NCBI RefSeq assembly: GCF_022524345.1
Contig: NZ_JAKWJU010000002.1
Location: forward strand, 1,302,001 to 1,366,000
Length of the DNA: 64,000 nucleotides
Origin: Streptomyces marispadix
Lineage (GTDB): Bacteria > Actinomycetota > Actinomycetes > Streptomycetales > Streptomycetaceae
Direction: 5' to 3'
Below the pieces are notes generated by a model. The model did not search any database and had not been told where the DNA came from. It was given only the letters and a program-made list of their open reading frames with translations. The position numbers and the translations under genes were made by a program. Each line of letters begins with the position of its first letter. Position 1 is the first letter of the stretch. Positions 1 through 64,000 of this stretch are shown piece by piece.

Positions 1-1
1 C

Positions 2-223
2 CGGTCAGGCGGCTCTGGCCACTTCGAGTAGTGGCACGATTTCTTGTCCCCAGAGAGATCGGAGTGGGATTACATCTCCTGGGAGGAGACGATCCGTCTG
101 CTGCGTTCACCGGCCAATGCCCGGCGGCTGGTCGAGTCGATCGCGGAGGCGGAAACGGCCGTGGCTGCGGACCTTCCGGGCAACTCCCCGCAGAGCCTCG
201 GCAGTTGCCGTCGCGAGTCTTGA
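2..223 (+). pseudogene. C-terminal relic of a YefM/Phd-type antitoxin
   Basis: Frame 2 encodes WEETIRLLRSPANARRLVES followed by an acidic tail and a TGA at 221. This matches the C-terminal half of YefM-type antitoxins, where a W/E-ETVYLLRSPENARRL segment is the signature. The N-terminal DNA-binding half is not present: a TAG interrupts the frame at 29-31 and the window begins at base 1. No toxin (YoeB/RelE) gene follows. A TTG at 44 could start a short product, but no ribosome site is visible. I read it as a decayed or truncated antitoxin gene; the family call is by pattern only. Confidence 0.45.
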
Positions 224-414
224 AATCGCCCTCCGACCGGCCGAAACGCAGCGGTGATCCACCGAAACAAGGCCGCTCGTAAGTTGACAACAATCCCACA
301 TTCGCCGTACTGGACCGCTACGTTGGTGTCGACCTGCCGACTGCGCGTATGGAACGGCGCGCAGCGGGACCGCGAGGGAACGCGTCGCGACGGATTCCAC
401 TGAGGGGGCCGGCG

Positions 415-1278
415 ATGGCAAGACTGAGATGCTTCAGATGCGGGGCGCGCATTCAAGTGGACGGCACGTCCGCGTGCACGTGTACGCCCTTTGCCAGCCG
501 TGAAATCGAACCGGCGGACTTCGAGCCTTTCCGGCCTCGTCTCAACGAACTCCCGGACGGGCGTTCCGAGGACGGCGCCGAGGACCCGCCCGTGGCGGGT
601 ACCGGCCGCCCGCGCATCAGCCGCCGCAGCACGAGCGTACTCGTGGGCGTCGCCGCGGCGGTGACGATCGGCACGGTCGCGTTCGCGCTGGACGGTACGA
701 GTTCGGGGCCCGCGTCTGCGGACCGCGGCAGGCCGGCGGTCTCGGTGTCCCCCGACCCTGACATCGTGGCGCGCGAAGTGGCCCAGAACGCACAGCAGGA
801 CGCACCGGACGACCCCGGCACGGTCACCCCCTCCAAGCCCGCCGACAACGGCATGTGGCCGATGAGCGAGGGCGAGGGCAAGGGCAAGCACCCCGGTTCC
901 GAGCCCCCCGCACCGAGCGACGAGGCACCCTCTCCCTCGCCGTCCGGCGACGCGTCGGGCGGCGGCACCGCGGACGGGGGCACTGCCGACGGAGGCACCT
1001 CGACCGGCGGCGGCACCGGCGACCCGGGCGGCGACGACGGCGGCTCGGACGGCGGCGGCGACCAGCACGGCGGTGGCCTGCTGGGCGGCCTGCTCTTCGG
1101 CGGTCTCTTCGGCGGCGGCGACGGGCACGACGACCACCACGACGACGGCGGCCACCAGAACGGCGGCTACTACGACGGCCGGGGCCACGGCGGCTACGGT
1201 CACGGAGGTTACGGCCACGGCGGCCACGGCGGCTACGGCGGCGGGCACGGTCATGGCGGCGGGTACGGCCACCACTAG
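415..1278 (+). CDS. Zinc-ribbon, single-TM protein with Gly/His/Tyr-rich tail
   Basis: The 287-residue product starts at ATG 415, seven bases after a GAGGGGG ribosome site. The N-terminus has four cysteines (C6, C9, C21, C23; CxxC...CxC), which looks like a small zinc ribbon. An acidic linker follows, then one membrane segment around residues 70-92 (TSVLVGVAAAVTIGTVAF) and a long low-complexity tail: first Ser/Pro/Asp/Gly-rich, then GGLLFGG, then GHGGYGHGG repeats with many His. The likely topology is zinc ribbon inside, tail outside. Streptomyces peptidoglycan-binding-type proteins with a similar CxECGxxRxxDGTxxC head exist, but no peptidoglycan-binding domain is visible here. The gene at 41565 is a clear paralogue with the same Cys spacing. 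Function unknown. Confidence 0.7.
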   Translation: MARLRCFRCGARIQVDGTSACTCTPFASREIEPADFEPFRPRLNELPDGRSEDGAEDPPVAGTGRPRISRRSTSVLVGVAAAVTIGTVAFALDGTSSGPASADRGRPAVSVSPDPDIVAREVAQNAQQDAPDDPGTVTPSKPADNGMWPMSEGEGKGKHPGSEPPAPSDEAPSPSPSGDASGGGTADGGTADGGTSTGGGTGDPGGDDGGSDGGGDQHGGGLLGGLLFGGLFGGGDGHDDHHDDGGHQNGGYYDGRGHGGYGHGGYGHGGHGGYGGGHGHGGGYGHH

Positions 1279-1495
1279 GCCGCTCCACCACCAGACCACC
1301 GGCCACCGGACCACCGCTCGCCACCGGCGTCACGGCCGACTGCGTAACTCCCGGGCGGAGCCCGCGCCTTGGAGCGCTCATCGACGCCCTCCCCCGCGCT
1401 GACCTGGCGGCCTCGGCGCGCACTGGCCAAACCGGCCCGGCACGGTTGATCATGGCTGCCGTCGACCGCTCGAAGGACCCTCTGCCGGAGCCCGT

Positions 1496-2698
1496 ATGAC
1501 CTACGACATCGAACTGTTCCGCGCGCAGTTCCCCGCCCTCGCGACCGGAACGGCCTTCTTCGACGGGCCGGGAGGGACCCAGACCCCCCGTGCGGTCATC
1601 GAGGCGATGGCGTCCGCGCTCGCGGGTCCCCTCTCCAACCGGGGCCACGGCAACCCGGCCGAGCGCAATGCGGAGACTCTGGTCGCCGAAGCCCGGCAGG
1701 CACTCGGCGATCTCCTCGGCGCCGACCCCTCGGGCGTCGTCTTCGGGCGCAGCGCCACACAGCTCGCCTACGACTTCTCCCGTACGCTCGCGAAGTCCTG
1801 GTCGCCGGGCGACGAGGTCGTGGTGACGCGGCTCGACCACGACTCCAACATCCGCCCCTGGGTCCAGGCGGCGGAGCAGGCCGGCGCCACCGTGCGGTGG
1901 GCCGAATTCGACGCGCAGAGCGGCGAGTTGACGGCGGAGGCCGTCGCCTCGGTCCTCTCGCCGCGCACGAGGCTCGTCGCCGTGACGGGCGCCTCGAACC
2001 TGATCGGCACCCGTCCGCCAGTTCAGGAGATCGCGCGGCTCGTCCATGAGGCCGGGGCACTGCTGTACGTCGACGGCGTACACCTCACCGCGCACTCGCT
2101 CGTCGATCTGGACGAGCTGGGCGCGGACTTCTACGCCTGCTCGCCGTACAAGTTCCTCGGCCCGCACATGGGCGTGCTCGCGGCCCGCCCGGCGCTGCTG
2201 GAGACCCTGGCGCCGGACAAGCTGCTCCCCTCGACGGACGCCGTCCCCGAGCGCTTCGAATACGGCACGCTGCCTTACGAGATGCTCGCTGGTGCCCGCG
2301 CCGCCGTCGACGTACTGGCGGGGCCCGGTGCGCACCCGGAGCGTGACCGCCGTGAACGGCTCGTCGCCGCCTTCGAGTTGCTGGAGAAGCACGAGGAGTC
2401 GCTGCTCGCGCGCATCGAGGACGGCCTGGCGGAGCTCGATGCGGTACGGGTGCACTCGCGTGCCGCCGTACGCACCCCGACGCTGCTGCTGAGCCTGGAC
2501 GGCCGCGACACCCGTGACGCCGCGGCCCACTTGGCGGAATGCGGTGTCAACGCGCCCTCCGGGTCCTTCTACGCGCTGGAGGCGTCCCGGCACCTCGGCC
2601 TCGGCGACGAGGGCGCCCTGCGCGTGGGCGTCGCCCCGTACAACAACGACGAGGACGTGGACCGGCTGCTGGAGGGCCTGGCCGGGTTCCTGCGCTAG
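1496..2698 (+). CDS. Cysteine desulfurase-like PLP enzyme
   Basis: A 400-residue fold-type I aminotransferase of class V, of the cysteine desulfurase-like family rather than IscS/SufS. The N-terminus (FRAQFPALATGTAFFDGPGG) is characteristic of that subfamily. The PLP-binding lysine is K219 in ACSPYKFLGPHMG, and a DHDSN segment near residue 118 contributes to the cofactor site. There is a GGAG ribosome site before ATG 1496. No scaffold (IscU/SufU) gene is adjacent, so a role in general Fe-S assembly is not supported. The substrate is unknown; the members I know of are mostly uncharacterised. Confidence 0.85.
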   Translation: MTYDIELFRAQFPALATGTAFFDGPGGTQTPRAVIEAMASALAGPLSNRGHGNPAERNAETLVAEARQALGDLLGADPSGVVFGRSATQLAYDFSRTLAKSWSPGDEVVVTRLDHDSNIRPWVQAAEQAGATVRWAEFDAQSGELTAEAVASVLSPRTRLVAVTGASNLIGTRPPVQEIARLVHEAGALLYVDGVHLTAHSLVDLDELGADFYACSPYKFLGPHMGVLAARPALLETLAPDKLLPSTDAVPERFEYGTLPYEMLAGARAAVDVLAGPGAHPERDRRERLVAAFELLEKHEESLLARIEDGLAELDAVRVHSRAAVRTPTLLLSLDGRDTRDAAAHLAECGVNAPSGSFYALEASRHLGLGDEGALRVGVAPYNNDEDVDRLLEGLAGFLR

Positions 2699-2841
2699 CC
2701 GGGTTCCTGCGCTGGCCGGGGGCCGCCGCGACGGAGGGAGCCCGGACGGTGCAGGGCAGGCGGCCGGGGGCCGGTCCGGGCGGCCCGGAATGGCACGTCG
2801 GGACCGTCGCCACGGGCTTCGGCAGATGCCAGGCTCCTGCC

Positions 2842-4609
2842 ATGAGCAGACACACACCTCCACCGCTCTCCCCCGCCTCCCTCCGCACGGCGACCGGCAG
2901 GCCGCCCGGCCCGGGCAAGGCGTTCCCCGGTTCGGGTCTGCCCTGGCCCCGTGTACGCACGAGGGTCGTCGCCGTCGCGGCCGGCCTCGCGCTCGTGCTC
3001 GGTACGGGCGGCGCGGCGGGGGCCCGCAGCGCCGAACCGGAGCCCGCCTGGGGCAAGGCGGTCGACCGGATACTCGCCGACAAGCGGCTGGACGGAGCGG
3101 CCCGCCGGCGTCGTGATCAGCGACGCGAAGAGCGGCCGGGTGCTCTACGACCACGACCCCGGCAGGCGCCTGATGCCCGCGTCCAACACGAAGCTGCTGA
3201 CCTCCGCCGCAGCCATGGACGTGCTCGGCCCCGGCTACCGCTACCGCACCGACGTACTGGCACACGGCGACCGTGAGGGCGACCGCCTCGACGGCGACCT
3301 GTACGTACGGGGCACGGGCGATCCGACGCTGCTGGCGAAGGACTACGACGCTCTCGCCGCCGACGTCGCCGACTCCGGCATCGAGCAGGTCACCGGGAAG
3401 CTCGTCGCCGACGACACCCGCTTCGACTCGCAGCGCCTCGGGCGCTCCTGGGCGGCAGACGACGAATCCGCGTACTACTCCTCGCAGATCTCCGCGCTGA
3501 GCCTCGCCCCCGACACCGACTACGACGCGGGCAACGTCATCGTCGAGGTCGTACCGGCGGAGAAGGCGGGCGAGAAGCCGAAGGTGAAGGTCACGCCGTC
3601 CAACAGCTACGTCGACGTCGAGACCACCGCCACCACCGTCGACAAGGACGGCTCGGACACCCTGACCGTCGAGCGCGAACACGGCGGTAACACCGTCACC
3701 GTCTCCGGCGGCATCCCCGTGGGCGCCGATCCGAAGCAGGAGTGGACGAGCGTATGGGAGCCCACCGGGTACGCCGCCTCCGTCTTCGCGGACGCCCTTG
3801 AGCGGCACGGTGTGAAGGTCGCCGGGAAGACCGAACTGGGCGAGGCGACCCCGGCCGGCGCCCGCCGCGTCGCCCGCCACTCGTCGATGACGCTCGCCGA
3901 ACTCAGCGTCCCTTTCCTGAAGTTGTCGAACAACAACCACGCCGAGGTCCTCACCAAGACCATGGGCTACGAGACCGCCGGCAAGGGCCACGGCACCTGG
4001 GACGACGGGCTGAAGGCGATCAGCGGCTTCCTGAAGAAGGAGGGCGTGGACACCGGGACGCTGCGTCAGGTCGACGGCTCGGGACTGTCCCGCATGGACA
4101 ACGTCTCCGCCGGGCACATCGCCACGCTTCTCCACTCGGTACGCAAGAAGCCCTGGTTCAAGAAGTGGTACGACGCGCTGCCCATCGCATGCGAACCGGA
4201 CCGCATGACGGGAGGGACGCTGCGCTCCCGCATGTGCGACACCCCCGCTGAGAAGAACACCCACGCCAAGACGGGCTCCCTGACGGGCGCTTCGGGACTC
4301 TCGGGCTACGTCACCGACGCCGACGGCCGCGAACTGGCGTACAGCATCGTCCTCAACAACTACCTCGCCGACTCGGTGAAGGACATCGAGGACTCGATCG
4401 TGGTGACGCTGGCGTCGTACGGGAAGGACGGCAAGAGCCCCAAGGACGGCACGGACGGCAAGTACGGCAAGCAGGACGACGGGGACGGTGCGAAGCACGA
4501 CAAGAGCGCCGCGGACCGGGCGGGCGGCGCCGCGTCGTCCGCGTCGTCCGGGTCGTCCGGCTCCGACTCCGGCCTGGAGTGCTCCTGGAGGAAACCGGCG
4601 CACTGCTGA
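2842..4609 (+). CDS. dacB: PBP4-type D-Ala-D-Ala carboxypeptidase, frame broken near 3100
   Basis: A class C penicillin-binding protein acting on cell-wall peptides outside the membrane. All active-site motifs are present: SNTK (SxxK, near 3182-3193), SNN (SxN) and KTG near 4269. The signal peptide (RTRVVAVAAGLALVLGTGGA) and mature N-terminus, from ATG 2842 to about 3099, are in frame 1, while everything from PAGVVISDAKSG (3101) onward is in frame 2. One extra base in the G/C run at about 3097-3104 explains this. A start at 2951 would keep one frame but give a nonsense N-terminus without a signal. The last ~70 residues are a Lys/Asp/Gly and Ser-rich tail. It is either a true frameshift mutation or a sequence error; the downstream domain is undamaged. 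Confidence 0.8.
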
Positions 4610-4622
4610 CGCCGCGCGGGGA

Positions 4623-4656
4623 CCGGGTGCCGCGCCCCCTCCCGCGCGGCACCCGG
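4623..4656. terminator. Hairpin between convergent dacB and GH18 genes
   Basis: CCGGGTGCCGCGC (4623-4635) pairs perfectly with GCGCGGCACCCGG (4644-4656) over 13 bp with an 8-base loop, just after the dacB stop. There is no T-run, as is common for Streptomyces terminators. The rest of 4610-5022 shows no gene that I would support. Confidence 0.65.
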
Positions 4657-5022
4657 CGGCCTCCGGTGGCCCCGGCGAACAGGCCGTATGCGTCCTCTGC
4701 CGGACTGAGGCGCTCGACTGCCGCCCGAGCGGCGGTCGTTCGCCACTCGGCGGTCAGCGCGAGCCTCGGGCGCCCGGCTGCGTACTCCGATTGTTCCGAG
4801 CCTGAACGCCGGCTCCGCCCGGTGACAGGGCGTATCCGAGTCGCACCGTTGCGTACCGAGGGCGTAGAGACGCAGAGGGGCCGCGGGACAGGGAATCTCA
4901 CGGCTCGTGCCGGCCCCGGAGGGTCCGACCAGGGCTCCGGGGACGGCACGGCCGTGAGCTGCCGCGAGCCCGGCCGACCACGCAACGGCCGGGACGCGGC
5001 GGTCCAAGAGGCAGACCGGCGT

Positions 5023-6198
5023 TCAGCCCACGAACGCCTCCGCGAACGCGCCTGCCTTCTCCTTCAGGCCCGAACACGTCGCCTGCGCCTTGGTCTTGGG
5101 GCCACCGGGACACGGCTTGTCCCGGGTGGCGGACCACATCGAAAGACCGCCCATCTCTCTCTTCTCCGCGAACTTCCGCAGTTCGGCGGCGTCCTGGGGG
5201 CGGAAGACCTCGCCCTTGACGTCGTTGACGCCGACCATCGGTGTGACCGCGAGGGAGTCCCACGCCTCCGCCTCGTCCCTGATGCCGAGCGCGGGCATGA
5301 TCTGCTTGTGGGCGGCGGTGGCGGCCTTCACGGCGTAGCCGCCCATGTCGCCCGCGAACGAGGTGCCGTAGTCCATGGCCATGATGTTGACCCGGTTGAC
5401 GCGGGCGCCGTTCTTCTTCGCGTTCTCAAGCACCGCACGGGCGTCGGCGCCGAGGCCGGAGGGCATCACCGGGAGGGTGTAGGAGACCTTGAGGTTCGGC
5501 TTCTGCCGCTGGAGGCGGACGATCGCCTGGTTGCGCAGCTGCGCGGCCTTCTTGTCCGTCAGGGCCGGGCCTTCGAGGTCGAAATCGAGCCGCGTGAGGC
5601 CGAATGCGTCGATGACCTTGATGTACGCGGCGGCGAGCTTGTCCACCGAGCCGCATACGCGGGCGAGTTCGCGGCCGCTCTGCCCGCCGAAGGAGACCGC
5701 CACGTCGCCGCCGCCCTCTTCGCGCAGGTCCTCCACCTGCGCCGCCACCGGGTTCGCCTTCAGGGACTGGCGGCCGCCCCACCGCGGCACGCACTTGCTC
5801 CCTGCCGGTGAGACAAAGGCCAGGGTGTAGTCCTTCACGCCGGTCTTCTGGGAGTTCCCCAGGAGGTCGTAGGAGGGGCTGAGCAGGGTGTCCACATAAG
5901 GCGAGAACCGGTCCGCCCCGGGAGGCGCGGGCTTCTGGCTCTCCTCGGGCGGGTTCGACAGCGGAGGCGGGCCCGTCGGCTCGGACGACCCCTGCTCCCC
6001 CGAGCACCCGGCGAGCAGCGACGCCGCCACCACCGCGGCCACAGCGGCCACCGCGACCGGCGAGTTCCGAACGGGCCCGCGGGTGCGGCCCGTACGAGAC
6101 ATACGAGAGGTCCGGGCCTTCGCAGTCGCGGTCGCAGCCGTGTTCTCAGTCGTGGTCGTGGAGGTACGGGGATGCTGCGCGTCCGCGCGGTCACTCAT
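5023..6198 (-). CDS. Glycoside hydrolase family 18 (chitinase-like) lipoprotein
   Basis: The 391-residue product starts at ATG 6198 behind GAAGGAGG. The N-terminus has Arg-rich residues, a hydrophobic stretch and a lipobox (LLAGCSG), so it should be a lipid-anchored extracellular protein, possibly exported by Tat or Sec. A Pro/Ser linker follows, then a TIM-barrel domain with the GH18 signature LDFDLEG; the catalytic acid is E209. Conserved MAMDYG and final WSATRD segments fit the family. GH18 enzymes of this type act on chitin or related GlcNAc polymers. No carbohydrate-binding module is visible. An upstream ATG at 6297 is possible but would push the signal peptide inward. Confidence 0.85.
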   Translation of the reverse strand: MSDRADAQHPRTSTTTTENTAATATAKARTSRMSRTGRTRGPVRNSPVAVAAVAAVVAASLLAGCSGEQGSSEPTGPPPLSNPPEESQKPAPPGADRFSPYVDTLLSPSYDLLGNSQKTGVKDYTLAFVSPAGSKCVPRWGGRQSLKANPVAAQVEDLREEGGGDVAVSFGGQSGRELARVCGSVDKLAAAYIKVIDAFGLTRLDFDLEGPALTDKKAAQLRNQAIVRLQRQKPNLKVSYTLPVMPSGLGADARAVLENAKKNGARVNRVNIMAMDYGTSFAGDMGGYAVKAATAAHKQIMPALGIRDEAEAWDSLAVTPMVGVNDVKGEVFRPQDAAELRKFAEKREMGGLSMWSATRDKPCPGGPKTKAQATCSGLKEKAGAFAEAFVG

Positions 6199-6506
6199 CG
6201 TCGGGCTGCCTCCTTCAGGCGCGGTGGGGGGGTCGTGATTCCGACGTGCGCCAAAACTAGCGAGCCCGCCTGGGACAAAGCACACGATGAGGTCCACCGG
6301 CGATGGGACTTAGGCCACAGTTAAGAGACCCGAAGGCTCCGGTTAAGAAAGGCAGTTGGGGGGTGCGGCGGGCCTGTCGGCTTTGACCGTGAATGGCTGG
6401 GGCCCGGGTTCATTCAACGGGCGATACCGCGCTAAGGTCGGCAATCGCCCTGACAGTGGGTCGCCACCCGCATACGGGCGGAAGGGTTTCTAGCCAGGAG
6501 TGCGTG

Positions 6507-7223
6507 TTGCGCCGACCGAATTGGTGGCACCGGAGTCGAGAGCTGAAACGAATACGCCGCGAAAGCGAGAAGCTCTTCGCGAGCCTGGACCTCCCGGACG
6601 AGTGCGACATCGCCGACCTGTGCGACCGTTTGAGCGAGAGGCGGGGGCGCCCGCTGCGTCTGATGCCGGTCAGCGTGCCCGGCGCACACCCCTGCGGCCT
6701 GTGGATCATGACGCAGACCGTCGACTTCATCGTCTACGAGTCCCAGACCAGCAAGCCGCACCAAGACCACATCATCGCGCACGAGTTGGCCCATATGGTC
6801 TGCGGCCACCGCAGCGGCGCGGGGAACTCCGTCGACGACGGCACCGCCCGCCTCCTCTTCCCCGACCTGGCCCCCGAACTGGTACAGAAGATCCTCGGAC
6901 GGGGCAATTACTCCAGCGTCGAGGAGCGTGAGGCCGAGGTCACCGCGTCCCTCATCCTCGAACGCATCAACCGGCCGGTGCTGGAACGGATTTCGGCCGT
7001 GCCCGCCGAGGACGCGGAAGCCATGGAACGTATCGAGCGCTCCCTGCGGCGCCGGGCCGCGGTACGGGCACCGGCGGACCCCGACGGGGAGCGCGAGGAC
7101 GGCGACCGGCCTGACGACGGGGACCGGTCCGACGACGGCGACCGGCCTGACACTGCGCGTGAAGACGGCGGCGAGAGCGAACGGAGCGCAACCCCGCACC
7201 CCGGCGGGGAGACGACGACATGA
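6507..7223 (+). CDS. ImmA/IrrE-type zinc metallopeptidase
   Basis: A 238-residue protein with an ImmA/IrrE fold. HELAH (residues 92-96) is the HExxH zinc motif, and a conserved E follows in REAEVTASL. Such enzymes cleave XRE-family repressors. The C-terminal ~60 residues are an acidic DGDRPDDGDR repeat. TTG at 6507 is chosen because AGGAG lies six bases upstream; GTG 6504 is the alternative. Its stop overlaps the start of the MAB_1171c gene (ATGA at 7220), so the two are translationally coupled. In Streptomyces this pair usually travels with an XRE regulator, here at 9777-10250. Confidence 0.8.
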   Translation: MRRPNWWHRSRELKRIRRESEKLFASLDLPDECDIADLCDRLSERRGRPLRLMPVSVPGAHPCGLWIMTQTVDFIVYESQTSKPHQDHIIAHELAHMVCGHRSGAGNSVDDGTARLLFPDLAPELVQKILGRGNYSSVEEREAEVTASLILERINRPVLERISAVPAEDAEAMERIERSLRRRAAVRAPADPDGEREDGDRPDDGDRSDDGDRPDTAREDGGESERSATPHPGGETTT

Positions 7224-8635
7224 CCGACCTGAAGAGCGTCTTCTTCCCGGTGAGCGCCGGGATCTGCGCGCTGGCCTTCCTCTACAAGTCCCGCGATCTC
7301 CGTCCGGGCCGCCGCGACCCGGCGCTTCTCGCGCTCCTGATCGCGTTCCTGTTCAAAGGGATCTCCTTCACGCTGTCGACGGCTGTGGTCTCGGCGGCGG
7401 TCGACGAGTACTCGGGCGTGCCCAACCTCGGCGCGCTGGGCATCCACCTGACAGGCGGGGTCACTTCGAGCGCGGCGTTCCTCTCCGCGCTGGTCTTCTG
7501 GGTGTACCCGGCCGAGCAGGCATGGCCGAAGGTGCGGCGGCGCATGCTGCTCTTCGGGCTCGTCGCGGTGACCATGTTCGTGCTCTGGTACGTCGCGGGA
7601 AGCGGCAGCCACGAACGCTCGCCCCACTATCTGCTTCAGAACGTCCATCGGCCCGTCGTCGCCGCCTACTTGCTCCTTTACGTGACGGCGTTCGCGGCGG
7701 GAATGGCCGAAATCGTAAGGCTGGGCCGCCGTTACGCGAAGTCGGCAGGGCGTGCCTGGGTGCGTCGCGGCCTGGGGACGATGTCCGTCGGGGCGGGCAT
7801 CTATATCGCGTACTGCGTCAACCGCGCTTGGGCCGTTGTCGCCGTGCGGCTCGAACTCGACCCGCTGCAATGGGAGTTGGTCACTCCGCTGTCGAACGGC
7901 ATCGGAATCCTCCTCGTCGCGACCGGGTTCACCATGCCGTCCTGGGGGCCGCGGCTGTCGGCCGCCCGCGTGTGGGTCTCCAACTACCGTGCCTACCAAC
8001 GGCTCTATCCGCTGTGGAGCGATCTGTACCGGGCCGTACCCGAGATCGCGCTCGATCCGCCCGCGCCCTCGTTCATGGAACGGATCAGCCACGGCGACCT
8101 CCGATACCGGCTGTACCGGCGGGTGATCGAGATTCGCGACGGCCTCCTGGCGATGCGCCCGTATATGAGCACGGAACCGGGTGCCGCTGCTGACGGAGAC
8201 CATGACGGGGCTTCGACGCGCCCGGCCGGGCCGGGAGTCGGGGAACCGGCGGACGGGCAGGCCCGGCGCGCGGCAGTGGAGGCGGCACGGCTGAAGGCCG
8301 CCCTCAGCGCCAAGGCCGACGACGGCCCGTCGCCCGCGCACGTTTCGGCGTCCGTTCCCGCGTCCGCCGCCGACGGGAACTCGTCCACGGCGACGGCCAC
8401 TTCGGCGCCCGCGCCGGAGACATCCGTACAAGAGGTGTCCGTACAAGAGCCGTCCGTACCAGGCCCGTCCGCGCCGGAGCCGTCCGCGCAGGGCGCACCC
8501 GGCCAGGATTACGTACAGGAGAAGAGCGGCGGCGATACGGACACGGCGTCCCGCATCAGCGACGACTACGCCGGCGAACTCGGCTGGCTGCTCCAGTTGG
8601 CGAAGGCGTACGCCGACGTCCGGCGCCCGGCATGA
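7220..8635 (+). CDS. MAB_1171c family multi-pass membrane protein
   Basis: A 471-residue membrane protein. About seven hydrophobic segments lie in the first ~240 residues (for example [19 protein letters not shown] and [11 protein letters not shown]), followed by a conserved cytosolic part ([17 protein letters not shown]...) and a long disordered Ser/Ala/Pro-Glu region. This arrangement fits the MAB_1171c/DUF6545 family, which is nearly always linked to an ImmA-type peptidase and an XRE regulator. The biochemical role is not known; 'transporter' in databases is only a guess. It overlaps the preceding gene by four bases, and the aldo/keto reductase follows after 16 bases, so all three are probably one operon. 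Confidence 0.8.
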
Positions 8636-8651
8636 CAGGGAGAGATGGCAG

Positions 8652-9650
8652 ATGAAGTTCCGGTCGCTCGGCAGTGATCCGGCCACGCAGGTGTCAGCGA
8701 TCGGTCTCGGCTGCATGGGCATGTCGATCGCCTACGGAGCCGCCGACGAACAGGAGAGCCTGCGCACCCTGGACCGTGCGGCCGAACTGGGCGTCAGCCT
8801 CCTCGACACGGCGGACGTGTACGGCGTGGGAGCCAACGAGGAACTGCTGGGCCGCTGGCTGCACGGCCGGGACCGCGAATCGGTGTTCCTGTCGACCAAG
8901 TTCGGCCTCAAGCGCAGCGCCACGACCGGAAGGGTGGACGAGGTCGACACCTCCGCCGGGTATGTGCCCGCCGCCTGCGACGCCTCGCTGAGGCGGCTCG
9001 GCGTCGACCACATCGACCTGTACTACGCGCACCGACGCGACCCGGCCGTACCCGTCGAGGAGACCGTCGGCGCGATGGCCGCGCTGGTCGAGGCGGGCAA
9101 GGTACGCCACCTCGGGCTGTCCGAGGTCAGCCCGCAGACGCTGCGCCGCGCGCACGCCGTCCACCCGATCGCGGCGATCCAGCTCGAATACTCGCTGTTC
9201 ACCAGGGACGTGGTGGAGGGAGAGATGCTCGCCGCCTGCCGTGAACTCGGTGTAGCCGTCGTTGCGTACTCACCGCTGGGGCGCGGCATGCTCGGGGGCG
9301 CGCTGCACTCCCGTGAGGCCCTGTCGGAGGAGGACAACCGCAGGCGCTGGCCGCGCTTCGCCAGCGACAACATCGACGCCAACCTCGCACTGGTGGAGGC
9401 GGTGAGGGGCGTCGCGGCCGAGATCGGCTGCACGCCCGCGCAGGCCGCTCTGGCCTGGCTTCTGGCGCAGGGCCCGGACATCCTGCCGATCCCGGGGACG
9501 AAGCGCACGCGCTATCTGGAGGAGAACGTCGCAGCGGTCGACGTGGCCCTGACTCCCGCTCAGACGGCCCGGATCGGTGAAGCCGTGCCCGCGAGCGCGG
9601 TGGCAGGCGGACGCTATCCCGAGCAGGCCCTCTCCCGCCTCGGCCACTGA
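8652..9650 (+). CDS. Aldo/keto reductase
   Basis: A 332-residue NADPH-dependent aldo/keto reductase with a complete catalytic tetrad: D and Y in [10 protein letters not shown] in STKFGL and H in YYAHRRDP. The C-terminal cofactor motif is [21 protein letters not shown] ribosome site precedes ATG 8652. It follows the MAB_1171c gene by 16 bases. It is clearly related to the cluster enzyme at 28593, but that one lacks the tetrad His. The substrate is not predictable. Confidence 0.88.
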
Positions 9651-9776
9651 TCACCCGTAACGGTTCCGCCGATCCCCCCGGGATCGATCCGCCGGTCGTC
9701 GAACGCCCGGGTGACTGAGGCCCTGCCCCCAACTCCCGTTCCCCGTAAGCCCCCTGGCAGGCAGCGCCCCGGCCGT

Positions 9777-10250
9777 TCAGTCCTTCCGCTTCCCCGGCCC
9801 GCCGCCCTGTCCTCTCCCGCCCTCGCGTCTCCCCGTCTCCTGCTGCCCGTCGCCGCCCGTGCCGGACGACTGGAGTCCGCTGACCTCCGCGATGATGCGG
9901 AGCAGCGACGCCCGCCCCGCGTCGTCCATGCTCATCGCACGGAGCGCGATGTCGCGTACCTCGGCGTTGCGCATCGCGGAGGCGAGGGCGATCTGGGTGT
10001 CGATGCGCTCGGCGGTGTCCTCGTCGAAGAAGTAGGCCACGGGCACGTGGAAGAACGCCGCGAGGGCTTCGAGGTGGCGCTTGGTGGGGTTGTCCCGCTG
10101 CCCGGTACGAAGCTGCCAGATGTACGTCTTGGAGAAGGTGCCGCCGGACAGCTCGCTGCATCCCCGGGCGACCTCTTCGTAGGTGTACTCCCTCCCACCT
10201 GGCGCGATGCTCTTGAAGAGCTTGTCGATCTTCTCGGCCAGTGAAGGCAC
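9777..10250 (-). CDS. XRE-family regulator linked to the ImmA/MAB_1171c genes
   Basis: A 157-residue protein with an N-terminal helix-turn-helix (TYEEVARGCSELSGGTFSKT and following residues, about 21-70) and a C-terminal segment of short helices ending in a disordered Gly/Gln/Arg tail. GTG 10250 is chosen because AAGGGG lies five bases upstream; ATG 10283 has a site only one base away. It is convergent with the aldo/keto reductase. It is the natural candidate for the repressor cleaved by the ImmA-type peptidase, and a palindromic site plus a second half-copy lie directly upstream. Confidence 0.8.
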   Translation of the reverse strand: MPSLAEKIDKLFKSIAPGGREYTYEEVARGCSELSGGTFSKTYIWQLRTGQRDNPTKRHLEALAAFFHVPVAYFFDEDTAERIDTQIALASAMRNAEVRDIALRAMSMDDAGRASLLRIIAEVSGLQSSGTGGDGQQETGRREGGRGQGGGPGKRKD

Positions 10251-10262
10251 AGGGACCCCTTC

Positions 10263-10355
10263 GTTCGCTGAGATGATCTCCAACTCAGGCTGCCGTACAT
10301 CGTAGTTGACATGATCGGGCGCGGACGGTTACCTTCGTCATGTTCGCTGAGATGA
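10263..10355. promoter_or_regulatory. Repeated operator-like element upstream of the XRE gene
   Basis: GTTCGCTGAGATGA occurs twice in the same orientation, at 10263-10276 (overlapping the XRE 5' end) and 10342-10355, 79 bp apart. The second copy sits in TGTTCGCTGAGATGAACA, an imperfect palindrome with TGTTC/GAACA arms. A plus-strand promoter-like TTGACA (10306) with TACCTT 18 bases later lies between them. Autoregulation by the XRE protein is an inference. Confidence 0.45.
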
Positions 10356-10487
10356 ACAGAGGGTACCTCATCGGCCATACGAGCGGACATCCTCAGGGAC
10401 GAGGCCGTCGCCGAAAAGGCAGGCAGCAGCCCCGGGAACGCGACGGCGACCGGGTGGGCCCCGCGCCGGAGACGACGGCCGTGCGAC

Positions 10488-10533
10488 GCCCGATGCACCC
10501 GCCCTCCACGGGGGAGGGGCGGGCGCATCGGGC
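10488..10533. terminator. Long GC-rich hairpin before the Nramp-like gene
   Basis: GCCCGATGC (10488-10496) pairs with GCATCGGGC (10525-10533), and the inner CCCGCCC/GGGCGGG continues the stem. It could end transcripts entering from the left. The rest of 10356-10732 shows no convincing gene. Confidence 0.45.
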
Positions 10534-10732
10534 TGCTGCGACAGGCTGCTGAGACGGGGCGCGGAGCATGCGGGGCCTCGTCGGCGACTCGATTCGCGGC
10601 CGTCTCACGCCGGCGCCGTTCCGTATGACAGCACGAGCAGCGACGACCCCCTGGACGGGTCCGGCCAATCACCTCATGATTGCCGCGATGTCACGAGCCC
10701 GCGCTCCGCCCCCGCCCACGAGAGGCGTTTCG

Positions 10733-12214
10733 ATGACGTACACCGACGACCGCAGCGGCACCGGCCGGCCCGCCGACTCCCCGTTCCCCCTCAACACCCG
10801 CAATCTGCCTCCGCCCCAGGTACGGGAGCTGCCTCCCCCGCCCCGTCAGACCTGGAAGATCATCGGCCCCGGCATCGTCGGCGCCGGTGTGGGCCTCGCC
10901 TCCGGCGAGTTCATCCTCTGGCCGTACATCGCCTCGCAGGCCGGTCTCGTGTTCCTGTGGGGCGCCGTCGTCGGAGTCGTCACCCAGTGGTTCCTCAACA
11001 TGGAGATCGAGCGCTACACGCTCGCCACCGGGGAGACCGCCGTCACCGGCTTCAACCGCTACTGGCGCCACTGGGGCGCGGTCATGGTCGTACTGACCTA
11101 CGCGGCGAACCTCTGGCCGGGCTGGGTGACCAGCTCCGCCACCATGGCCTCCTACGTCTTCGGCGGCAATCCCACGCTGATCGCGCTCGTCCTGCTGCCG
11201 TGCATCGGCGCGATCCTCACGCTCGCACCCGTCGTCTACACGGCGCTGGAACGGCTGCTGTTCCTGAAGGTCGCGGTGATCGGCGGGTTCTTCGCGCTCG
11301 CTGTGATCTTCGCGGTGAAGGCGTCGAGTTGGGCCGACCTGCCCCAAGGCGCCACGCACATAGGGCAGTTCCCCAGCGAGCTGGGCGTGGCGGTGCTGAT
11401 GGGAGCACTCGCATACGCGGGAGCCGGCGGCGGTCAGAACCTCTGCCAGAGCAACTGGATCCGCGACAAGGGCTTCGGCATGGGCCACTACGTGCCCCGC
11501 CTGGTCAGCCCCGTCACCGGCAAGGAGGACACCGCTGCGGCGGCCACCGGCAACGCCCCGGGAGCCACCTCCGGCTACGTCTTCACACCCGACGCGCAGA
11601 ACATGGCGCGCTGGAAGCGCTGGTGGCGCTTCGCCAACACCGAACAGGCCCTGACGTTCGTCCTGGTCACGGTCCTGACCATCGTGCTCTCCTCCCTCCT
11701 GGCGCACTCCACGCTCTTCGGCTCCGAGGGCCTGGCCAACGACGTCAGCTTCCTCCAGGACGAGGGCGAGGCGCTGAAGTCGCAGGTCGGCTCCTGGTTC
11801 GGCGTGCTCTTCTGGCTGATCGGGGCGTTCTCGCTGTTCAGCGCGGCGGTAGGCATCGTCGACTACACGAGCAGGCTCGCGGCGGACGTCCTCAAGTCCA
11901 CGTATCTGCCCCGCTCCCGCGTCTCCGAGAGCCGGCTGTACTTCTGGCTGGTGTGGGGCCTCGTCGTCATCGGCATGGCGATCCTGCTGCTCGGCATCGA
12001 CCAGCCGCTGGTGCTGCTGGTGATCTCCGCGTGCGTCGCCGGCCTGATGATGTTCGTCTACGGCGGCCTGCTGCTCTACATCAACCGCAAGGCGCTTCCC
12101 GCTCCGATCAAGGTGCGGGGGTACCGGGTGGCGGCGCTGGTGTGGGTGGTCGTGCTGTTCGGCGTGCTGTCCGTGCTGACGGTGCGGCAGCAGATCCTGG
12201 ACGCGTTCGGCTGA
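10733..12214 (+). CDS. Nramp-superfamily transporter lacking canonical metal motifs
   Basis: A 493-residue integral membrane protein with 11-12 hydrophobic segments. The first, GPGIVGAGVGLASGEFILWP, aligns with Nramp TM1, but the DPGN metal-binding motif is replaced by ASGE. The TM6 MPH motif is likewise absent (GALAYAGAGGGQ). A ~50-residue Ala/Gly-rich loop lies in the middle. ATG 10733 has GAGAGG upstream. Databases often call such proteins divalent metal transporters, but without the ligand residues the substrate is doubtful. It is a single gene, with a terminator hairpin 70 bases downstream. Confidence 0.75.
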   Translation: MTYTDDRSGTGRPADSPFPLNTRNLPPPQVRELPPPPRQTWKIIGPGIVGAGVGLASGEFILWPYIASQAGLVFLWGAVVGVVTQWFLNMEIERYTLATGETAVTGFNRYWRHWGAVMVVLTYAANLWPGWVTSSATMASYVFGGNPTLIALVLLPCIGAILTLAPVVYTALERLLFLKVAVIGGFFALAVIFAVKASSWADLPQGATHIGQFPSELGVAVLMGALAYAGAGGGQNLCQSNWIRDKGFGMGHYVPRLVSPVTGKEDTAAAATGNAPGATSGYVFTPDAQNMARWKRWWRFANTEQALTFVLVTVLTIVLSSLLAHSTLFGSEGLANDVSFLQDEGEALKSQVGSWFGVLFWLIGAFSLFSAAVGIVDYTSRLAADVLKSTYLPRSRVSESRLYFWLVWGLVVIGMAILLLGIDQPLVLLVISACVAGLMMFVYGGLLLYINRKALPAPIKVRGYRVAALVWVVVLFGVLSVLTVRQQILDAFG

Positions 12215-12283
12215 CGGCCAGGGGAAGCCCTCGCAGCTTCTCCGACGCCGTCGGCCGACGCACTCCCCGACCGCAAACGACCT

Positions 12284-12311
12284 GCGGCGGGCGCCTATTG
12301 ACGCCCGCCGC
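12284..12311. terminator. Hairpin between convergent genes
   Basis: GCGGCGGGCG (12284-12293) pairs perfectly with CGCCCGCCGC (12302-12311) around an 8-base loop. It lies between the Nramp-like gene and the small membrane protein gene and could serve both strands. Confidence 0.65.
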
Positions 12312-12362
12312 GGAGTCGGCGCAATTCGCCGCGAGGTGTCGCAGCCTCAGCGTCGCCCGCGC

Positions 12363-12584
12363 CTACAGGTGCATGCCGTTCACCGAACTAACCATCGCCG
12401 TCAGCGTGTTCACGACCCACTTGCCGAACTCCGTCGGCGCGAGGAGTATCCCGAAGACCGTCACGATGAGGACGGTCTCCCTCTCGTCCTTCCTGCTCCT
12501 GGCCTCAGTGCGCCGTCTCAGCCGAAGGAAGATCCAGACCCCCAGGAGCAACGTGACATCCAGCGTGACGACCAGCCCACCCAT
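12363..12584 (-). CDS. Small two-TM membrane protein
   Basis: A 73-residue protein starting at ATG 12584 behind a clear GGGAGGGG site. Two hydrophobic helices (GGLVVTLDVTLLLGVWIFL, and VLIVTVFGILLAP with an amphipathic continuation) flank a short basic loop, RLRRRTEARSRKDERE. No family is recognised. It is convergent with the Nramp-like gene and sits 160 bases downstream of the UvrA-like gene. Confidence 0.6.
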   Translation of the reverse strand: MGGLVVTLDVTLLLGVWIFLRLRRRTEARSRKDERETVLIVTVFGILLAPTEFGKWVVNTLTAMVSSVNGMHL

Positions 12585-12744
12585 GAACCCCTCCCTGTGC
12601 GGCCGTGGGCAATCGTTCCACTGGTGATGTACCGGCTTTATCCGCTTCACCAACCATGGCCTGACTCATGCCGGTAATGGCGGAATCTCTGAGCGGGGAA
12701 CGCCTGCGGCGGCCAACTCCGGCGCCACCATGGCGCCTTGCCGC

Positions 12745-15003
12745 TCAGCGCGAGCGACCACCCCCCGCACCGGCCAGCGCCCGCCCCGTAGGCGTCGTGC
12801 TGTCCTCGCAGTCGGCGACATGGCCCTCGAAGAGGACCGTTCCCCCGTGTCGGCCCGGCCCCGGGCCGAGGTCGACGAGCCAGTCGGCATGGCGGACGAC
12901 GTCGAGGTCGTGCTCGATCACGACTGCCGTGTGGCCCTGTCCGACGAGCCGGTCGAGGACGTTCAGGAGCGTGCCCACGTCGTCCATGTGCAGGCCGGTC
13001 GTGGGCTCGTCCAGTACGTACGTCGTGGGCCGCTCCGCCTGGCGCAACTCCTTGGCGATCTTGACGCGTTGGCACTCTCCGCCGGACAGCGTGCTCAGGG
13101 ACTGCCCCAGCCGCAGATAACCCAGACCGACCGCGGCGAGCTGCTCCAGGGCGCGGGCGATGCCCTGGTCGGGCAGCCTTGCGACGGCCTCCTCCACGGT
13201 GAGCCCCCCGACGTCGGCGATCGACAGCCCGTCCACGGTGTGGGCGAGCGCCTCGGGGGTGAAACGCCGGCCCCGGCACGTATCGCAGACGACCTCCTGG
13301 CCGTCCATGAAGGCGAGATCGGTGTAGACGACCCCGAGCCCCTTGCAATCGGCGCAGCCACCCTCGGAGTTGGCGCTGAAGAGACCCGCGGGGACGTGGT
13401 TGTGCCTGGCGAACAGCCTGCGGACCGCGGGCGCGATGCCCGTGTAAGTGACGGGCGTGGAGCGCCTGTTGGCGCTGACCGGCCTCTGGTCGATCACGGT
13501 GGCGCCGTGCTGGGCCACCAGCTCCTCGGCGAGGCTGGACTTGCCGGAGCCGGCCACCCCGGTGAGCACGGTCATCACGCCCGCCGGGAAGCGCACGGTC
13601 ACGTCCCGCAGATTGTTGCGACGGGCCCCGGCGACGGTGAAGTGCCCCGTGGCGGCACGCGGTTCGCGCTTGAGCGGCCGTCTCCGCGCCAGGGCCCGCC
13701 CGGTCGGCGTACCGGCGTCGCGGAGCCGTGCGTAGCTGCCCTGGAACACCAGCCGTCCGCCGCCGGCGGCGCCCGCGCCCGGCCCGATCTCGATCACCTG
13801 GTCCGCGCGGGACATGACCGCGGGATCGTGCTCGACGACGAGGACGTTGTTGCCGCTGTCGCGAAGGCTCTCCAGCAGCTCGACCATGGACTCCACGTCG
13901 GTCGGGTGCAGCCCAACGGTCGGTTCGTCGACGACGTACGTCATCTCCGTGAGGGAGGACCCCAGGTGCCGCACGGTCTTGATCCGCTGTGACTCGCCGC
14001 CGGAGAGGGTCGTGGTCGCGCGGGACAGCGTGAGATAGCCGAGCCCGATCGTGATCATCGCCTCCAGTCGTGCCGTCAGCGCCGCGACCGCGGGCGCCAC
14101 ACGGGCAGAGGTGATCTCCCTTACGAGCCCGACCAGTTCGGTGATCTCCATGCGGGCCATCTCGCCGATGGTCCGGTCGAGCACGGTGGCCGTGCGTGCG
14201 GCCTCGCAGAGCCGGTCTCCGTCGCACTCCGGGCAGGTCTCGGCCCGCGTGAAGCGGCGGATCGCCTCCTGCTTGCGCTCCGACAGGTCGTCGGATGTGT
14301 GCAGATAGATCCGCTCGAACCGCTCGACCACCCCCTCGTAGCCCTTGGGTGGCTTCCGTCCCAGTCGCGCCGCCGCCTCACCGCCGTACAGCAGCGCCTC
14401 CCGTTCGTACGGCCTCCACTCCCGCAGCGGCGTCCCGGCGTCGAAGCTGCCGATGTCGGCGTACTGCGAGTACCAGTAGCCGCCGTTGCCGAAGCCGGGC
14501 AGCAGGATCGCGCCCTCGGCGAGGGACTTGTCCAGGTCGAGGAAGCGCTCGACCGCGCTCACCACGATCTCCCCGAGGCCGGAGCAGGACGGGCACATGC
14601 CGCTCGGGTCGTTGAAGGAGAAGCGGTTCGATTCGCCGACGTAGGGGCTGCTGAGCCGGGAGAACAGCAGCCGCAGATACGTCCAGGAGTCCGTGATGGT
14701 GCCGACGGTCGAGCGGGCGTTCCCGCCGATCCTGCGCTGGTCGATGACGACCACGGGCGTCAGGCCCCCGATGTGCTCGACCGGGGGCCGGGTCCACTTC
14801 GCCAGCCGGTTCCTCGCGAACGGCGGGAAGGTCTCGTTGAGTTGATAGCCCGCCTCCGCGGCGATCGTGTCGAACACCAGCGACGACTTTCCCGAACCGG
14901 ACACCCCGGCGAAGACGACGAGTCGGTTGCGCGGGATGTCGACGTCCACGCCGTCGAGGTTGTTCGTACGGGCCCCGCGAAGGCTGATGTTCCTATCGGT
15001 CAT
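12745..15003 (-). CDS. Class II UvrA-like ABC ATPase
   Basis: A 752-residue UvrA paralogue with two ABC modules: Walker A GVSGSGKSS near residue 33 and GVAGSGKSS in the second half, with signatures LSGGESQR and LSGGECQR. A CPSC zinc-finger element follows residue 135 and CxxC pairs recur later. At ~750 residues it is about 200 shorter than true UvrA and lacks room for the UvrB-binding domain, which is typical of class II UvrA and drug-resistance relatives such as DrrC. It is not associated with uvrB or uvrC. It starts at 15003, 62 bases from the divergent WYL regulator, which may control it. Confidence 0.88.
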   Translation of the reverse strand: MTDRNISLRGARTNNLDGVDVDIPRNRLVVFAGVSGSGKSSLVFDTIAAEAGYQLNETFPPFARNRLAKWTRPPVEHIGGLTPVVVIDQRRIGGNARSTVGTITDSWTYLRLLFSRLSSPYVGESNRFSFNDPSGMCPSCSGLGEIVVSAVERFLDLDKSLAEGAILLPGFGNGGYWYSQYADIGSFDAGTPLREWRPYEREALLYGGEAAARLGRKPPKGYEGVVERFERIYLHTSDDLSERKQEAIRRFTRAETCPECDGDRLCEAARTATVLDRTIGEMARMEITELVGLVREITSARVAPAVAALTARLEAMITIGLGYLTLSRATTTLSGGESQRIKTVRHLGSSLTEMTYVVDEPTVGLHPTDVESMVELLESLRDSGNNVLVVEHDPAVMSRADQVIEIGPGAGAAGGGRLVFQGSYARLRDAGTPTGRALARRRPLKREPRAATGHFTVAGARRNNLRDVTVRFPAGVMTVLTGVAGSGKSSLAEELVAQHGATVIDQRPVSANRRSTPVTYTGIAPAVRRLFARHNHVPAGLFSANSEGGCADCKGLGVVYTDLAFMDGQEVVCDTCRGRRFTPEALAHTVDGLSIADVGGLTVEEAVARLPDQGIARALEQLAAVGLGYLRLGQSLSTLSGGECQRVKIAKELRQAERPTTYVLDEPTTGLHMDDVGTLLNVLDRLVGQGHTAVVIEHDLDVVRHADWLVDLGPGPGRHGGTVLFEGHVADCEDSTTPTGRALAGAGGGRSR

Positions 15004-15065
15004 GCCTCGGACGGTACGAACAGATGTGGCCGCATCCTGGCCGCTATGGCTGGCAGTATCTGCCC

Positions 15066-16049
15066 ATGGCGGACGTCACCGAGCGCACGCTGGCCCTGCT
15101 CTCCACGTTGCAGACGGGCCGGCCGTTCAGCGGAGAGGAACTCACCCGGCGTCTCGGCGTCAGCCCACGCACCCTGCGCCGCGACGTCGACCGGCTGCGC
15201 GGCTACGGCTACCCCGTCGAGACGCAGCCCGGACCGGGCGGCCACTACCGGCTCGCGGCAGGCCGCACCATGCCGCCGCTCGTACTGGACGACGACGAGG
15301 CGGTGGCCACGCTGCTGGCGCTCGCCTCCCTCGCCGCCATGGAACCGCCCGCCGGAGCGGAGCCTTCCGCCGAGCGGACCGTCGACGACGCCGCGACCCG
15401 CGCGTACGGCAAGCTGGATCAGTTCCTGCCCGCCCGGCTCCGCCCCCGCATGGCCGCCATCCGCTCCAGCCTGGAGACGAGCCCGCAGCGCGCCCCGAGC
15501 GTGACGGCGGGGCTGCTCGGCATCGCCGCCGAGGCCATCGCGAACAGCGAGACGCTGTCGTTCACTTACACGGACGCCCGCGGTGAACGCTCCGCCCGCC
15601 GCGTCGAGCCGCACCGCCAGATCCACCATCTGCTGCGCTGGTATCTGCTGGCCTGGGACCTGGGACGCAGCGACTGGCGCGTCTTCCGGCTGGACCGCGT
15701 CACCGGACTCATGCGAACCGGCGACCGGTTCGAGCCGCGGCCGCTGCCTGCCGGGTCCGCCGCGGAGTATCTGCGGCAGGGACTCGACAAGGGACGGCAG
15801 CGGGTCGACGTCGTCATCGACGCCCCGGCCACGGACGTGGCCGACGCCCTGCGCTACCAGGACGCCGAGATCCACTCCGTGACCGGGAGCAGCACCGCCG
15901 TCAGCCTCGCCCTGGACTCCTGGCAGTGGCTGCTCCTCCACCTCGCCTTCCTGGACGCGGACTTCCGGCTCAGCGCGGGGCCGCAGTTCATGGAGTCGTG
16001 CCGCGTGTTCGCGGAACGGCTCGCGGCGGCGACGGGGGACGGCGAGTAA
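15066..16049 (+). CDS. YafY-type WYL-domain transcriptional regulator
   Basis: A 327-residue regulator. Residues ~8-65 form a DeoR-like winged helix (LTRRLGVSPRTLRRDVDRL), followed by a linker and a WYL ligand-sensing domain (RRVEPHRQIHHLLRWYLLAW) plus the C-terminal WCX-like part. It is divergent from the UvrA-like gene, sharing a 62-bp promoter region. WYL regulators often respond to nucleic-acid ligands or damage, which fits a UvrA-like neighbour, but this is inference. ATG 15066 is preferred over an upstream in-frame ATG that would overlap the shared promoter. Confidence 0.85.
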   Translation: MADVTERTLALLSTLQTGRPFSGEELTRRLGVSPRTLRRDVDRLRGYGYPVETQPGPGGHYRLAAGRTMPPLVLDDDEAVATLLALASLAAMEPPAGAEPSAERTVDDAATRAYGKLDQFLPARLRPRMAAIRSSLETSPQRAPSVTAGLLGIAAEAIANSETLSFTYTDARGERSARRVEPHRQIHHLLRWYLLAWDLGRSDWRVFRLDRVTGLMRTGDRFEPRPLPAGSAAEYLRQGLDKGRQRVDVVIDAPATDVADALRYQDAEIHSVTGSSTAVSLALDSWQWLLLHLAFLDADFRLSAGPQFMESCRVFAERLAAATGDGE

Positions 16050-16102
16050 CTCGGAGGCGGAAGCGCCGTGTTGGGCACGGGCGTCGGGCGTACGCACGAT
16101 CC

Positions 16103-16200
16103 CGCCGATCAGTCCGTGCCCCTCCGGCCGGTTCCCGCGCCCGATCAGTTCCGCCGCCGATCAGTCCCCCCGCCGATCAGTTCCGCCGCCCGATCAGTCG
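16103..16200 (+). repeat. Short GATCAGT tandem repeats
   Basis: Four to five imperfect copies of CCGATCAGTtCCGCCG occur between the WYL gene and the VOC gene; the last touches the VOC stop. It is simple-sequence expansion and no function is apparent. Confidence 0.6.
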
Positions 16201-16631
16201 AGGCAGAACTCGTTGCCCTCGGGATCGGCCATCACGATGTGCCCCGCACCGAGCGGCGGAGCGGGCTCATGGCGGCTGAGCCGGGCGGCGCCATGGGCGG
16301 CGAGCCGTTCGGCCTCCGCCTCAAGGGCCGCCATCCGCTCGTCTCCTTCAAGCCCGGGTGCGGCTCGCACATCGAGATGCACCCGGTTCTTGGCCTGCTT
16401 GCCCTCCGGCACCCGCTGGAAGAAGAGGCGGGGCCCGGAGCCCTCGGGGTCGACCACGGCCGAGGCGTCGTTGCGACTGGCAGGCGGGACGCCCATCGCC
16501 TCCAGCGCCTGGTCCCAGGATTCGAAGCCCGCCGGCGGGTCCTGCAACCGATAGCTCAGGGCCTCGGCCCAGAAGGCGGACAGCCCGGCCGGGTCGGCGC
16601 AGTCCACGGTGATCTGGATGTCACGTGCCAT
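16194..16631 (-). CDS. VOC (glyoxalase-like) family protein
   Basis: A 145-residue vicinal-oxygen-chelate protein of two beta-alpha-beta-beta-beta modules. The N-terminal ITVDCADPAGLSAFWAEALS and C-terminal HIVMADPEGNEFCLD are the usual beginning and end of this superfamily; H and E at the module ends are candidate metal ligands. It starts one base after the DinB stop, so the two are co-transcribed. The exact reaction is unknown. Confidence 0.85.
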   Translation of the reverse strand: MARDIQITVDCADPAGLSAFWAEALSYRLQDPPAGFESWDQALEAMGVPPASRNDASAVVDPEGSGPRLFFQRVPEGKQAKNRVHLDVRAAPGLEGDERMAALEAEAERLAAHGAARLSRHEPAPPLGAGHIVMADPEGNEFCLD

Positions 16632-16632
16632 C

Positions 16633-17217
16633 TCAACTCGCCTCCTGGCGGGCCTCGTTGTGAGTGTGCAGATAGAGATCGCGGAGCAGGCTCACCTCGG
16701 AGAGGTGGTGGATCACTTCCCGGTTGATGTGCAGCACCAGCGCCGCCAGGGGAAGTTCGGCATACGGTCCCTCGGCGTCACCGCACGGCCGGGACAGGCC
16801 GGCCTCGCCGAGGGATTCGACACCGGCCCGCCAAGTGGCGTACTCCGCGTCGAGTTGGGCCAGCGCCTCGTCCGCGGTCGCGGCGTAGCCGAACGACTGG
16901 TAGTCGGCCGGGGCACGACCGAAGTGTGCGGCGTTGCGCATCGCGAGCACGCCGACGATCACATGCGCGAGCCGCCAGGCGATCGTCGTGAACGGTGCCG
17001 GTTCGGGCTGCGGCATGGCGAAGTCGATCACCATCGCGCCTGACCCGGCCTGCACCGGTGCTGTGCCGGTGCCTCGCTGCCGTACGTTCCAGCAGCCGGG
17101 CACCGGCTCCCAGAAGTACTCGTCGTCCGTGAGCCCCTTGAGGCGGTCGCGGAGCTGCTGGGCCCAGTGCCAGTCGAGCTGGTCCCTGAGCAGGGCGTTC
17201 CATGTCTGGTCGGTCAT
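16633..17217 (-). CDS. DinB superfamily protein
   Basis: A 194-residue four-helix-bundle protein of the DinB/YfiT superfamily, which includes mycothiol- and bacillithiol-dependent enzymes. Metal-ligand histidines are visible in ITIAWRLAHV-type context (TTIAWRLAHVIVG) and in LHINREVIHHLSEV. ATG 17217 is chosen over an upstream start at 17259. The VOC gene follows immediately. The substrate is unknown; a thiol-dependent detoxification role would be an inference. Confidence 0.8.
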   Translation of the reverse strand: MTDQTWNALLRDQLDWHWAQQLRDRLKGLTDDEYFWEPVPGCWNVRQRGTGTAPVQAGSGAMVIDFAMPQPEPAPFTTIAWRLAHVIVGVLAMRNAAHFGRAPADYQSFGYAATADEALAQLDAEYATWRAGVESLGEAGLSRPCGDAEGPYAELPLAALVLHINREVIHHLSEVSLLRDLYLHTHNEARQEAS

Positions 17218-17310
17218 GGAGCCAGCCTCGTATACGTTGCGGACAGCCACGTTCCTCAATCGCCCTCGGCGATCCGTACGGCCGACCGTCCTGCGCCACG
17301 CCGCGGCCGG

Positions 17311-19560
17311 TCATGACTCCCCTCGCTCCTCCAACCCCCCGAGCGCCTCGGGCAGTTCGCCGGTGTGCAGCACGCCCAGACGCTGTGTGGCGCGGGTCAG
17401 TGCCACATACAGGTCGCTCACCCCGTAGTCGGCCGGTTCCACGACCAGCACCGTGTCGAACTCCAGCCCCTTCGCCTGCCGTGGGTCCAGCAGCACCACG
17501 TCCCGGGTGAGGTCCAGCGCGGGACCGTGACCCGCCTCCGGCAGCTCAGCGAGGAGCGATGCGTGCAGCGCCGCCGGTGCTACGACCGCGACACGTCCCC
17601 CGCTCCCCCGGGCCGACCCCGCCTCCCTGGCGACGGCGGCGGCCAGCCCGCCGGGGGCGACCCGCAGCGCCCAGGGCCGCACCCCGGTCGACCGCACCGA
17701 CTCGGGGGGTACGTACGACGGGGCGTGCGCCCGCAGGAAACCGGCCGCGACCTCCATGATCTCGGCAGGCGTGCGGTAGTTGACGCCGAGGCGCACATGC
17801 TCCCAGCGGTCGCCCGCGTACGGCTCCAGGATGCTCTCCCACGAGCCCAGCCCCGCCGACTCCGCCGTCTGCGCCGGGTCCCCGACGAGCGTCATGGAAC
17901 GCGTGGGGATGCGCCGCATCAGCAGCCGCCATGCCATCGCCGACAGCTCCTGCGCCTCGTCGACGACGATGTGGCCGAAAGCCCAGGTACGGTCGGCAGC
18001 CGCGCGCTCGGCAGCGGTGCGGTGGTCGGCCTCCTCGTGCCGTTCCGCCATGCGCTCGGCGTCGATGATGTCGTGCGCCGCGAGGACCTCGGACTCCTCG
18101 TCCTCGAACTCGAAGGTCTCCGAGCCCTCGGACAGCTCCAGCACGCCCTGTGCGTAGGCGATCCGCTCCTGGCGCTCGGCCTCGGCGGCGGCACGGGCCG
18201 CGCTGTCGTCCTCGCCCAGCAGCTCGGCGGCCTCGTCGAGGAGCGGCACGTCGGCCTGCGTCCACGGCCCGCCCTGCCGCCGGATCAGCGCTGCCGACTC
18301 GTCGTCGAGATGGACCGGCTCCTCGAGGAAGTCCGCCACGAACTGCTCCGGCGTGAGCTGCGGCCACAGCTCGTCGATCGCCGCATGGACCTCCCGGCTC
18401 GTGGCGATCTCCTTGCCCAACTGCGCGATGTCGTCCGGCCCCAGCAGATTGGGCCCGCCGAAGGGGTCGGCGCCGATCCGCTCGACGAGTTGCGCGGTGA
18501 GCGCGTCGATGACGTGGAAGGCGAACACGGGCCGCGCCAGATTGTGCGGCAGACCGCTCTCGCGCGCCCGCCAGCGCGCGTCCTCGGCCATGGCCCGTTC
18601 GAGCTGGAGCGTCCCGTAGCCCTCGTGGTCGATGTCCGTCGCCCACTCGGGCACGGCCTGGCGGTCGCGCAGCGCCTTCGCCAGTACTCCGGCCATCTCG
18701 GCGCGGCCCTTGACCTCCGCGGCTGCCGGGCTGTCGAAGCCGGTGGCACGTACGCCGGGGAAGAGTTCGCCCATGGTGGCCGTCAGCACCCCCGTCTCGC
18801 CCAGGGACGGCAGTACGTCGCCGATGTAGCTCAGAAACGCCGGGTTCGGGCCGACGATCAACACCGCGCGGCGGGCCAGCAGTTCACGGTGCTCGTAGAG
18901 CAGATACGCCGCACGGTGCAGCGCCACCGCGGTCTTCCCCGTGCCGGGCCCGCCCTCGACGACGAGCACGCCTCGGTGCGGTGCACGGATGATGCGGTCC
19001 TGCTCGGCCTGAATGGTGCGGACGATGTCGTGCATCCGCCCGGTGCGCGCCGCGTCCAGCGCCGCCAGCAGGACCTCGTCTGCGTCCGCGCCCTCATGGC
19101 CGGTACGGGTCGGGTCTTCGAGGTCCATCAGTTCGTCGTGGAGCGCGGTGACGGTACGGCCCTCGGTGGTGATGTGCCGCCTGCGCCGCAGCCCCATCGG
19201 GGAATGACCGGTGGCCAGATAGAAGGGCCGCGCCACCTCCGCCCGCCAGTCGATCACCAGGGGCGTACGGGACGAGTCGTCCATCCGGATTCCGATGCGC
19301 CCGATGTGGTGGGTGCGCCCGTCGCGGAAGTCGAGACGGCCGAAACAGAGCCCGCTCTCCTCGGAGTTGATCGCACCGAGCAGCCCGGACTGCTCCGCCA
19401 CCAGCACATCCCGCTCCAGCTTGGCCTGGAAGTTGTTCCCGACCTGCGCGAGCGCACCGCGCACCGACTCCTCGGCCTGCTGCCTGAGCTGATCGAGCCG
19501 GGCGTAGAGGCCGGTGACGAATTGCTGTTCCTGCCGCATTTCCTCGGTTGACAATTCCAC
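17311..19560 (-). CDS. HelD-type RNA polymerase-associated helicase
   Basis: A 749-residue superfamily 1 ATPase. It has the N-terminal coiled-coil arm (about residues 1-70) that HelD inserts into RNA polymerase, a Walker A motif GGPGTGKTA near residue 205, a DEAQE Walker B motif near 535 and a C-terminal VALTRATQRL motif VI. HelD recycles stalled RNA polymerase; the actinobacterial form HelR can also give rifamycin tolerance. I cannot tell HelR from other HelD forms by eye. The GTG 19560 start overlaps the -35 box of a plus-strand promoter. A rifamycin-associated element is not complete here: only one half resembles it. Confidence 0.85.
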   Translation of the reverse strand: MELSTEEMRQEQQFVTGLYARLDQLRQQAEESVRGALAQVGNNFQAKLERDVLVAEQSGLLGAINSEESGLCFGRLDFRDGRTHHIGRIGIRMDDSSRTPLVIDWRAEVARPFYLATGHSPMGLRRRRHITTEGRTVTALHDELMDLEDPTRTGHEGADADEVLLAALDAARTGRMHDIVRTIQAEQDRIIRAPHRGVLVVEGGPGTGKTAVALHRAAYLLYEHRELLARRAVLIVGPNPAFLSYIGDVLPSLGETGVLTATMGELFPGVRATGFDSPAAAEVKGRAEMAGVLAKALRDRQAVPEWATDIDHEGYGTLQLERAMAEDARWRARESGLPHNLARPVFAFHVIDALTAQLVERIGADPFGGPNLLGPDDIAQLGKEIATSREVHAAIDELWPQLTPEQFVADFLEEPVHLDDESAALIRRQGGPWTQADVPLLDEAAELLGEDDSAARAAAEAERQERIAYAQGVLELSEGSETFEFEDEESEVLAAHDIIDAERMAERHEEADHRTAAERAAADRTWAFGHIVVDEAQELSAMAWRLLMRRIPTRSMTLVGDPAQTAESAGLGSWESILEPYAGDRWEHVRLGVNYRTPAEIMEVAAGFLRAHAPSYVPPESVRSTGVRPWALRVAPGGLAAAVAREAGSARGSGGRVAVVAPAALHASLLAELPEAGHGPALDLTRDVVLLDPRQAKGLEFDTVLVVEPADYGVSDLYVALTRATQRLGVLHTGELPEALGGLEERGES

Positions 19561-19577
19561 TCCCGACGCGATATGGT
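19548..19577 (+). promoter_or_regulatory. Near-consensus promoter inside the helD 5' end
   Basis: TTGACA (19548-19553) and TATGGT (19572-19577) are separated by 18 bases and read to the right, away from helD. The -10 fits TANNNT. Start of transcription would be about 19584. Confidence 0.5.
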
Positions 19578-19583
19578 TCCTCT

Positions 19584-19678
19584 AGTCGATGCTTTCTCAT
19601 GCCTTTTTCGTGAAGACATGAAAGCTCGAATATACGCAGGAGCAAGCCCCGGATGTCAATTCATCCCGGGGCTTTTTT
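19584..19678 (+). ncRNA. Candidate ~95-nt small RNA opposite helD
   Basis: A promoter at 19548-19577 and a strong intrinsic terminator at 19644-19678 bracket about 95 bases with no other gene. The RNA would be divergent from and partly overlap the helD leader region. A short reading frame from ATG 19618 runs through the terminator stem, so a peptide is unlikely. No known family is recognised. Confidence 0.45.
19644..19678 (+). terminator. Intrinsic terminator with T6 run
   Basis: AAGCCCCGGATG pairs with CATCCCGGGGCTT with one bulged C and loop TCAATT, followed by TTTTTT. It is a textbook rho-independent terminator on the plus strand, rare in this GC-rich window. Confidence 0.8.
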
Positions 19679-19852
19679 CTTTCTTCGCGGAATCGCCGAG
19701 GTCTTCGGATCTTCGGAATCTCTCCCTCCGGCGGGCGGGGCGCCGCCCCTTGAGCGTCGGCCGCCCGCCGGCCGCCCGAGGACGAGCGGCATGGACGGGC
19801 GGCCGAAGACTCATGAGGCGACACCGGGAACGAGGGAGAAGGAGGCCGAAGG

Positions 19853-21337
19853 CTATGCCGCCGCGTTGAAGGAGGAGCGGCGCCGCTGTCGGGACGGCCG
19901 CCGGCGTCGTGCCGGTGCCTGCGGCGTGGTGCTGGGCGGCTGGGTGTCCGCGGCGGTGAGGGGAATGCCCGAGGGCGCCTTGGCGCCGGTGATGCGGCTG
20001 AGTTCGGCTTCGCCGAGGTGGATCTGGGTCTCCCGTGCGGTGATGTCGGCGTCCGACATCAGGCGGTTCATGGCGCGGCGCTGTGCGGGGAGGACGAGGG
20101 TGACGACGGTGCCGGACTCGCCGGCGCGAGCGGTGCGACCGCCGCGGTGCAGGTAGTCCTTGTGGTCGGTGGGCGGGTCCACGTTGACGACGAGGTCGAG
20201 GTTGTCGATGTGGATGCCGCGTGCGGCGACGTTGGTCGCCACCAGGACGCTCGTATGGCCGGACTTGAAACCCGCGAGGGTGCGGTTGCGCTGGGACTGC
20301 GACTTCCCGCCGTGCAAGGCCGAGGCACGGACGCCCACCGCCAGAAGGTCCCTGGTGAGCCGGTCCACTGCGTGCTTGGTGTCCAGGAACATGATCACGC
20401 GCCCGTCGCGGGCGGCGATCTCGGTGACCGTCGCCTGCTTGTCAGCCCTGTGCACGTGCAGCAGATGGTGCTCCATGGAAGTGACCGCCCCCGCGGAGGG
20501 GTCGACGGAGTGCACCACCGGGTCGGTGAGATAGCGGCGGACCAGGAGGTCGACGTTGCGGTCCAGGGTGGCGGAGAAGAGAAGACGCTGCCCCTCCGGG
20601 CGTACCTGGTCGAGCAGGTGGGTCACCTGCGGCATGAAGCCCATGTCGGCCATCTGGTCGGCTTCGTCCAGGACCGTGATGGCCACCTGGTCCAGCCGGC
20701 AGTCGCCGCGCTCGACGAGGTCCTTGAGCCGGCCCGGCGTCGCGACGACCACCTCGCTGCCGGCATGCAGATCACGTGTCTGACGGCTGATCGACATGCC
20801 GCCGACGACGGTGGTGAGCCGCAGCCGCAGCGGGCGGGCATAGGGAGTGAGCGCGGCCGTCACCTGCTGAGCCAGCTCCCGGGTCGGGACGAGCACGAGG
20901 GCCAGCGGGCGCCGGGACTCGGCGCGCTGCCCTGCGGTACGGGCCAGCAGCGCGAGCCCGAAGGCGAGGGTCTTGCCTGAGCCCGTGCGGCCGCGGCCCA
21001 GTACGTCTCGCCCGGCCAGCGCGTTGGGCAGCGTCGCGGCCTGGATCGGGAACGGCGCGCTCATGCCCTCGGCGCGGAGCGTGGTCTTCAGCCGGTCGGG
21101 CATGTCCAGGCCGGCGAACGTCTCGACGGCCGGCAGCGGTGCGGTGTGGGTGACCGGCAGCGCGAACTCCTTCGGGGCGCTCGCGTTACGTCCCTGCCCC
21201 CCGCGCCGGACCTTGGGCGAACGCGACGGCCCGCCCCGGCGGGTGCTCCCCTCCGGGCGGCGGCCACCGCGGCCGGATCGGGCGGCGCCACCACCTGAAC
21301 GGGAGGAGCCGACGGTACTGGGCACAGTGCGGTTCAT
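19853..21337 (-). CDS. DEAD-box ATP-dependent RNA helicase
   Basis: A 494-residue helicase with the family motifs: Q motif region PFPIQAATLP, Walker A GRTGSGKT, PTRELAQQV, ATPGRL, VLDEADQM, SAT, and a motif VI variant HRGGRTARAG. The first ~60 residues and last ~40 are basic, Arg/Gly-rich and disordered, as in cold-associated helicases that bind RNA loosely. ATG 21337 has GAGGAAGG upstream. It lies head to tail with the cold-shock gene at 21696 on the same strand, which fits a role in RNA remodelling at low temperature, although separate terminators suggest separate transcripts. Confidence 0.9.
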   Translation of the reverse strand: MNRTVPSTVGSSRSGGGAARSGRGGRRPEGSTRRGGPSRSPKVRRGGQGRNASAPKEFALPVTHTAPLPAVETFAGLDMPDRLKTTLRAEGMSAPFPIQAATLPNALAGRDVLGRGRTGSGKTLAFGLALLARTAGQRAESRRPLALVLVPTRELAQQVTAALTPYARPLRLRLTTVVGGMSISRQTRDLHAGSEVVVATPGRLKDLVERGDCRLDQVAITVLDEADQMADMGFMPQVTHLLDQVRPEGQRLLFSATLDRNVDLLVRRYLTDPVVHSVDPSAGAVTSMEHHLLHVHRADKQATVTEIAARDGRVIMFLDTKHAVDRLTRDLLAVGVRASALHGGKSQSQRNRTLAGFKSGHTSVLVATNVAARGIHIDNLDLVVNVDPPTDHKDYLHRGGRTARAGESGTVVTLVLPAQRRAMNRLMSDADITARETQIHLGEAELSRITGAKAPSGIPLTAADTQPPSTTPQAPARRRRPSRQRRRSSFNAAA

Positions 21338-21642
21338 GCAGAACCTTCCTCGATGCGGCACGTATCGAGGAATTCATCACAGCAGTACTGAGCCGCACGA
21401 GGATTCGCAAGATCGAGCCGAAGAATAAGACGAGACAAATCAGAGCCGCAACGGCCGCCGAGTCGTCATGGAATGCACCGGTACCAACGTCCGCAGAGAA
21501 AAGCGGCCCCTTTACGGTGCAACGGAGCCGTGGAGGCGGGTTTCTGCCAGGCACACAGCTCGGTGAGACGGCAGACGACGCTGCCGCTCGCTCGGCGCCG
21601 CCGAAGGACGTCCTTCGCTGCGGGCGAGCCTGTACAACGCAA

Positions 21643-21680
21643 CGAGCCGGGGCCCGCACGCAGGTGCGTGCCCCGGCTCG
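21643..21680 (-). terminator. Terminator of the cold-shock gene
   Basis: CGAGCCGGGGC...GCCCCGGCTCG forms an 11-bp stem, with a small GCACGCAGGTGCGT inner hairpin, 16 bases after the cold-shock stop. Confidence 0.7.
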
Positions 21681-21695
21681 CTGCGGGTGTCAGCG

Positions 21696-21899
21696 TCAGG
21701 CGGGAACGATGTTCTCCGCCTGCGGGCCCTTCTGGCCCTGCGTGACGTCGAAGTTCACGGTCTGGCCTTCGAGCAGCTCACGGAAGCCGGTGGCGTTGAT
21801 GTTCGAGTAGTGGGCGAACACGTCAGGACCGCCGCCCTCCTGCTCGATGAAGCCGAAACCCTTTTCCGCGTTGAACCACTTCACGGTGCCAGTAGCCAA
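21696..21899 (-). CDS. Cold-shock domain protein
   Basis: A 67-residue CspA-type OB-fold protein that binds single-stranded nucleic acid. RNP1 (KGFGFI) and RNP2 (VFAHYS) are intact, and the sequence ends PQAENIVPA as usual in actinobacteria. The start is TTG at 21899 behind AAGGAGAA; no ATG is available at this position. More than 400 bases without a gene lie upstream (21900-22331), enough for the long structured 5' leader that cold-shock mRNAs carry. Confidence 0.93.
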
Positions 21900-22331
21900 G
21901 ATAATTCTCCTTCGGGGCGGTACCCGGAACCCGCACTGTGCGGGACCCGGAGCTGCCGCGATGATCACCCTCGGGAAACACCGAAATACACAAGACTCTC
22001 TCCAGGGGTACTGGAAGGAGCACTCGAAGTTTTGGGGAACCACAACTGCAACTGCCGCAACCGTAGCACGGTCGGCCCGGAGATACGGTTTTCCCTCGTT
22101 CCGAGCCCGCCGAGAGCCAAACCTTCTCGCCACTCGTCAGCCGAATTTCTGCAACGGCGAAACGAGATATCCGTATCCGGGCGACTGCTGAATTCCTCAG
22201 GTGCTACCGCCGGTGCGCTGCCCGGCCGGATGCGCCCACTGGGGCATCGGACTCGATCTGCCCAGTGGCAGAGCCCCGGAGTCAGGCCGACGTCGGCCGC
22301 CCGACCATCGCGGGGCGCTTGGCAGGAGTCG

Positions 22332-22679
22332 TCAGCCGTCGCCGTTCGAGGTCGAGGATGCCTCCGGGGCGCGCAGCTGCTCGTTGATGCGCTTGGCTTC
22401 CTCGAGCTGGTCTTCGAGGATGATGATGCGGCAGGCGGCCTCCACGGAGGTGCCCTGGTCGACCAGTTCGCGGGCCCTGTTGGCGAGCCGCAGTTGATAG
22501 CGGGAGTAGCGGCGGTGCCCTCCCTTCGAGCGGAGCGGCACGATGAGCTGTGCTTCACCGATGGCCCGCAGGAACGCGGGCGTCGTGCCGAGCATTTCGG
22601 CGGCCCGCCCCATGGTGTAGGCGGGGTAGTCATCGTCGTCGAGGTTGCTCAACGGGGTAGTGGGTTTGTCTGCTGCCAC
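22332..22679 (-). CDS. MerR-type helix-turn-helix regulator
   Basis: A 115-residue protein with a MerR winged helix: YTMGRAAEMLGTTPAFLRAI, then the wing KGGHRRYSRYQ, then a coiled helix (EDQLEEAKRINEQLR) and a short tail. It has no ligand-binding domain, so it resembles the short HspR-like group. GTG 22679 is chosen with AGAGAGG upstream. It sits upstream of the cold-shock gene on the same strand and could be part of the same stress response. Confidence 0.8.
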   Translation of the reverse strand: MAADKPTTPLSNLDDDDYPAYTMGRAAEMLGTTPAFLRAIGEAQLIVPLRSKGGHRRYSRYQLRLANRARELVDQGTSVEAACRIIILEDQLEEAKRINEQLRAPEASSTSNGDG

Positions 22680-23451
22680 TGGCACCTCTCTGGGAACGCG
22701 TCGAGGGGCCCTGGCGCCGTGCGGCACCAGGGCCCCGAAGGGATTAACACCATCTACCGGCTATGCGCGCCGGTTTCTCTTGCCGCAGCGCCGTCCGGAA
22801 GGACGGGTGCGGGGATCGCAGCTGCGTGACCGGGGACCACCTTCCAATCCGGGGCCTGCGGTACCCGGGCGGCGTTCCTGCCCGGGCGATCCTGATGGCG
22901 CTTCTCTCCTCCTTCTCTACTGACTTGTCGTGCACTACTCGATCCTGCAGAACTGCTTGCGACCCCTGAGGTCGCCTGGCCCGGCGGCCAGTGGCGGAGC
23001 CCTCACCGTCTGGCCACACCACTCGACCGCCGGTCCACAACTTGCTCCACCTGCATACGAGGCAGTTCGTCACCTGCCTCGTCCTTCTGATCTCTGCGAG
23101 TACGAGCAGGACTCTACTCCCCGCACACCCCCATGTCTACTTCCGCCGATACAGATTTCCTCCAGGGCGGGCGTTCGCAATCCCGTCCCGGAAGACGACA
23201 GAAGTCTGCGCCGGCCGCTGCCGCCATGAGTGCGGGGCGGCCAGGCAAGGGAGCGGCGGCTCTACGAGTCCACGGCCTCATCGAGCCAACGCAGCCTCAG
23301 AAGTCCGCCTGCCCGGCCCGTCGTTGGCGACGGCCTGCCGGCGTAACCGGAGCTTCTTCATCGCCCGGAACTCCGCGGCCCCTTCGGACCGTGAGGTGTG
23401 GTCATGGCGACCAGACGGCGCACCGCGACAGGGAGGCGCACGCCTGGGACC
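22680..23451. other. Non-coding stretch upstream of the MerR gene
   Basis: About 770 bases with no reading frame that has both coding character and a ribosome site. An AGAAGGAGGAGAG sequence on the minus strand near 22905-22918 looks like a ribosome site but is not followed by a start codon. Probably promoter and leader of the MerR gene and the 3' flank of the SDR gene. Confidence 0.4.
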
Positions 23452-24186
23452 TCACCAGGGCACCGGCCCCTTGTCGTTGAAGAACCCGCCGGTGGGCCCG
23501 TCATCGGCGAGCGTGGCCAGGTCCACGATGATCCGGGCGCCCTCCTCGACGGTGCGGGTGCCGCGGTGCCGGGTGAGGTCGGTGGCGGTGTACCCGGGCG
23601 TCGCCGAGTTGATCTTGATGTGGGACAGCGCCGGGTCCTTGGCGAAGGCGTGGGAGTACTGGACGGTGAGCATGTTCAGCGCCGTCTTCGACGAGGAGTA
23701 CGCCATCCTGCTGTCGGCATCACCGCCGAAGTCGGTCCCGTCGCTGGTCATCCCCATCGACGCGGTCGTACTGGACACGTTGACGATGCGAGGCGCCGCC
23801 GAGGACTTCAGCAGGGGCAGCATGGCGTGGATGACGGTGACCGCGCCGAAGGTGTTGACCTCGTAGTTCTGCCGCATCTCCGCCGCCGTGGTGTCGACCG
23901 CCAGCCGGTCCACCACTGTTCCGGCGTTGTTGACCAGCACATCCAGACGCCCGTGGTCCCGGCGCAGCAGCTCGGCCACAGCCTCGACGTCTCCGGAGTC
24001 GGTCACATCCAGCCGCGTCGGCACGGCCTTCCCGGCAGCGGAGAGCTCTTCGGCGGCGACGGCGCCGCGTTCGGGATCACGGCTGCCCATCACCACGACC
24101 ATCCCGCGGTCCAGGAGCTGCCGGGCGGTCTCCTTGCCCAGTCCCTTGTTCGCCCCGGTCACGAGTGCCACTCGGCGGTCGGTCAT
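23452..24186 (-). CDS. Short-chain dehydrogenase/reductase
   Basis: A 244-residue classical SDR, NADP-dependent by its VTGANKGLGKE cofactor loop. Catalytic residues: N in VNNAG context, S in VNVSSTTAS, YSSSK (YxxxK). It resembles carbonyl reductases. ATG 24186 has AGGAGG upstream. It is divergent from the TetR gene; two palindromic operators fill the shared 82-bp promoter region, so it is probably TetR-repressed and induced by a ligand that may be its substrate. Confidence 0.9.
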   Translation of the reverse strand: MTDRRVALVTGANKGLGKETARQLLDRGMVVVMGSRDPERGAVAAEELSAAGKAVPTRLDVTDSGDVEAVAELLRRDHGRLDVLVNNAGTVVDRLAVDTTAAEMRQNYEVNTFGAVTVIHAMLPLLKSSAAPRIVNVSSTTASMGMTSDGTDFGGDADSRMAYSSSKTALNMLTVQYSHAFAKDPALSHIKINSATPGYTATDLTRHRGTRTVEEGARIIVDLATLADDGPTGGFFNDKGPVPW

Positions 24187-24225
24187 GACGCCTCCTTCGT
24201 CGGCAAGATCAGTACTGGCAAAACA

Positions 24226-24261
24226 TGTTACAAGCTGTATCTTAAGATGCGAGCTGTATCA
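24226..24261. promoter_or_regulatory. Tandem 17-bp TetR operators, SDR/TetR promoter
   Basis: Two palindromes, TGTTACAAGCTGTATCT (24226-24242) and AGATGCGAGCTGTATCA (24245-24261), have centres 19 bp apart. They match the pair at 33315-33350 in sequence and spacing. They cover the whole gap between the SDR and TetR starts. Confidence 0.75.
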
Positions 24262-24268
24262 TGAACGA

Positions 24269-24895
24269 GTGGCCAGGTCAGATGCGAACGAAGTGAGGCA
24301 CGGGCTGCGGGCCGCGGGTGTACAGCGGACCCGGCGCAGCATCCTCACCGCGGCACGCCGCCATCTCGTCGATTCCGGCTATCACCGGCTCAGCCTGGAG
24401 GAGGTGGCCGCCGACGCGGGCGTCACCAGGGTCACCATCTACCGGCACTTCGACTCCAAGCTGGGGCTGCTGGACGCCATCGGCGAGGACCTCGCCCAAG
24501 AGGCCGGGCTGGTCTCCGGAATGCACGAGGCCGCCCGGATCGACGACCCGGTCCGGGCGCTCACCGCAACGGTCGGAGAAATGTGCCGGTTCTGGAGCAC
24601 CGGTCCGGAGGTCATCCGGCGGCTGATCAGCCTCTCGGCCGTGGACCCCGAGGCCCAGCAGGTCATCGCGGGCCGGGAGCAGTGGCGCTACCAGCAGATC
24701 GAGGCGCTCGTAGAGCGGCTGGCCGACGCGGACCGTCTGCTGCCGCCGTTCGACGTGCAGCAGGCCACCGCGGTCGTCGGCGCCGTGACGAGCTTCCCGT
24801 CCTGCGACGAGATCGCCACCCGGCTCCGGCTGGATCTCGGCGAGTTGACGGGGCTGCTGCTGCCGCTGCTCACCAGCGTCGTGCGGCTGGACTGA
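24269..24895 (+). CDS. TetR-family repressor
   Basis: A 208-residue regulator. The HTH spans about residues 20-65 (ILTAARRHLVDSGYHRLSLE then VTRVTIYRHFDSKLGLL), with a divergent all-helical ligand domain. The start is taken as GTG 24269; GTG 24293 is possible. Operator 24245-24261 ends eight bases before the start, so autoregulation is expected. The same operators occur before the MFS gene at 33297, implying a two-locus regulon. The opposite strand carries the run-on tail of the MFS frame at 24278. Confidence 0.88.
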   Translation: MARSDANEVRHGLRAAGVQRTRRSILTAARRHLVDSGYHRLSLEEVAADAGVTRVTIYRHFDSKLGLLDAIGEDLAQEAGLVSGMHEAARIDDPVRALTATVGEMCRFWSTGPEVIRRLISLSAVDPEAQQVIAGREQWRYQQIEALVERLADADRLLPPFDVQQATAVVGAVTSFPSCDEIATRLRLDLGELTGLLLPLLTSVVRLD

Positions 24896-26404
24896 CGGGC
24901 GGGAGCAGACGGGCGCGCATGCCCCTACGGAAGCGCCCCTCTCACGTAGCAGAGACTCGGTGCGGCCACGATCACGTGCCGTCCGGCACTCGGACCGCAC
25001 CGTCCCCACCGGTGGGTGCGCGGCTCCGGCTCCGCTTCGACGTACGCCGGCCAGGCGGATCAGCGACGCGAACACGGCCAGCACCATGATTCCGGACAGC
25101 GCGTAGAACGAGTAACTCAGACCGTTGGTGAACGCCGTGGCCAGGCGCCCGTCGAGCTTGGCCGATCCGACGAAGATGGAGACCGCGCGATCCCTCGGAA
25201 TGGACCGGGAGGCGAACATCATCACCAGCGGGAACGAGAAGACCCAGCCGATGCCGGCGAAGGTCCGCAGCATCCCGGAGGAGACACCGATGAACTCCTG
25301 CGGCGCGGCCTTCATCACCGCCGAGCTGTTCGCGGGAATGAAGAAGCCCAGGCCTATGCCGTTGACGGTGTTCGCGGCGACAAGGAGCCACAGTCCGCTG
25401 GAGGGCGAGATCCGGGCGAACGCGAGCAGCGCGAGGAGTTCGGCGCCAAGCCCGACCGAGACCGGCAGCAGCGGGCCGAAGCGGTCCGCGGTCCGGCCGC
25501 TCACGAGGCAGATCAGCCCGGCGAGCACATAGCCGGGCATCAGCAGCAGTGAAGTGTCAAGGGGCGAGAGGCCCTTGGGGCCCTGGAGGTACATGATGGC
25601 CAGCCAGAGCACGGCGTAGTTGGCCAGACCCTGGAAGAGCGCGGCAAGAAGCGGCGCCGACACCGCTGGTATCCGGAACAGCGAAAGCCGCAGCATCGGC
25701 TCGGTCTGTAGCCGTTCGTTCCAGACGAAGACGCCGAGCAGTACCGCACCGCAGGCGAAGGATGCTGCGATCAGGGGGCGGAACTCTTCCGTCGACAGTT
25801 CGGTGACGGCCCATATGACGCAGAACAGGCCGGCTCCCAGAGTGCCCATCCCGACGAGGTCGAGGTTCCTGCGGACCCGCCGCACCCCGTCCTGGAGAAC
25901 GGTGCGGGACAACAACATCACCGCCGCGCCGATAGGCACATTGATCCAGAAGATCCAGCGCCATGACACGTAGGTGACCAGCAGTCCGCCGAGCACGATG
26001 CCCAGCACCGCGCCCAGGCTGAATGCGACGCCGGTGTTCCCGTACGCCCTTCCGCGTTCGCCTCGGGAGAAGACGGACGCGATGATGGCGCCGCTGTTCG
26101 CGGTCACGCACGCCGTGCCCACTCCCTGGAGCAGCCGGAAGGCCACCAGCGACGGCAGGTCCCAGGCGAGCCCGCACAGCAGCGACGCCAGGGTGAACAG
26201 GGCGAAACCGATCTTGTAGATCCGGGCGGGACCGAACATGTCCCCGAGCCGGCCCGCCTGCGTCGTCAGCAGAGTGTTGACCAGGAGGAAGCCGACGACG
26301 AGCCACACGAGCGAGGTCAAGGCCGCATCGAGGGTCCGCTCCAGAGTCGGCAGGGCGAGGACCACGATCGTGGTGTCCACTCCGGAGAGCAGGACCCCGG
26401 TCAT
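24278..26404 (-). CDS. DHA2-type MFS exporter with run-on C-terminus
   Basis: The first ~470 residues are a 14-TM drug:H+ antiporter of the EmrB/QacA type, with GVDTTIVVLALPTLE in TM1 (motif D1) and GRLGDMFGPARIY (motif A). The frame then passes its expected end near 25000 without a stop and continues ~240 residues antisense to the TetR gene, giving 708 residues. In the neighbouring frame a TGA at 24972 would end the protein sensibly (...VPDGT), so a one-base frameshift or a lost stop is likely. The 5' end is also odd: ATG 26404 falls inside TM1. AAGGGG with in-frame CTG 26488, ATC 26485 or ATT 26479 would give a full TM1. Probably exports a toxic or secondary metabolite. Confidence 0.7.
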   Translation of the reverse strand: MTGVLLSGVDTTIVVLALPTLERTLDAALTSLVWLVVGFLLVNTLLTTQAGRLGDMFGPARIYKIGFALFTLASLLCGLAWDLPSLVAFRLLQGVGTACVTANSGAIIASVFSRGERGRAYGNTGVAFSLGAVLGIVLGGLLVTYVSWRWIFWINVPIGAAVMLLSRTVLQDGVRRVRRNLDLVGMGTLGAGLFCVIWAVTELSTEEFRPLIAASFACGAVLLGVFVWNERLQTEPMLRLSLFRIPAVSAPLLAALFQGLANYAVLWLAIMYLQGPKGLSPLDTSLLLMPGYVLAGLICLVSGRTADRFGPLLPVSVGLGAELLALLAFARISPSSGLWLLVAANTVNGIGLGFFIPANSSAVMKAAPQEFIGVSSGMLRTFAGIGWVFSFPLVMMFASRSIPRDRAVSIFVGSAKLDGRLATAFTNGLSYSFYALSGIMVLAVFASLIRLAGVRRSGAGAAHPPVGTVRSECRTARDRGRTESLLRERGASVGACAPVCSRPSVQPHDAGEQRQQQPRQLAEIQPEPGGDLVAGREARHGADDRGGLLHVERRQQTVRVGQPLYERLDLLVAPLLPARDDLLGLGVHGREADQPPDDLRTGAPEPAHFSDRCGERPDRVVDPGGLVHSGDQPGLLGEVLADGVQQPQLGVEVPVDGDPGDARVGGHLLQAEPVIAGIDEMAACRGEDAAPGPLYTRGPQPVPHFVRI

Positions 26405-26557
26405 GACGACCGCGATGGTGGGGACCTTCCTCGCGTGTGCCGGGTCCGCCCCGGTGGACGTGGTGTGCGCCGTGGAAATCTTGATCAGTCCCCTTCGTGT
26501 TCAAGGGCCGGCCGACGTCCCGTAGTGCCCGGACGCCGCAGGCGGCGGGTGGGATGC

Positions 26558-28045
26558 TCAGCGGCGCACCGCGGTGACGATGAGGAAGGTCCCCGGCGTG
26601 TACTCGTCCACCACGTCCATCTCCGCGGAGTCGAGCGCCTCGTTCATCTCCTTCTGGTCGAACGCGGCGACGCCCAGACACTCTTCGTGCTGCCGCTGGA
26701 AGTACCTGTAGAGCGGATCGTGGGACTTGCGGTAGGTGAGCATCGTGAAGGTGCCGCCCTTGCCCAGGCACCTTCCGACCTCGCGCACCGTCGCGAAGGG
26801 CTGGTCGATCGACTGCACGGTGTTCCAGCAGTTCACCGCGCCCAGGGAGCCGTCGGCGAAGGGAATGCCCCCGCCCGACCCGCGGACCACCAGACTGTCC
26901 GGCACGACCTTCGTCAGCCGTGCGGCCATCGTCGCCGCGAGATCGAAGGCGACGACCCGCTCACCGCCGAGGATGCGGGTCAGCACCTGTGTCCAACGGC
27001 CGGTGCCGGCCCCGAGATCGAGGAGGGGACCGTCCACCGGGCGCACATGCTCGGCCAGGTACCGGTCCTCGTCCGCGACGGACACCGCCCCGTTCCAGTT
27101 GGTCCCGTTCACCCGGAGGAAGGCCGGGCGCAGCAAGGGCTCGTACCAGGACAGATAGAGCGGCGAGTTGCCGGCGATCTGGTCTCCGGTCCCGACGGCC
27201 TCGCCGGACAGGTCGAGGTACCCCTGACGGGCGGGGTATCCGACGGCGCAGTCGCGGCAGACGACTCCCGTGGCCCGGCGGGAGAGCCGCCCGCGGCAGG
27301 CCGGACAGTGCATCAGGTCCAAGTGCCCGTTGAATTGCGGCATTTCGGCTGCCGCACGGTCGGGAAGGAGAACCGGGTCCACCTCGGCCGGAGCCTCGGA
27401 CTCGACGCGTCCGGTCGCTACGGCGCAGGCCGCCTTGGCTCCCATGTATGCGAGGAGCGTTCGCGTGTCCTTCTCCCAGAACGCGGTCTTCGCCTCGTGG
27501 CCCAGCGTCGCGAGCCAGCGTCGCTCCTGGTCGCGCTCCGCGTGACTGAGCACCCACCTGGCCGGGGAGGGCCAACTGCGGCCGATGCCGGGCGACTCCG
27601 GATCGAACGACGCGAGACAGCGCTCCAGGCGTGCGAGGTCGTCCGGGTCGAGCGGAGCTTTTCGCGCCGTGGGCAGGATCCGGTCGGCGTCCTCGGGGAA
27701 GTGGGCCAGGAGGTAGACCAGGGCGGTACCCAGGGGCACTTCATCGCGCAGGGTGTCCAGCAGCGCCAGGTAGTGGTGCAGCCCCGCTCGTACGCGGCGG
27801 CGCAGGCCGGGTTCGCCGGTTTCGGTCAACAGCCCGAGCAGCAGAGCGAGGTGGCCGCGCCGCCCGTCCGGCGCCTGGCGGATCTTTTCGGCCGCATCCT
27901 CCGCCGCCCGGGGCGCGCCGGGCAGGGCACTCCCGTCGGACCACACGGAAAGAAGCAGATCGAGATAACGGCTGTACGCCTCCTCTTCCTCTGCGTGAGA
28001 GAACAGTTCAAGGCACTCACTGAACGCAGCGGGCTGTGCTCTCAT
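26558..28045 (-). CDS. SAM-dependent methyltransferase with N-terminal helical domain
   Basis: A 495-residue protein. Residues ~1-235 are an unrecognised all-helical region; ~245-290 form a Trm112-like zinc ribbon (CPAC...CRDC); the rest is a class I methyltransferase with motif I LLDLGAGTGRW and acidic loop VVAFDLA. ATG 28045 has GGGGAGA upstream. It follows nothing on its strand and precedes the MFS gene by ~150 bases, so the two may be one transcript. Such fusions occur in natural-product loci; the substrate is unknown. Confidence 0.75.
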   Translation of the reverse strand: MRAQPAAFSECLELFSHAEEEEAYSRYLDLLLSVWSDGSALPGAPRAAEDAAEKIRQAPDGRRGHLALLLGLLTETGEPGLRRRVRAGLHHYLALLDTLRDEVPLGTALVYLLAHFPEDADRILPTARKAPLDPDDLARLERCLASFDPESPGIGRSWPSPARWVLSHAERDQERRWLATLGHEAKTAFWEKDTRTLLAYMGAKAACAVATGRVESEAPAEVDPVLLPDRAAAEMPQFNGHLDLMHCPACRGRLSRRATGVVCRDCAVGYPARQGYLDLSGEAVGTGDQIAGNSPLYLSWYEPLLRPAFLRVNGTNWNGAVSVADEDRYLAEHVRPVDGPLLDLGAGTGRWTQVLTRILGGERVVAFDLAATMAARLTKVVPDSLVVRGSGGGIPFADGSLGAVNCWNTVQSIDQPFATVREVGRCLGKGGTFTMLTYRKSHDPLYRYFQRQHEECLGVAAFDQKEMNEALDSAEMDVVDEYTPGTFLIVTAVRR

Positions 28046-28354
28046 ACGTTCGTCTCCCCTACGGGCTAGTACTGGACGTGTGCGAAGGCGCTCGCGTGTG
28101 CCTCATGACCCGGGTGAGTTGCGCTTGATAGCGGCGAGATATGGCCGGTACTCCGCTCGCTTTTCGCCGTAATTTCAGCAGGAGGCAGATTTGTACTTCT
28201 AACAGAGCACGGCTGCACCTGCAAGGCTGTGCAGGTTCCTCCACCGCGCCGCAAAAATCAGCCAGAACCCAGCATGAGAAGCACAAACCCGCAGGTCAGA
28301 GCAGACTTGCAGAATGGTCAAATAGATTCCTGCATTGTTGCTCCGGAGGAAAAA

Positions 28355-28474
28355 ATGCTTGTCGGGCGACGAATCGAAAAGCACCGAGTGAGGTGCATCA
28401 CATGCCCCCGGCACAACCTGATTGTCTCAAGTCGTGCATCGGAAAAGCCACTTGTGGGTACCCGACGCCATTGA
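28355..28474 (+). CDS. Possible 39-residue small protein
   Basis: An ORF with an unusually good ribosome site (GGAGGA, six bases before ATG 28355) in the otherwise non-coding, AT-richer gap 28046-28592. The product is basic and has one CxxC (CITC). It shows no recognisable family and codon bias is weak. It lies 118 bases before the aldo/keto reductase and could be a leader peptide. Confidence 0.25.
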   Translation: MLVGRRIEKHRVRCITCPRHNLIVSSRASEKPLVGTRRH

Positions 28475-28478
28475 TAGC

Positions 28479-28538
28479 GTGACGGCGCGAGTCGGACCCC
28501 GGGGGATCCGAATCGGGGGAAATCGAGAAAGCCGTCAC
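28479..28538 (+). repeat. Inverted repeat in the leader of the aldo/keto reductase
   Basis: GTGACGGC (28479-28486) and GCCGTCAC (28531-28538) enclose a smaller GGACCCC/GGGGATCC stem. It could form a structured leader or act as an operator for the gene at 28593. Confidence 0.35.
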
Positions 28539-28592
28539 TCCGATCTCTGCTGTGCTGCGCCCGGGTAAACACTTCGGATACACGGAGGAGAC

Positions 28593-29579
28593 ATGGAGCA
28601 ACGTCGGCTTGGTTCGGACGGTCCCCTGGTCTCCGCGCTCGGGATCGGCTCCCTCGGAATGGCAGGGCGCTACGGGCCTTCCGACGAAGCGGAGAGCCTT
28701 GCCACACTGCACGCGGCGCTGGACGCCGGAGTGACCCTGCTCGACACCGGCGACTTCTACGGAGTGGGGAGCACCGAGCAGCTCATCGGCCGCGCTCTGC
28801 GCGGAAGGAGACGCGAACAGACCGCACTGAGCGTGAAGTTCGGGATGCTGTGCGAGCCCGGTGGAGAGTGGCGGCGCCTCGACACCCGCCCCGAGATGGT
28901 GCGCCACTCACTCGCCTACACCCTCCGCCGCCTCGGGACGGACTACGTGGACGTCTACCGTCCGGCCCGCTGCGACCCCGACGTGCCCGTCGAAGAGACC
29001 GTCGGAGCGATCTCCGAGATGGTGTCCGCGGGCTACGTACGGTTCGTGGGTCTCTCCGAAGTCGACGCCGACACCCTTCGGCGGGCGCACGAGACCCATC
29101 CGATCAGCGATCTCCAGATCGAGTACTCGCTGCTCTCGCGCGACATCGAAGGCGGCCTTCTACAGCTCGCCAGGCAGCTCGGCGTGGGGATCACCGCCTA
29201 CGGCGTGCTCTCGCGCGGTCTGCTCACAGGACGGCGACCCGAGGACCGCGACGGCGATGTCCGGGCTGTGTTCCCCCGCTTCCAGGGGGACAACCTGGAG
29301 CACAATCTGACGCTGGTCCACCGGCTTCAAGCGGTTGCGGAGGCCAGGGGGATGACGACCTCTCAGCTCGCCATCGCCTGGGTGCTGGCGCAGGGAGCGG
29401 ACATCGTTCCCGTGGTCGGGGCCCGCAGCCGGACACAGCTCGCCGAAACGCTGAGGGCCGGAGGGCTCGGTCTCAGCGCCGAGGACCTCGCGGCCGTCGA
29501 ACGTGCGATTCCCGCCGGATCGGCGGCCGGCGACCGCTATCCCCGAGGGCCCGTGCCCTCTTCCGACGACAAGCCGTGA
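28593..29579 (+). CDS. Aldo/keto reductase lacking the tetrad His
   Basis: A 328-residue aldo/keto reductase. D and Y (LLDTGDFYG) and K (SVKFGM) of the catalytic tetrad are present, but the His is replaced: VDVYRPARCDP aligns with [11 protein letters not shown] of the paralogue at 8652, so H becomes A. GGAGG precedes ATG 28593. It is followed after 40 bases by a Rossmann-fold reductase, suggesting a two-gene unit. The missing His could mean altered chemistry or a lost carbonyl-reducing role. Confidence 0.85.
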   Translation: MEQRRLGSDGPLVSALGIGSLGMAGRYGPSDEAESLATLHAALDAGVTLLDTGDFYGVGSTEQLIGRALRGRRREQTALSVKFGMLCEPGGEWRRLDTRPEMVRHSLAYTLRRLGTDYVDVYRPARCDPDVPVEETVGAISEMVSAGYVRFVGLSEVDADTLRRAHETHPISDLQIEYSLLSRDIEGGLLQLARQLGVGITAYGVLSRGLLTGRRPEDRDGDVRAVFPRFQGDNLEHNLTLVHRLQAVAEARGMTTSQLAIAWVLAQGADIVPVVGARSRTQLAETLRAGGLGLSAEDLAAVERAIPAGSAAGDRYPRGPVPSSDDKP

Positions 29580-29619
29580 CAGAGCCTCACGTCACAGGGA
29601 CGAGTAGGTGGCAGACGCG

Positions 29620-30501
29620 ATGACTACAGCAATTCTGCATCCGGGACAGATGGGCACCGCGGTCGCCCGGGAGATGCTCCGCAACGACCATGCGGACGTC
29701 GTCTGGCTGCCGGCGGGACGAAGTCCGGCCACCCGCGAGCGGGCGGAGCAGGCCGGTCTCAGAGCGGTCGGCGACATCGGGGCGCTGGCCGCCGAGAGCT
29801 CGGTGGTGATGTCCATCTGCCCGTCCGATGCGGCGGAGGATGTGGCTCAAGAGGTCGCGAACCAGGGCTTCACCGGTATCTACGTCGAGGCCAACGCGAT
29901 CGGCCCGGAGCGTGTCAGGGGGATCGCGAAGGTTCTCGAAGCGGGCGGCGCCACCGTGCTCGACGGTGGAATCCTCGGTGCGTCCGGCGCGAAGATGCGC
30001 TTCTATCTCTCGGGACCGTCCAAGGAAGTCGGCGCCGTGCGGGGCCTGTTCGACGGCACCGGGGTGTCGGCGATACCGCTGGACAGTGAAGAGGTCGGCA
30101 CCGCTTCGGCTCTGAAACTGGCCTTCGCCCTGTGGCAGAAGGGCGCCCGCGCCCTGGCCGCGGTCTCGTACGCGCTGGCCGATCGGTACCAGGTGGCCGG
30201 GCGGCTGTGCTCGGAGGCCGAGACCGAGGCCGAGGCGGAGACCGAGAGGACCGGCCCCTCCCCGCTGAGCAGTCCGGACGAGTACCTGATGCCCGCCGCC
30301 GTACGAGGCTGGCGCTGGGAGCTGGAGATGGCGGAGATCGCGGAGACGCTGACCGCTGCCGAGCTGTCTGACGACATGGCACAGGCAGTGGGCGAGGTGT
30401 TCGGACGCTGGAGCCCGCTTCGGGACCGGCCTGCCGAGGACTTGGCCGAGGCTCTTGCTCTGCTGCGCACCTCGCACCCCGGTACGGCCGGCCCGGGGTG
30501 A
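29620..30501 (+). CDS. NAD(P)-binding beta-hydroxyacid dehydrogenase-like protein
   Basis: A 293-residue protein with an N-terminal Rossmann fold (LHPGQMGTAVAREML) and the DGGILGA substrate-loop motif of the 6-phosphogluconate/beta-hydroxyacid dehydrogenase superfamily, followed by the helical C-terminal domain. This superfamily includes imine reductases. A repetitive AETEAEAETE stretch near residue 205 is probably a loop. ATG 29620 is chosen over GTG 29608. It is probably co-transcribed with the preceding aldo/keto reductase. Substrate unknown. Confidence 0.75.
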   Translation: MTTAILHPGQMGTAVAREMLRNDHADVVWLPAGRSPATRERAEQAGLRAVGDIGALAAESSVVMSICPSDAAEDVAQEVANQGFTGIYVEANAIGPERVRGIAKVLEAGGATVLDGGILGASGAKMRFYLSGPSKEVGAVRGLFDGTGVSAIPLDSEEVGTASALKLAFALWQKGARALAAVSYALADRYQVAGRLCSEAETEAEAETERTGPSPLSSPDEYLMPAAVRGWRWELEMAEIAETLTAAELSDDMAQAVGEVFGRWSPLRDRPAEDLAEALALLRTSHPGTAGPG

Positions 30502-31167
30502 CCGCCGTGGCCGGTATGCGCCGCCCCAGGCGACCGCATCCGGGGCACGTCGAAGCTGTGGACGCCGGGGGCGAATCGGGCCGCTCCGCGGAAGAGCGCC
30601 ATCGTTCCCGGCAGCGCGCCCGCCTTTACCGGCCGCCGTGACGAGTCAGGACCTCGCCCTCTTTACGCGGCAATAGCGAAAACCGGCTGTCCGGTACGAA
30701 TACCGATCCGCAATACGCCGTTTCTGCGCCCGCATTCGAATGGTGCGAGGATACCGGCGGGTGTCCTTCTGCCGCGCTTGGACGGATGCTTCCGGAACCT
30801 GTCCGGTCGGCGTTCTGCGCGATCCTGCGATGTTCTGACGTCCTGTTCCACATGGAGCGCGAACACCGTGCTGCGGTGAATCAAGGACGCGGACGGACCG
30901 CTTCCGCATAACCCGTCGGCAGCGCCCCGTATTTTTTTGAACAAATTTAGGTTTCTTCCCGAAACCTTCGAAGAGGTTCAGCGACGGAAAATGATAGTTT
31001 CTTGACCACAAGTCATTCGGTTCCGACATAGCAGTACCGCATTGCCCCGAGCAAGGATCAACCTGCCCCTCAACTGCGCACGGGCGATCTCACCACGGAC
31101 GCCGCGTGCAACGGGGGAAATCTACATCTGGGATACCCGCCATCGGGTACCGCTGTGAGGAGACACG
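30502..31167. other. AT-richer intergenic region before the LysR gene
   Basis: About 665 bases without a supported gene, noticeably AT-richer from 30660 onward. It contains one perfect inverted repeat, AGGTTTC-TTCCC-GAAACCT (30949-30967), which is not followed by T-runs and so is more likely a protein-binding site than a terminator. Confidence 0.4.
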
Positions 31168-32136
31168 TTGATCGATTCCCCACCCCGCGACGATGCCCAC
31201 ATACCACCCCTCGGCGACCTCCGACTGCTGGTCGCCCTGGACGCCCTCCTTCAGACCGGGAGCGTGACCAAGGCTGCGGAGCGCCTGCAACTCTCCCCTT
31301 CCGCGATGAGCCGGACGCTCCACCGCATCCGGCACAAACTCGGAGATCCGATACTGGCCCGCGCCGGCCGCGGCATGGTCGTCACACCGAAAGGAGTGGA
31401 GTTACGAGAGCGGGTGCACATACTCGTACGCGAGGCCCAGGTCCTGCTTTCCGCGGGAGGCGAGAACGACGTCCCCGAGGTGGGCCGGAATTTCGCGCTC
31501 ATCGTGGACGACGGGTACGCGGGCGTACTCGCGCCGCATCTCGCCTCGCACAGCCGGGCGCAGGCTTTCGACTTTCTCCCCGAAGGGCAGGGAGACAGGA
31601 AGGCTTTGAGTGAGGGAACCGCGGACCTCAAAATCGGAAGGGTGTATTCCAGCTCGCCCGAACTCCGCGTGGAAAACCTGACCTACAGTCGCTTTGTCGG
31701 TGTCGCCGCGCTGGGCCACGATCTGCTGAAGGGGTCCGTCAGTGTCGAGGATTTCGCGCGGGCCTCACACATCGACATTCTCAGGGGCGACGGTGCGGCG
31801 TCCACCGTCGAGGCGTCGTTGGCCGAATACGACCTGCGCCGCACAGTGGCCGTGACGACACCGCACTACACCTCGGCGCTCTCCATGATCGGCCAGACCG
31901 ACCTCGTCGCCGTCGTGCCGGAGATCCTCGTCAAATCGGGGTCTTTGATGGCGGGCCTCCGTTCATTCGAACTCCCCGTCCCCATCGCCCCCTTCGCCAT
32001 CCGCATGGTGTGGCACCCGCGCAGCGACGCCGACCCGGCGCACACCTGGTTACGCTCCCGCATCCGGGACGCCCTCCAGAACGGCATCGGACCGTCGGCG
32101 CGGTATCCGGAGCAACCACAGCAGCAGGGCCACTAG
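31168..32136 (+). CDS. LysR-type regulator with two TTA codons
   Basis: A 322-residue LysR-family regulator: winged HTH at residues ~18-75 (SVTKAAERLQLSPSAMSRTL), then a periplasmic-binding-like effector domain. TTG 31168 has GAGGAGA upstream. Two leucines use TTA (31402-31404 and 32050-32052), the codon read by the bldA tRNA, so expression should be tied to development in Streptomyces. The 3' end overlaps the convergent MFS gene by 87 bases. It is the best candidate for the pathway activator of the rppA region. Confidence 0.88.
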   Translation: MIDSPPRDDAHIPPLGDLRLLVALDALLQTGSVTKAAERLQLSPSAMSRTLHRIRHKLGDPILARAGRGMVVTPKGVELRERVHILVREAQVLLSAGGENDVPEVGRNFALIVDDGYAGVLAPHLASHSRAQAFDFLPEGQGDRKALSEGTADLKIGRVYSSSPELRVENLTYSRFVGVAALGHDLLKGSVSVEDFARASHIDILRGDGAASTVEASLAEYDLRRTVAVTTPHYTSALSMIGQTDLVAVVPEILVKSGSLMAGLRSFELPVPIAPFAIRMVWHPRSDADPAHTWLRSRIRDALQNGIGPSARYPEQPQQQGH

Positions 32137-33297
32137 TGCCAGGACGAGTCCGAGCAGGCAGGTCCCGGTCCATCCCCCTGCGTCGTATACGACGGCGGCC
32201 AGGCTCGATCCGGCCACCCCGCCGAGGAAGAAGGCGAACATGTAGGCGGTGTTGATGCGGCTGCGTGCCTCGGGCTGAAGAGCGAAGACCGTTCGCTGAT
32301 GGTTGATGTGGGCGCCCTGGAAGCCGGCATCGAGCAGCACGATTCCGGCGATGAGCGCGACGAGTGACGAGGCGCCCAGCGCGAGCGCGCCCCAGCTGAC
32401 GACCATCAGGGCCAGGGAGAGCGTTACGGTCAGCCCGCTGCGGCCCTTGTCGCCCAGCCGGCCCGCCACAGGGGCGGCCATCGCGCTTACCACGCCGAAG
32501 AGCCCGAAGAGCCCGATGACCGTGGCCCCGTAGTGGTACGGCGGACCGGCGAGGAGAAACGCCATCGGGGTCCACAGCACCGTGAAGCCGGCGAACTGCA
32601 AGAAGGCGAGAATCATGCGCCGCTGAAGCTCCGGCTCGGTGGCCACCAGGGTCACGACCGAGCCCAACAAGCCGCCGTAACCCTGCCGTTGGGCGGGCGG
32701 GGTGGGGGGCAGCACCCGCTTCAGCAGCACGGCGAGAACGATCATCACCACTGCCGCGACGGCGAAGATCAGCCGGAATCCTGCCAGACCCGCGGCGAAC
32801 CCGCTCACTGTGCGGGCCGAGAGGGTCCCGATCAGCAGCCCGCTGGTCACGAACCCCACGACGTGGCCGCGTTCCTCCGGGGCCGCGAGTGTGGCGGCGA
32901 GCGGCACGAGAATCTGGGCGCACACCGACAGCATCGCCAGACCGCCCAAGGTCAGCATCAGGACGGGCAAGTTCGGTGCGGCGGCGCACGCTGCGGCGAT
33001 CACGCCTGCGGCCACCAGCATGAGCGTGACCAGGCGGCGCTGCTCCACCAGGTCGCCCAGCGGCACCAGCAGCACGAGGCCGATCACATATCCCACGTTG
33101 GCGCAGGTCACCAGCAGCCCGGCGGCCGTGGTGGAGACGTGGAACGTCCCCGCGACAAGGCTCAGCAGCGGCTCGATGTAGAAGCGGTTGGCCACCGCTG
33201 CGCCCACCGCCGTCGCCAACACGATCATCAACGGCCGCGACAGGGTGCCCTTCGCACCCTTGCCTGCTGCTGCCTCGCCACGCTGGTCGGTGGTCAC
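32050..33297 (-). CDS. MFS exporter under TetR-operator control
   Basis: A 415-residue, 12-TM major facilitator protein of the DHA1 type (motif A-like VPLGDLVEQRR in the first half, GRLGDKGRSG in the second). GTG 33297 has GGAGG upstream. Two 17-bp operators at 33315-33350 lie directly upstream and are the same as those before the TetR gene at 24269, so this pump is likely derepressed together with the SDR. It is convergent with the LysR gene and overlaps its end. Confidence 0.88.
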   Translation of the reverse strand: MTTDQRGEAAAGKGAKGTLSRPLMIVLATAVGAAVANRFYIEPLLSLVAGTFHVSTTAAGLLVTCANVGYVIGLVLLVPLGDLVEQRRLVTLMLVAAGVIAAACAAAPNLPVLMLTLGGLAMLSVCAQILVPLAATLAAPEERGHVVGFVTSGLLIGTLSARTVSGFAAGLAGFRLIFAVAAVVMIVLAVLLKRVLPPTPPAQRQGYGGLLGSVVTLVATEPELQRRMILAFLQFAGFTVLWTPMAFLLAGPPYHYGATVIGLFGLFGVVSAMAAPVAGRLGDKGRSGLTVTLSLALMVVSWGALALGASSLVALIAGIVLLDAGFQGAHINHQRTVFALQPEARSRINTAYMFAFFLGGVAGSSLAAVVYDAGGWTGTCLLGLVLALVALLLWLLRIPRRRSDAVLEGVPDAGA

Positions 33298-33314
33298 GGG
33301 CGCTTACCTCCAAG

Positions 33315-33350
33315 TGATACAGCTCGTATCATCGGTTACTACTTGTATCA
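33315..33350. promoter_or_regulatory. Tandem 17-bp TetR operators before the MFS gene
   Basis: TGATACAGCTCGTATCA (33315-33331, perfect TGATAC/GTATCA palindrome) and GGTTACTACTTGTATCA (33334-33350), centres 19 bp apart. Same sequence pattern and spacing as 24226-24261. Confidence 0.75.
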
Positions 33351-34018
33351 CGGTTCGATTGGGCAGGAAAGAGAAGCCGGTTCCCGCAGGGGGTATCGAG
33401 GAGCGCGGGCGCGGACCGGTCCGGCGCGGACCCTGGGGCACGGGACGCCCGCCCTGCCGCGGTGAAGACCTCGATCAGAAGCGACTCCACTCCCCCGAGG
33501 GGCGGGCTCGCCGAGACGCCCGCGGCGGGCGGTCCGGCGTCCTCCGACGGCCGCGACCGGTCGAGTTCGCTGCCTATCGCCCTCCGCAGTGCGTCGTGCT
33601 GCGGGCCGAGCCGGAACCGCCGGTCACTCCACCTGTCGGACGGATAGAGCCCCACCGGCCTGTCGGCCAGTTCGGCCGGCTCCCAGGCGAAGCGCGGCCA
33701 CACATGCGCGTGCAGGAACCTGCCGCCGTCGCCCACTATCTCCAGATCGACATGGCGAAAGGCGCTGTCCATGCGCCGGCAGGACTCCTCCACCGCCTCC
33801 CCGAGACGGTCCAGGTCCGAGAGGAAGGACAGGCGCCTGCTCCTCGGCAGATCCGACAGGTGCGTCACTCCGGGTTCGTCCGCCAGGAGAACCGAACAAC
33901 CCGGCAGGAACTGCGTGTCCCCGAGAGCTGCGAACCCGGTGTCCAGGCGGCGCAGTATGGCGGGGCCGTCACGTCGCCTCGTGCATGCGCTGCGGTTTCG
34001 TCGGCAGTGATACGTCAT
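33329..34018 (-). CDS. HIT-like (diadenosine tetraphosphate hydrolase-type) protein
   Basis: A 229-residue protein. The first ~150 residues match the HIT-like group often named diadenosine tetraphosphate hydrolase in Streptomyces, with the HxHxx core in FLHAHVWPRFAWEP and a preceding GCSVLLADEPG strand. The last ~70 residues are low-complexity and run across the operators of the MFS gene, so the true stop may have been lost or the tail is unimportant. The start at ATG 34018 has only a weak ribosome site. The link to the rppA region is positional only. Confidence 0.65.
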   Translation of the reverse strand: MTYHCRRNRSACTRRRDGPAILRRLDTGFAALGDTQFLPGCSVLLADEPGVTHLSDLPRSRRLSFLSDLDRLGEAVEESCRRMDSAFRHVDLEIVGDGGRFLHAHVWPRFAWEPAELADRPVGLYPSDRWSDRRFRLGPQHDALRRAIGSELDRSRPSEDAGPPAAGVSASPPLGGVESLLIEVFTAAGRASRAPGSAPDRSAPALLDTPCGNRLLFPAQSNRDTSSNR

Positions 34019-34115
34019 GGCCCGATCCCGTCACTCGTCGATCACCGAACCGGCCGTGTGGAGCGCCCCTCGACCATGAGGCCGGGCCCGTACGCCACAG
34101 GCGGCTGAGGGAGAG

Positions 34116-34802
34116 TCACCGCGCCGCAGTGGCGCCGCGCTGTTCGATGGAGCCGGCCGTCGGGCCGCCGTCATGGGGGATGTCCAGCGCACTGAGCACG
34201 GCGGCGCGGTGCCGGTGCGCAGCGCGGAGGGCGACCTCGGCCGCACCCGAGGCAATGAGGTCGGCCAGCGCCTCCAGCTGGATGCGCAGCAGCGTGGCAG
34301 CCGTACCGTCCAGCAACTGCGGCCCTCCGTCCGGACCGACGACCAGGTTGGAGCGCGCCGACTGGACCACCACCTCGGGCTCGGGCACTACGAGGTTGCC
34401 TAGCTCGGTGAGGATTCGCATGGTCTCGCTGAGGCCGCGATACCCGCCCCTGGGGCCGGTCGTGGCGGACATCACCGCGACCGGCTTTCCGGTGAGCGCT
34501 CCGGCTCCGTGGGGCCGGGAGGCCCAGTCGACGGCGTTCTTGAGCACCGCCGGAACGGAGTGGTTGTACTCGGGCGTGGCGATGACCACCCCGTCCGCTG
34601 CCCGGATCGCGTCGCACATGCTCCTGACGGGCGGCGGCGCCGCGGGAAACTCGTCGTCCTCGTTGAACATGGGGAGCGCGCCCAGGCCCTCGAAGAGGCG
34701 CAGGCGCATCCCCGCAGGGGCCAACGACGGCAGCACACCCAGCAGTCGGGTGTTGAAGGAGTCCCTGCGCAGCGATCCGGAGATCGCCAGTACGTCGAAC
34801 AT
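34116..34802 (-). CDS. NADPH-dependent FMN reductase
   Basis: A 228-residue flavodoxin-fold reductase. ISGSLRRDSFNTRLL is the FMN phosphate loop and TPEYNHSVPAVLKNAVDWAS the family signature. ATG 34802 has GGGGAGG upstream. It is the third gene of an rppA-cupin-reductase operon (23-base gap to the cupin). It could supply reduced flavin to an oxygenase or reduce naphthoquinones formed from tetrahydroxynaphthalene. Confidence 0.88.
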   Translation of the reverse strand: MFDVLAISGSLRRDSFNTRLLGVLPSLAPAGMRLRLFEGLGALPMFNEDDEFPAAPPPVRSMCDAIRAADGVVIATPEYNHSVPAVLKNAVDWASRPHGAGALTGKPVAVMSATTGPRGGYRGLSETMRILTELGNLVVPEPEVVVQSARSNLVVGPDGGPQLLDGTAATLLRIQLEALADLIASGAAEVALRAAHRHRAAVLSALDIPHDGGPTAGSIEQRGATAAR

Positions 34803-34825
34803 CTCCGACCTCCCCTCAGCCGGGT

Positions 34826-35356
34826 TCACTGCGTTCGTCGGGCGTCGTAACGGAGGGGGGTGATCTGCTGGATGTCGTACTTCTCCCGCAGGTGCATCAC
34901 GGCCTCCTCCTCGGGGGCGCCGCGGCTGCCGAGAATCTCCAGCAGCTCCTCGAAGTAGCGCTCGTGATCAGGCGGCGGCGCGGAGAGGAAGAGCATCCGT
35001 GCCGGCGAATCGTGCGGATTGGTGAAGGCGTGCGGGCAGCCGGCGGGTACGAACATGCAGCTCCCCGCTCCGGCACGGGTCGGAGTGCTGCCGTCGGCGC
35101 CCCGCCAGGAACGCCAGTCCTCGGGGGTGCGCTCCTCGGGCTCGAACGCGAGAAGGTCGAGCTCCCCCTCCAGGACGTAGAAGATCTCCTCGCTGCGGTC
35201 GTGGACATGTGCGCCGACATCGAAGCCCGGGGGCACGACGACCTCGAAGAGCGAGCCGGTGCGCGAATGATCGCCGGTCACCTTGAAGGTCACTTCCTGG
35301 GCTTTGGTGACGATCTTCCTTCCGCCGCCGGGCGGTACGATCAGCCCCTCGGACAC
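34826..35356 (-). CDS. Cupin-domain protein next to rppA
   Basis: A 176-residue single-cupin protein. Motif 1 HVHDRSEEIFYVLEGE supplies two His and Glu; motif 2 GCPHAFTNP supplies the third His. GTG 35356 has GGAGGGAG upstream. It lies 39 bases after rppA. As I recall, cupin quinone-forming monooxygenases that oxidise tetrahydroxynaphthalene to flaviolin are known from Streptomyces (MomA), so this is the best candidate for that step; the function is inferred from fold and position. Confidence 0.85.
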   Translation of the reverse strand: MSEGLIVPPGGGRKIVTKAQEVTFKVTGDHSRTGSLFEVVVPPGFDVGAHVHDRSEEIFYVLEGELDLLAFEPEERTPEDWRSWRGADGSTPTRAGAGSCMFVPAGCPHAFTNPHDSPARMLFLSAPPPDHERYFEELLEILGSRGAPEEEAVMHLREKYDIQQITPLRYDARRTQ

Positions 35357-35395
35357 GGTTTACTCCCTCCGGATCTGAACTGCGGGAAATCGGGG

Positions 35396-36496
35396 TCAGG
35401 AACCGAGGAACGTGGCCTTCGCCGTGGGCGCCTCCGTTCCTCCAGCCGCACCCTCCGCCCACGTCCCCACAGCCATTTCGGCGGTGATGCCCGGCCCGAA
35501 GCCGGCGATGATCCCCCTCTCCGCCTCCCTGGCGCCGCCCTCGTCGAAGAGGCGGCGCAGTGCGTCCAGGACGACAGCGCTCGCGATGTTCCCGAACTCC
35601 GTCAGCGTCGTCCTGCTGTGCCGGAACGCGTGCGGCTTGACATCGAGGAACCGGCACAGGTCGTCGAGGATCCGCGGGCCGCCGGCGTGGATGATGTAGA
35701 AGCCCAGGTTGGAGGCGTCCCAGCCGTGGTCGGCGACCAGATCCCGCAGCACCGGGGCCAGTGGCTCCATGGTGGTCGGGACCCTCTTGTCGAGCTGGAA
35801 GTGGAACCCCGTCTCCTTCACCGCGTACGAGATCCAGTCCTCGGTGTGCGGTATGAGGTACGAGCCGTTCCGCTCCAGACTCATCCCGGTGCCGCCGTGA
35901 CCGCGGACGACTGCGGCGGCGACGGCGTCGCCGAACAGGCCGTCGGACAGCAGCGATCCGATGTCGTGGTCGGTGGGCTGATAGCACATGGAGCAGAACT
36001 CACAGGAGACGATCAGCGCGTTGCTCCCCGCATGAGCGGAGCAGAAGTCGTGGGCCCGGTTGATCGCGGCCCCGCCCGCGGCGCAGCCGAGTTGGGCGAT
36101 GGGTATCTGCCTGGTGTCGTGGCGGAAGCCCATGGTGTTGATCAGCCAGGCGGACAGCGACGGCATCATGAAGCCGGTGCACGAGACGAAGATGATGACG
36201 TCGATGTCCGAGGGCCGCAGTTGCGCGTTCTTCAGCGCCTGCTCCACGACCGGCGGGACGCGCATCTTCGCGTGCCGCTCGTAGGTGAGGTTCCGCTGCT
36301 CCAGACCCGGGTGCTTGAGCGTCTCTTCGATCGGAAGGATCGTGTGCCGCTTGAGTACGCCCGTGTTGCGGATCAGGCGGAGGGCCAGCTTCAGCTTTGG
36401 ATGGTCGGCATGCAGGCGCTTGGCCAGATCGAGCGTGTCGTCCAGCGTCACGATGTTCTCCGGGACGGCGACGACCGGTTTGCACAGGACAGGCAT
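35396..36496 (-). CDS. rppA: Type III polyketide synthase, tetrahydroxynaphthalene synthase
   Basis: A 366-residue chalcone-synthase-fold enzyme very close to Streptomyces griseus RppA. The triad sits at the same numbers: C138 (AQLGCAAGG), H270 (IIHAGG) and N303 (TEFGNIASA). RppA condenses five malonyl-CoA into 1,3,6,8-tetrahydroxynaphthalene, precursor of flaviolin and dark pigments. ATG 36496 is chosen because the residues after it (MPVLCKPVVAVPE) match the known N-terminus. It heads the rppA-cupin-FMN reductase operon. The P450 gene (rppB) usual for pigment formation is not here, and no prenyltransferase is seen, so a methylated, oxidised naphthoquinone is more likely than a meroterpenoid. 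Confidence 0.93.
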   Translation of the reverse strand: MPVLCKPVVAVPENIVTLDDTLDLAKRLHADHPKLKLALRLIRNTGVLKRHTILPIEETLKHPGLEQRNLTYERHAKMRVPPVVEQALKNAQLRPSDIDVIIFVSCTGFMMPSLSAWLINTMGFRHDTRQIPIAQLGCAAGGAAINRAHDFCSAHAGSNALIVSCEFCSMCYQPTDHDIGSLLSDGLFGDAVAAAVVRGHGGTGMSLERNGSYLIPHTEDWISYAVKETGFHFQLDKRVPTTMEPLAPVLRDLVADHGWDASNLGFYIIHAGGPRILDDLCRFLDVKPHAFRHSRTTLTEFGNIASAVVLDALRRLFDEGGAREAERGIIAGFGPGITAEMAVGTWAEGAAGGTEAPTAKATFLGS

Positions 36497-37177
36497 GGTG
36501 GTGGATCCATCCGTGTGAGAGTGAAGTGCTCGAATACGCGAGAGCATCGCGGGCGGCGAATCTGCGGGAAATGCGGACCGGCCGCCCGTGAAGAGTCCCC
36601 GTTGCCTTCCGGTCGACCGGCTTCGCCGCCGTCGACCGGGAGACATCGGTCTGGAACGGGATCGTGTTCCGAGCGAATCGGAGAGTCGACGGATTTCTTC
36701 CCGTGGCAGGCTCTCCCCGCCTGACGGCGGAACACCGCCGGGCGGGATTGCAAGCCAAGGACCCGAATAGCTGTACAGGTGCCGCGGCCGGCCGGTCAAC
36801 CCCGAACTGCCGCAAGGCGGTTCGGATTCGGCACGGCTTTTTTGTGGTGCGTCTCACACGGTTTGCGCACGGTACGCCGTCGATCAGGTGCTGTTCTCCA
36901 CGGGCAACTGTGGCGGGCAATAATTGAGCAAGCCGCAATCTGCCGTCTGACGTGTGGTCTTCCCGTACGGGGATTGCACGGGAAGAAATCCCGCGAATTT
37001 CTTGGGAACCGGCCGCGGAGGGATTCTCTTGTCCGGCCCGACTCCGCTCTGATAGCAATCGGTCCACGCGCACCGACCGGCAGGGGTAACGGGTCGCCGA
37101 GGCGCAACAGAAATCTGCCGTTGTATGAGTTCCGGCTCGGCGGAACCGCCTTTGGTAGCGACAGAATGGGCAGATCG
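36497..37177. promoter_or_regulatory. Divergent control region of the rppA cluster
   Basis: About 680 bases separate the divergent rppA and FAD-oxygenase operons with no supported gene. AT content rises at 36830-37020. A 21-bp inverted repeat with perfect 7-bp arms, AAGAAAT...ATTTCTT (36983-37003), is a candidate LysR-type binding site. Confidence 0.45.
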
Positions 37178-38566
37178 ATGACGAAGATAGTAGTGATCGG
37201 TGCCGGCATGGGCGGATTGGCGACCGCGCTGTTCTGCGCCCGGCGCGGCCACACGGTCACCGTGCTGGAGCGGGACGACCGGCCCAAACCCGATGCCTCG
37301 GCCGACGAGGATTTCCGGTCCTGGGAGCGGGCCGGGGTGCCGCACGCCCGGCAGGGCCACAACTTCCTCGGCCTCTCCAGCAGGGTCATGCGCGAGGAGG
37401 CGCCTGACGTGCTCGACGCCGTCGCCGCCCGCGGCGCGCCGCGGGTACCCGTACCGGGTGCCGGCGAGGACGAGAACCTGCTGTCCCGACGCCTCGTCTA
37501 CGAGGGAGCGCTTCGCCGGATCGTCGATGCGGAGCCGGGCGTCGAGGTGTACCCGGGGACGTCCGCCGAGGGCCTGGTGACACGGGGCGAGGCCGCCGGA
37601 GTGCCGCACGTCGTGGGCGTGCGGCTGCCCGGAGGCGAGGAGATCGCCGCGGACCTCGTCGTCGACGCGGCGGGGCGGCGGGCGCGTTCGGACCGGTGGC
37701 TGGCCGAGGCAGGCTGCCGTGCGGCGGTGGAGACCGCTCAGCCCTGCGGATTCCACTACCTCACACAGCACTTCCGGCTGCGTGAGGGCGAGTCGTTCCC
37801 CCGGTCGACGGTGCCGATCTACGCGAAGCTGGATTACACGAAGCTCGTCGTGTTCGCCGCGGACAACGGCTGCTTCCAGGTGTCCATGACCGTGGCGACC
37901 GGAGATCCGCTGCGCCACCGCCTTCGGGAGCCCGGGGTGTACCAGCGCTTCCTGGAGACGGTGCCGTTGACGGTTCCGTGGCTGGAGCGCAGTACGCCGA
38001 TGGACGAGCCGCACCCGATGGCCCGGCTGGAGGACCGGTGGCGCCGGCTGGTCAGCGGTGGAGTCCCCGTCGTCGCCGGGTACTTGCTGCTGGGCGATGC
38101 GGCGATGCAGACCAATCCCGCCTTCGGGCGCGGCGTACCGCTCGCCTTCCTACAGGCCCGGCGTCTTGCCGAGACGGTCGAGGCGGCCCGCGCCGATCCG
38201 GCCGGTTTCACCGTGCAGTTCGACGAGTGGGCAGAGCAGCACCTCGGGGTGTGGTTCAACGCCCAACTGGCCAGCTCCCGCGAACAGAGGGAGCACATCG
38301 AGGCCGGCGTCCGCGGTGAGCCGGTGCCGCCGGCGAGCAGCCGGGTGAGCCGCTTCCTCGACGCACTGGCCGTCCTCAGCGAAGAGCAGCCGGACATCGA
38401 TGCCGTACAGCTTCAGTTCTTCAATATGCTCATGACGCCTCAGGCGCTGCTGAGCCACCCCGTCGCGGCTCCGAGAGTCCACGACCATCTCCGGGAGCAC
38501 GGGGACCCTGCCGCTCCCGCACGCGGCCCGGACCGGGCGGAGTTCGAACGGCTCGTCACAGGCTGA
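37178..38566 (+). CDS. FAD-dependent monooxygenase/oxidoreductase
   Basis: A 462-residue flavoprotein. IVVIGAGMGGLATALFCARR binds the FAD ADP moiety; LLLGDAAMQTNPAFGRG is the GD motif contacting the ribityl chain. It resembles hydroxylase-fold oxidoreductases that act on small aromatics but is not a standard PHBH. ATG 37178 is the last of two close in-frame ATGs (the other is 37166). It is first of three genes (oxygenase, O-methyltransferase, aldolase) transcribed away from rppA and probably hydroxylates the naphthalene core. Confidence 0.85.
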   Translation: MTKIVVIGAGMGGLATALFCARRGHTVTVLERDDRPKPDASADEDFRSWERAGVPHARQGHNFLGLSSRVMREEAPDVLDAVAARGAPRVPVPGAGEDENLLSRRLVYEGALRRIVDAEPGVEVYPGTSAEGLVTRGEAAGVPHVVGVRLPGGEEIAADLVVDAAGRRARSDRWLAEAGCRAAVETAQPCGFHYLTQHFRLREGESFPRSTVPIYAKLDYTKLVVFAADNGCFQVSMTVATGDPLRHRLREPGVYQRFLETVPLTVPWLERSTPMDEPHPMARLEDRWRRLVSGGVPVVAGYLLLGDAAMQTNPAFGRGVPLAFLQARRLAETVEAARADPAGFTVQFDEWAEQHLGVWFNAQLASSREQREHIEAGVRGEPVPPASSRVSRFLDALAVLSEEQPDIDAVQLQFFNMLMTPQALLSHPVAAPRVHDHLREHGDPAAPARGPDRAEFERLVTG

Positions 38567-38606
38567 CCGGACACGTCGTCACGCACACCAGGAGAGGGAG
38601 ACCACC

Positions 38607-39626
38607 TTGACGGAGCAGAATGGACCGGGTCCCACGCTTGGGGCCATGGCAGACCTCACCGTCCCGCTGGCGATCCGGGTGGCGGCCACGCTGCGCATCG
38701 CCGACCACATCGCCGAAGGGGCACGCACCGCAACGGAGTTGGCGAAGAGGGCGGAGGTGCGGCCGGGGCCGCTCGGCACGGTACTCAACCGGCTGGCCGC
38801 GACCGGGGTGCTCAGCAAGGACGAGTCCGGCCGGTACGGACTGACGCCTCACAGCGAGGCCCTGCGCGACGGCCATCCGTCCCGCATACGCCGCCGCCTC
38901 GACATGGAGGGCGCACTCGGCCGGGCCGAACTCTCCTTCGTGGAACTGCTGGGAACGCTGCGCACCGGCCGGAACGCCTACCGCGCGCGGTACGGACGTT
39001 CCCTGTGGGAGGACCTGGCCGCCGATGCCGCGCTCTCGGAGTCCTTCGACGAGATGATGGCGTTCAACATGAGCGAGGTGGTGCGCTCCATCCTCGCGGC
39101 GTACGACTGGAGTTCGCTCAAGAGCGTGGTCGACGTGGGCGGCGGGAACGGGGCCCTGCTGGCGAACCTCCTCAGCGAGCACCCGAACCTGCGCGGCGGG
39201 CTTGTGGACCTGCCCCAGTCGGCAGAGGCGGCCGGGCGCACCTTCGAAGCGGCGGGTCTGGCGGACCGCGTCGACGTCTTTCCGCAGAGCTTCTTCGATC
39301 CCCTCCCGGCCGGCGCCGACGCCTACCTGCTCTCCGATGTGCTGCACGACTGGGCAGACGAAGAGGCGAAGGCCGTACTGCGGCGCTGCGCCGAGGCGGC
39401 CGGAGAGGGCGGACAGGTGTGTGTCATCGGCGAGTTCGGCGCTGACGGCGAGTCGCCGAGCACGGCCATGGACATGCGGATGCTTGCCTTCGTGGACGGC
39501 CAGGAGCGCCCGATCAGCCAGATCGGGAAGCTCGCCGAGGACTGCGGGCTCGCGATCTCGGGCGTACACACGGCGGGCGAGATCTCGGTCGTCGTTCTGC
39601 GGGCTGACGCGGGGAGGACGGCATGA
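38607..39626 (+). CDS. Family 2 O-methyltransferase
   Basis: A 339-residue SAM methyltransferase of the plant-caffeate/bacterial polyketide OMT type. The N-terminal winged-helix dimerisation domain (residues ~10-100) includes TATELAKRAEVRPGPLGTVL; motif I is VVDVGGGNGAL; the catalytic His lies in LSDVLHDWAD. The TTG start has AGGAGAGGGAG upstream. Its stop overlaps the aldolase start (ATGA). It likely methylates a phenol of the RppA-derived naphthalene. Confidence 0.9.
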   Translation: MTEQNGPGPTLGAMADLTVPLAIRVAATLRIADHIAEGARTATELAKRAEVRPGPLGTVLNRLAATGVLSKDESGRYGLTPHSEALRDGHPSRIRRRLDMEGALGRAELSFVELLGTLRTGRNAYRARYGRSLWEDLAADAALSESFDEMMAFNMSEVVRSILAAYDWSSLKSVVDVGGGNGALLANLLSEHPNLRGGLVDLPQSAEAAGRTFEAAGLADRVDVFPQSFFDPLPAGADAYLLSDVLHDWADEEAKAVLRRCAEAAGEGGQVCVIGEFGADGESPSTAMDMRMLAFVDGQERPISQIGKLAEDCGLAISGVHTAGEISVVVLRADAGRTA

Positions 39627-40387
39627 CGGCGCGTTCGATCGACCTTGTGCCGCCCACCTTCGATTCGGTGGAGGACGAGCGGCGGCACCGCAAGGAGAGG
39701 CTGGCTGCATCGCTGCGCCTGTTCGCCTCGTTCGGATACGAGGACGGCGTCGCCGGGCACATCTCGACCCGGGATCCCGAGCACCAGGACTGTTTCTGGA
39801 TCAACCCCGTCGGGATGCCGTTCTCGCTGATACGGGTGAGCGACCTCATCCTGGTCGACGACCGGGGCGAGGTCGTCGCGGGAGACCACGAGACCCATGA
39901 GGCGCCGTTCTCGATCCACTCCGCGGTCTATCGGGCCCGGAAGGGCGCACAGGCCGTCGCCCACAGCCACTCCATCCACGGACGGGCGCTGTCCTCGCTC
40001 GGTGTGCCGGTGGAGCCCTACACCCAGGATGCGTGCGCCTTCTTCAACGATCAGGGATACCTGGACGACTACACCGGGGTGGTGCTCGACGAGGCCGAGG
40101 GCAAACGCCTCGCCGACGCCCTCGGGGAGGCCAAGGGCGTGATCCTCCGCAACCACGGCCTGCTCACGGTCGGCGAATCGGTCGACGCGGCCACCTGGTG
40201 GTTCATCTCCATGGAACGGTCCTGCCAGGCCCAGCTCCTGGCCGAGGCAGCCGGGAATCCGGTCCGGATCGACGAGGAGAACGCAGCGCGCACGCATAAG
40301 CAACTCGGCGGAGAGTTCGTGGGTTGGCTGAACTTTCAGCCGCTCTACCGGCAGATGGTGCACCTGCAACCGGACCTGCTGGACTGA
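39623..40387 (+). CDS. Class II aldolase/adducin-fold protein
   Basis: A 254-residue metal-dependent protein of the fuculose-phosphate aldolase/adducin fold. Likely ligands: H of GHISTRDP, HSH in AHSHSIHG, and H of RNHGLLTVG. The fold includes aromatic decarboxylases and the non-haem iron oxygenases CloR/NovR of antibiotic pathways, so a tailoring role on an aromatic intermediate is plausible. It is translationally coupled to the methyltransferase by a four-base overlap and ends the operon. Confidence 0.82.
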   Translation: MTARSIDLVPPTFDSVEDERRHRKERLAASLRLFASFGYEDGVAGHISTRDPEHQDCFWINPVGMPFSLIRVSDLILVDDRGEVVAGDHETHEAPFSIHSAVYRARKGAQAVAHSHSIHGRALSSLGVPVEPYTQDACAFFNDQGYLDDYTGVVLDEAEGKRLADALGEAKGVILRNHGLLTVGESVDAATWWFISMERSCQAQLLAEAAGNPVRIDEENAARTHKQLGGEFVGWLNFQPLYRQMVHLQPDLLD

Positions 40388-41564
40388 CGACCGCCGACCA
40401 TCGACCGCCGGACACGGATCACGCCTGCTCCAGGCCCCGAACTGTGCGGCCCTACCTGGACGACCGCTCCGGGCCGCAGCGCCCTACCGGTCACACACTT
40501 CTGCGAGCCGACGCGGTTTCAGTTTCGGGTGCCGAGCGCACACGCGGTGCGTATGAGGGCGAAACAGACGGTGGCCCGCGGAAGACGCCGAGCGGCGCTT
40601 TCGCGGGCCATCGATGTGGTGCCCTGCCGAAGGCCGGGTCGACCGGCCCCGGTTCAGATCTCGAAGTACGGGTGGAAGGCAGCTCTGACGTGCACAGAAT
40701 CAGGAGGTCGGATGGGTCGGTGCACCGCGGGTGTGCAGCGCGAGCATTCCTTCTTCCGCCCTACGCGGCAGGCAGCCGCTTCGTGGGCGGTTCTGACTCA
40801 CTGCCAAGTTCAACTGCTGTCGGGCCAGGCAATTCCGTAAGGCCCGAGCAAGCAATCCACCGGTGCCGTAGGGCAGTTCCCCACCGGAGAAGGTGAGCCG
40901 ACTTTCGGGGGATGTCGTGATCGCGGTCGGCAGGCACGGTGAAGAGGTGCCTTCGCCGCTCTGGCGGGGATCGCGCTACGAGCACAAGACGGCCGGGCGG
41001 GGGCCGCTCCGAGGGGACTCGTCCGACAAGCCCGGCCCCGAACGCAGCGGTGTTCAGTGACGGCCGGGGTCCTTTGACTGCACGGCACCAGCTCGGGTCG
41101 GGAGCCGTTCAAGCTCGCTGGCCGCACCCACACGCCGAGGTTCGCCCGTTCTCCGTCGCGGGTTCGGGACTGTTCACACGGGCCCCGGGTCCGACCGGCG
41201 GTCAACTTCTCCCCAACAGGCCCGAACCAGCGCGTCGTGGACGAAAACGACGCAACGCCCGTTCCGCATGGAGCGGTTCACGGCAGACGCGCAACAACTC
41301 GGTGATCGACAGGCCCAATTCATGTGCCGACGTCTCGTGCGAGACGAGGGTCATTGATGGGTCATTGATGCCTTGGGATTCGGCCGTGTTGTCGGGTGCA
41401 GCACGATTCATCCATGCCGAGTCTGCTCATATGCAGAGCACTATCGCTCCTGCCACTGCATTTGCCTCTACCGTCGAACCTGTCTGCGGACTGTGCACCG
41501 TGGTCGGCGCACGAACAGTGCCGCGGGGGAACGCGACACAGCGGATCCGTTGAGGAGGCCGAGG
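40388..41564. other. Gene-poor relic region after the rppA cluster
   Basis: Nearly 1.2 kb without a supported gene. It contains repeat copy 1 (40531-40670) and several short frames with no ribosome site. One minus-strand frame near 41355-41202 (MTLVSHETSAHELGLSITEL...) has coding-like composition but is short and unrecognised. This marks the start of an accessory zone. Confidence 0.45.
40531..40670 (+). repeat. Direct repeat copy 1 with hairpin (divergent)
   Basis: Related to copies at 49573 and 55924: a GCACACG-like lead, GAAACAGACGGTG, then a hairpin TGGCCCGCG (40572-40580)/CGCGGGCCA (40602-40610), then GGCCCCGGTTCAGAT. On the minus strand it follows a C-terminal coding remnant ending FEI and a stop. 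Confidence 0.6.
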
Positions 41565-43163
41565 GTGGCAGCACTAACGTGCTCAACATGCGGGGCACTT
41601 ATCCAGACCGACGGCACATCGCCATGTCCGTGCGTGCTCATGGCCGCGGCAGAGGTCGACCGGGCCTTCGAGACGTTCCAGTACAGGTGGGACCCCGTCC
41701 CGTCCAAGCGTGCCAAGACCACCGCACCGCCTGCACCTGCCTCGGACGACACAGACGACTCGCGTCCGGGCCGACGCGGCAAGACCCTTCTCATGGCCAT
41801 CGCAGCGGCCGCGGCGTTCGGGACAGTGGCATTCAGCGTGCAGTCGTTGAACGACGGTGAGACGAGAGACGAGAGCGGCGGCGCGCCGTCCCTCTTGCTT
41901 CCACCCGGCCTGGGCGGCACTGACCCGGGTGATGCGACCGGCGACGGCCCACCCGCCGGGGGTGGTTCCTCGGACTGGTCGGACCAAGTCAGTGATGATG
42001 ACGGTGGGTTGCACCCTGATATGCCGCCCCCCAAGCGGCACCACGATGACCCCGCACCTCAGCCCCCGTCGGACGACGGCGGTGGCGCCCCACCCAGCAA
42101 CGGTGGAGGCATCCCGCCCAGCAACGGCGGAGGCGCCCCACCCAGCAACGGTGGAGGCATCCCGCCCAGCGACGACGGAGGCGCCCCACCCAACGGCGGC
42201 GGAGGAACCCCGCCCAGCGACGACGGAGGCGCCCCACCCAACGGCGGCGGAGGAACCCCGCCCAGCGACGACGGAGGCGCCCCACCCAACGGCGGCGGAG
42301 GAACCCCACCGAACGACGACGGAGGAACCCCGCCCAACGGCGGCGGAGGCAGCTCGTCGAACAAGGGCCACGGATTGGACAGGCTGCTGGGCAGAGTCGG
42401 TGGCCTGCTCGACGGTGGCGGCCGCAGCCACCACGGCGGTGGTCACCAGGGTGGCGGCGGCAGCCAAGTCGGAGGCGGTCACCAGCAGGGCGGTCCGCAG
42501 GGCGGAGGCCACCAAGGCGGCGGCGGTCCGCAGGGCGGAGGCCACCAAGGCGGCGGCGGTCCCCAGGGCGGGGGCGGTCCTCAGGGTGGCGGTGGCCACC
42601 AGGGCGGAGGCCACCAAGGCGGAGGCGGTCCGCAAGGCGGAGGCCACCACGGTGGGGGCGGTCCTCAGGGTGGCGGTCCTCAGGGCGGCGGTGGCCACCA
42701 AGGCGGTGGTCACCAGGGCGGAGGCCAGCAAGGCGGAGGCCCCCAGGGCGGCGGTGGCCACCAAGGCGGTGGTCACCAGGGTGGTGGCGGTCCCCAAGGC
42801 GGAGGCCCCCAGGGCGGCGGCGGTCCGCAAGGCGGAGGCGGCCCGCAGGGCGGAGGCCACCAAGGCGGCGGCGCCCAGCAGGGCGGAGGCCACCAAGGCG
42901 GCGGTCCCCAGCAAGGTGGTGGCGGTCCCCAAGGCGGAGGCCAACAAGGCGGCGGTCCGCAAGGCGGCGGCGCGCAACAAGGCGGAGGCGGTCCCCAAGG
43001 CGGCGGCCAACAAGGCGGCGGTCCGCAGGGTGGCGGCGCCCAGCAAGGCGGCGGCCCGCAGGGCGGCGGTCCCCAGCAAGGTGGTGGCGGTCCCCAAGGC
43101 GGAGGCCAACAAGGCGGCGGCGGTCCGCAAGGCGGCGCCCAGCAAGGGGGAGGCCCCCGCTAG
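41565..43163 (+). CDS. Zinc-ribbon, single-TM protein with QGGG-repeat tail
   Basis: A 532-residue paralogue of the protein at 415. GTG 41565 has TGAGGAGG upstream. The N-terminus again has C6, C9, C21 and C23 (TCSTCGALIQTDGTSPCPC), then an acidic-basic linker and a membrane segment near residues 68-87 (TLLMAIAAAAAFGTVAFSV). The outer part has PPSNGGG/PPSDDGG repeats (~42080-42350) and a ~240-residue tail of QGGG, HQGGG and PQGGG units. The tail is likely extended outside the cell and His-rich enough to bind metal or stick to surfaces. No known function. Confidence 0.75.
   Translation: MAALTCSTCGALIQTDGTSPCPCVLMAAAEVDRAFETFQYRWDPVPSKRAKTTAPPAPASDDTDDSRPGRRGKTLLMAIAAAAAFGTVAFSVQSLNDGETRDESGGAPSLLLPPGLGGTDPGDATGDGPPAGGGSSDWSDQVSDDDGGLHPDMPPPKRHHDDPAPQPPSDDGGGAPPSNGGGIPPSNGGGAPPSNGGGIPPSDDGGAPPNGGGGTPPSDDGGAPPNGGGGTPPSDDGGAPPNGGGGTPPNDDGGTPPNGGGGSSSNKGHGLDRLLGRVGGLLDGGGRSHHGGGHQGGGGSQVGGGHQQGGPQGGGHQGGGGPQGGGHQGGGGPQGGGGPQGGGGHQGGGHQGGGGPQGGGHHGGGGPQGGGPQGGGGHQGGGHQGGGQQGGGPQGGGGHQGGGHQGGGGPQGGGPQGGGGPQGGGGPQGGGHQGGGAQQGGGHQGGGPQQGGGGPQGGGQQGGGPQGGGAQQGGGGPQGGGQQGGGPQGGGAQQGGGPQGGGPQQGGGGPQGGGQQGGGGPQGGAQQGGGPR
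42430..43160 (+). repeat. Coding tandem repeats for (H/P/Q)QGGG units
   Basis: About 730 bases of imperfect 9- to 15-base units on a CAGGGCGG/CAAGGCGG core, all in frame. The protein repeat is stricter than the DNA repeat, which varies at third positions, so selection on the protein is plausible. Confidence 0.85.
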
Positions 43164-43212
43164 GGCCCGTACCGAAAGTTGATCCGACCCAGGTGCTCAC
43201 GGTGCGCCGCGA

Positions 43213-43452
43213 AGAGACTTGGGGCACCGTGACCCGGGCTTCACGCTGAGGACGTACCCGCGTCTCATGCCGACAGCCAGGCACGTAGGCGGCGGGCCGT
43301 CGACGGGACACCCCGCGGCGCGACCGTCGGCGGCGAACCGGAGGCCACTCAGCTCGACGCTCCGCGCACGAACGGCCGTGGGCCGCACCTCCCAGAGCGG
43401 GAAGTGCGGCCCACGGCCCGTTACGGCCCAGGAGAGCGAACGGGCGCTCTGA
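43213..43452 (+). pseudogene. C-terminal remnant of a tyrosine recombinase (integrase)
   Basis: The frame encodes LGHRDPGFTLRTYPRLMP, matching the last active-site block of phage-type tyrosine integrases: the H of LGH and the nucleophilic Y of RTYxRLM. Everything upstream (the Arg and catalytic domain) is missing; the frame starts just after the QGGG gene. It shows that an integrated element once ended here. Confidence 0.65.
43374..43418. terminator. Strong 15-bp hairpin after the integrase relic
   Basis: GGCCGTGGGCCGCAC (43374-43388) pairs perfectly with GTGCGGCCCACGGCC (43404-43418) around a 15-base loop. No T-run. Could act on either strand. Confidence 0.6.
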
Positions 43453-43802
43453 CCTGCGTCGTTTCCAGCGGTCGAAGTACAGCCGGGAAACCATGTCGAC
43501 CTGCGGGGCCCGGCATGCGCAGTGGCCGGTGCACAACGGGTGCACATGGTGAGTTCACCAGCGTCGTCCTGCCGAAGGCGAACTGGGACGCCGAGGTCAC
43601 AACCGGCAGTGCACACGCGGTTCTTACGCTCCGACGTGGCGGCCGTGAAGACCCCCCGGCTCAATCGGTCCGCCGAAGGCGACTCGGAAGGCGCCCCTGC
43701 ACGTAGCCACAAGGGAGGCCCCATCCGGCGGGTGCGCCGCCCCTCACGGGCCGAACTCCAGCGCAACGCCGATCGGTTGCACGACAACCCCAATGGCGTG
43801 GT

Positions 43803-44600
43803 TCACGTGAGGGTCGTGGCTGCTGCGACCGCCAGACCCAGTGCGGCGCAGACTCCGAGGGTCCGCAGGACGCTCCAGCGCAGCTTGAAGATCATCAGGA
43901 GGGCTGCGGCCGTGATGGCGACGGCGGTCGGGCGAACAGTGCTGAGGTCGGGGAGTTGGAGCTCCAGCGGTCCCCGACTGCCTGCGTCGACATCGGCGAA
44001 GAGGGTGTGCAGCGCGAAGTAGAGGCCCAGGTAGGTCGGCTTCGTGAACGATCTCCGCGAGCCTCCACAGCACCGGATCCATCAGCCTGTACCGGCGCAG
44101 GATCGTCTCGAAGGAGCAGTCATCGCCGTGATGGCCGAGCTCGACCCCGCGCATGTCGAACGGTGTTGCGTCTTCGGGTACTTGGGGCGGGATCGGTGAC
44201 GAAGACGAACTCGGCGTCCTGGTCGAGGTGCCGGCGGATCAGCCAGGCACAGGCGGCCCGGTCGATGTGGATTCGAGCACGGGTTGCCCACTTCACGCCT
44301 GCTCCTTCTCGGGACGTCCTGCCCTGGCGGCGGTCGCGCCGGGCGGGGTGAATTCATCGGCCAGGGTCCGGACGGCCGCGTGTGCGCGCTCGCGCTCCGG
44401 GGGTGGGAAGAAGTCGCGCCGCCCGATGCGCCGCAGCTCCGCCCGCAGTCTGCGCACCGACCCCGCCGTGCCGCTCCCCGCCCTGATGGCCTCACAGGCC
44501 GCCTCGATGACCGCCCGGTACTCGGCGGCGCGGGCGTCCGCCATGAACTGCGCGAGCTCGCGCTCCTGAGTGAGCGTCGAAGGCCGGGCCGGCCAGAACG
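43803..44600 (-). pseudogene. Collapsed chrB-chrA chromate resistance relic
   Basis: Three frames in order, reading leftward, spell ChrB and then ChrA. Around 44590-44293: a ChrB N-domain part (ERELAQFMADARAAEYRAV, then RRDFFPPPERERA). From 44296: KWATRARIHIDRAACAWLIR. After one extra base near 44190: FDMRGVELGHHGDDCSFETI and LWRLAEIVHEADL, the ChrB C-domain. From about 44040 the frame shifts again into a ChrA-like C-terminal membrane segment (YLGLYFALHTLF, then ITAAALLMIFKLRWSVLRTL), ending at TGA 43803. The end of ChrB and nearly all of ChrA are missing, so a deletion has joined them. It cannot be functional. Confidence 0.75.
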
Positions 44601-44700
44601 TCCGCAGGCCCCGTACGGCGCGAGTCCGATCACGACGAGGCTTGCAGTACGTCCGGCCCCCGAAGGCGAACGACCTGAAGCGCGATGACGCCGAACTCTC

Positions 44701-45873
44701 TCAGCCCGAAGGGGGATTCCAGGCGAAGGCGGCCCCGGTCGCCCCCGTCAGCAACGGGGTGGGAATGACGGAGGCGATGGAGTCGCGCACGGCGGCTGCG
44801 GCGCGGTTGCGGGTCTGCAGGATGCGGCCGAGCCGACCGGACGTACGGGCCATCCGCTGGGTGCGGGGGCGGCGGACAGCGTCGTAGACGCTCAAGCCGT
44901 CGTCGACTCCCGATCGTTCGACGGCGGCCGCAAGGGTCACGGCGTCCTCGATCGCGAGGCAGGCTCCTTGGCCGATGTCGGGTGTGACCGCGTGGGCGGC
45001 GTCGCCGAGCAGGGCCACGCGGCCGTGGACGAAGGTGGGCAGTCTCGCGTGCAGGTAGTACACGTCGTGACGCAGCAGGCTCTCTTCCGGGGTGGCGGCG
45101 AGCAGTTCGGGGATGGGGGCGTGCCAGTCCCGGAAGCGGCTTACCACCTGACCCAAGTCGTGTTCAAGGGTGGCGTGTTCGGGGACGCTTTCGCCGGCGA
45201 ACCAGTAGATCTGACCGTCGTTGATCGCGGCGACTCCGAAGCGGGCGCCGCGTCCCCACGTCTCCGTGAGGATCGGCGCGACGCCCAGAGATGCGGCTCT
45301 CCGGGCGGGGACGATCCCGCGCCAGACCGTGTAACCGGCATAGTCAGCCCCTTGATAGCCGGGCAGCAGCGCCGCGCGAAGCGCGCTGCCCACGCCGTCC
45401 GCGGCCACGACCAGATCGGCCGTCTCTGTGACCGGGCCTTGTGCCGTGTCGAAGGTGACCGAGGATGAATCGGCCGCGGTGGTGACGCTCGCGGCGCGAT
45501 GACCGGTGTGCAGCTCCGCGGCGTCGAGACCCGTCATGAGCAGACGGTGCATCTCGGCACGATGCAACGCGTAGAAGGGCGCACCGTAGCGACGCTCGAT
45601 ACCGGGCGCTGGAATCCGTGCCACGCGCCTGCCCGCTCGCAGTCGTATCTCCAGCCCGTCCTGACGCAGACCGCGATCGCGCAGAGCCGCACCCAGGCCG
45701 AGATGATCCAGCGCCTTGACGGCATTCGGCGCGATGCCCAGACCCGCACCGACCGGCCCGATGAGCGGTGCCTGCTCATAGAGCGCCACATGCCACCCGA
45801 TGCGCTGCAACGCCTGGGCCGCTGTCAGGCCGCCGATTCCCGCGCCGACTACAAGCGCCTTGCTCGGGCCCAT
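44701..45873 (-). CDS. FAD-dependent aromatic monooxygenase (PHBH fold)
   Basis: A 390-residue class A flavoprotein hydroxylase. ALVVGAGIGGLTAAQALQRI binds FAD; VVAADGVGSALR is the DG motif; LLGDAAHAVTPDIGQGACLA the GD motif. ATG 45873 has AGGAGGGG upstream; an earlier GTG is possible. It is divergent from a TetR regulator, with a perfect 15-bp palindrome between them, which suggests induction by its substrate or a related toxic aromatic. Confidence 0.9.
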   Translation of the reverse strand: MGPSKALVVGAGIGGLTAAQALQRIGWHVALYEQAPLIGPVGAGLGIAPNAVKALDHLGLGAALRDRGLRQDGLEIRLRAGRRVARIPAPGIERRYGAPFYALHRAEMHRLLMTGLDAAELHTGHRAASVTTAADSSSVTFDTAQGPVTETADLVVAADGVGSALRAALLPGYQGADYAGYTVWRGIVPARRAASLGVAPILTETWGRGARFGVAAINDGQIYWFAGESVPEHATLEHDLGQVVSRFRDWHAPIPELLAATPEESLLRHDVYYLHARLPTFVHGRVALLGDAAHAVTPDIGQGACLAIEDAVTLAAAVERSGVDDGLSVYDAVRRPRTQRMARTSGRLGRILQTRNRAAAAVRDSIASVIPTPLLTGATGAAFAWNPPSG

Positions 45874-45900
45874 GGTTGCCACCCCTCCTGAACTCAATCA

Positions 45901-45915
45901 GTCGTTTCAAACGAC
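45901..45915. promoter_or_regulatory. Perfect palindromic TetR operator
   Basis: GTCGTTTCAAACGAC, 7-bp arms around a central C, in the 97-bp gap between the FAD monooxygenase and the TetR gene. Likely site of the TetR protein at 45971. Confidence 0.7.
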
Positions 45916-45970
45916 CACTTTAATCGAGTGTTATAGCATGTGCCCCCGACCGGCGACACAAGGAGGTGCG

Positions 45971-46660
45971 GTGACCGGGTCCGACCAGGTGCCCGCCGTG
46001 GGGCAGCGGGCGTCCACGCGGGAGCGGCTGATCGACGCGGCGGTTCGGCTGTGCGGTGAGCGCGGGATCGAGGCGACCTCGCTACGGGCACTGACCGAAG
46101 CGGCCGGAAGCAATATCGCCGCGGTCAACTACCACTTCGGGTCCAAGGAAGGGCTCCTGCGCGCGGTCATCGACCAGACGATGCGAGCCGTCAACGAGGA
46201 GCGGCGCGTCCGGCTGGAACAGCTCGAAGCGGCACCTCAGCCGCCGTCCGTTGCCGCCCTGGTGCGTGCCTTCGTCGAACCGGGCGTCGGCCTGGCGGAG
46301 GCCCACGGCAGTCGTGGGCCCGACGTCGCACGCTTCATCGGCCGCGTGATGGGCGAGCCGAACGCCCGGGTCCGGGAGATCTTCGCGCAACAGGTCGAGC
46401 CGGTCGAAGGGCGCTACCTGACGGCGCTGCGCCACGCCCTTCCCGAACTCGACGAGCGCGGTGTCCAGTTCGCGTACGCCGGCATGGTCGGACTGCTCGG
46501 CGTCTACCAGTCCGGGACGTTCGCCACACTGGGCTGGGCACCGGAGACGGACGACGGCACGGCGGCGAGCGGGCACGGAGCCGCCGACTGCGAGCGGCTC
46601 GTCGCGTTCATCACGGGCGGGATTCTCGCGACCCTTCCGGCCAAGGCCACCGACGGGTGA
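45971..46660 (+). CDS. TetR-family regulator of the FAD monooxygenase
   Basis: A 229-residue TetR protein. HTH at residues ~15-60 (RLIDAAVRLCGERGIEATSL then NIAAVNYHFGSKEGLL), which is the CerR/YbiH-like type, followed by a helical ligand domain. GTG 45971 has AGGAGG upstream. It probably represses itself and the divergent monooxygenase through the palindrome at 45901. Confidence 0.9.
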   Translation: MTGSDQVPAVGQRASTRERLIDAAVRLCGERGIEATSLRALTEAAGSNIAAVNYHFGSKEGLLRAVIDQTMRAVNEERRVRLEQLEAAPQPPSVAALVRAFVEPGVGLAEAHGSRGPDVARFIGRVMGEPNARVREIFAQQVEPVEGRYLTALRHALPELDERGVQFAYAGMVGLLGVYQSGTFATLGWAPETDDGTAASGHGAADCERLVAFITGGILATLPAKATDG

Positions 46661-47205
46661 AGCGGAAGCCGGCGGCAGTGACGGGTGCGCAGCGGACGTC
46701 GCCGCCGGCGGTCAGGCCGGCGCGACGGCGAGAACGGTGAAACCGGGAGAGAACGGTGAAGCCGGGAGAACTGACCGTCAGTCAGCCGACTGCCGGTGCA
46801 CAAGGGGCGCACGTGGCGGGTGACGCCGAGGACTGCCGGCCGGCGCCAGGGCCCCTCAAGGCCGTGGCGCGTCTCGTCACCGCAAACGAGAACGCAGACG
46901 AAACGGACGGCGTCTACGACCGGACCTGCCTACGAGACCGGGCTCGTTCGGTGATCACCTGACGGCCTCCAACTGCCGTGCGGCAGTGAACCTGATCAAC
47001 GTCCCCGAAACACCTGCCGTTTCGGATCAAGGGAATTTCTTAGCGAGTTGGCGAGAATTCTGCGAGTAGTTGAACCGCACATGCCAACATGTCGTGATCG
47101 TGGGTCAGGTGGGTATTCGAGACAGTCGCTATAACTTGCCGAGCGGTACGGCGGCTTCGCGGATCATCGTTTCCCTCCGCGTGAGGGCAGGGCAGACGAG
47201 GAAAA
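46661..47205. other. Non-coding region before the secreted repeat protein
   Basis: About 545 bases without a gene. GAGAACGGTGAA(A/G)CCGGGAG is repeated in tandem near 46729-46765. The last 170 bases are AT-richer and include TATAAC (near 47129), a possible -10 for the gene at 47206. Confidence 0.4.
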
Positions 47206-49374
47206 ATGCATATGGGCAAGGGAAAGCACAGACGCGCCAAGACCCCGGAGGCGACAGGGGCCAAGGCCGTGGGCAAGGCTGTGGTCGGACTGGTTTCCAG
47301 TGTGGCCGTGGCCGGCGGGGCGAGTGCCGCCCTTGCGGACGGGGCCGCGAAGGGCCGAGCCTCCGACACTCAGTACTCGCGCGCCGACGCTGCGTATGCG
47401 GACAGCGAGCCGTCGGAATACAGGACTTCGGACATCGCTCCCCATGGAGTGGTTGATCAGGTCGTGCACGGGGGTGGCTCGGCACAACCGACGAAGCAGA
47501 ACTGCGACGCGAGTGCGAAGTCCACGCAGCAGCTGATCAAGGAGCTGAGCCCCGAATGCCAAAACAGCACAGCTGAGCGTGCGGCGGCCGCCCAAGAACT
47601 CGGAAATCGCGGGACGTTCGTCTCCGATCAGAAAACCAACAGGCTGTTCTTCCAGCCCATGACCGTTGCTTCCGACCGGATCAACGAAGCACGCGCGATG
47701 TCCACGCAGGAGTTGATCAACCGGCTGAGCCCGGAAAGCGACGTCAGCCAAGATCAGCGTACGGCTGCCTTCCTGGGACTCCAAGACCGCGGATTCCAGA
47801 TCTTCGACCCGCAAACCAACGACCTGCACTTCAACCCCCAGATGCTGGTCGACGGCGATCCGGGCGATCAGTCCACCCTCGCGAGCGGTTCCCAACTTCC
47901 CGTGAGTGCGGCTTCGGGTTCGAACCAGGTTGGCGTGACCGAAGCTCCGAGCACCAACCAAGTTGGCGTGACCGAGACTCCGAGCACCAACCAGGGTGCC
48001 GTGAGTCAGGCTCCGAGCTCCGACCAGGTTGCCGTGAGCCAGGCTCCGAGCTCCAACCAGGTTGCCGTGAGCCAGGCTCCGGTCACGAAGGCGGCGGCAC
48101 CGCAGCAGTCCGAGGGGCTGCTCGGCGGCAGGATCGAGATCCCCACCAGCAAGAATTCGTTTGTCTTCGTTCAGGCGGGAGCCAACTCGAAGACCCTGTC
48201 GATTTCTGGTGGCGGCGGCGTCGGGGTCGGGGGCAACAGGTCTTTCGTCGGCGTGTTCAACGCACCCCCGACCGGCATCAATCTCCGTGGCGATGTCTCG
48301 CTTACGTCTCCGACCGCCAGCGTGAAGGGGGAGGCAAGGGTCAACTTCAATCCCGTGACCAGAGAATTCTCCGGCGGTGGTTCCGGAGAGGTTCAACTGA
48401 ACGGCGCGGGGGGAAGCGCGGTTTCGAACAAGGTATCCCTGGACGTCAAACCCGACGGCGAAATCAAGTTGACCACGACTCAAGGCGAGCAGGTGGATCT
48501 CGGCGGCCGCAAACTCTCCGTCGATGCCTCGCAACCGTCCACTGACGGAACCCAAAGCGCCCCCTCTTTCAAAGTGGGCCTCTCGGGCGGACCCCTGGAA
48601 GCCGCTGGCAGTCAGGGATTCAAGGCGGAAGGGCGGTTCGAGGCCGATGCGACGGCCAACGTCCCGTTGGACTCCCTCCAGAACACCTCAGGCGCCAGCA
48701 CCCCCAGCGACTTCACCGCCATGGGCGACTACACCGGCGGCAGCCCCAACAACAACACCAACGCCGAGACCGACGCCACAGCCAACACCCCATCCGACAC
48801 CCCCCAAACCACCCCAGACGCCAGCACCCCCAACGACTTCACCGCCATGGGCGACTACACCGGCGGCAGCCCCAACAACAACACCAACACCGAGACCGAC
48901 GCCACAGCCAACACCCCATCCGACACCCCCCAAACCACCCCAGACGCCAGCACCCCCAACGACTTCACCGCCATGGGCGACTACACCGGCGGCAGCCCCA
49001 ACAACAGCGGTGACTTCAGCAGCAGCTCCAACTCCCGCTCCATTGACGGCGCCAGCGACCTCAGCGGCGGCTCCGACACCGGCAGCGGCAGCAGCGACAT
49101 CGGCAGCGGCGACTTCAGCGGCAGCTCCGACCTTGGCGACGGCAGCAGCGACTTCGGTGGCAGCTCCGACCTCGGCGGCGACGGCAGCTCCGACCTCGGC
49201 GGCAGCGACTTCGACTCCGGCGCCAGCGACTTCAGCGGCGGCAGCGACTTCGACGGCAGCTCCGACCTCGGCGGCAGCGACTTCGACTCCGGCGCCAGCG
49301 ACTTCAGCGGCGGCAGCGACTTCGGCGGCGGCTCCGACCTCGGCGGCGGCGACTTCGGTGGCGGCGGGTTCTGA
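47206..49374 (+). CDS. Large secreted repeat protein with Ser/Gly/Asp-rich tail
   Basis: A 722-residue protein. It begins with a basic region and a hydrophobic signal-like stretch (AVVGLVSSVAVAGGASAALA). Two ~45-residue repeats follow (STQQLIKELSPE...RLFFQP and STQELINRLSPE...LHFNP), then NQVGVTEAPS/NQVAVSQAPS repeats, a beta-rich domain (~residues 310-480) without a recognised fold, two exact 42-residue TPSDTPQTTPDASTP-type repeats, and a tail of SDLGGSDFDSGASDFSGG units. It is probably exported to the cell surface. GAGGAAAA precedes ATG 47206; ATG 47212 is possible. Unknown function. Confidence 0.75.
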   Translation: MHMGKGKHRRAKTPEATGAKAVGKAVVGLVSSVAVAGGASAALADGAAKGRASDTQYSRADAAYADSEPSEYRTSDIAPHGVVDQVVHGGGSAQPTKQNCDASAKSTQQLIKELSPECQNSTAERAAAAQELGNRGTFVSDQKTNRLFFQPMTVASDRINEARAMSTQELINRLSPESDVSQDQRTAAFLGLQDRGFQIFDPQTNDLHFNPQMLVDGDPGDQSTLASGSQLPVSAASGSNQVGVTEAPSTNQVGVTETPSTNQGAVSQAPSSDQVAVSQAPSSNQVAVSQAPVTKAAAPQQSEGLLGGRIEIPTSKNSFVFVQAGANSKTLSISGGGGVGVGGNRSFVGVFNAPPTGINLRGDVSLTSPTASVKGEARVNFNPVTREFSGGGSGEVQLNGAGGSAVSNKVSLDVKPDGEIKLTTTQGEQVDLGGRKLSVDASQPSTDGTQSAPSFKVGLSGGPLEAAGSQGFKAEGRFEADATANVPLDSLQNTSGASTPSDFTAMGDYTGGSPNNNTNAETDATANTPSDTPQTTPDASTPNDFTAMGDYTGGSPNNNTNTETDATANTPSDTPQTTPDASTPNDFTAMGDYTGGSPNNSGDFSSSSNSRSIDGASDLSGGSDTGSGSSDIGSGDFSGSSDLGDGSSDFGGSSDLGGDGSSDLGGSDFDSGASDFSGGSDFDGSSDLGGSDFDSGASDFSGGSDFGGGSDLGGGDFGGGGF
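48694..49008 (+). repeat. 126-bp in-frame tandem repeats
   Basis: Two near-identical 126-base units (48748-48873, 48874-48999) flanked by partial units on both sides, encoding 42-residue repeats. They are almost identical at DNA level, so recently expanded and prone to slippage. Confidence 0.85.
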
Positions 49375-49572
49375 AGAGGGCGTGGATGAGCGGGTCCGAT
49401 AAGTCCCTTACGTCCGTACCGTAAATCGAGCAGGAGGGCCGGACACCCGGCCCTCCTCCTCCCTGCCTGCTCAACAGGGCGTGATCTTCGCGGCGACGCT
49501 CCTGCTCAGCGCCCCATTCACGAGGCTGAGGCCGGCCATCGAGAAACTCCGTGAGCGCGAGCGAGCATGAGC

Positions 49573-49696
49573 CACAGCCGGTGCACACGAGGGTGGAAAC
49601 AGACGGTGACCCGCGGAAAGCGCCGTTAGGCGTTCCCGCGGGTCACCGAAGCCGCGCATCGTCGAAAGCCGACTGAACCGGCCCCCGATTTAGATG
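49573..49696 (+). repeat. Direct repeat copy 2 with hairpin
   Basis: CACAGCCGGTGCACACGAG at 49573 begins ~124 bases that match copy 3 (55924-56046) with about seven mismatches by eye. It contains the hairpin GGTGACCCGCGG (49605-49616)/CCGCGGGTCACC (49636-49647). It lies on the 3' side of the immunity genes. The rest of 49375-50070 shows no supported gene. Confidence 0.75.
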
Positions 49697-50070
49697 TGTG
49701 CCCATCAGTCGGTCGTTGGAGACCAGTTGATGCCGGGCACCAGCCCCTGCGGCTTACTTCCCATCCGCTCCTCGGGCGGCATGCCATCACCCACCCCTCG
49801 ACGCACGCCTGTCAACTCCTCGGCCAGGCAACCCAAATGACGTCAGGAGACCTCCGTCACCAGCCGATGCGTGAGGGCCGCCGATTGCCGTGATCGCCAC
49901 GACCGGCAGCGCCAAGCGCACGACCCCACGAATGGCTCCTCTGCGCGCGGCCAGGTGACGGGGGAACAAGGGCTGTGCTCGCGTGCCACTTGGGCGTGAG
50001 GAGAGCCACGCCCATGCTCGGCGCCCTCAACCGCTTCACCTTCAGGCGTGGGCCCGAGTCTGCGGCACGC

Positions 50071-50472
50071 TCAGATTGCGGTCTCGGACACCAGCGTTGT
50101 CCGCACACCCTCGACGCGGACAGACTCGGCGGTGAGGTGAAGCGACGAGCCTTCGTTCTCCGCCACTACGCTCACCCCGGCCGCAGCCGGGGTGAGTTCG
50201 AGAGTGGGTGCCGGGAGTTCCCAGCCGTTCAGCGCGACCTTGGTGATCTCCTCGCATACGAGGTAGAAGGTGAGGCTGTTGAACGGCTTGGCTTCCCACT
50301 CCGGGTGGGGACGGTCCGGCAGGTCGCCGGTGCTGAGGCCGAGGGTGGCGGAGGTGCCGCGTTCGTCGAAGTGCAGGTAGTGGAGCTTGCAGCGTTCCAG
50401 TGCGGGGGCGGTGGAGTACACGTCGGTCAACCCACTGGCGTCGGCGAGGAGTTCGGTCCAGTCAGCGGGCAT
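50071..50472 (-). CDS. Imm50-like immunity protein
   Basis: A 133-residue protein directly downstream of the Rhs toxin gene. It resembles immunity protein 50: LTDVYSTAPALERCKLHYLH, then PFNSLTFYLVCEEITKVALN and a C-terminal beta region. It shares order and motifs with the gene upstream (TDLYGQFPSYDRLRIRSVNV), so the two are diverged duplicates. It overlaps that gene by 11 bases. Likely role: neutralise the toxin C-terminal domain in the cytosol. Family call is by pattern. Confidence 0.65.
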   Translation of the reverse strand: MPADWTELLADASGLTDVYSTAPALERCKLHYLHFDERGTSATLGLSTGDLPDRPHPEWEAKPFNSLTFYLVCEEITKVALNGWELPAPTLELTPAAAGVSVVAENEGSSLHLTAESVRVEGVRTTLVSETAI

Positions 50473-50956
50473 AGAAGGTCTCCGTGGTCGTCGCTGGCTC
50501 GCTGGTGCCGTGCAGCTTGGTGTCCAGCCTGCTCAGGTACGTGTACTCGGGCTCGTCGGCCGCGGCCCGGAATGCGCTGATGTGGCGGACGACGAACTGC
50601 GGGTTGGCCTGGAAGGTCAGCTCGATGCCCGTGCCGTTCAGGCGGACCTCGGTCAGCCGGTCGCTGACCGGCTGTGCGTCGAGCCGGGCCTCGGCCGGCG
50701 GGCTCCACCGGGCCAGCACGAGGTGCTCAACGGCGAGGAATTGGAGGTGGCACTGGACGGTGTCGAATCCGGCAGCCACCCATTCCTCCGGCGGCTCGGC
50801 AGGGAACTCCGGGAGGTCGACCCGCAGCATCAGCGTCGGCCCGAACGGGCTCACGTTCACCGATCTGATCCGCAGTCGGTCGTAGCTGGGGAACTGACCG
50901 TACAGGTCGGTCAGTTGCTGAGGGTTGGCCGGGTGGAGTGCGGTGTCAGCGGTCAT
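50462..50956 (-). CDS. Imm50-like immunity protein, first copy
   Basis: A 164-residue protein whose ATG at 50956 overlaps the end of the Rhs gene (stop 50946), the usual coupling of toxin and cognate immunity gene. TDLYGQFPSYDRLRIRSVNV and AGFDTVQCHLQFLAVEHLVL align with the second immunity gene. Being closest to the toxin it is the more likely cognate inhibitor; the second may protect against a related toxin. Confidence 0.65.
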   Translation of the reverse strand: MTADTALHPANPQQLTDLYGQFPSYDRLRIRSVNVSPFGPTLMLRVDLPEFPAEPPEEWVAAGFDTVQCHLQFLAVEHLVLARWSPPAEARLDAQPVSDRLTEVRLNGTGIELTFQANPQFVVRHISAFRAAADEPEYTYLSRLDTKLHGTSEPATTTETFYAR

Positions 50957-53900
50957 AGTAGTAGTGCTCCTGAGCGCCCGGGATCTGTCCGTTCCGGGTG
51001 TCCTCGAACGGTCGGACGTGGACGTGTGGTGGCTGGTAGCCGTCCTCACCCGGTTTCTGGTGGCCGAACCAATGGTCCTGGAAGACCACCATGTCGTTGC
51101 CGTTGGGGTGCTCGTAGGTCTCTTCGGTGTAGAAGATCGGCGAGCCGTCATCGTTGAGGAGCTGCTTGCTGCCCGCGTACTCCGGGCCGCGGGCGGAGAC
51201 CCATTCGTCGACGTCGATGGGTTCGGCGCCCTCGGGGATGCCGGCATCGCGAAGGGCCTCTGCCTTGGCTTCCTCGTAGGTCTTGCCGGCCTTGGGAATC
51301 TCGTCGTCGCAGCCCTCCAGGCCCAGAGGGTCGAGCCAGCTCCAAGGGTTGACCACCCATGCAGCGGGGTTCGGGGCGGGGGCGAGGCCCAGGGGGTCCG
51401 GGCTGCTGTACCGGGCTGTGTCGGGGTCGTAGTGGCGGTAGAAGTTGTGGTGGAGGCCGGTCTCGGGGTCGGCGTACTGGCCCGGATGCCGCAGGGGTGT
51501 GTATGCGGTGGCGTCGCGGTTCCAGCGTGTGGTGCCCCAGACGGTGGCGCGGGCCTGCCAGGCGATCTCCCCCGCCTCGCTGATCAGCTCCGTCGGTGTG
51601 CCGACCAGGTCGGTCGCGATGGCGAAGAAGCGCGAGTCGACCTCTTCTTCGGTGAGGTGCTTACGCTCGTACTGGACGAGCGGGATGTGACCCTTGTGCT
51701 CCCAGGTGCTGGTGACGCCGGTGACCGTCGAATGTTCCTCGGCCAGGCGTGTGCCGTCCCAGGTGAAGTACACGGCCTCCACGGGGGTTTCGCCGTCGTC
51801 GCCGAGGCGCTGCTTGGTGGTGCGACGTCCGAGCGCGTCGTACGTGTACACCCAGCGGTTGCCGTCGGGAGTGGTGCAGGCGACGAGGCGGTCGAGGGCG
51901 TCCCACTCATAGCGCCAGGTGTCGGGCTTGCGGGACAGGCGCTTCTTCTGGCGCAGCACGGTGCGGCCGGCCGCGTCGTACTCGTAGCGGACGTCGCCCG
52001 CAGTGAGCAGCCGGGTGCCGCTGTAGTCGCGGTCACCGAGCGCTTCGGCCCGGCCGGCTTCGGCTTCGGTACCAGGATGCCGAGGTCTGATTGCCGATCG
52101 GGTCGTAGGTGTAGGACTCGGCCCAGTCCTGGGCGGAGACGCCCAGGGGCCTGCCCAGCGGGTCCAGGTCGAATTCCCGGCTCACGCCGGTCAGGTCGTC
52201 GGTGATGGATGCGAGGTGCCCGTCGGGGCGGTAGTCGTAGGTGCGGGAGGTGAGGGTGCTTCCGGGCACCGCTGCCGCGCGGGCGACCAGGCGGCCGGAG
52301 GGGTCCCAGCTGGAGACGATGGCCACCGGGTTGTCCTCGTGGCCGAAGCCGCGGGCGGTCTCCCGGCCGACGGCGTCGTGCTGGAAGAGCAGGGCGTGCC
52401 CGTCCAGATCTAGCTGCTGAGTGCGGCCGGCGGCGTCGTAGCCGTAGTTGGTGGTGGCCCCGGTCGGCGTGGTGCGCAGGATGCGGCGGCCCTGTGCGTC
52501 GTAGCGGTAGTGGACGGTGCGGCCGTCGACGTTCTCGCTCAGGACCCGCCCGCGCGCATCGCGCTCCACCGTCACCGTCGAGGTGTCGTCGGCTGCTTCG
52601 AGGAGGCGCCCGGCGCGGTCGTAGCGGTAGGTGGTGACGGAGCCGGCGGCGTCGCGTCGCAGTACCCGTCCGAACGGATCGCGCTCGTAGGTGATCCGCT
52701 CGCCGGCATGGGTGTGGTCCTGGACGTGCGGTGGCCGCAGGCATCGTGGGTGTAGGTCTGGGTGCGCCCGTCGAAGTCGGTCTCGGAGATCAGACGGCCA
52801 GTGGGGCTGTAGGTGTACTCCCATGTCAGCCCCGTGGGGCCGGTGACCTTGGTGAGCCGCAGCTCGGTGTCGTGGTCGAAGGTGTAGGTGGCTCCGTCCG
52901 GGGTGGTGCGGGAGACCAGCTTGTCGAAGTGGGTGTGACCGAAGGCCGTGACGCCGCCGATGGCGTTGACGTGCTCGACGAGGTTGCCTTCCCCGTCCCA
53001 GCGCCAGCTCTCCCGCGCCCCGTCGGGCAGCGTGCGGGCGGTGAGCTTGCCCTCGACGCTGTGCTCCAGCCGCGTGACCGACCCCAGCGCGTCGGTCATG
53101 CGCGTGGGCCGACCGAGAGCGTCACGCTCCAACGCAGCGGTATGACCGTGCGGATCGGTGTAGGAGATCGGCAGACCGGCAGCATTGTTCCGGTACCGGG
53201 AGATCTCCCCTGCCGTGCCGGTGATCGCACAGACGGCCCCGGTGCTGTCGTACTCGAAGCGGGTGACGGCGCCGTCCGGTGCGGTGCGCTCCGTCAGATT
53301 GCCCAGGGCGTCGAAGGCTTGTCGCCAGAGGGAGCCGTCTGCGGTGGTGATCTCGACCGGCAGGTTCAGGTAGTTGTATGCCGCCGACGCGACCGTGCCG
53401 TCCGGGGCGTGGACTTCGGTCACGTTGTGCCGGGAGTCGTAGACGTAGCGCGTCTCGTGGCCGGCCGGGTCGGTCCTGCTCAGCACGTTCCCGTACTCGT
53501 CCCACTCCCGCCGCGTGGTGTTGCCGAGCGGGTCGGTCTCGGCCACCGGCTGGTGCCGCTCGTTGAACTGGTAGACCGTGGCGGCACCTTGGGAGTTGGT
53601 GTACGTGGTGGTGCGCTGGACACGGTCGTAGACGAACCGGGAAGACAGAAAGCCGTCCGGCCCGATCGTACGGACGACACGGTGCTGCTCGTCGTACTCA
53701 TACCGGAAGGTCGAAGCGTTCCGGTCCGTCCAGGAAGTCATGCGGCCCAGGTCGTCGTAGCCGAACTCCAAAGCTTTCCCAGAGGAGTTGACCACGTGCG
53801 TGACGTTGCCGCCGCCCTGGAACCGGTACGACTTCAGCTCCACGGGGGGCCCCTCAGGCGCATCGAGCGTGAGCCGGGTGCACCGGCCGTTCTCGACGTG

Positions 53901-55583
53901 GACGCGGACAACGTAGCCCCCGGTATGGGCCAGTGTTGTCGGAGTGCCGTCCGCCTGGCGGGAGATGGCGATCTCGTTGCCGTTCCGGTCGGTGATGTGC
54001 CGGAGCCAGAACCAGCCCGACTTCGACGGGCTGTCGGCGAAGACGCGAACCCGGCCCGTCCGCGGGTCGGTGATCTCGTACGTGGACTCGCCCAGCGCCC
54101 CGGTGCCGGCGTGGGTCAGGGGGAGCAGCTTCCCCGTCACGGGATAGACAGGCTCCTCGCTTCCCGGGGCCGGGAGCTCGGCGTAGCGCACGAGCGAGCC
54201 GTCCTCGCGGGCCCAGACCACGCCGTCCTTCGTGACCTCAAGTCGCTCATCGAGGGTGGAGGCCCAGGACGGGCCGAAGAACTGCCCGTACCGATACGAG
54301 GACAAGTGCGCACGCACGAGCCGCAGCGGAAGCACCCCGGGCAGATCGACATCCACCTGCTTGTGCAGCAGCTCACCGCTGGCAACGTCAACGGGATCGT
54401 TCTCGCAGAACCGGTCGTCGCTACCGCGACCTGTCAAGTGCGGGTCGTCTGTCGCGCCGTTCGTGGAGCCGGGCCTAACGTCCGACTTGCCCCCCGGGCT
54501 GCCGGGGCCGTTGCCGTCCTTGCCCTTACCGATCTTCGTCAGGTTGTCGGCGACGGAGTTCTCGTTGTCGCGGTGGCGTTTGGCCATGGAGCGGACGCCG
54601 CCGGGGACGCCCTCGCCGACGTGTTTGGCGACCTTCTTCAGCGCCTTCTCGGAGCCGTCGAGCGCGCCGTGGAGGACGCTGTCGAAGGCCTGGGTGAAGG
54701 GGTCGCGGCCCTTGGTGCGGCCGAAGGCGCCCTTCGCGCGGCCCAGTGGGGCAAGGGAGTTGGTGTGCAGGTCCGAGCCGTGGCGGGAGAGTTTCTCCGC
54801 ACCGTTGTCGAACTCGTCCGGGTCGATGCGCATACGGCCGCCGCCCGCGCCGCCGCCACCGCCGCCCGCGCCTCCGGAGCCCCCTCCGGCGCCGCCCGCG
54901 CCGCCGCCGCCCGCCGACGCGAGGTTCATCGCCCCCTTGCCGCCGTCGTGTCCGCCGCCGCCCGCGTCGCCGCCGCCCCCGGCTCCGCCGCCCTCGCCCG
55001 GCGGCAGATGGATCGCGTCGTCGGCGAGATCGAGGATCATGTCCTCGGTCATCTTCTCCAGCTTGCCGGTGACCGGTTCGGTGACCTCGGCCATCAGCCG
55101 GGAGATGATCTCCTCCTCCGCCTCCTTGATGATCCGGCGGATCAACTCCCGCATCGCCGCGGTCTCCGCGGCGCCGATCAACGCCGACAGGCCGCCGGTG
55201 ACCACCGACAGACCGATGGAGATGCCGATCGAGGCCGCCATCGCGCCCAGCTCGATCTCGGCCTTGACCTTCATCCCGTAGATGATGTCCGCGACCACGT
55301 CGCACGCCGTCGCGAAGAGCCGTGCGACCTCGGGCACCTTGTCCAGATGAGAGCCCTTGACCTTGCCCCAGTGCTCCTGGAGCGCGTCGACCGCGTAACC
55401 CTCGCTGGAGGCGAGGATGCGGTTCACCGCAGCGTGCGCCTCACCGCCGTGACCCTCGAACTTCTCCGCGAACTCCCGCATGGCGTCGGCCATTTCGCGG
55501 TAGTCGTCCTCGTCCACGTTGGGCCAGTTGATCCCGATGAAATCGAGGATCTCATCCAGCCAGCCCGGCAGAACGTAACCCAT
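50946..55583 (-). CDS. Rhs/YD-repeat polymorphic toxin, two frame breaks
   Basis: A polymorphic toxin of about 1,540 residues if both breaks are repaired. N-terminus: WXG100-like helical export domain (residues ~1-210), Gly-rich linker, DUF6531-type segment (DPVDVASGELLHKQVDVDLP), then many YD repeats, the core-ending DPLGL, and a ~115-residue toxin domain ending near 50946 with GH...PPHVHVRP, consistent with an HNH/Endo VII-type nuclease. Frame A holds to about 52720, frame B encodes good YD repeats to about 52055, then frame C to the stop. Net shift is zero. Two immunity genes follow. Likely secreted by a type VII-like route. Confidence 0.82.
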
Positions 55584-56741
55584 CGCCCCCGTACCCCCCT
55601 GCTCTCAACACCGCCCCCACGGCGAACAGTTCGAATCACCGAACAGCATAGACACCGTCAAAGTTCCCCGCACAGCGGCCAGTTCGGACTCTCCAGGGGT
55701 GGCATCGCGAGCAGCCGATCGATCACCGGTAGGTGATCGATCGGACCACAGTGCCCAACATCATTGCCGTGGTCAGCATTTCGAGCAGGCTGAGGTCGTC
55801 GCTGTTGGCATGCAGTTGGACCGCGAGCTGGGTGATCTCGAAGAGCTGGCGCGGCGATTCAGGACACGCTGGCCCTGGACGGCCCTCATACCCGACTACC
55901 CGTCGGCCCTTCCGACGCCCGGGCACAGCCGGTGCACACGAGAGCGGAAACGGACGGTGACCCGCGGAAAGCGCCGTTAGGCGTTCCCGCGGGTCACCGA
56001 AGCCGCGCATCGTCGAAAGCCGGAGGAACCGGCCCCCGGTTTAGATGTCGAAGAAGTGATGTGCGGCTTCTCTGACCTGCGGACGGACGAGGGGCCAACT
56101 GCCTGACCTGCGGGTTAACTGTTGGTCTCTGTCGTCGTCTGTCACCGTTGGGCTCCCTCGCACGGCCCCACGACGGCCCGAACCTCGATCGCCGGCCTCT
56201 CGTTGCGAACTATGGGCACGACGGTCGCTTAGGTCACATCGGCCGGCCAGCTGGCCACCTGGAGTCACTGGCGTCCGGCTGCGGTCATGGTGGTTGCTGT
56301 ACTTCGCTGCTGTACCGCACCGCACTGCCGGAGGAGGTGAGCTCTCCGGGCTTCGGCATAGCCGTACCGGTGTCGCAGACCGGTGCAGGTGCCCAGGCCA
56401 GAGCGGTGTCGAGGCCGTCACCATCCGGTGCCGACCGTCAGCGTCGGCCAACGTTGCACGGTCCAGAGGCGGCCCAGGCGTGCAGCGTCCGCCAGCCGCA
56501 GATTAGGGTCACGCCCACACGCGCATCGGCAGGCGATTGGTCCGCGTCACGTTGGGCAGCATGCCGCAGTACGGCGTGCTGGCGATCTCAGGGAGTGTCG
56601 ATGCCAGGGGGAAACGACTCGGCTGGAGGCCGTGCGGCCAGGGATGCCCGCTTAGGTGCTGATCGAATTCCGTCTCCTGGGGGTCGAGACCCTGCCAACA
56701 GTCGAGAGAATGGGCGGACCCAACCCCCGTTTGACTCGTCT
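55584..56741. other. Relic-rich gap upstream of the Rhs gene
   Basis: About 1.15 kb. A minus-strand fragment at 55861-55723 (RQLFEITQLAVQLHANSDDL...) looks like the end of a lost gene. Repeat copy 3 lies at 55924-56046. Another minus-strand fragment ends VREAAHHFFDI at 56041. No intact gene is supported before 56742. Confidence 0.4.
55924..56046 (+). repeat. Direct repeat copy 3 with hairpin
   Basis: Near-identical to copy 2 and in the same orientation. The hairpin GGTGACCCGCGG (55956-55967)/CCGCGGGTCACC (55987-55998) has a nested GCGCC/GGCG stem. On the minus strand it lies 40 bases after a coding remnant ending FFDI and stop TAA. Confidence 0.75.
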
Positions 56742-57338
56742 GTGGCATATAACCTCCTTGTGGTCGATTTTGAGCAAGCTTTTGTTCTACACAACGACTA
56801 CAAAACTGCAGAGCGGGAGTTGTACGTTCTGTCACTTCGCATTCTAGCGTTTCCGATTGTAATTGCTGGAGCACTACTATCCGCTGAGCTAATATCATCA
56901 ACGGGCAACCTCGGCTCTGCATTAAAGCTTCCAGTGATTTGGTTGGCGTTGATGGCGTCTGGACTGCTCAACTTTGTCGTTGTTCGTGCCTACGTAGTTA
57001 CTGATCGAGTACAGACCGAGTCAAAACACCAAGTAAATCGGCTGCGATCTCTCTATCTCGTTTCCCTTGCTGAACATTTTCCCGACGGCTGGGAACCTGT
57101 CTGGGGATCAACGAACGCGTACCTGGACACCAAAATAAAGCTCAAGGCGGCGCTGCTCACGCCATTCATCTTGGGTACGATCAACGCTCTCTACGTCGCC
57201 GTTGGGCTGGACAGTTTGCTCAAGTACCAGGTTTCGATTTCTCATCACGTCGCAATTGCGGCATTCGCAGGAGTGGTCTATCTACTTCTTCAACTTGAGT
57301 TAACCTGGAACGTAATTCGCCGAGCAATCCGACACTGA
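56742..57338 (+). CDS. Four-TM membrane protein of the low-GC island
   Basis: About 198 residues with four hydrophobic segments (YVLSLRILAFPIVIAGALL, LPVIWLALMASGLLNFVVV, LLTPFILGTINALYVAVGL, AIAAFAGVVYLLLQL) and a polar middle with YKTAERE and QTESKHQVNRLRS. No family recognised. Base composition is much less GC-rich than neighbours, and third positions are not GC-biased. The start is uncertain: GTG 56742 or GTG 56760, neither with a good ribosome site. It ends 11 bases before the next gene, so an operon is clear. Confidence 0.6.
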   Translation: MAYNLLVVDFEQAFVLHNDYKTAERELYVLSLRILAFPIVIAGALLSAELISSTGNLGSALKLPVIWLALMASGLLNFVVVRAYVVTDRVQTESKHQVNRLRSLYLVSLAEHFPDGWEPVWGSTNAYLDTKIKLKAALLTPFILGTINALYVAVGLDSLLKYQVSISHHVAIAAFAGVVYLLLQLELTWNVIRRAIRH

Positions 57339-57349
57339 AAGGAACGAGA

Positions 57350-58549
57350 GTGAGTAACCCCACTGACGTCCCCGTTTTCTTTGCGCCAGGCCAAACAGAT
57401 ACCAATCAATACGACCGGCAGGCGCTTACGTACTTGGTAAGGGAATGCCATTCTTCAGTCGAGCATACCTTGCAGTTATTAGAGTCGAAGTCATTTGAAT
57501 TTCATACCACACAGACCTTGCACAGAGACGCGATCGACGTTGAACTGATCTACCGGCAATGCATTCCGGCCGCATGCATCGCGACGCGCTATTATTTGCC
57601 AATCGAAGAGGTCGCCGACTATCTAACGCTATTCACCTCATGTCAGACACTCATTCTTAATCACATCGATCGACACCTTGACCTATCCGCTTCGTACACC
57701 ATTCGTGATCCACAGCATTTATTGGCGGACGTTCGCTCGGTCACTTGCTACGCAGTTGCCTCACTGTATGAGGGGATGACGTTTGCCCGAAAGGGCCCCG
57801 GTCCTGCGGCCGCGGTCTCACACATGGCTGATGTCAGCAGCAAGATAATTCAATCTATGCATCACAATTACGCGACGCGCTTTGATAGCGCATATCTCAA
57901 GCAACCAGAGAAACTGACGGAACTCTACCGAGACGAAACTCTGTCTCGCCATCTCGGTTCAGGGTTCTATAGCTCTAGCGTCCTGGGATTGAATGCGTAC
58001 TTCGATTTGCCTCAGCCGAGCAACCTTCCCGATATTCTTCGCGACATGCGTAGGCTTAGGCAGCGCGTAGATGAGTTGTCTGATGAGTTGTCTGATCTTT
58101 TCGAGGACACTGTCACCGGCCTCCTCACCTACCCGGTCGCTAAACTATTGATTTCACCTGAGTATCATGAGTCTGCGGCTAAGACGATTCTTGCCATATG
58201 GGAGGAGAGCGAGAAAATAGTTGCCCAGCACCGTGGCCGTCCCGACCACGCCAACAAAGCCATGCGAACGAGCGGGCATCTCTCGAAATCCTTTAGGGAT
58301 CTGATGGATTTGTCGATCGACGCAGGCGTACTGGAAGAGTGTCGAATCGAGGCGCATAAATTATGGTGTCGGATTCGGGGAGAACTCCAGGGGTTGGATT
58401 CCGCGATTGCTGATCCCTTGGCGATAGTGGTGGATCTCAAGCGTGCTTTCCTTGAACGCTTATCAGAAGCCGCTTGGAATGACGACCCGCCATCGCATAC
58501 GTTTGCAGACATCCGCAGGCAAGTCCTTGAAGGGAGAGGTCCCAATTAG
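57350..58549 (+). CDS. Degenerate class I isoprenoid-synthase-fold protein
   Basis: A 399-residue all-helical protein; GTG 57350 has AAAGGAACGAG upstream. The C-terminal half has RQRVDELSDELSDLFEDTVT then GLLTYPVAKLL, which lines up with the second Asp-rich motif and KRTYP strand of trans-prenyl synthases. In the first half LILNHIDRHLDL sits where the first DDxxD should be but is degenerate. So it may bind prenyl diphosphates with changed chemistry, or be a non-enzymatic relative. Several TTA codons and low GC mark it as imported. The NUDIX gene overlaps its stop. Confidence 0.6.
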   Translation: MSNPTDVPVFFAPGQTDTNQYDRQALTYLVRECHSSVEHTLQLLESKSFEFHTTQTLHRDAIDVELIYRQCIPAACIATRYYLPIEEVADYLTLFTSCQTLILNHIDRHLDLSASYTIRDPQHLLADVRSVTCYAVASLYEGMTFARKGPGPAAAVSHMADVSSKIIQSMHHNYATRFDSAYLKQPEKLTELYRDETLSRHLGSGFYSSSVLGLNAYFDLPQPSNLPDILRDMRRLRQRVDELSDELSDLFEDTVTGLLTYPVAKLLISPEYHESAAKTILAIWEESEKIVAQHRGRPDHANKAMRTSGHLSKSFRDLMDLSIDAGVLEECRIEAHKLWCRIRGELQGLDSAIADPLAIVVDLKRAFLERLSEAAWNDDPPSHTFADIRRQVLEGRGPN

Positions 58550-59012
58550 CACTCATGTTGAGAATTCGGCGAAAGCAGTGATTGTCGAGGAGGGACGCGT
58601 TCTACTGATCCGCTATGAAGACTCCACGAGCATGGACCTCGGTACGTGGTATTCACTCCCAGGAGGTCGCCAATGCTTTGGAGAGACCATGGGTGAAGCT
58701 CTTGTCCGCGAGTGCAAGGAAGAGCTTGGCGCCGACGTTAGTGCTGGGCCACTGCTGTTTGTGCGCGAGTACATTCATGCGAGGCATTCACTGAAAGGGA
58801 CGGGCCGGGATCAGCACAAGATTGAATTCATGTTCAGCTGCATCCTCAATAGTCGGCCAGCGATGACGCTTGCGGCCGACAAGGACCAAAGCACCTTCGA
58901 ATGGGTCGACTTGGCCGCTCTCAGTGAAATCACGATTTTCCCGACGGGGTTGGGAGACCTGAAGGGGCTTCTGGAGAAGCCCAATTCAGTGTATTGGGGT
59001 GATACTTTCTAA
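58545..59012 (+). CDS. NUDIX hydrolase of the low-GC island
   Basis: About 155 residues with a perfect NUDIX box from G to G (GRQCFGETMGE...RECKEELG). NUDIX enzymes hydrolyse nucleoside or prenyl diphosphates. The start is unusual: ATT at 58545, five bases after GGGAGAGG and overlapping the previous stop (ATTAG), fits best; ATG 58479 lies inside the previous gene with a weak site. Paired with an isoprenoid-fold protein it might act on a prenyl or nucleotide diphosphate; this is inference. Confidence 0.8.
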   Translation: MSTHVENSAKAVIVEEGRVLLIRYEDSTSMDLGTWYSLPGGRQCFGETMGEALVRECKEELGADVSAGPLLFVREYIHARHSLKGTGRDQHKIEFMFSCILNSRPAMTLAADKDQSTFEWVDLAALSEITIFPTGLGDLKGLLEKPNSVYWGDTF

Positions 59013-59063
59013 GCTAACTCTCGGTGTTTTGACGGATCCTGACCTGTTGGCGAGGTCGGCATA

Positions 59064-59210
59064 GCGGCTTTGGGCTGGAGCTGCTTTGGGGCGAGAGATC
59101 AGGGGCTCGTAAGCTTCCCGCGACTCGGGCAGTCTCCTGACCTGCCCGTAATAGCCCGAAGTGAGCCCCTGATCTTAGAGCCTCGCCCCAAAGTGGCTGC
59201 CTAAAGCCGT
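59064..59210. repeat. Long perfect inverted repeat (~147 bp structure)
   Basis: CTTTGGGGCGAG (59084-59095) plus AGATCAGGGGCTC (59096-59108) pair without mismatch with GAGCCCCTGATCT (59163-59175) and CTCGCCCCAAAG (59182-59193); a 6-base bulge separates the right arms. Outside, CGGCTTTGGG/CCTAAAGCCG extend it with one mismatch. The 54-base loop holds CGGGCAG/CTGCCCG. It sits at the junction of the low-GC genes and the conjugative element. Confidence 0.8.
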
Positions 59211-59434
59211 GGAGCCGACCGCCCCCTGCCGGCACCTTCCTGTCTTGTGGCTCGCGTCCGCGCGCGGGCCGGCGGCCGGGCCGGAGTGGGGCGGAGACAG
59301 GAGCGTCGGCCCGGCGGCAAGCCGGGCCGCGCGGCGAGCGGAGCGAGCCCTTGATGAAGCAGGGAAAGTCTGACCGCGCTCGTTGGCTGACTGCGGCCTG
59401 ATGGCGAACCCGACGCCTCGGCTAACGTGATGAC

Positions 59435-59995
59435 ATGCCCTCTTCGCTGGACACACCTCGCGGCGCTGCCGAGCTGGCCGAGTCGTTGTTGCCTCCGCTC
59501 GGGAACAGGTGGCTGCACACGCAGGCAGTCGCGGAGCGCGCTCGGGAGGCATCGCCAGCAGTGCCGGAGGATGAGCGGGACCTCCTTGTCGCCTCTGCCT
59601 GGCTGCACGACATCGGGTATGCCCCCGAGTTGCGGGAGACCGGCTTTCATCCCCTCGACGGTGCGCGCTATCTGGAGTCGCTCAATGCACCCCGCCGGCT
59701 TGTCTGTCTGGTCGCACATCACTCCGGCGCGGTGTACGAGGCAGAACAGCGCGGCCTGGTTGCCGAGTTGAAGCCATACGAGCGCGAGGACACTCCGATC
59801 CTGGACGCTCTGATCTTCGCCGACATGACGACTGGCCCTGCCGGTGAGCGGTTCGACTTCGACCGCCGCATGGACGAGATCCTCGTGCGCTACGAGCGAG
59901 GGAGCGAAGTACACAACGCCATCAGCAACGCACGGCCGTACCTTGGGGCGGCGGTGCAGCGGACGCTTGACCGCCTGTCTCCTCACGGTGAGTAG
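59435..59995 (+). CDS. HD-domain phosphohydrolase
   Basis: A 186-residue HD-superfamily protein. Metal ligands: H in WLHTQAVAE, HD in SAWLHDIGYAPE, H in VAHHSG and a later D (FADMT). Such proteins are common near one end of Streptomyces integrative elements. Convergent with the Pif-like NUDIX gene, with a six-base gap. Substrate unknown, probably a nucleotide. Confidence 0.85.
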   Translation: MPSSLDTPRGAAELAESLLPPLGNRWLHTQAVAERAREASPAVPEDERDLLVASAWLHDIGYAPELRETGFHPLDGARYLESLNAPRRLVCLVAHHSGAVYEAEQRGLVAELKPYEREDTPILDALIFADMTTGPAGERFDFDRRMDEILVRYERGSEVHNAISNARPYLGAAVQRTLDRLSPHGE

Positions 59996-60001
59996 GCTGA
60001 A

Positions 60002-60472
60002 TCACCCGATGTAGGGCTCTGCCCGCTCGCTGAGGCCGTGGTCGATCCGCAGTCGCATCGACGGGTGGATGTTCAGCTCGTCCAGCCGCTCCGGGGCGAC
60101 GAAGGCAACTTCCTTGCTCTCGCTGCTCGTTCGCAGTCGGCCGCCGACGATGCGGGCGGAGAAGCAGATCGAGAACTGTTGTCGTACCTCGCCGTCGTCG
60201 TACGCCATGACGTGCGCGGGGTCGGTGAACAGGCCCACCAGGCCCGTGACTTCGATGTCGAACCCGGTCTCTTCCTTCGTCTCGCGTACGGCCGCGTCGG
60301 GCGCGGACTCGCCGACGTCGACACCGCCACCCGGCAGAGCCCATAGGCCGTTGTCCGTCTTGTGGATCAGCAACAGCTTTCCGGATTCGTTCCTTGCTAC
60401 GGCTGTGACCGATGGAACGATACTGTTCGCCTGCGGTGCGTCCGGGTCGTTGAAGTAGTCCACGCGAGCCAT
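60002..60472 (-). CDS. NUDIX-domain protein, Pif-like immunity factor
   Basis: A 156-residue protein with a full NUDIX box (GGGVDVGES...RETKEETGF). In pSAM2 the immunity factor Pif carries a NUDIX motif and prevents redundant transfer into cells that already hold the element; position and size fit that role. It follows the XRE gene on the same strand. Enzymatic activity is likely but the substrate is unknown. Confidence 0.75.
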   Translation of the reverse strand: MARVDYFNDPDAPQANSIVPSVTAVARNESGKLLLIHKTDNGLWALPGGGVDVGESAPDAAVRETKEETGFDIEVTGLVGLFTDPAHVMAYDDGEVRQQFSICFSARIVGGRLRTSSESKEVAFVAPERLDELNIHPSMRLRIDHGLSERAEPYIG

Positions 60473-60503
60473 GAGCCCAGCGTGCCACGACCGCCGGCAA
60501 GGG

Positions 60504-61235
60504 TTAGGCGGGTGTCGAGCGCTCCCAGGCGTAGTCGAAGCTGCGCATGTAGTGCCGGAATGTCCTTGCTCCGGGGAGGTAGCGGAAGTGCAGGACTGGG
60601 TTCTGTCCTGCTGGTGCTCCTAGGACGTGCGGGTTGACAAGCATGTCGTCATCGAACCGGTAGATCGAGTTGTAGAGGATCGTGTCGTGGAGCCGCAGTT
60701 CGACGCCCGGTGTGCCGGTCGCCGGAGAGATGTAGTGCTGGCTCAGCTTCGCGCGTGCAGCGAGGCTGTCCCCGATCCCTTCCTCTTCGCCGCGCTGTTG
60801 GATCATCACTGACTCGGGGTCGCCTAGCAGAACACGGATCTTCGCCCCCGCCTTGGCCTTCTCGGCGAACTGGTCGGCAAGGTCCGGATGGCTGTCGAAG
60901 AGGAACAGTCCTGCGTAGACCAGGATTTCGACCTGGCTTGTCGCTTTCTCGATCAGCGACTCCCACAAGTGGCCTGGCACGGCCCCGCGGTTCGGGTAGA
61001 ACGTGACCAGCTCGGACGTGCTCGCCGTCTCGGCCTGCTTCTCGACGGCCGGCCACAGATAGACCTCGTCCACTCCGAGGAAACTGGCCGCCTTCCAGCG
61101 GTGGCTGCGGTGCGGTGTCCGCTCCAAGGTGATCCAGCGCTCGACGCTCTTGGGGTCCACTCCGACGTGCTCCGCCAGCGAAGGGACCGTCTCGCCCTTT
61201 GCCGAAATCGCCGCACGCAGACGCTCGTTCGCCAT
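60504..61235 (-). CDS. XRE regulator with DUF5919/PLD-like C-terminal domain
   Basis: A 243-residue protein: an HTH at residues ~5-55 (SLAEHVGVDPKSVERWITLE), then a domain starting LWESLIEKATSQVEILVYAG and including KIRVLLGDPES, similar to PLD-fold DUF5919 domains without a visible HxK catalytic motif. Probably the element's repressor, sensing a ligand or DNA damage. The divergent promoter region carries five ACGT cores. Confidence 0.8.
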   Translation of the reverse strand: MANERLRAAISAKGETVPSLAEHVGVDPKSVERWITLERTPHRSHRWKAASFLGVDEVYLWPAVEKQAETASTSELVTFYPNRGAVPGHLWESLIEKATSQVEILVYAGLFLFDSHPDLADQFAEKAKAGAKIRVLLGDPESVMIQQRGEEEGIGDSLAARAKLSQHYISPATGTPGVELRLHDTILYNSIYRFDDDMLVNPHVLGAPAGQNPVLHFRYLPGARTFRHYMRSFDYAWERSTPA

Positions 61236-61254
61236 GAGCCCAGACCTTCCCTTA

Positions 61255-61300
61255 GGACGTTGGGACGTTTTGACGTTACCTCAGACGTCCCTAAACGTCC
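61255..61300. promoter_or_regulatory. ACGT-core operator array of the conjugative element
   Basis: Five ACGT cores at 61257, 61265, 61273, 61285 and 61295 (spacings 8, 8, 12, 10), the first three as direct GGACGTT-like repeats and the last two inverted. It lies just upstream of the XRE start and before the transfer operon. Confidence 0.6.
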
Positions 61301-61396
61301 ATCGGGGCGGTGATGCGTCCACCCCTTCTCGCGGTTCTCTGATCGTGCCGGCACAGCCTCGGCTCTCAATTCGACTCAGATCAGGAGAACCAGACG

Positions 61397-61747
61397 ATGC
61401 GTCAGATTCCCGTAGACACCACCGCCGCCGCGATGATGATTGCCCAGCCTCCGCAGCCCAAGGTCATCAACCGTCAGACCGGCGAGATCGCCACCGACCG
61501 CGACACCGGCGCGAAGCTCATGACGGTCAACGTCATGTTCGCCATGGACGGCAACGCCGAGGTCCTGAACGTGACCGTCCCGGAGACCGGCGTCGCCGAC
61601 GAGTTGACCATGGGCACGCCCGTCGCTCTGACCGGCCTGATCGCCCGTCCCTGGGAGAACGAGTTCAACGGTCAGAAGCGGCACGGCATCAGCTTCCGCG
61701 CCGTGGCGGTCACGTCCCTCTCGCAGGCACAGAGCACGGCGGCCTGA
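61397..61747 (+). CDS. SCO3933 family regulatory protein
   Basis: A 116-residue protein of the SCO3933 family, found next to traB in many Streptomyces integrative elements. MRQIPVDTT start and the beta-rich VMFAMDGNAEVLNVTVPE resemble an OB-like fold. AGGAGA precedes ATG 61397. It ends two bases before the TraB start, so the two are coupled. Confidence 0.85.
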   Translation: MRQIPVDTTAAAMMIAQPPQPKVINRQTGEIATDRDTGAKLMTVNVMFAMDGNAEVLNVTVPETGVADELTMGTPVALTGLIARPWENEFNGQKRHGISFRAVAVTSLSQAQSTAA

Positions 61748-61749
61748 TC

Positions 61750-63102
61750 ATGAACACTCTTCTGATCGCCGCTGTGATCGCTGGTGGGCTGGCGCTGCTC
61801 CGGTGGCGCCGACCCGCCTGGTTCTGGCTATGCCTCGGGCTTCCGCTGGCCGCCGCGCGCGTGCTGCTCCGCTACGGCTCGGTCATGGAAGCCTGCGGGC
61901 TGACGGTCCCGCCGTCCCGCATGCGGCTCGCCGTGGCTCGGGCTACCCGCACCGAGGTTCCGTCCTCGCGAGTGCCGCGCATCATCCGTCTGACGCCGAC
62001 CCGTACGGGCCTCGTCCTCCGGATCAAGATGCGGCCCGGACAGGACGCCTTCGACTTCATCGCCTCCTCCGACCGGCTCCGGCACTCCTTCAAGATGCAG
62101 GGCGTGACCGGCCGGGAGGTGAAGGCCGGTGTGGTCGAGCTGCGGATGACTGGATACGACGTGCTCAAGCGGGTCCAGATGCCCGCCAGGACCGAGACGA
62201 AGACGCTCCGCATCCCTGTCTCGCTCCGTGAGGACGGCTCGATCCACTACCGCGACTACCGGGAGGTCCCGCACTCGCTCAACATCGGCGCCACGCAGTC
62301 GGGTAAGTCCGTCTACCAGCGTCGGCTGGTGACCGAACTCGCCTCGCAGCCGGTCGCCTTGGCTGGCATCGACTGCAAGAACGGCGTGGAGCTGGCGCCT
62401 CTGGCCCGCCGCTTCTCCGCCCTCGCCTGCAACCCGGATGACGCGCTCGGACTCCTGGACGCGCTCCTCGACCGCATGGAAGGGATCTACGAGATCATCC
62501 GGCGCGAGCAGCGGATCAGTTCGGACGTGCCGGATGCGGAGATCACTGCCGACATCTGGGGCCTGCCTGAGCACCTGCGGCCCACCCCGGTCGTGCTGCT
62601 GGTGGACGAGGTCGCCGAACTCGCCCTCTTCGCCTCGAAGAAGGAAGAGAAGCGACGCGACGCCATCGTGACCGCCCTGGTGCGCCTGGCCCAGCTCGGA
62701 CGGGCCGCCGGTATCTACGTCGAGATCTGCGGGCAGCGCTTCGGTGCCGACCTCGGCAACGGAATCACCTTGCTCCGCTCGCAGTTGACCGGCCGCGTCT
62801 CGCATCGCGTCAACGACGAAGCCTCCGCCCGGATGGTCTTCGGCGACATCTCGCCTGACGCCATGGGCGCCACGGTGCAGATCCCGACCGACCGCCCCGG
62901 TACGGCCGTTGCTGCCGAGTCCTCCGGCGGCTGGGTCCTCACCCGCACCCCCTACACGACGCTCCGGCAGGCCGTGAACACCTGCAACCGCCATGCCGAG
63001 CTGACCCCGGAACTGCCCGAACTGGCCAACTGGCGCCCGGACCTCCGCATCTCCCTCGTCAAGACAGCAGCCGCCGACGAGCTGACGAGTCAGGCCGCCT
63101 GA
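61750..63102 (+). CDS. FtsK/SpoIIIE-type conjugative DNA translocase (TraB)
   Basis: A 450-residue double-stranded DNA pump of the TraB/TraSA type. N-terminal membrane helices (LLIAAVIAGGLALL, WFWLCLGLPLAAARVLL), then the motor with Walker A GATQSGKS and Walker B VVLLVDEVAEL, and a C-terminal winged-helix region for sequence recognition. It moves double-stranded element DNA into the recipient. ATG 61750 follows the SCO3933 stop by two bases. Confidence 0.9.
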   Translation: MNTLLIAAVIAGGLALLRWRRPAWFWLCLGLPLAAARVLLRYGSVMEACGLTVPPSRMRLAVARATRTEVPSSRVPRIIRLTPTRTGLVLRIKMRPGQDAFDFIASSDRLRHSFKMQGVTGREVKAGVVELRMTGYDVLKRVQMPARTETKTLRIPVSLREDGSIHYRDYREVPHSLNIGATQSGKSVYQRRLVTELASQPVALAGIDCKNGVELAPLARRFSALACNPDDALGLLDALLDRMEGIYEIIRREQRISSDVPDAEITADIWGLPEHLRPTPVVLLVDEVAELALFASKKEEKRRDAIVTALVRLAQLGRAAGIYVEICGQRFGADLGNGITLLRSQLTGRVSHRVNDEASARMVFGDISPDAMGATVQIPTDRPGTAVAAESSGGWVLTRTPYTTLRQAVNTCNRHAELTPELPELANWRPDLRISLVKTAAADELTSQAA

Positions 63103-63139
63103 CCGCACACGACCCGACCAACGAAAGGAGGGCTGAGAC

Positions 63140-63814
63140 ATGAACCGGCTGCCTCGGGTGGACGCCGTACTCGTCCAGGCCGTCATCGCCGGCGCCCTGT
63201 CGTTCGCGCACCTCCACGACATCGCCGCCGCTGCGGGACAGGACGGTTGGAAGGCGTGGGCCTATCCGGTCAGTGTGGACCTGCTGCTCGTCGCCGCATG
63301 GCGCCGTATCCGCAGCCTGCAAGCCGCTGGTGAAAGGTGCGGACTGGCCTGGTGCTGGTTCGTCATCGCGCTCGCCGCGTCGCTCGGAGCCAACGTGGCT
63401 ACGGCCGGTCTCCTCGACCTGGAAGCCGTTCCCGCCTGGCTGCGCATCCTCGTTGCCGGTTGGCCCGCACTGGCCTTCTTCGGCGGAACGCTCCTGGCTC
63501 ACTCACCCACGGGAGAGCGGGAGAGCGCGCTGTCCACTCAAGTCGAGCGAGCTGCGACCGAGGACGAGTCGCCTGTGCTCGCGGACGAGCTGGACCGCCC
63601 CGAGCTGCCGGAAGTCGAAGCCGCTCCGGCTCCGGTCGAGCCCGCAACGCCGGCACCAATTCCCGACGTACCTCCCGCCCTCATCACACACGCCCGGAAG
63701 CTCGCCGACGCCCACCAGGCGCAGACCGGCGGCCCCATCGACACCGACACACTCCGCGCCCGCCTCGGCGTCCCGGCCCCTATGGCCGACGCCATCGCAA
63801 CCCAACTGACCTGA
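63140..63814 (+). CDS. DUF2637 membrane protein (Spd-type)
   Basis: A 224-residue protein with four predicted helices in the first ~120 residues (VQAVIAGALSFAHLHDIAA, AYPVSVDLLLVAAW, WCWFVIALAASLGANVATA, LRILVAGWPALAFFGGTLL) and a Pro/Ala/Glu tail. DUF2637 proteins are the usual partner downstream of TraB in these elements and are linked to spreading within the mycelium. GGAGGG precedes the start. Confidence 0.85.
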   Translation: MNRLPRVDAVLVQAVIAGALSFAHLHDIAAAAGQDGWKAWAYPVSVDLLLVAAWRRIRSLQAAGERCGLAWCWFVIALAASLGANVATAGLLDLEAVPAWLRILVAGWPALAFFGGTLLAHSPTGERESALSTQVERAATEDESPVLADELDRPELPEVEAAPAPVEPATPAPIPDVPPALITHARKLADAHQAQTGGPIDTDTLRARLGVPAPMADAIATQLT

Positions 63815-63826
63815 GAGGAACCGACC

Positions 63827-64000
63827 ATGCCTGCCCGCGACTTCTTCCACTCCGTCGAACGCATCGGCCCCGTACAGATCGGCACCCACCGAAGCCGCCG
63901 ATCCGGCGAGACCCGACACGCAGCCGTGTGCACCTCTGAGCGCTGTGGCTGGTCCGCCGACTACTCGAACCGGTCGGCCGCCCAGCTCGCCGCCCGCACC
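63827..64000 (+). CDS. Mobile element transfer protein (partial)
   Basis: The first 58 residues, cut by the window edge. IGPVQIGTHRSRRSGETRHA and CTSERCGWSADYSNRSAAQL, with two cysteines of a CxxxxC-like knuckle, match the small mobile element transfer proteins that follow DUF2637 genes. AGAGGAA precedes ATG 63827. Confidence 0.8.
   Translation, partial: MPARDFFHSVERIGPVQIGTHRSRRSGETRHAAVCTSERCGWSADYSNRSAAQLAART

Follow-up and report, generated by a model that had tools for sequence, protein, structure and literature searches.

In CBASS and similar immune systems, a small-molecule synthase is coupled to a membrane effector. Isoprenyl diphosphate synthases of family PF00348 carry a first DDxxD motif, a second DDxxD motif and a lysine-bearing loop behind the second, and the NUDIX box follows the consensus GX5EX7REUXEEXGU.

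In the available sections of PMC7194074, plant NUDIX enzymes are described that cut prenyl diphosphates to monophosphates. SLATT and Nudix both occur in conflict systems according to the sections of PMC7159879 at hand, from which the words "prenyl" and "isoprenoid" are absent; AICEs, Nudix and defense genes are treated in PMC11706625, whose available sections are likewise free of the word "prenyl." The accessible part of PMC3218068 gives the joint presence of Int, Rep and Tra proteins as the criterion for an AICE, describes an mdp-nud-xre gene cluster in these elements, and reports that pSAM2 owes conjugal immunity to its NUDIX protein Pif.

Here we describe a three-gene unit (TM, Iso and NUDIX; Table 1) in a stretch of 64,000 nucleotides from Streptomyces marispadix, which is referred to as the window. 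The trio is a rare, co-inherited operon for an orphan four-segment membrane protein, a divergent family of predicted synthase fold with conserved acidic motifs, and a NUDIX hydrolase, and it is borne here by an AICE. An earlier note on this DNA had stated that the trio matches no known system, and this remained so in the libraries (Pfam, NCBIfam, PADLOC and PHROGs) and open-licence PMC papers searched; in that literature, the combination was not found described.

Results

Layout and composition of the trio

The three genes lie where the earlier note had placed them, and their packing is operon-like. The 11-base gap between TM and Iso was reproduced, but the overlap proposed between Iso and NUDIX is set by the start chosen for the latter, being 107 bases from the GTG at 58443 and ~70 bases from an in-frame ATG near 58479. 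The five Micromonospora NUDIX homologues described below start 8 residues ahead of the residues ENSAKA, which would place the start in the window at ~58536-58545. No in-frame ATG, GTG or TTG is present in the window at this position, nor any usual start codon at 58540-58560; the ATT at 58545-58547, which is in frame, overlaps the Iso stop and follows a ribosome-binding-like GGGAGAGG, can be read as a candidate start.

The composition of the trio is foreign to its host. As had been claimed, GC content is low: 51.8% in the trio region versus 68.4% in the window, a plain contrast that is free of gene-caller bias, and the lowest-GC stretch of 2,271 bases in the window (taken at steps of 250) starts at 56751. 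GC3 is 0.51 in TM, 0.57 in Iso and 0.62 in NUDIX versus 0.79-0.94 in the 43 other genes of the window, and the richness in TTA codons ascribed to the trio applies to TM (2 codons) and Iso (5) and not to NUDIX (0), versus 2 in 15,544 codons of the comparison genes, a set that is biased because the gene caller favors GC-rich third positions. The same caller was used for the element flank and for L002, L012, L013 and L014 among the Micromonospora loci.

Table 1. Positions of the trio, of motifs within Iso, and of genes and a proposed end of the host element, in window coordinates
Feature	Position	Strand	Description
TM	56742-57338	+	Four-segment membrane protein, 198 aa from GTG 56742, orphan family; from the ORF frame
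Iso	57350-58549	+	399 aa, divergent; isoprenyl diphosphate synthase fold (predicted)
NUDIX hydrolase	58551-59012	+	ORF opens 58443; true start probably near 58536-58545
Iso first acidic motif	57668-57682	+	D107-R-H-L-D111 (DxxxD), at end of helix 85-108; alignment A1
Iso second acidic motif region	58058-58135	+	R237-Q-R...D245-E-x-x-D249-x-x-E-D253...T256-G257...Y261-P262
12-nt tandem duplication	58070-58093	+	In second motif of Iso; adds 4 residues; absent in the other 35 of 36 rows of A1
HD-domain protein	59435-59995	+	Candidate mdp of AICE cluster, outside trio; PF01966, E 2.1e-7
Second NUDIX protein	60002-60472	-	Candidate nud/Pif-type AICE gene, outside trio; PF00293, E 2.5e-19
Putative HTH/PLD-like regulator	60504-61235	-	AICE cluster, outside trio; weak Pfam matches below cut-offs
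FtsK/TraB-type transfer protein	61750-63102	+	AICE; PF01580, E 1.9e-36
AbiTii domain gene	67826-68632 (L039 14826-15632)		PF18864, E 2.5e-31; between integrase gene and proposed right end
Proposed left end repeat	43398-43484	.	Partner at 68712-68798 (L039 15712-15798), 3' end of gene read as glnA, outside window

Fold and motifs of Iso

Iso had been put forward as a degenerate isoprenoid-fold protein, with structure prediction of its 399 residues as a check. The predicted structure is an all-helical isoprenoid synthase fold, and the assignment of an isoprenyl diphosphate synthase fold to Iso is supported by this prediction. Taken together, the 36 Iso rows matched 11 families at E ≤ 1, and neither PF00348 nor PF00494 is one of them.

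In alignment A1 (36 rows), D107, H109, L110 and D111 of the first acidic motif are kept in at least 90% of the Iso rows. The first and last Asp of this motif stand at canonical distance, the second Asp is replaced by Arg, and the DDxxD pattern is accordingly lost. Twenty columns are invariant: eight fall in H201-S209 (HLGSGFYxS, inside SRHLGSGFYSS of the window protein), ten in R237-P262 (R237, Q238, R239, D245, E246, D249, D253, G257, Y261 and P262), and the remaining two are R177 and Y193. E252 and T256 are nearly invariant. By profile alignment, the second motif lines up with FQxxDDLLD in canonical synthases; DExxD is retained, and the following loop, which bears the lysine in PF00348, is shorter. 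In the model of the window Iso, the helix is broken at residues 244-246, the site of the 12-nt duplication.

The fold therefore stands by prediction, but "degenerate" is too strong a word, because the residues that the family conserves best fall in the usual diphosphate and metal regions. As the acids seem to be kept and their surroundings changed, we prefer "remodelled."

NUDIX hydrolase and membrane protein

The third gene product belongs to the NUDIX family, as had been read from its translation (PF00293, E 2.5e-13), and its NUDIX box, GRQCFGETMGEALVRECKEELGA, is intact in the window copy and present in the five homologues, which are 55-59% identical to it in their alignment. Its closest solved relative is 2pqv, a MutT/nudix family protein (E 1.9e-11). 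In PADLOC 2023 it matched PDC-S07 alone, a model that was also matched by the second NUDIX protein; no model was found there at E ≤ 1 for TM or Iso.

Four hydrophobic segments, the number first suggested, were computed for TM (near residues 29-47, 63-81, 136-154 and 170-188). The TM family numbers 33 proteins: the entry for TM itself and 32 others, which are 54-69% identical over the covered part. The AF2 model (pLDDT 84.2) had no clear likeness to any solved protein in a PDB fold comparison. The TM rows gave weak Pfam matches alone, the best being MarC (E 2.5e-4, with 7 of the 33 rows matching); the 23 families that they matched include neither SLATT nor Cap15. With hhalign, the TM profile gave E 0.058 against SLATT_1 (reversed control 0.5) and E 0.37 against DUF4231 (reversed control 0.049). 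For the window copies of TM and Iso themselves, no Pfam, NCBIfam or PADLOC model was matched, and matches in PHROGs were at chance level at most.

Distribution and co-inheritance

A neighborhood search for the trio, which the earlier note had proposed, found the order TM-Iso-NUDIX to be identical in the window and at five Micromonospora loci (L002, L003, L004, L012 and L013). The Iso-NUDIX overlap is 4 bases long in four of these and 14 in L013. Between the window and the five homologues, TM is 60-63%, NUDIX 55-60% and Iso 40-45% identical, and Iso is also the most variable of the three among the Micromonospora loci.

Among 354 Micromonosporaceae genomes, Iso was found in 6 (in one of these as a distant relative only; 5 candidates scored per genome) and TM in 5 (8 candidates per genome), these being exactly the genomes with a strong Iso match; the occurrence of TM without Iso was covered within these 354 genomes. 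Searches of 392 genomes from the genus and 396 from the phylum, with 4 candidates scored per genome, each found Iso once, in the window's own genome, and L012 and L013 came from a search with at most 11; because part of the first-look candidates was scored in each genome, distant relatives may be missed. For 15 TM/Iso pairs, the distances of the two proteins correlate (r 0.75; 0 of 5000 permutations); one pair is the window's own and 14 were matched by a proxy (contigs of equal length from a shared source), while beyond the window's own proteins 35 Iso and 32 TM were listed. The lysine- and asparagine-rich sequences of the relatives P0032 and P0035 suggest hosts outside the actinobacteria.

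Neighbors at the Micromonospora loci were named from their translations, apart from genes with Pfam- or PADLOC-type matches. In Micromonospora, the trio sits at two or more distinct sites. It adjoins a putative proC gene in L012 and lies ~4 kb from it in L013; in L003 and L004, genes read as alcohol and aldehyde dehydrogenases follow directly on the other strand (~11690-14220). The last two loci are close copies (Iso 89% identical), and neighbors common to both therefore count little. In L002 (4478-11710), an Eco57I/DrmMI/type IIG-like methylase gene and then SLATT_2 stand beside the trio, together with a HAD protein and a weak PDC-S60 match, and an McrC-like fragment stands beside the trio in L013. 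With the AbiTii gene, ~9 kb off in the same element in the window, defense-type genes are thus near 3 of the 6 trio loci, a raw count. No additional gene was seen to accompany the trio at every one of the six loci.

A distant Iso relative is encoded at a further Micromonospora locus, L014 (23% identical over 303 alignment columns, E 1e-7; profile E 1.4e-11), with the motifs DILLD and DELMDxxED. This gene and that of another membrane protein, one with two hydrophobic segments, overlap (L014 9286-12036). Genes for a GHMP kinase, a radical SAM protein and a HAD protein are nearby. The tail of the L014 membrane protein is strand-rich by eye.

The host element

The trio had been likened to cargo beside a conjugative element. 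The association was borne out by matches to Phage_integrase, RepSA and FtsK_SpoIIIE, that is, to the three kinds of protein that together mark an AICE, but the trio would lie inside the element and not just beside it if the proposed end repeats are right. To the right of the FtsK-type gene are RepSA, a small HTH gene placed like that of an excisionase, and then the integrase and AbiTii genes. The genes for the HD-domain protein, the second NUDIX protein (31% identical to that of the trio) and the putative regulator would fit the mdp-nud-xre cluster as described in the accessible part of PMC3218068.

The two copies of the proposed end repeat, 25.3 kb apart, share an exact match of 22 bases and are identical in 90 of 105 aligned columns. 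No tRNA gene was found near them, and glnA may therefore be the attachment site. If the repeats are the ends, the element would measure 25.3 kb and include the trio, Rhs toxin genes and Imm50. The Rhs protein is encoded in two ORFs (50462-55583, minus strand), with a WXG100-like N-terminus and a Tox-HNH-EHHH tail followed by the Imm50 immunity gene.

Discussion

Between defense and lipid chemistry, our tentative preference, by a narrow margin, is for a mobile, membrane-acting conflict module, most likely directed against phage or a competing element. Iso would bind or make a prenyl (di)phosphate via metal ions bound at its two acidic motifs, and NUDIX would trim or destroy this prenyl diphosphate, so setting its level; the cleavage of prenyl diphosphates by plant NUDIX enzymes, known from the available sections of PMC7194074, makes this chemistry plausible. 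The four-segment protein, the most conserved of the three, would receive the product and act in the membrane as a gated pore or through a lipid change, and contact with the trigger would fall to the fast-evolving Iso. This proposal is favored over a metabolic one because of the mobility of the trio, its AbiTii, methylase, SLATT and McrC-like company at 3 of 6 loci, and the pattern of rates; the dehydrogenase neighbors in L003 and L004 and a neighbor count without a random-locus control weigh against it.

A lipid or terpenoid module with no immune role, to which we give real but slightly lesser credence, would have Iso make a short or unusual prenyl diphosphate from precursors of the host, NUDIX convert it to the monophosphate, and the four-segment protein anchor the pathway or move the product. 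It would account for the fold and acidic motifs of Iso, has its precedent in the plant conversion of prenyl diphosphate to monophosphate (PMC7194074, same sections), and could draw on the host, in which 5 matches to PF00348 and 3 to PF00494 might supply or share substrates; the alcohol and aldehyde dehydrogenase-like genes adjoining the trio in L003 and L004 also fit. That no further gene was seen to stay beside the trio at all six loci, that its distribution is patchy and mobile, and that the putative synthase evolves faster than TM and NUDIX all argue against such a pathway.

It is unlikely that Iso is a non-catalytic relative whose fold is kept to bind a ligand or to scaffold NUDIX and TM, so that it would sense but not synthesize. 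Canonically spaced Asp residues vary little or not at all in A1, and the same Asp pattern recurs in the distant relative of L014 with other neighbors, even though the 36 rows match no synthase profile, the first motif is without its second Asp, the loop behind the second motif is short, and this motif carries an insertion in the window copy. Least probable is that the trio serves the AICE itself, for instance by excluding a second element or altering the recipient membrane during conjugation: its place inside the element next to genes that fit mdp-nud-xre, and the conjugal immunity given by Pif in pSAM2 (PMC3218068, accessible part), speak for this, but the element already has another NUDIX gene (60002-60472), and no integrase, RepSA or FtsK was seen around the trios of L002, L012 and L013 in gene calls that were in part Pfam-checked.

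The conflict reading has a bolder form, which we regard as a long shot: a new immune or conflict module that would signal by an isoprenoid phosphate and not a nucleotide, with Iso making a prenyl messenger, NUDIX clearing it, and the four-segment protein as membrane executioner. On this view, the different membrane protein encoded with the L014 relative would look like a swapped effector. Should a prenyl phosphate turn out to serve a mobile bacterial module as signal or weapon, the immune second messengers known so far would be extended to lipid precursors; otherwise, there would still be an uncharted isoprenoid-synthase-fold family with an assayable NUDIX partner.

Comparison with known systems

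Any likeness of the trio to CBASS would be one of logic only, as the trio is without a nucleotidyltransferase. Iso shares its predicted fold with the isoprenyl (polyprenyl) diphosphate synthases of PF00348, but is 6-14% identical to them in alignments, with a weak HH probability (18-25%), DRHLD in place of DDxxD and a shortened loop after the second motif. Squalene and phytoene synthases (PF00494) resemble it in a DxxED-type second motif and a short loop before the proline (DVREDxxxGRxYLP), and the profile comparison is weak (E 0.07-0.17 versus ~0.3 for reversed controls). The trio NUDIX has PF00293 and the NUDIX box in common with 2pqv and differs in having TM and Iso as neighbors at each of the six loci seen. 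The host element is like the pSAM2-type AICEs described in the accessible part of PMC3218068 in its RepSA, tyrosine integrase, FtsK-type gene and HD-NUDIX-regulator genes; it is unlike them in its proposed ends at glnA, where no tRNA gene was found, and in carrying the trio and AbiTii as cargo.
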